Source of the DNA: Lysobacteraceae bacterium
GTDB lineage: Bacteria; Pseudomonadota; Gammaproteobacteria; Xanthomonadales; Wenzhouxiangellaceae
Direction: 5' to 3'
Length of the DNA: 16,708 nt
NCBI GenBank assembly: GCA_020201235.1
Contig: JAIVHD010000249.1
Coordinates: 1 to 16,708, forward strand
This document shows, in pieces, positions 1 through 16,708 of the stretch. The notes under the pieces were generated by a model. The model did no database searches and was not told where the DNA came from. It saw nothing but the letters and a program-made list of their open reading frames with translations. Both the position numbers and the translations under genes were made by a program. Position 1 is the stretch's first letter; every line of letters begins with the position of its first letter.

Positions 1-9
1 ATACTGAAT

Positions 10-1152
10 ATGCAATCAGCAACGGCAAAGCAAACCGCCAGGCCGGGTCGCGAAGCGCGCGGCGCGCACTGGCCGCCGGCACACGAGCTGGTCTACGATG
101 ATGGCGTCAAGGCGCGAACGGCGGCCTTGTACGACAAGGTGCGCGATGTCGTGCCCGAGTTCGAATGGCCGCTGCACGCGCCGCTGGTCGATGCGATCAA
201 CCGCCTCAAGAAGCAGCGCAACGCGGTCATCCTGGCGCATAACTATATGACGCCCGAGATTTTCCACTGCGTCGGCGACGCGACCGGCGATTCACTCAAG
301 CTCGCGCAGCTCGCGGCCGAAGCCAACCAACAGGTCATCGTGCAGGCCGGCGTTCATTTCATGGCCGAAACGGCCAAGATCCTGTCGCCCGAAAAAACCG
401 TTCTGATTCCAGATCTTCAGGCCGGGTGTTCGCTGGCCGCCTCGATTACCGGTCAGGATGTGCGGCGCATTCGGGATGCCTATCCCGACGATCCGATCGT
501 GACCTATGTCAATACATCGGCCGAAGTCAAGGCCGAGTCCGACATCTGCTGCACCTCGTCAAACGCCGTCCAGGTGGTCGAGGCCGTGGCCCGTCAATGG
601 CGCACCGATAGCGTGATCATGATCCCGGACGAATACCTGGCCAAAAACGTCGCCAGCCAGACAGCGGTTCGGATCCTGACCTGGAAGGGTGCCTGCGAGG
701 TACACGAACGTTTCACCCGGCAAGAAATCGAGCAGCTCCGCGCCGAGCACCCCGGGGCCATGATCATCACCCACCCCGAATGCCCGCCGGAGGTGCTCAA
801 AGCGGCCGATTTCGCCGGCTCCACCGGTGCCATGGCGGCGTACGTGCGCGACCATCGGCCGGCCACCGCGATTTTGATCACCGAGTGTTCGATGAGCGAC
901 AACGTCGCGGTCGACAACCCGGCCACGCGGTTCATCCGGCCCTGCAATCTGTGCCCGCACATGAAGCGGATCACGCTCAAGGGCATTTACGAGTCGCTGC
1001 GCGATCTCAAGTACGAGGTCAAGGTCGATGATGAAATCGCTGCGCGCGCTCGTGCCTCGGTGCAGGCCATGCTCGACCTGCCCAGGGCCGACAAACCCCC
1101 GGCCTTCGATACCACCCGGCCGCTGACTGCGGCCGACTATGTCGCGCTCTGA
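10..1152 (+). CDS. nadA: Quinolinate synthase NadA
   Basis: This is quinolinate synthase, a cytosolic [4Fe-4S] enzyme that condenses iminoaspartate (from NadB) with dihydroxyacetone phosphate to give quinolinate in de novo NAD synthesis. The 380-residue length fits the longer NadA type. Visible family motifs are ILAHNYMTPEIFHCVGDATG near residues 74-93, VHFMAETAKIL near 115-125, YVNTSAEVKAESDICCTSSN near 167-186, HPEC at 255-258 and PCNLCPHMK at 311-319. The expected cluster ligands are Cys140 (in AGCSLA), Cys258 and one of Cys312 or Cys315; that assignment is by family analogy. The ATG at 10 is the first start in frame and begins only nine bases into the window, so the promoter is not visible. 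The broken nadB follows after about 100 bp, and nadC lies beyond it. The gene appears intact and the identification is confident. Confidence 0.97.
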   Translation: MQSATAKQTARPGREARGAHWPPAHELVYDDGVKARTAALYDKVRDVVPEFEWPLHAPLVDAINRLKKQRNAVILAHNYMTPEIFHCVGDATGDSLKLAQLAAEANQQVIVQAGVHFMAETAKILSPEKTVLIPDLQAGCSLAASITGQDVRRIRDAYPDDPIVTYVNTSAEVKAESDICCTSSNAVQVVEAVARQWRTDSVIMIPDEYLAKNVASQTAVRILTWKGACEVHERFTRQEIEQLRAEHPGAMIITHPECPPEVLKAADFAGSTGAMAAYVRDHRPATAILITECSMSDNVAVDNPATRFIRPCNLCPHMKRITLKGIYESLRDLKYEVKVDDEIAARARASVQAMLDLPRADKPPAFDTTRPLTAADYVAL

Positions 1153-1197
1153 CCGCCGCCGATGAACGTGCCCCGGCCCGACCGCTGCTGCTGCGCT

Positions 1198-1217
1198 CGA
1201 GACCCAAACCGGTCTCG
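1198..1217. other. Short perfect hairpin between nadA and nadB
   Basis: CGAGACC (1198-1204) and GGTCTCG (1211-1217) form a perfect 7-bp stem with a 6-base loop in the gap of about 100 bp between nadA and nadB. There is no T-tract after it, so an intrinsic terminator is not supported. It could be an RNA-processing or stability structure, or chance in GC-rich DNA. Confidence 0.3.
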
Positions 1218-1255
1218 TGACGGCCGCGGCGTGAATCGACTGGGCTGACCGGCGC

Positions 1256-2546
1256 GTGCGCGAATCCCCAAGGGAATCTCCGATCGTCATCGTCGGCTCC
1301 GGCATCGCCGGCCTTTGGGCCGCGCTGCACCTCAAGCCGCTGCCGGTCAAGGTGTTGTCCGGTCGCTCGGTGGGAGCCGAATCGTCTTCAGCCTGGGCCC
1401 AGGGCGGCATTGCCGCAGCGCTGGGGCCCGGCGACTCGCCGGAATCGCATGCCGTCGACACCATCGCTGCCGGTGCCGGGCTGGTCGACCGCGAGGTCGC
1501 GCGGACCATGACTGCGGCCGCACCCCGGCAGGTGCGCGCGCTGGAAGCGCTGGGCGTGGCCTTTGAGCACGCCGCCGATGGCAGCTGGCTGCTGTCGCAC
1601 GAAGCCGCGCACGGCCGAGCGCGGGTCGCGCGCGTCAACGGCGACCAGGCCGGCAAGGCGATTGTCGAGGCGCTGATCCGGGCCGCTCGCCGGGCACCGC
1701 ACATCGAACTGCTCGAGGGCTGTTACGGCGTTGGCTTGATGACCGATGCCGTCGGCGGCTGTGCCGGCGTGGGCGCTCGACCGCGACGGCCGGCGCTTTA
1801 TGCCCGAACTGCACGCCGATGCCGAGCTTGCACCGCGCGATGTCGTGGCGCGCGCCGTGCACCATCAGATCCGTTTTGGCGACGGCGCATGGCTGGATGC
1901 GCGCGCGGCCGTCGGCGATGCGTTTCCGCAGCGCTTTCCGGGTGTTTTCCAGGCCTGCATCGAAAACGGCATCGACCCGCGCGTTCAACCCATACCAATC
2001 GCGCCGGCGGTCCACTACCATATGGGCGGTGTGGCCGCCGGGCTGGACGGCGCTACCGCAGTCAGCGGCCTTTTTGTCGCCGGTGAAGCCGCCTGTACCG
2101 GCGTCCACGGTGCCAACCGGCTGGCCTCGAATTCGCTGCTTGAGGCGCTGGTCATGGGCGAGTCAGCTGCGCGCGCAATCTCCAGCGCCGCAGACACCGG
2201 CGCACGTCGGGCGCGCCGGCTCGGCGACCTGGGCAGCCCGGCCTCGCCGGCCATGCTTGAAAGCCTGCGCCGCGCCATGTCGGCCGATGCCGGGGTCGAA
2301 CGCGACGCGACCGGGCTGGCCCGGCTGCTCGATACGATCGACGCGCTGGAAGCCGAGCACGGCCCGGCCGACTCGCTGCTGGCCGCCCGATTGGTCGCAC
2401 GCGGCGCGCTGGCGCGCGAGGAAAGTCGTGGCGCACATTGCCGGAAGGACTTCCCCGCAGCGTCGCCGACGCCGGCGCACACGGTGCTGAAACTCGAACC
2501 TGGTGCCAAGCGATTGAGCGCCCCGCAACTGGAAGCCGTGCGATGA
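1256..2546 (+). pseudogene. nadB: L-aspartate oxidase NadB, broken by internal gap and frameshift
   Basis: L-aspartate oxidase is the FAD enzyme that oxidises aspartate to iminoaspartate for NadA. The N-terminal part (GTG at 1256 to about 1770) has the FAD-binding VIVGSGIAGL near residues 11-20, then SSSAWAQGGIAAAL and HGRARVARVNGDQAGKAI. The C-terminal part, in another frame (about 1770-2546), has WALDRDGRRFMPELHADAEL, APRDVVARAV, PIPIAPAVHYHMGGV and GEAACTGVHGANRLASNSLL. At about 1765-1775 the frame changes. The block expected between these parts is absent: LATGG, the glycine- and asparagine-rich flavin region and the FHPT-type segment. By comparison with the E. coli NadB layout, roughly 85-90 codons are missing. 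The two parts give about 430 codons against the usual 510-540. A simple one-base error cannot explain this, so the sequence as given should not encode active enzyme. The gene lies between intact nadA and nadC. Real deletion and assembly error are both possible. Confidence 0.9.
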
Positions 2547-2552
2547 ATGTCA

Positions 2553-2757
2553 ATTTAGCCCGTCTTATTCACCACCCTGCCGTCGCGAGGGGTCGACCGG
2601 CCCTGTGGCCGGGGTGTTGCGCGACCGAGTGCACCGGAAGCGTACTCGCCCGGCTGTTCAATAACGGCGGCCTGAGGATGCTCGACCGAGCGAGACGTCC
2701 CGGACGCGGGGCCTGGCGACTGCGCAGCAGGCAGCGTGGTGAATAAGGCCGATTTAG
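2553..2757. repeat. ~205-bp terminal-inverted-repeat element between nadB and nadC (family A)
   Basis: CTTATTCACCACCCTGCC (2564-2581) matches the reverse complement of 2730-2747 at 17 of 18 bases. Looser similarity continues outward to ATTTAG-like ends at about 2553 and 2757. The interior carries CGCACCGGAAGCGTACT-like and GAGGATGC...GACCGAGCGA segments that recur at 8850-8935, so this is a dispersed family with no coding capacity, like a MITE or a large extragenic palindrome. The left end begins just after the nadB stop. The right end contains the GTG used as the apparent nadC start. Confidence 0.75.
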
Positions 2758-3605
2758 CCAATACAGCGCTCTTGAACAGCCTGGTCGCCGAGCACGTCAG
2801 TCGTGCCCTGGTCGAGGACCTTGGCGGGCGCGGTGACATCACCAGCCAGGCCACCATACCGGTCGACCACCAGGCATGCTTTGTCATCCGCGCGCGCGCC
2901 GCCGGCGTGCTGTCGGGCGTCCAGGTCGCGCACGAGACCTTTCGCCAGGTCGACCCGGCACTGGTGCTGGACTGGCGGGCCAGCGAGGGCGATCGGCTCG
3001 AAGCCGGCGACATCGCGGTCTCGATTGCCGGTTCGGCCCGCTCGATTCTGACGGCCGAGCGCACCGCGCTGAATTTCCTCGGCCGCCTGAGCGGCATCGC
3101 CACACACACGCGCGCCTTTGTCGAGGCGGTGGCTGGCACCGGCGTCGCCATCGCGCACACCCGCAAAACCACGCCGGGCCTGCGCGCGCTTGAGTTGCAA
3201 GCAGTCGCCGCCGGCGGTGGCGCGCCGCACCGCTTCGGCCTCGATGATGCCGTGTTGATCAAGGATAACCACGTCGCGGTCTGCGGCGGCGTCGCCGAAG
3301 CGCTGCGGCGGGCTCGAAAACAGATCGGGCACATGACCCGGGTCGCGGTCGAAATCGATCGGCTCGATCAACTCAATGAGGCCCTGGAGTCCGGTGCCGA
3401 AAGCATTCTGCTGGACAACTTCGCGATTGCCGAGCTGCTCTCGGCGGTGGTTGTCGCAAGCCCGTCCGGGGTCGTGCTGGAAGCCTCCGGCGGCATCGAC
3501 CTCGATGGCGTGCGCATGATCGCCGAAACCGGCGTCGACGTGATCTCGATCGGCGCCATCACACACTCGGCCCCCAACCTCGACCTGGGCATGGACCCGG
3601 CCTGA
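2736..3605 (+). CDS. nadC: Nicotinate-nucleotide pyrophosphorylase (carboxylating) NadC
   Basis: NadC (quinolinate phosphoribosyltransferase) converts quinolinate and PRPP to nicotinate mononucleotide, CO2 and pyrophosphate, the third step of the cluster's pathway. The 289 residues fit the family (about 280-300). Visible features are VEDLGGRGDITSQATI near residues 26-41, the substrate-binding AHTRKTTPGLRALE near 140-153 (His141, Arg143, Lys144), GGGAPHRFGLDDAVLIKDNH, LLDNF, LEASGGI and the C-terminal GVDVISIGAITHSAP. The start is uncertain. GTG at 2736 or 2739 lies inside the right inverted repeat of the preceding element, without a clear ribosome binding site, and TTG at 2772 is also in frame. 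The first ten or so residues may therefore derive from the repeat. The gene converges on tyrS across a short hairpin. Confidence 0.96.
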   Translation: MVNKADLANTALLNSLVAEHVSRALVEDLGGRGDITSQATIPVDHQACFVIRARAAGVLSGVQVAHETFRQVDPALVLDWRASEGDRLEAGDIAVSIAGSARSILTAERTALNFLGRLSGIATHTRAFVEAVAGTGVAIAHTRKTTPGLRALELQAVAAGGGAPHRFGLDDAVLIKDNHVAVCGGVAEALRRARKQIGHMTRVAVEIDRLDQLNEALESGAESILLDNFAIAELLSAVVVASPSGVVLEASGGIDLDGVRMIAETGVDVISIGAITHSAPNLDLGMDPA

Positions 3606-3611
3606 CTTTCT

Positions 3612-3632
3612 AACTCGCCCGGCGGGCGGGTT
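3612..3632. terminator. Hairpin between convergent nadC and tyrS
   Basis: AACTCGCCC and GGGCGGGTT form a 9-bp stem (one G-T pair on the + strand) with a 3-base loop, directly between the nadC stop and the tyrS stop. It is well placed as a bidirectional terminator for the convergent genes. Neither strand has a convincing T-tract, so the function is inferred from position and stem strength. Confidence 0.5.
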
Positions 3633-4855
3633 CAGACGACCCTGACGCGCGCAAACTTGCGCTTGCCGACTTGCAGCAGGCCGTCAAAGCCGGGCTTGAG
3701 CGCCAGCTCGCGGTCATCGACGCGCTGGCCGTCGATCCGGACCGCGCCCTGCTTGATCATGCGAAACGCTTCGGAATTGGACGGCGTCAGGCCGGCCGCG
3801 GTCAGGGCCGCGGCAATGCCGAGCCCGTCTGCGGGGGCTTGGAGGACCTGCTCGGCTACATCTTCGGGCAGCGCACTGTCGCGAAAGCGCGCGATGAAAT
3901 CCTCGCGCGCCTGTTTGCCGGCACCCGGACCGTGGAAGCGATCGACAATCTCAATGCCCAGTTCAAACTTGACATCGCGCGGATTGCGGCCGTCCGCGAC
4001 CGCCTGTTTTAATGCATCGAGCTCGCTGCCCGGGCGAAAACTGAGCAGCTCGAAATAGCGCCACATCAGTTCGTCGGAAATGCTCATCAGCTTGCCGAAC
4101 ATCTCACCGGGCGGGTCGTTGATGGCAATGTAGTTGGCCAGCGACTTCGACATCTTCTGAACCCCGTCGGTGCCCTCCAGCAGCGGCCAGGTGATGATGA
4201 TCTGGGGTTTCTGGCCAGCCTGAGTCTGGAGCTGGCGGCCGACCAGCAGGTTGAACTTCTGGTCGGTACCGCCCATTTCGATATCGGCCTGCAGCGCGAC
4301 CGAATCGTGGCCCTGGACCAGCGGGTACAAAAATTCGTGAATCGCGATCGGCTGGCCGCCCTTGTAGCGCTTGTCGAAATCGTCGCGCTCGAGCATCCGC
4401 GCGACCGTATGCGAAGCCGCCAGGCGAATCATGTCGGCTGCGCCCATGTCGCCAAACCACTCGGAATTGAATCGGATTTCGGTTTTCTCGCGGTCCAGGA
4501 TCTTAAACACCTGCTCGGCATAGGTTTGCGCGTTGGCCTTGATCTGGTCCTCGGTCAACGGCTTGCGCGTCACGTTCTTGCCGCTGGGGTCGCCGATCAT
4601 GCCGGTAAAATCGCCGATCAGGAAAATGACCGTATGCCCGGCATCCTGAAACCGCCGCATCGCGTTGATGATTACGGTATGCCCCAAGTGCAGATCGGGC
4701 GCGGTCGGGTCGAAACCGACCTTGACACGCAGCGGCCGCAGGCCGGCCAGGCGCTCGGCCAGCTCGTCGGCCTGGATCACCTCGGCCGCGCCGCGCACCA
4801 GATCATCGAAGGGACTGTTTTGCTTGGGCATTACACGAAATCCGTCAATCATCAA
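3632..4855 (-). CDS. tyrS: Tyrosyl-tRNA synthetase
   Basis: Class I aminoacyl-tRNA synthetase that charges tRNA-Tyr with tyrosine. Numbering from the ATG at 4855, the HIGH-type signature is HLGH (56-59) after [26 protein letters not shown] (81-93), [14 protein letters not shown] (189-202) and the KMSKS loop (234-238) complete the catalytic domain. A C-terminal S4 RNA-binding domain occupies about 340-405 ([19 protein letters not shown]). The 407-residue length suits the TyrRS form common in gammaproteobacteria. The first ATG gives MMIDGFRV; the ATG at 4831 ([10 protein letters not shown]) may be the true start, since neither has a strong ribosome binding site. The gene is divergent from the M23 peptidase gene across about 420 bp. 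It appears intact. Confidence 0.97.
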
Positions 4856-4979
4856 AGGCGCTACAGTTTACCCCGGATTATTCCTGGCCCGACCGGCTGC
4901 GACGGCCCAAAGGTTGCCCAACCGGGGCACGTGGTTTCGTGGCGAAAACACCATGACCACGGCCCCCCGGTTTAAAGCG

Positions 4980-5162
4980 AACCGCAGATTACGCAGATTT
5001 CCGCAGATTATTGAATTGAGACTGTTATTGAGCAACCATGTACTCGGGCCTTTTGGTCACAAACCAGCCATTGAATCGACAGGCTCCTAGAGCGCGGATC
5101 GCTTTCCTCAAGGTCATTCGAAAACATTCAATAATCTGCGTGAATCTGCGTAATCTGTGGTT
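4980..5162. repeat. 183-bp element with 36-bp near-perfect inverted ends, in the tyrS/M23 intergenic region
   Basis: The 417-bp gap 4856-5272 has no convincing gene but holds this element. Bases 4980-5015 (starting AACCGCAGATTACGCAGATT) match the reverse complement of 5127-5162 at 33 of 36 positions. The right arm and its flank (about 5090-5185, including TCAATAATCTGCGTGAATCTGCG and GGTTCCATGGTTTTC) recur in the two long repeats at 8945 and 12902, so this is another member of that family with both arms kept. The centre contains CGACAGGCTCCTAG (about 5078-5091), related to the end of the 7573-7741 element. The remainder of the gap shows nothing I can name apart from presumed promoters. Confidence 0.75.
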
Positions 5163-5272
5163 CCATGGTTTTCTGTCTCGGCTTGGCTGCGTCATGTACC
5201 TAGTGAGGAAAATCATTGACCGTTAGCGCCAGTAACGGTACTGTAGTGGGGATTTAACCAACGAATCGATTC

Positions 5273-6811
5273 ATGCCGAAACAACGAGCCATGGCTTCCC
5301 GGCGAAGCCGCGACCCCGCAGCCACCCGCGCCGCACCCGCTTTTATTGAGCGTGCTCGCCAGCGTTTGATTCGGTCGCGCGCGCGTCTGGCCGTGATCGG
5401 CCTGATCCCGGCGCTTGCGCTGGTGGTCCTGGGGCTGCAAATGAACAGCGATCCCGAAGACTCTCTGACTGTGCAATCGCCGCCGGTTCAGCCGCAAGCC
5501 GCATCGGGTAATTTGGCGGCCGACGCTTCAACTGAAGATGCAACGGCCACTGCGACGGGCGAATCCGAAGCGCCCGCAGTCGAGACCGATCCGGATGCCG
5601 AAAGCGCGCCCTTTGACGGTCCGGCCCCGGCCCTGCCGACCACGCCCGCTGAACAGGACAAGCGCTCCTGGGAATACGTGCAGGTCGCCTCAGGCGATAC
5701 GCTGGAGGTGATTTTTCGGCGCCTGGGCCTGTCGGTGCGCCTGCTGCACGACATCGTTCGGCTCGACTCGACAACGCGCGGGCTGGCCGATCTTCGGCCC
5801 GGCGACGAACTGGCATTCGATCTTGACGGGGCGGCCGGCTTTCGTGCTCTGCGGGCCGAATCGGGTGACCAGCACTGGTTGTTCGTTGAGCGCGTCGACG
5901 ACAAGCTGGTCAGTCGCATCGAGGAGCGCGCGCTCGAGGTTCGTGTTGCCGAAGTCGAGGCCGAAATCACCTCGTCGCTGTTCAATGCCGGCAAAAATGC
6001 CGGGCTGTCCGATAACATGATCCTGCGCCTGGCCGGCATCTTTGGCTGGGATATCGATTTTGCCCTCGATATCCGCAGCGGCGACCGCTTCGCCCTGGCA
6101 TTTGAGGAAATCTACCGCGATGGCCAGTTTCTGCGCCAGGGCGCGGTGCTTGGCGCGCGTTTTATCAACCAGGGCGAAAGTTTTGCCGCGATTCGCTTCG
6201 ACGCCGGCAACGGGCACGACTACTACGACCCCGAAGGCCGGCCGATGCGCAAGGCTTTTCTGCGCGCGCCGATCAGCTTTACCCGCGTGACGTCAAATTT
6301 CAACCCGCGCCGTCTGCACCCGGTGACCCGGCAGGTACGCCCGCACAACGGCACCGACTACGGCGCGCCCACCGGCACGCCGGTCTGGTCGGCCGGCGAC
6401 GGCAGCGTGCTCGAGGCCGGCTACGGCGCGGCCAACGGCAACTACATCTTTATCCAGCACGGCAACCACATCGTCACGCGCTACCTGCATCTGTCAAAGA
6501 AGATGGTCAAGCGCGGCGATCGCGTGCGTCAGGGCCAGACGATTGGTCTTGTCGGTGCCACCGGCCTGGCGACCGGCCCGCATTTGCACTACGAATTCCT
6601 GGTCAACGGCCGCCATCGCGATCCGAGAAAGGTCGACCTGCCCGAAGCCCAGCCGCTGCCGGCTGAGCTGCTGCCCGAATACAAGGCCCACGCCGGCACC
6701 TGGCTGACCCGGCTCGAACAACTCATGCCGCCGAAGGTGATGCTCGCCAGCAGCGGCGAAGGCCAACCGGCCCCGGAGTCGCGCCAGCAAACGACCACGG
6801 CACCACAGTAA
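5273..6811 (+). CDS. M23 family murein DD-endopeptidase, MepM-like
   Basis: Membrane-anchored zinc endopeptidase predicted to cleave peptidoglycan cross-links in the periplasm during cell-wall growth. Residues 1-38 are basic. A single membrane segment follows (about 39-57, LAVIGLIPALALVVLGLQ), then a low-complexity Ala/Thr/Glu linker to about 130. An OapA/LysM-like domain spans about 135-185 (YVQVASGDTLEVIFRRLGL ... LRPGDELAF). The C-terminal M23 domain has the zinc motif HNGTD (His358, Asp362), YLHLS, and HLHYEF (His437, His439) after GATGLATGP. All metal ligands are present and the 512-residue length is normal for MepM/YebA relatives. ATG at 5273 is used; ATG at 5291 is an alternative. In related bacteria this gene sits beside tyrS and anmK, as here, although vapBC and a MITE intervene before anmK. 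Confidence 0.94.
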   Translation: MPKQRAMASRRSRDPAATRAAPAFIERARQRLIRSRARLAVIGLIPALALVVLGLQMNSDPEDSLTVQSPPVQPQAASGNLAADASTEDATATATGESEAPAVETDPDAESAPFDGPAPALPTTPAEQDKRSWEYVQVASGDTLEVIFRRLGLSVRLLHDIVRLDSTTRGLADLRPGDELAFDLDGAAGFRALRAESGDQHWLFVERVDDKLVSRIEERALEVRVAEVEAEITSSLFNAGKNAGLSDNMILRLAGIFGWDIDFALDIRSGDRFALAFEEIYRDGQFLRQGAVLGARFINQGESFAAIRFDAGNGHDYYDPEGRPMRKAFLRAPISFTRVTSNFNPRRLHPVTRQVRPHNGTDYGAPTGTPVWSAGDGSVLEAGYGAANGNYIFIQHGNHIVTRYLHLSKKMVKRGDRVRQGQTIGLVGATGLATGPHLHYEFLVNGRHRDPRKVDLPEAQPLPAELLPEYKAHAGTWLTRLEQLMPPKVMLASSGEGQPAPESRQQTTTAPQ

Positions 6812-6850
6812 CCGGCTCATTCAATCCGGCTTTATTTAACCCAGCTTCAT

Positions 6851-7261
6851 TTAACCTTTAACCCAGTTATCGACACGCAAGCCGTCTACACGTCGAAACT
6901 CGCGACCGTTATTCGTAATCAGGGTCATGTCGGCGGCAAGCGCGTGCGCGGCAATCCAGAGGTCGTTATTGCCAATTGGCGTGCCGGACGATTCGAGGCT
7001 CCCACGAATTCCGGCATATCGGTCGCCTGCCCCCCGGGCCATCGGCATGACCGGCACCAGTGATGCAAACTCATCGAGCATCGCAAGCACCGCGCGGCGC
7101 CGCGTGCTCTTTTCGGCACCAAACCTGAGTTCGCCCCAGGTAATCACGGAAATTGCGGCCTCTCCAGGCTGCAGTGCAGCGAACTTTGCGGCAACCTCGG
7201 CGGGCTTTTCGCGCGCGATGTAGATGCAAATGTTTGTATCGAGCAGGTAACGTGCGGTCAT
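6851..7261 (-). CDS. vapC: VapC-like PIN-domain toxin
   Basis: Toxin of a type II toxin-antitoxin pair, predicted to be a magnesium-dependent ribonuclease. The 136-residue protein has the PIN acidic set: Asp8 (YLLDTN), Glu44 (TWGELRFGAE), Asp100 (NNDLWIAAHAL) and the TNNGREF segment at 116-122. The length and the N-terminal LLDTNICIYI pattern are typical of the VapC/FitB group. It lies 38 bp downstream of vapB on the same strand, in the usual antitoxin-first order. The catalytic residues look intact. The actual RNA target cannot be read from the sequence. Confidence 0.93.
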   Translation of the reverse strand: MTARYLLDTNICIYIAREKPAEVAAKFAALQPGEAAISVITWGELRFGAEKSTRRRAVLAMLDEFASLVPVMPMARGAGDRYAGIRGSLESSGTPIGNNDLWIAAHALAADMTLITNNGREFRRVDGLRVDNWVKG

Positions 7262-7299
7262 CAGTGCCTAATTTCGGTCATTTTAGAAACCTTTTCTCT

Positions 7300-7533
7300 T
7301 CAGCCCAGCGGTTCGCGCTGCTGCGGTGGAGCATCCTGGCGACCTTCGGAAAGAAAGTCGTCAGGCAATCCGGCCAGCACCTCGAATGCGCGCGACAGAT
7401 CCGACGTCGGAGCCCGCAGGACCAGTTCATCGCCCCGCCGGAAGATTTCCAGCCGGTCGACGGCGACCTGGAACTCCTTCGGCAGCCGAACCGCCTGACT
7501 GTTACCCGATTTGAAGACACGCGTGGTGGTCAT
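7300..7533 (-). CDS. vapB: VapB-like AbrB-fold antitoxin
   Basis: Antitoxin partner of the PIN toxin, 77 residues. The N-terminal half is a MazE/SpoVT-AbrB swapped-hairpin DNA-binding domain (VFKSGNSQAVRLPKEF, residues about 6-21), and the acidic C-terminal half should wrap around the toxin. The ATG at 7533 is chosen because AGGAG lies seven bases upstream on the - strand (7540-7544). An overlapping reading frame starting at 7520 is a shadow. The pair is likely autoregulated through the palindromic AT-rich region just upstream (7547-7570). Confidence 0.93.
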   Translation of the reverse strand: MTTTRVFKSGNSQAVRLPKEFQVAVDRLEIFRRGDELVLRAPTSDLSRAFEVLAGLPDDFLSEGRQDAPPQQREPLG

Positions 7534-7546
7534 GCCAATCTCCTGT

Positions 7547-7570
7547 GTGTATACATTTAAGTATATACTT
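7547..7570. promoter_or_regulatory. Probable vapBC operator/promoter
   Basis: AAGTATATACTT (7559-7570) is a perfect 12-bp palindrome, and GTGTATAC (7547-7554) adds a second GTATAC half about five bases away. This AT-rich block sits directly upstream of the vapB ribosome binding site, where VapBC complexes usually bind to repress their own operon. TATA-rich bases here could also serve as the -10 region. The site ends two bases before the MITE-like element. Confidence 0.65.
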
Positions 7571-7572
7571 AT

Positions 7573-7741
7573 CCAGGAGCCTGTCGGACTTAACCGATCG
7601 TCGCGAGGGAAAGCCCGGTTGGAGTCAGATTTTTCGAACTTTTGAGGCGAATAGTGGGCCTATTTAACGAAAAAGAGCGAGAAACCTGGACCAATCCGGC
7701 TTTTCCGCAGCAGATCAGTGTTAAGTCCGACAGGCTCCTGG
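7573..7741. mobile_element. 169-bp MITE-like element with perfect 21-bp terminal inverted repeats
   Basis: The left end (7573-7593, beginning CCAGGAGCCTGTCGGACTTA) is the exact reverse complement of the right end (7721-7741). Similarity continues inward: GAGGGAAAGCCCGGTTGG on the left resembles the reverse complement of CCAATCCGGCTTTTCCGC on the right. The element has no coding capacity, which suits a miniature element mobilised by a transposase elsewhere. No clear target duplication is visible. It lies between the vapBC operator and anmK, so it may separate or supply promoters. CGACAGGCTCCT also occurs near 5078. Confidence 0.8.
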
Positions 7742-7780
7742 ACAACGAGCAACACCCAATTCGGTCGCAATCGGCAGACA

Positions 7781-8693
7781 ATGGCGCGCATGGACAGCCA
7801 ACATTTCATCGGCCTGATCTCGGGCACCAGCATGGACGGCATCGACGCCGTTTTGGTCGACTTCGCCGGAAATCGCCCGGAACTGGTTGCCGCCAACACC
7901 TTCCAGTACCCGGACCCGCTGCGCGCCGCGCTGGATGAACTGCGCGCCGATCCGGACGCCTTTCCAGCCGCGCGCCTGGCCCGGCTGGATGCCGAAGTGG
8001 GGCAGGCGTTCGCCGACGCCGCGCAAGGGCTTCTAGACCGAGCCGCGATCGCAGCCGACAAGGTGTGCGCCATCGGCAGTCACGGCCAGACCGTGCTGCA
8101 CCGGCCCGACGACGCATTCGCCCACACGCTCCAGATCGGCGACCCGAGCCGGATCGCCGCGCATACCGGCATCGACGTGGTCGCCGACTTTCGCCGGGCC
8201 GACCTGGCCGCCGGCGGTCAGGGCGCACCGCTGGCACCGCTTGTCCACCAGGCCCTGCTGGCAAGCGCTGAAGAAAACCGGCTGGTCGTCAATCTGGGCG
8301 GCATCGCCAACGTCACGCTGCTGCCGGCTAAAGGCGGCGTCTCGGGCTTCGACACAGGTCCTGCCAACTGCTTCCTGGACGACTGGTACCGCGCCCATCA
8401 CGCCCCGGCTCGTGCCTTTCCAGCCCGATCGCATTCTGCTATGCGGCGGCGGCGTCGCCAACGGCGACCTGGTCGGGCGCATCCACAAGCGCATCCACAA
8501 TCGCCTCGGCAACATCCCGGTCCAGTCCACCGCGGAGCACGGCATCGACCCAGACTTTGTCGAGGCCACGCTAATCGCCTGGCTGGCGCGTGAATTCGTC
8601 TCCGGCCGCCCGATCGAGACCGCCGCCATCACCGGTGCCCGCCACCCCGTCCGCCTCGGCGCGCTGTGGCCGGCACCCGTCATCAGAACCTGA
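7781..8693 (+). pseudogene. anmK: Anhydro-N-acetylmuramic acid kinase AnmK, broken by internal gap and frameshift
   Basis: AnmK phosphorylates and opens 1,6-anhydro-MurNAc during murein recycling. The N-terminal part (ATG 7781 or 7790) has the nucleotide-binding LISGTSMDGIDAVLVDF, then IGSHGQTVLHRPD, VVADFRRADLAAGGQGAPL, VVNLGGIANVT and GFDTGPANCFLDDW. The catalytic Asp is about residue 188 counted from 7790. At about 8405-8420 the frame changes and the C-terminal part reads FQPDRILLCGGGVANGDL to the stop at 8693. In E. coli AnmK about 80 residues separate the equivalent points, and that block is absent here. The two parts sum to about 300 codons against a usual 370. The open frame extends upstream to 7718, but only through the MITE end, so the start there is not credible. 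As given, the sequence should not encode active enzyme; real deletion and assembly error are both possible. Confidence 0.88.
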
Positions 8694-8944
8694 AAGTCCG
8701 CTGAATTCACCACGCCGCCTGCTGCGACGCCGTCGGTCTAGCAACCGGCCCGCCCGCCGTGGCCCGGCCTTCCCCCTTTAGCTCGGCTTATTCGCCACCT
8801 GATCATCGCGAAGCGGCTCCAGACACCGTGGATACAGCGTCTTTGAGACCGGGCGCACCGGAAGCGTACTTGCTAGCAACCTGTCGGAAATGGGTGGGGT
8901 GAGGATGCCTGACCGAGCGAAACGCCGCAGATGCGGGGCATAGC

Positions 8945-9391
8945 CAGCGCAAGGATCGCTATCGCCAAGGTCATCCGAAAACAGTCAATAATCTGCGTGA
9001 ATCTGCGAAATCTGCGGTTCCATGGTTTTCCGCTCTCGCCAAGGCGCGAAGACGCCAAGAACACCAATGGAATGGGAAGAATGAGTGTGTCGAAAGGCTC
9101 AACAACGCGCACAACAAGCAGCTTCTTACGTACCTAACCCGAATTTTTCTCGCAAAGCCGCCAAGAACGCCAAGTTTATAAACGATAACAATGCCTTTAT
9201 GACTGAATCACCAGGCACTGTCTCGTACGTGCACGTCTGTCTTTCAAAATCGTTAATCCTTTGTTTTCTTGGCGTTCTTGGCGGCTTGGCGAGAGGAAAT
9301 ATCTTCTCTGTGCGCCCATAAATTCTGCGCACGAGCCGTAAAAGTGACCCCCCGGTATTCTGTAGGAGCCTGCTTGCAGGCGAACAAAAGC
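8945..9391 (+). repeat. Long dispersed repeat, copy 1 (~447 bp)
   Basis: This stretch recurs in direct orientation at 12902-13343 with only scattered differences, and its first ~90 bp also recur at 5090-5185. It is less GC-rich than the surrounding genes. It contains a 26-bp inverted repeat: CTCGCAAAGCCGCCAAGAAC... (9149-9174) pairs with 9268-9293 at 25 of 26 positions. Short frames inside it are repeat translations and not genes. Repeats of this CGCCAAGAACGCCAAG kind are widespread in bacterial genomes, but I know no accepted function. Confidence 0.85.
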
Positions 9392-9428
9392 TGAAGCCGT
9401 AGCCATTGGCCTGCAAGCAGGCTCCTAC
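9362..9428. repeat. GTAG-type REP hairpin, complete
   Basis: GTAGGAGCCTGCTTGCAGGC (9362-9381) and its exact reverse complement (9409-9428) form a perfect 20-bp stem, and each arm is itself a small palindrome around TGCTTGCA. The GTAG start followed by a short palindrome resembles the GTAG class of repetitive extragenic palindromes described in Stenotrophomonas (SMAG) and relatives, which are moved by RAYT transposases. No RAYT gene is in this window. Other copies are at 12752-12812 and 13315-13343. Confidence 0.8.
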
Positions 9429-9747
9429 AAAAGCCGCCTAACTCAGCAGAATTGCGATGATCAGCACGCCGCAGTAGGCAGCGTGTTGAATAAGGCGGGT
9501 TTAACCCGGGTTTAAAGATCGGCGCGTTTGCGCGTTAACCCGATATGGAAACTTCAACCCGCCTTTGTTGGCACACGCGCCGCGACCGGTTGTGCTAAAA
9601 CATCGTCTTAAGCAGAGCCGGCCCTTGGGCAGAAACAGTTCAACCCGCTGTTTCTTGATGATGCCGGTCACGTCCAATCCAGCATCAAGGGGGTATTTTT
9701 CTGGTCATGACGATCACTTCGCGTATTTGCCGTTGTTCGGAAAACCC

Positions 9748-10527
9748 ATGTCGGTGAACGACGGCGACGCTCAACTCAGCGACCTGTGGGCGCGCCGTGG
9801 GGATTTGTCCGAGCGCGAATGGGGTGAGCTTTATCAGCGGGTGATGGCGGCACTGGCCAGCGGGCGGAACGACTTTGAGCAATCGCTCGCCGGCGGCCAC
9901 CCGAAAAACGCCGAAGAGTTGCGCCATGCATTTTTCGTCCACAAGATTGCCACGCCCGCGCTGCTTCCGGGGTATGTGCCCCGTCCGCAACTGAGCGCAG
10001 GCGGGGTTCGAGCGTTCTATTTCAACTTTTTGCGCGATGAACACGATCGCCGGAAGCGGCGGCCCGAGCAGCAGCTTCCGCACGACAACGACGCCCGCAT
10101 GGCCGATCCGGCTGCCGAGCACGAGGCGTGCGAGGCTCGCGGACACCGACCGGGCTTTGACCGAGACGCGCTGGAAAAAAGCGCGCGCAAGTTTTTGCGC
10201 AAAAGCGAGTACTGGGTAGTGCTCTACCTCGCCCTGCATTTTTGCCATGGTCGGGAGCGTTTGCCGCTGTCGAAAATACAGTACCAGTACCAGATCCCGT
10301 CGTATCACTACAAGGCGAAATTGCTGGGTATCGCGCCGCCGCGCGGCGGCTATACCGGGTTCGCCGGGTTTTCCAAAACCATGCTCGGCCGATGGTTGGC
10401 CGACAACGCCATTCCGTTGCAAGAAGACAAGATGGATATCATCCGCAGCGCGTTCGACGTATTGTGTTTCGAGGCGTTCAAGGAATTTGACCGTCGCGAG
10501 CTGCAGCGCGAGGAGGAGCAGCAATGA
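9748..10527 (+). CDS. Hypothetical protein, possible sigma-factor-like/HTH protein
   Basis: I do not recognise a named family. From ATG 9748 the product is 259 residues; the frame stays open to 9565, with ATGs at 9658 and 9661, but the earlier part looks unlike coding sequence. Starting with MSVNDGDAQLSDLW, it is charged and has no membrane segment. The segment AGGVRAFYFNFLRDEHDRR resembles sigma region 2 helices ending in a DNA-contacting arginine patch. WVVLYLALHFCHGRERLPLS followed by KIQYQYQIPSYHYKAKLLGI resembles a sigma region 4-type helix-turn-helix. This is pattern similarity only. Its stop overlaps the next start (ATGA, 10524-10527), so it is translationally coupled to the unknown protein and, through that, to the TraG/VirD4-like ATPase. 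A regulatory or DNA-binding subunit of that operon is a reasonable guess. Confidence 0.7.
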   Translation: MSVNDGDAQLSDLWARRGDLSEREWGELYQRVMAALASGRNDFEQSLAGGHPKNAEELRHAFFVHKIATPALLPGYVPRPQLSAGGVRAFYFNFLRDEHDRRKRRPEQQLPHDNDARMADPAAEHEACEARGHRPGFDRDALEKSARKFLRKSEYWVVLYLALHFCHGRERLPLSKIQYQYQIPSYHYKAKLLGIAPPRGGYTGFAGFSKTMLGRWLADNAIPLQEDKMDIIRSAFDVLCFEAFKEFDRRELQREEEQQ

Positions 10528-11330
10528 TCATTCTGCAACCGTCGGTCGAGACCATTGAGCGCGGCTATGCCGCGTGGCTTGGCGAGTCGTCGGGCCCACA
10601 AACGCCAGAACCCGCGCCGGCCGATTCTGAACCGGCCGCGCACGGCGAGCCCCATGCACAAGCCGATGAATCCGGCCTTTCCGGCCCGCAAGCCGCTCAA
10701 GTGCCGCCGCCCGGTGGCTTTGCCATGCCTGATTTCGTTGCCGACGCTATCCGCCGCCAGGTCGCCGCGCGGCCTCAACGCTGCGTGCCCGAGGCCGGCG
10801 ACCTGGTGCTGATCTGGCCGCCCATTGAGACCACCGGCCAGCAGATGGATCCGCAACAGGCGGTCGTGGTTGCGCTCGACGAGCGCCGCGATTCGGTCTG
10901 GAGTGGCTGGCTGGTCGGCTCGCACGTCGACTATGCCGGCGACCGCGATCTGGTGCTCGAAGACAGCCTGATCGAAGACGGCAAGGACCCGGCGCCGATT
11001 GCCGGCATGGTGCTTTGCTGGGACCGCGTATCGCTCCGCCTGGCCGGCCAGGTGCCCGTCATACACCGCTTGAAGGCGCACGCGCTTGAGGCGATTCGCG
11101 AACTGGCCCGTCAGACCAGCCCGTCGCATGCCGAGATCGAGGCCGCACCCGGCCGGATGTGCCTGCGAGAAATCAACGACCACAGCTACATCACCGGTAC
11201 GCCGTACCTGCGCGACGACCCGCGTGCGCCGTATTTGCGCCTGGCGCGTGAGTTGGCCCGGCGCGTTTCGCAGCCCGAGTACGACGATCAGGGCCGCACG
11301 CGCGAGCCGGGCCGCGAGCCGGGCGCGTGA
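10524..11330 (+). CDS. Hypothetical protein, middle gene of the ATPase operon
   Basis: Family not recognised. The 268-residue product has no signal peptide or membrane helix. Residues about 23-67 are a Pro/Ala/Glu-rich linker. A compact globular region follows, with PEAGDLVLIWPP, AVVVALDERRDSVWSGWLVG, SHVDYAGDRDLVLED and IAGMVLCWDRVSLRLAG; its alternating strands and Trp residues suggest a small beta-rich domain. The C-terminal part is helical and Arg-rich (LKAHALEAIRELARQ, YLRLARELARRV). Both ends overlap neighbours: ATGA with the upstream gene and GTGA (11327-11330) with the ATPase gene. The three proteins are therefore probably made together in fixed ratio and may form one complex. Function is unknown. 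Confidence 0.8.
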   Translation: MIILQPSVETIERGYAAWLGESSGPQTPEPAPADSEPAAHGEPHAQADESGLSGPQAAQVPPPGGFAMPDFVADAIRRQVAARPQRCVPEAGDLVLIWPPIETTGQQMDPQQAVVVALDERRDSVWSGWLVGSHVDYAGDRDLVLEDSLIEDGKDPAPIAGMVLCWDRVSLRLAGQVPVIHRLKAHALEAIRELARQTSPSHAEIEAAPGRMCLREINDHSYITGTPYLRDDPRAPYLRLARELARRVSQPEYDDQGRTREPGREPGA

Positions 11331-12712
11331 GAGCCGTAGCGACCCGAAGCCGGGCATTGCCGGTAGCCCGGGAACTCGATGCCGAGGGTCTGTTGCTCGG
11401 CTGGTCGCTGGAAGCCGAAGGCCGATCCGCGCCCATGGGCTTTGCCAGCAATGCCGGCCGGCCCGATGACGACAGTCATCTAAAACCCATCCTGCACACC
11501 GGCGGCGGTCACTTGATGAGCTTCGCGCCGACCGGTGCGGGCAAGGGCATTGGCGCGGTCATTCCAGCGCTGCTGAGCTATCCAGGACCGGTCATCGTGG
11601 TCGACCCCAAAGGCGAAAACTACGCGGTCACCGCGCGTCGAAGGCGCGAAATGGGTCACGAGGTCATCTGCCTGGACCCATTCGATTCGATCCAGGACCA
11701 GCACTTTGATGCCTGCTTCAACCCGTTGGAACTGGTCGATCCGCGCTCGCCGAACGTCGCCGATGATGCAATGATGCTGGCCGAGGCGCTCAGCTACCAG
11801 ACGCTGATGGAAAACGACCCGTTCTGGCACGTGCGCGGCAAGCAACTGCTCGCAGGCCTCATTCTGCACGTCGCCGGCACCCAGCCGGGCCCGGAAAAAA
11901 CCCTGCAAGCGGTCAGCGAGTTGCTGTACAGCGGTCGCGACCAGCTTGCCGACCTGTGCCGTCTGATGGCCGGCTCGCGCCTGCCGCTGGTCCGCGCCAC
12001 ACCGTCGATCATCAACAATACCGCCGAGCGGATGGTCGACTCAATCCTGGCCATGAGCCAGACCAACCTCGGTTTTCTGGGCAGCGCCAGCGTCCAGCGC
12101 GCCACCAGCCGCTCCACCTTCGATCCGCGCGCCATCACCCGCGGAGACCCGGTCTCGGTCTACCTGATCATCCCGCCGGAAAAGCTCGAAAGCCATGCAC
12201 CGCTGTTGCGCATCTGGATCGCGGCGCTGATGAAGCTAATCCTCAACCGGCGCGGGCGGGTCGAACGAAACACGCTGTTCATCCTCGACGAAGCCGCTCA
12301 GCTTGGCCACTTTCCACCGTTGCGCCAGGCCATCACGCTGCTGCGCGGTTACGGCTTGCAGACCTGGAGCTTCTGGCAGGACCTCAGTCAACTCAAGCGC
12401 CTGTACAAGCACGACTGGGAAACCATGTACAACAACTGCCGCGCGCACCAGTACTTCGGCATTACCACGCCGTATCTGGCCGAACAGATCGCGCGGCTTA
12501 CCTTGCACGACGATCTGTTCGAAATTCTCGATCTGGATTCCGACGAAATGCTGCTCAGCCTCGCCGGCGACCGCCCCGTCATCGCCCAACGCCCCAACTA
12601 CCTCATCGACACGCCGTTCAAACACCAGTTCGACCCCAACCCCTACCACCAACCCAAAGACCTGGAACAAATCGCGCCACGACGCGGCCAACGCAACTAC
12701 CGCCGCGATTAA
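11327..12712 (+). CDS. TraG/VirD4-family ATPase without membrane anchor
   Basis: This belongs to the type IV coupling protein (TraG/VirD4) family of RecA/FtsK-like ATPases that pump DNA or protein substrates. Walker A is APTGAGKG (residues 67-74), followed by YPGPVIVVDPKGENYAVTAR. Walker B is LFILDEAA (317-324, Asp321-Glu322). The conserved LLRGYGLQTWSFWQDLSQLK, NNCRAHQYFG and LDLDSDEMLLSLAGDRPV complete the motor and TraM-recognition-like C-terminus. At 461 residues it lacks the two N-terminal transmembrane helices and the long cytoplasmic extension of classical VirD4, so it is predicted to be soluble. GTG 11327 overlaps the preceding stop. No relaxase, VirB component or other conjugation gene is in the window, so a role in standard conjugation is not supported. 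A diverged, broken paralog follows at 13447. Confidence 0.9.
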   Translation: MRAVATRSRALPVARELDAEGLLLGWSLEAEGRSAPMGFASNAGRPDDDSHLKPILHTGGGHLMSFAPTGAGKGIGAVIPALLSYPGPVIVVDPKGENYAVTARRRREMGHEVICLDPFDSIQDQHFDACFNPLELVDPRSPNVADDAMMLAEALSYQTLMENDPFWHVRGKQLLAGLILHVAGTQPGPEKTLQAVSELLYSGRDQLADLCRLMAGSRLPLVRATPSIINNTAERMVDSILAMSQTNLGFLGSASVQRATSRSTFDPRAITRGDPVSVYLIIPPEKLESHAPLLRIWIAALMKLILNRRGRVERNTLFILDEAAQLGHFPPLRQAITLLRGYGLQTWSFWQDLSQLKRLYKHDWETMYNNCRAHQYFGITTPYLAEQIARLTLHDDLFEILDLDSDEMLLSLAGDRPVIAQRPNYLIDTPFKHQFDPNPYHQPKDLEQIAPRRGQRNYRRD

Positions 12713-12751
12713 TCCCAATACTGATGGGTAAAGGATGAACTTTTCGCAGGG

Positions 12752-12812
12752 GCCTGCTTGCAGGCGAACAAAAGCGGAACCCGTATCCATTCGCCTGCAA
12801 GCAGGCTCCTAC
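12752..12812. repeat. GTAG-type REP hairpin, second copy
   Basis: GCCTGCTTGCAGGCGAA (12752-12768) pairs exactly with 12790-12806, and the right side runs on into GGCTCCTAC (12804-12812). The left arm has GCAGGGGCC where the family has GTAGGAGCC, so this copy is slightly eroded. It stands 40 bp after the ATPase stop and could end transcription or protect the mRNA end. The following bases (AAAAGCCGCCTAACTCA) also follow the 9362-9428 copy. The rest of the 12713-13446 gap is filled mainly by the long repeat. Confidence 0.75.
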
Positions 12813-12901
12813 AAAAGCCGCCTAACTCAAAAGAATGGCGATGATCACCACCCCACTGTCACGAAGTGCCGCCAGCCATTGAATCGAGGGCTTTTGTCCA
12901 G

Positions 12902-13343
12902 AGCGAGGATCGCTATCGACAAGGTCATTCGAACACAATCAATAATCTGCGTGAATCTGCGAAATCTGCGGTTCCATGGTTTTTTGCTCTCGCCAAGACG
13001 CGAAGACGCCAAGAACTCCAATGGAATGTGAAGAATGAGTGTGTCGAAAGGCTCAACAACGCGCACAACAATCAGCTTCTTACATACCGAACCCGAATTT
13101 TTCTCGCAAAGTCGCCAAGAACGCCAAGTTTATAAACGATAACAATGCCTTTATGACTGAAACACCAGGCACCGTCTCGTACGTGCACGTCTGTCTTTCA
13201 AAATCGTTAATCCTTTGTTTTCTTGGCGTTCTTGGCGGCTTGGCGAGAGGAAATATTTTCTCTGTGCGCCCATAAATTCTGCGCACTAGCCGTAAAAGTG
13301 AACCCCGGTATTCTGTAGGAGCCTGCTTGCAGGCGAACAAAAG
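12902..13343 (+). repeat. Long dispersed repeat, copy 2 (~442 bp)
   Basis: Direct repeat of 8945-9391, differing at scattered positions only, with the same internal inverted repeat (13103-13128 against 13222-13247). Upstream, AGCCATTGAATCGA (near 12873-12886) is shared with the copy near 5066 but not with copy 1. The two full copies enclose the three-gene operon 9748-12712, so recombination between them could excise or duplicate about 3.95 kb. Confidence 0.85.
13315..13343 (+). repeat. Half GTAG-type REP
   Basis: GTAGGAGCCTGCTTGCAGGC (13315-13334) plus GAACAAAAGC equals the left arm of the 9362 hairpin, but the complementary arm is missing and unrelated sequence follows (AGGGCCTGACAGCG). It marks the right boundary of the long repeat copy 2 and may be a recombination or deletion point. 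Confidence 0.7.
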
Positions 13344-13446
13344 CAGGGCCTGACAGCGTTGCAGTAGAGGGGTGGTAAACAAGCCCGGTTTAAAAAAATC
13401 ATGCCCGGCTCGTTTACCCATCACCTGCCCCGGAAAAGGAACCGCA

Positions 13447-14567
13447 ATGCCCAAGCTCAGAAACCCTGCAAACAGCCCGCTTGCCGGCACGCCGCCCGCG
13501 CAAGCCATCCTCGGATGGCAACTGGACTCGCGGAACAGCTTTGGCTTTCAAGGGGCAAAAGCCGTAAAAAGCCAAAGCCGCATTGATGTGATTGCCGATC
13601 GCGGCGAGGGCCATCTGATGACCATCGCGCCGACCGGTGCCGGCAAAGGCCGCTCGGTCATCATCCCGACGCTGCTTGCCTACCCCGGCCCGGTCATCGT
13701 CGTCGACCCCAAGGGCGAAAACTACCAGGTCACCGCCCGCCGCCGGATCGAAATGGGCCAGCAGGTCTACAAGCTCGACCCGTTCGACGTCACCGGCGGC
13801 GGCAGCCACTGCCTCAACCTCCTCGATACATTCAGTGCCGACGCGCCCGACGCCTATGACCAGGCCATCACGCTGGCCGAACTGATAGCCCCCGGCAGAA
13901 GCCTGCACGATCCGTTCTGGGACGAAAGCGCCAGGCTGCTGCTGGCCACGCTAATCCTGCACGTCGCCTCGGCCCGGCCGCCGGTGCTGCGCAACCTGGG
14001 CGAGGTGACCTACCTGATCAACCAGAGCACCGAAGACCTGGCCTTCACGATCAAAGAAATGCTCAAATCCAAACACGAGATGGTGCGCCGCATGGCCGCC
14101 GGATTCAGCGCCACCGAGGCCAAGGTCTGGGCCAGCATCCTGACCACCGCCAAGACCGCCACCGGGGTATTCAACGGCCCCAGCTTCGACCAAATCAGCG
14201 GCCGCACCGACATCCCGCTGGACGGCATCGTGCGCGGCGACCCGATCAGCATCTACCTGATTCTGCCGCCGGAAAAACTCGACAGCCACGGCCGGTTTCT
14301 GAGAATGTGGATCGGCTGCCTGATGGACCAAATCTGCAAACGCCGCCACCAGGTGCCGCAACCGACACTGTTCATCCTCGACGAAGCCGCCCAGCTCGGC
14401 ACGGCCAACAGGCAACAGTCGCCACCAAACCCGACTACCTAAACGACCCCCAGTTCAAGGGCCTATACGACAAAAACCCCTTCTACCAACCCATGCCCCA
14501 CCCGAGCCTGAGCCCAAACCACGACCAAACCTCCCAACCCCGTGACGGGTCCGTAGGGTGCCGTTGA
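13447..14567 (+). pseudogene. Second TraG/VirD4-like ATPase, broken by internal gap and frameshift
   Basis: Diverged paralog of the 11327-12712 ATPase. ATG 13447 follows AAAAGGA (13434-13440) by six bases, a good ribosome binding site; the open frame reaching back to 13372 runs through repeat sequence. Walker A is APTGAGKG (residues 61-68) and Walker B is LFILDEAAQLG (from residue 308). At about 14401-14405, right after AAQLGT, the frame changes and the protein resumes as GQQATVATKPDYLNDPQFKG, which aligns with GDRPVIAQRPNYLIDTPFKH of the first copy. By that alignment about 85 codons are missing, including the WSFWQDLSQL motif needed by the motor. Read in the original frame, translation stops at 14442. 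The displaced C-terminal frame ends at a TGA (14565-14567) lying inside a GTAG repeat. As given it is probably non-functional. No membrane helices are seen. Confidence 0.88.
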
Positions 14568-14700
14568 GCGAAGCAAAGCGCACCACTCAGAGCCCAAGCC
14601 CAAGGCCCGCGTAGGGTGCCGTTGAGCGAAGCGAAGCGCACCAGTCAGAGCCCAAGTCCAAGGCCCACGTAGGGTGCCGTTGAGCGCAGCGAAGCGCACC
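14553..14700 (+). repeat. Three tandem GTAG repeats, 58-bp period
   Basis: Three 32-bp units starting GTAGGGTGCCGTTGAGCG and ending GCGCACC lie at 14553-14584, 14611-14642 and 14669-14700. The 26-bp spacers between them are nearly identical to each other (AGAGCCCAAGCCCAAGGCCC-like), so the true unit is 58 bp. Each 32-mer can fold through GGTGC/GCACC. Further copies are at 15214 (truncated) and 16625. This is a second GTAG-starting repeat type, distinct from the GTAGGAGCC hairpins. Confidence 0.88.
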
Positions 14701-14766
14701 GCCTGAACCGACCACCGGAAAACGGAAACCCGAAACCGTCAAATCAAAACCACCCAGGAGCCAAAA

Positions 14767-15102
14767 ATGAACCAACCCAAAAACACCACCAACCACGAAT
14801 CCGCCCCCACCTCCCCCGAACCCGGCACGGATGCAATGACAGACTTCCTCACCTTCCGAAAATTCGCCACTCCAACGCTGGTCCAGATCGTCTTCTGGAC
14901 CGGCACCCTGGTCTTCCTGATCTGGGGCGGCGCCTTGATTTCCGAGGCCAGCAACCGCTACGGCACCAACGAAATCATGGTCTGGACCGGCATCGCCATC
15001 ATGTTCATCGGCCCGGCGGTGCTGCGCATCGCCGCCGAACTGGTCATGATCGTCTTCCGCATTCACGACCAACTCGGCCTGCTCGCCAAGGCCGGCGATT
15101 GA
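14767..15102 (+). CDS. DUF4282 family small membrane protein
   Basis: A 111-residue protein with a hydrophilic, Thr/Pro-rich N-terminus (1-24), then TFRKFATPTLVQIVFW, two membrane segments (about 37-58 and 70-92) and the family-like end LRIAAELVMIVFRIHDQL. This layout (FRxxxTP start, two helices, RIxxELxxVxFRIHD end) matches DUF4282, whose function is unknown. AGGAG (14755-14759) sits seven bases before the ATG; ATG 14836 (Met24) is a possible alternative. The gene stands alone between GTAG-repeat clusters, so its neighbours give little functional information. Confidence 0.87.
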   Translation: MNQPKNTTNHESAPTSPEPGTDAMTDFLTFRKFATPTLVQIVFWTGTLVFLIWGGALISEASNRYGTNEIMVWTGIAIMFIGPAVLRIAAELVMIVFRIHDQLGLLAKAGD

Positions 15103-15151
15103 AACCGACACATGAAACCGGCACCGGCACGCCGGCCTCAACAGCCCCAAG

Positions 15152-15171
15152 CCCCGGCCCAGGAGCCGGGG
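15152..15171. other. GC hairpin after the DUF4282 gene
   Basis: CCCCGGC (15152-15158) and GCCGGGG (15165-15171) make a perfect 7-bp stem with a CCAGGA loop, about 50 bp after the DUF4282 stop. It has no T-tract. It could aid termination, but this is inferred from position only. Confidence 0.3.
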
Positions 15172-15213
15172 CGGCCTCAACCACCCGCCGAACCCGGCAG
15201 GCTCCTAGCCCGC

Positions 15214-15239
15214 GTAGGGTGCCGTTGAGCGCAGCGAAG
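15214..15239 (+). repeat. Truncated GTAG repeat
   Basis: GTAGGGTGCCGTTGAGCGCA and a few further bases match the 14669 unit, but the 3' end (GCGCACC) is replaced by GAAGAGAACATCGG, which reads straight into the next coding region. The TAG at 15215-15217 is the in-frame stop limiting that reading frame upstream. This looks like a breakpoint inside the repeat. Confidence 0.75.
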
Positions 15240-15361
15240 AAGAGAACATCGGAACGAAGGTCGAGCCCATCATCGCCGCCCGCTTCGAATTCGAAACCGA
15301 GCTCAAGCAGGATCTCTATCAACCCACCAATTCCAGCAAGCCGCTGGATAGCCAGGGCGGC

Positions 15362-16330
15362 ATGACAGTGCGCTACATCGACGGCGTGCAGGTCATCGAA
15401 AAGGTGAAACCCGAAGGGCACGAGGAACGTGTCTTCGGCGTTTCGCGCGCCACCAAGCACGGTGAAGGGTGGCGCATCTCACTGGAACTCGAAAGCACGC
15501 CCTGGCGCTACACCGGCGAGCCGCTAAGTTCCTTTGGAAGCGATTATGTGATCGCCGGTACCGATCAAGAAGCCGCCCTGTTGGCCAGAGTGCAAAAGGA
15601 ATGGGAAGAAGAGCAGCAGCGCCTTGCGCTGGAAGCACAGCGTGAAAGGGAAGAAGTCGCCCGCAAGAACGAGTCGATCCTCGAACTGCTCGGAACCGGC
15701 TTCGCCGAAATCGAAGCCGAGCAGAACGGCTCCTTCGTCAACGCGATTGCCGAATACACGGCGCCGGATCAGATCGATCGCAGATTCGACTTCCCGATCG
15801 TATTCGATGGCACCGTCTACACCTACGACGGCATCGTGCGCGACGGCATCATGATGCTGGTTGATCCCGACGCTGGCTGCCAGGTCCTGCTTGCGCTCAG
15901 AGACGACGGCGAACAGCTTCAAGGCGTGTCGAAATGCTCGCTGATGCCCGGCGCCGTTCAGATGCTGCCGACGACTCAGGAAGCGCTGGACGACAAATAT
16001 CGTGAGGCCGACGGCCAACTGATGGCCTTCTTCCAACAAACCATCTCCGGCAACCCGCTTACATATCACGAGCGCAACCTGACTTTTGGTGGTGGTGACA
16101 CTCTTGCCGCGTCGATCAAGAAAATTGACGGTAAGAGCATCCACATCGACTTCACCCAATACAACCGCAGCGCCGGCTCGGCCGTCTGGTACGTCAAGTA
16201 CGGTAGGGTCAGAAGCCGCACAACCAGCAGCTTCTGGTACTTCCTGGAATACAAGTCGCCGGAAATCCTGGAGGGTCGCAAATACGACCGGCCAAATCGG
16301 CCGATCGGGCTGACGCTGTCCAGAGGCTGA
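15362..16330 (+). CDS. Hypothetical coiled-coil protein, probably truncated at its 5' end
   Basis: Family not recognised. From ATG 15362 the product is 322 residues, without signal peptide or membrane helix. Residues about 67-122 are rich in Glu/Gln/Ala (LLARVQKEWEEEQQRLALEA) and likely form a coiled coil. The rest looks globular, with YTAPDQIDRRFDFPIVFDG, GIVRDGIMMLVDPDAG and an aromatic C-terminal part (SAVWYVKYGRVRS, SFWYFLEYKS). The same frame is open back to 15218 and reads protein-like (NIGTKVEPIIAARFEFETEL, then KQDLYQPTNSSKPLDSQGG) with no ATG, GTG or TTG before 15362. It meets a truncated GTAG repeat at 15214-15239. The original N-terminus is therefore probably lost, and there is no clear ribosome binding site at 15362. 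A long - strand frame across the same bases is judged a shadow. Confidence 0.7.
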   Translation: MTVRYIDGVQVIEKVKPEGHEERVFGVSRATKHGEGWRISLELESTPWRYTGEPLSSFGSDYVIAGTDQEAALLARVQKEWEEEQQRLALEAQREREEVARKNESILELLGTGFAEIEAEQNGSFVNAIAEYTAPDQIDRRFDFPIVFDGTVYTYDGIVRDGIMMLVDPDAGCQVLLALRDDGEQLQGVSKCSLMPGAVQMLPTTQEALDDKYREADGQLMAFFQQTISGNPLTYHERNLTFGGGDTLAASIKKIDGKSIHIDFTQYNRSAGSAVWYVKYGRVRSRTTSSFWYFLEYKSPEILEGRKYDRPNRPIGLTLSRG

Positions 16331-16624
16331 ACCAGCGCCGCCGTTGCCCGGGAACATGACCTGCATCAACGCAGCAGCAACCTCGCCTTCCAGCCACATG
16401 CGGTCGCTGGCACCAACCAGCGCCCGTCCAAATCGGCCGAATGAGCCGAATATCTTCAAAATTCCGCCAGACCATTCGATAACCCATAAACCGGATCAAC
16501 ACACAGGGCCCGCAAATGAACGAGTTTCCCAGCAGTCGCGCCAAGTCACCAAACGTTGGCAACCCAAGGACCCGGCCATGCGCCGGAACCAAACCCGGGG
16601 CCCCTCGAAATCACCATGGCCCGC
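16331..16624. other. Gene-free stretch, possible coding remnant on the - strand
   Basis: No complete gene is convincing here. On the - strand, bases about 16459-16350 read smoothly as GRALVGASDRMWLEGEVAAA and then LMQVMFPGNG, which looks like a real protein fragment, but it has no recognisable family and runs into the antisense of the previous gene. The remainder up to the GTAG repeat shows nothing assignable. Confidence 0.3.
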
Positions 16625-16656
16625 GTAGGGTGCCGTTGAGCGAAGCGAGGCGCACC
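16625..16656 (+). repeat. GTAG repeat, isolated complete copy
   Basis: A 32-bp unit matching those at 14553-14700 (GTAGGGTGCCGTTGAGCGAA ... GCGCACC). Its downstream flank, CGCCTGAACC, is also shared with the copy ending at 14700, so repeat and flank were copied together. Confidence 0.85.
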
Positions 16657-16666
16657 GCCTGAACCA

Positions 16667-16708
16667 ACCACCGACCACCGACCACCGACCACCGACCACC
16701 GACCACCG
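16667..16708 (+). repeat. 7-bp tandem repeat at the window end
   Basis: ACCACCG is repeated about six times without interruption up to the last base. The related ACCGACCACCGG follows the 14700 repeat once, so this looks like local slippage expansion of that flank. The true length is unknown because the window ends inside it. Confidence 0.9.

What the first reader, a model, noticed from the sequence alone, without database searches (positions are those of the whole stretch)
9748..12712. Coupled three-gene operon built around a soluble VirD4-like ATPase: candidate undescribed system
Three genes overlap by four bases each (ATGA at 10524, GTGA at 11327): a protein with sigma/HTH-like segments, an unknown probably beta-rich protein, and a TraG/VirD4-family ATPase with intact Walker A and B but no N-terminal membrane helices. 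No relaxase, VirB or pilus gene is present. A DNA- or protein-translocating motor tied to a putative DNA-binding protein, in a repeat-bracketed accessory block, could be a defence, DNA-processing or mobility module. The sequence shows the overlaps and motifs; the role is inference.
Basis: partly seen in the sequence, partly recalled or inferred. Interest (0 to 1): 0.75.

Follow-up and report, generated by a model that had tools for sequence, protein, structure and literature searches.

The report
VirD4-type motor in sigma-factor switch
Three overlapping bacterial genes encode a protein predicted to fold like a sigma factor, a protein predicted to fold like the toxin MazF that would likely hold that factor off, and a VirD4-family ATPase that lacks the usual membrane anchor; in relatives a protease gene sits in the ATPase's place, so the ATPase likely flips the switch during attack, which would give a DNA-transfer motor a job in immunity.

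Summary
In detail: three coupled genes (9748-12712), the third an intact VirD4/TraG-family ATPase without N-terminal hydrophobic segments. g1 is predicted to have an ECF-sigma fold (first 22 of 50 listed structural matches are sigma factors or initiation-complex chains), g2 a MazF fold (all 50 listed are MazF/Kid-type toxins). g2 follows g1 in 18 of 20 readable loci. Of 17 loci whose third gene is readable, it is a protease in 13 (8 CHAT-type, 3 caspase, 2 trypsin), the VirD4-like ATPase in 3 (all Wenzhouxiangella-family) and a small protein in 1. Those three genomes, alone among 151 relatives, carry a close ATPase and a second paralogue (T4CP-B), broken in the window. VirB4 is absent (0 of 4 genomes). 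Relatives of the ATPase lie near type III CRISPR, a Card1 nuclease, patatin or caspases, but not always. The closest worked-out systems are CalpL-CalpT-CalpS and Csx29-Csx30-CASP-sigma, where a protease removes an anti-sigma protein. I propose an immune sigma/anti-sigma switch with a VirD4-like motor in the protease slot. Gene order, motifs and neighbours are shown; folds are predicted; binding, release and immunity are inferred. It is not a conjugation system.

The parts
9748..10527 (+). g1: predicted ECF-sigma-like protein, 259 aa
10524..11330 (+). g2: predicted MazF-fold protein, 268 aa, likely anti-sigma/adaptor
11327..12712 (+). g3, T4CP-A: soluble VirD4/TraG-family ATPase, 461 aa
   Evidence: PF02534 E 9.2e-55, TraG-D_C, TrwB_AAD_bind; hydropathy; tree
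11525..11548 (+). Walker A APTGAGKG of T4CP-A
12275..12295 (+). Walker B LFILDEA of T4CP-A
13372..14442 (+). T4CP-B: second VirD4-like ATPase gene, broken; intact relatives match up to 14400-14403, then 75-89 residues are missing and the C-terminal remnant lies in another frame (14376-14531)
14767..15102 (+). DUF4282 membrane protein, 49% identical over 97 residues to one beside the trio in G015
15362..16330 (+). homologue (59% over 322 residues) of a putative lipoprotein beside the trio in G015; N-terminal part not in an open frame here
8944..9391 (+). left flanking direct repeat
12898..13344 (+). right flanking direct repeat

Best explanation
The three genes likely form an immune signalling switch in which a protein predicted to have a MazF fold (g2) would sequester a protein predicted to be sigma-factor-like (g1) until an anchor-less VirD4-family ATPase (g3), on sensing an invader, would pull them apart and free the sigma factor to turn on response genes. 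Shown: gene order and overlaps, ATPase family and motifs, missing membrane anchor, the second ATPase paralogue, and that relatives of the g1-g2 pair mostly carry a CHAT, caspase or trypsin protease in the ATPase's place. Predicted from models: the folds of g1 and g2. Inferred: that g2 is an anti-sigma protein, by analogy with CalpT (held on the ECF sigma factor CalpS, cut by the protease CalpL) and Csx30 (inhibitor of CASP-sigma, cut by Csx29); that the ATPase does by pulling what the protease does by cutting; that the trigger is invading nucleic acid or a CRISPR-type second messenger; and that T4CP-B works together with T4CP-A.
Confidence: 0.4

Rival explanations
1. The ATPases are the weapon, not the trigger: T4CP-A and T4CP-B would act as soluble translocases on invading DNA or protein, and g1-g2 would merely switch on the locus.
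For: VirD4 proteins are DNA/protein translocases (established); soluble relatives occur with other partners, without g1-g2.
Against: In 13 of 17 loci the same slot holds a protease, whose known counterparts act on the anti-sigma protein.
Confidence: 0.25
2. A sigma/anti-sigma stress switch that is not immune: the cassette would answer envelope or growth stress, and CRISPR or caspase neighbours reflect only shared islands.
For: Sigma/anti-sigma pairs mostly serve stress responses (established); putative lipoproteins, DUF4282 and CHASE2 genes lie next to several loci; L133 has no immune neighbour.
Against: Sporadic distribution (3 of 43); repeated CRISPR, Card1, patatin and caspase neighbours.
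Confidence: 0.2
3. A decaying remnant of a conjugative or integrative element, with coupling proteins left behind.
For: VirD4 family membership; flanking direct repeats; different chromosomal neighbours in G000/G004 and in G015; broken T4CP-B.
Against: No VirB4 in 4 of 4 genomes; soluble ATPases branch apart from the conjugative ones sampled (99/97); intact motifs in three genomes; g1 profile finds nothing confirmed in IMG/VR.
Confidence: 0.1

Closest known systems
CalpL-CalpT-CalpS (type III CRISPR Lon-SAVED protease, anti-sigma, ECF sigma)
   Same: Sigma-like protein plus partner plus third actor in one locus; that CalpT is a MazF homologue is recalled, the source paper was not held; anti-sigma and release as.
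   Different: Third gene is a VirD4-like ATPase, not a Lon-SAVED protease; no CRISPR genes in the window.
Csx29-Csx30-CASP-sigma (type III-E, Cas7-11)
   Same: Sigma factor held by an inhibitor; CHAT protease releases it (passages); CHAT occurs in the slot of 8 g1-g2 relatives.
   Different: No CHAT gene in the window; g2 models as MazF, which the passages seen do not say of Csx30.
EACC2-caspase neighbourhoods with ECF sigma factor and TPR protein
   Same: Caspase with ECF sigma factor and variable sensory domains including CHASE2 and trypsin (passages).
   Different: No MazF-like protein or VirD4 is mentioned in that paper's text (0 occurrences of each).
VirD4/TraG coupling proteins
   Same: Same ATPase family, Walker motifs, PF02534.
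   Different: No N-terminal hydrophobic segment, no VirB4, separate branch.
MADS mad8 (PADLOC)
   Same: Weak profile match of T4CP-A, E 9.8e-7, 26.6 bits.
   Different: No other MADS model matched the four proteins scanned.

Membership tests
CalpL/CalpT/CalpS | ECF sigma factor | tested here: inconclusive
CalpL/CalpT/CalpS | MazF-fold anti-sigma protein (MazF link recalled) | tested here: inconclusive
   Fold matched; binding to g1 not tested
CalpL/CalpT/CalpS | Lon-SAVED protease | tested here: not met
   Third gene is PF02534 ATPase; no Lon or SAVED match among 13 window ORFs scanned
CalpL/CalpT/CalpS | Linkage to type III CRISPR | tested here: inconclusive
   Present in G004; not seen in window or in G015 stretch read
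Conjugative coupling protein (VirD4/TraG) | PF02534 P-loop ATPase | tested here: met
Conjugative coupling protein (VirD4/TraG) | N-terminal membrane helices | tested here: not met
Conjugative coupling protein (VirD4/TraG) | Cognate T4SS (VirB4) | tested here: not met
   0 of 4 genomes, G000 being 83% complete
MazF/PemK toxin | MazF fold | tested here: met
MazF/PemK toxin | PF02452 sequence family | tested here: not met
   No Pfam match; weak hhalign
MazF/PemK toxin | Catalytic Arg of the Arg-Pro motif (recalled) | tested here: not met
   In the weak hhalign register the position is Gln here and Q/H/L/Y/N in 30 of 34 rows; the other 4 were not listed
ECF sigma factor | Sigma70 region 2/4 Pfam match | tested here: not met
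   relatives
Csx29-Csx30-CASP-sigma | CHAT protease in the locus | tested here: not met
   No CHAT match among 13 window ORFs
Csx29-Csx30-CASP-sigma | Cas7-11 | not tested
   No model of it was run

The most novel reading that the evidence does not exclude
A secretion-type VirD4 motor has been turned into a cytosolic immune switch: T4CP-A with T4CP-B senses invading nucleic acid, burns ATP to strip a MazF-fold anti-sigma protein off its sigma factor, and so launches a transcriptional defence programme without a protease, a motor-gated counterpart of the CRISPR-linked protease/sigma cascades.
Probability: 0.28. Interest if true: 0.87.

Novelty: new variant of a known kind. Interest (0 to 1): 0.68.

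Why it matters
It would join two fields: VirD4 motors, known from conjugation and secretion, and sigma-factor release as an immune output, so far described with proteases. It also exposes a family of sigma-like/MazF-like pairs with an exchangeable third gene (CHAT, caspase, trypsin, VirD4-like ATPase) that the databases searched leave unnamed or hypothetical, and makes the link from infection sensing to transcription testable in a three-gene operon.

Tried and rejected
Conjugation remnant: kept only as a minor rival. Phage or plasmid home of g1: IMG/VR scans gave 33 pattern matches with none confirmed, then no pattern match; three plasmid records hold distant g1 relatives, of which two were examined. 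T4CP-A against phage records: 10 weak matches, best 33% identity over 84%. The Sinorhizobium partner protein was found on 3 Sinorhizobium plasmid records only. PDB sequence searches with the g1 and g2 profiles gave chance-level rows, as did one distant g2; for T4CP-A one coupling ATPase, Cag5, was found. hhalign support was absent for sigma and weak for MazF.

Literature: listings show no paper that describes a VirD4-like ATPase with a sigma/MazF-like pair; one search was swamped by a common word. Passages seen: PMC10028731, PMC8195603, PMC11417357, PMC11229360, PMC12751052; abstract, opening and section list of PMC10907252. The CalpL source paper was not held.

Limits and rows dropped: searches scored at most 6-7 candidates a genome, so their counts are lower bounds. 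Of the g1 matches, G631, G884, two further fragments in G672 and one Paraburkholderia plasmid were not followed. L042 is the same locus as L029 and counted once. L067 (contig ends after g1) is outside the 20; L067, L027 (contig ends in g2) and the two Caballeronia loci are outside the 17. rel_L007 and rel_L009 gave no ORF by my motif filter and rel_L013 no Walker A, so these 3 of 17 relatives' loci are not in the tree; start codons of the others were guessed. Copy number of the flanking repeat was not determined.

Full report
Observation. The window holds three coupled ORFs at 9748-10527, 10524-11330 and 11327-12712 with ATGA and GTGA overlaps. It lies in an 83%-complete assembly of 439 contigs. 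Two intact loci are in G004 (contig length 136637, as Wenzhouxiangella sp. XN79A) and G015 (contig length 3675202, as the W. marina protein P0035). The third protein is a VirD4/TraG-family ATPase (PF02534 E 9.2e-55).

A second ATPase. The same contig carries a paralogue, T4CP-B, at 13372-14442. Of 151 genomes searched with T4CP-A, 29 have some match, but only G000, G004 and G015 have a close one (658 bits or more), and the same three have the second copy (234-374 bits); the next genome scores 158 bits. g1 is found in the same three of 43 family genomes and in those three of 398 genomes drawn from the order. L027, another gammaproteobacterial contig, has g1, part of g2 (contig end) and T4CP-B. 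In the window T4CP-B is broken: intact relatives align up to 14400-14403 and resume after 75-89 missing residues in another frame.

The third slot is exchangeable. g1 profiles found relatives in 5 of 40 genomes of one order, 12 of 395 of one family and 2 of 369 of the class, one being G000. Of 21 loci with g1 examined, one ends right after g1; g2 follows in 18 of the other 20 and is missing in two Caballeronia plasmids. The third gene is readable in 17. It is CHAT-type in 8 (L029, L036, L043, L044, L045, L065, L066, L069: L043 above the Pfam cut-off, L029, L036 and L044 below it, the others tied to these by HMM and BLAST, His and Cys motifs seen by eye), caspase in 3 (L030, L062, L064), trypsin in 2 (L031, which also has CHAT, and L063; both followed by CHASE2), the VirD4-like ATPase in 3 (window, G004, G015) and a 132-residue protein in 1 (L068, with a trypsin-type gene fifth after g2). 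Eight further contig lengths are shared between the g1 and g2 lists, which suggests but does not show adjacency there.

The ATPase clade. T4CP-A (3 rows), T4CP-B (4 rows) and soluble relatives from a Sinorhizobium and a Runella plasmid lie on one side of a branch (99/97) apart from 17 other VirD4-type proteins and all nine have N-terminal hydropathy of 0.70 or less; two of the 17 others are low as well. VirB4 is absent in 4 of 4 genomes of the T4CP type. In 398 genomes of the phylum, three more close relatives were found. Their neighbours: a Card1/CARF-PDDEXK nuclease gene directly downstream in L135 with a DUF4062 protein nearby; an AAA_16 ATPase gene in L134; none of immune type in L133. L133, L134 and the Sinorhizobium locus have a different protein just upstream, not recognised by the g1 or g2 profiles. 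The Sinorhizobium ATPase lies near a patatin gene that matches PADLOC effector phospholipases and a TPR/AAA protein; in Runella, annotated caspase-family genes are near. In G004 a type III CRISPR locus (RAMP, Cas10, RT-Cas1 and a TM-CARF protein) lies between the trio and T4CP-B. In G015 a 1150-residue protein with sub-threshold AAA_16 and NB-ARC matches does.

Mechanism. In CalpL-CalpT-CalpS the activated protease cuts the anti-sigma protein CalpT and the ECF sigma factor CalpS is freed (passages). In type III-E systems Csx29 cuts Csx30, which inhibits CASP-sigma (passages). A sigma-like/MazF-like pair followed by a protease fits this logic; here an ATPase takes the protease's position. I infer that it would act on g2 or on the g1-g2 complex by pulling rather than cutting. 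That step, the immune role and the trigger are untested. The main rival is that the ATPases act on invading DNA and g1-g2 regulate the locus.

Verdict. A real and rare gene set; a new variant of sigma/anti-sigma signalling modules; not a conjugation system. The strongest results against the reading are the lack of sequence-level confirmation of the folds, g1 genes without g2, and ATPase relatives that use another partner or have no immune neighbour.

Noticed in passing
window 1256-2546 and 7805-8678: nadB-like and anmK reading frames are each split over two frames (FAD_binding_2 only in the first piece of nadB; anmK relatives match 7805-8413 in one frame and 8193-8678 in another), so the contig may hold decay or assembly errors.
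   Followed up: partly
window 6851-7261 (-): PIN-domain protein of VapC type (PF01850 E 3.3e-18) beside the block.
   Followed up: no
window 14542-14717, 15208-15239, 16614-16673: Short interspersed repeats with a common GCCCGCGTAGGGTGCCGTTGAGCG core, partly spaced by 58 nt.
   Followed up: no
window 9358-9432, 12742-12816, 13311-13337: Inverted repeats around TAGGAGCCTGCTTGCAGGCGAA flank the trio, REP-like.
   Followed up: no
L029:14241-14660, L043:5328-5729, L044:5886-6329, L045:2867-3292, L065:8916-9317: A similar-looking small protein (about 134-148 aa) recurs beside CHAT-type g1-g2 loci; two of them scanned match no Pfam model.
   Followed up: partly
L025:12798-15734: One protein with reverse transcriptase and Cas1 domains and a weak Cas6 match in the XN79A type III locus.
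   Followed up: no
L135:12080-15073 (-): DUF4062 protein with a C-terminal biotin/lipoyl domain, an odd combination.
   Followed up: no
L119, L133, L134: Alphaproteobacterial soluble VirD4-like ATPases follow a different upstream protein of unknown fold; in L133 the pair lies between genes that look like dnaA and an enoyl-CoA hydratase.
   Followed up: partly
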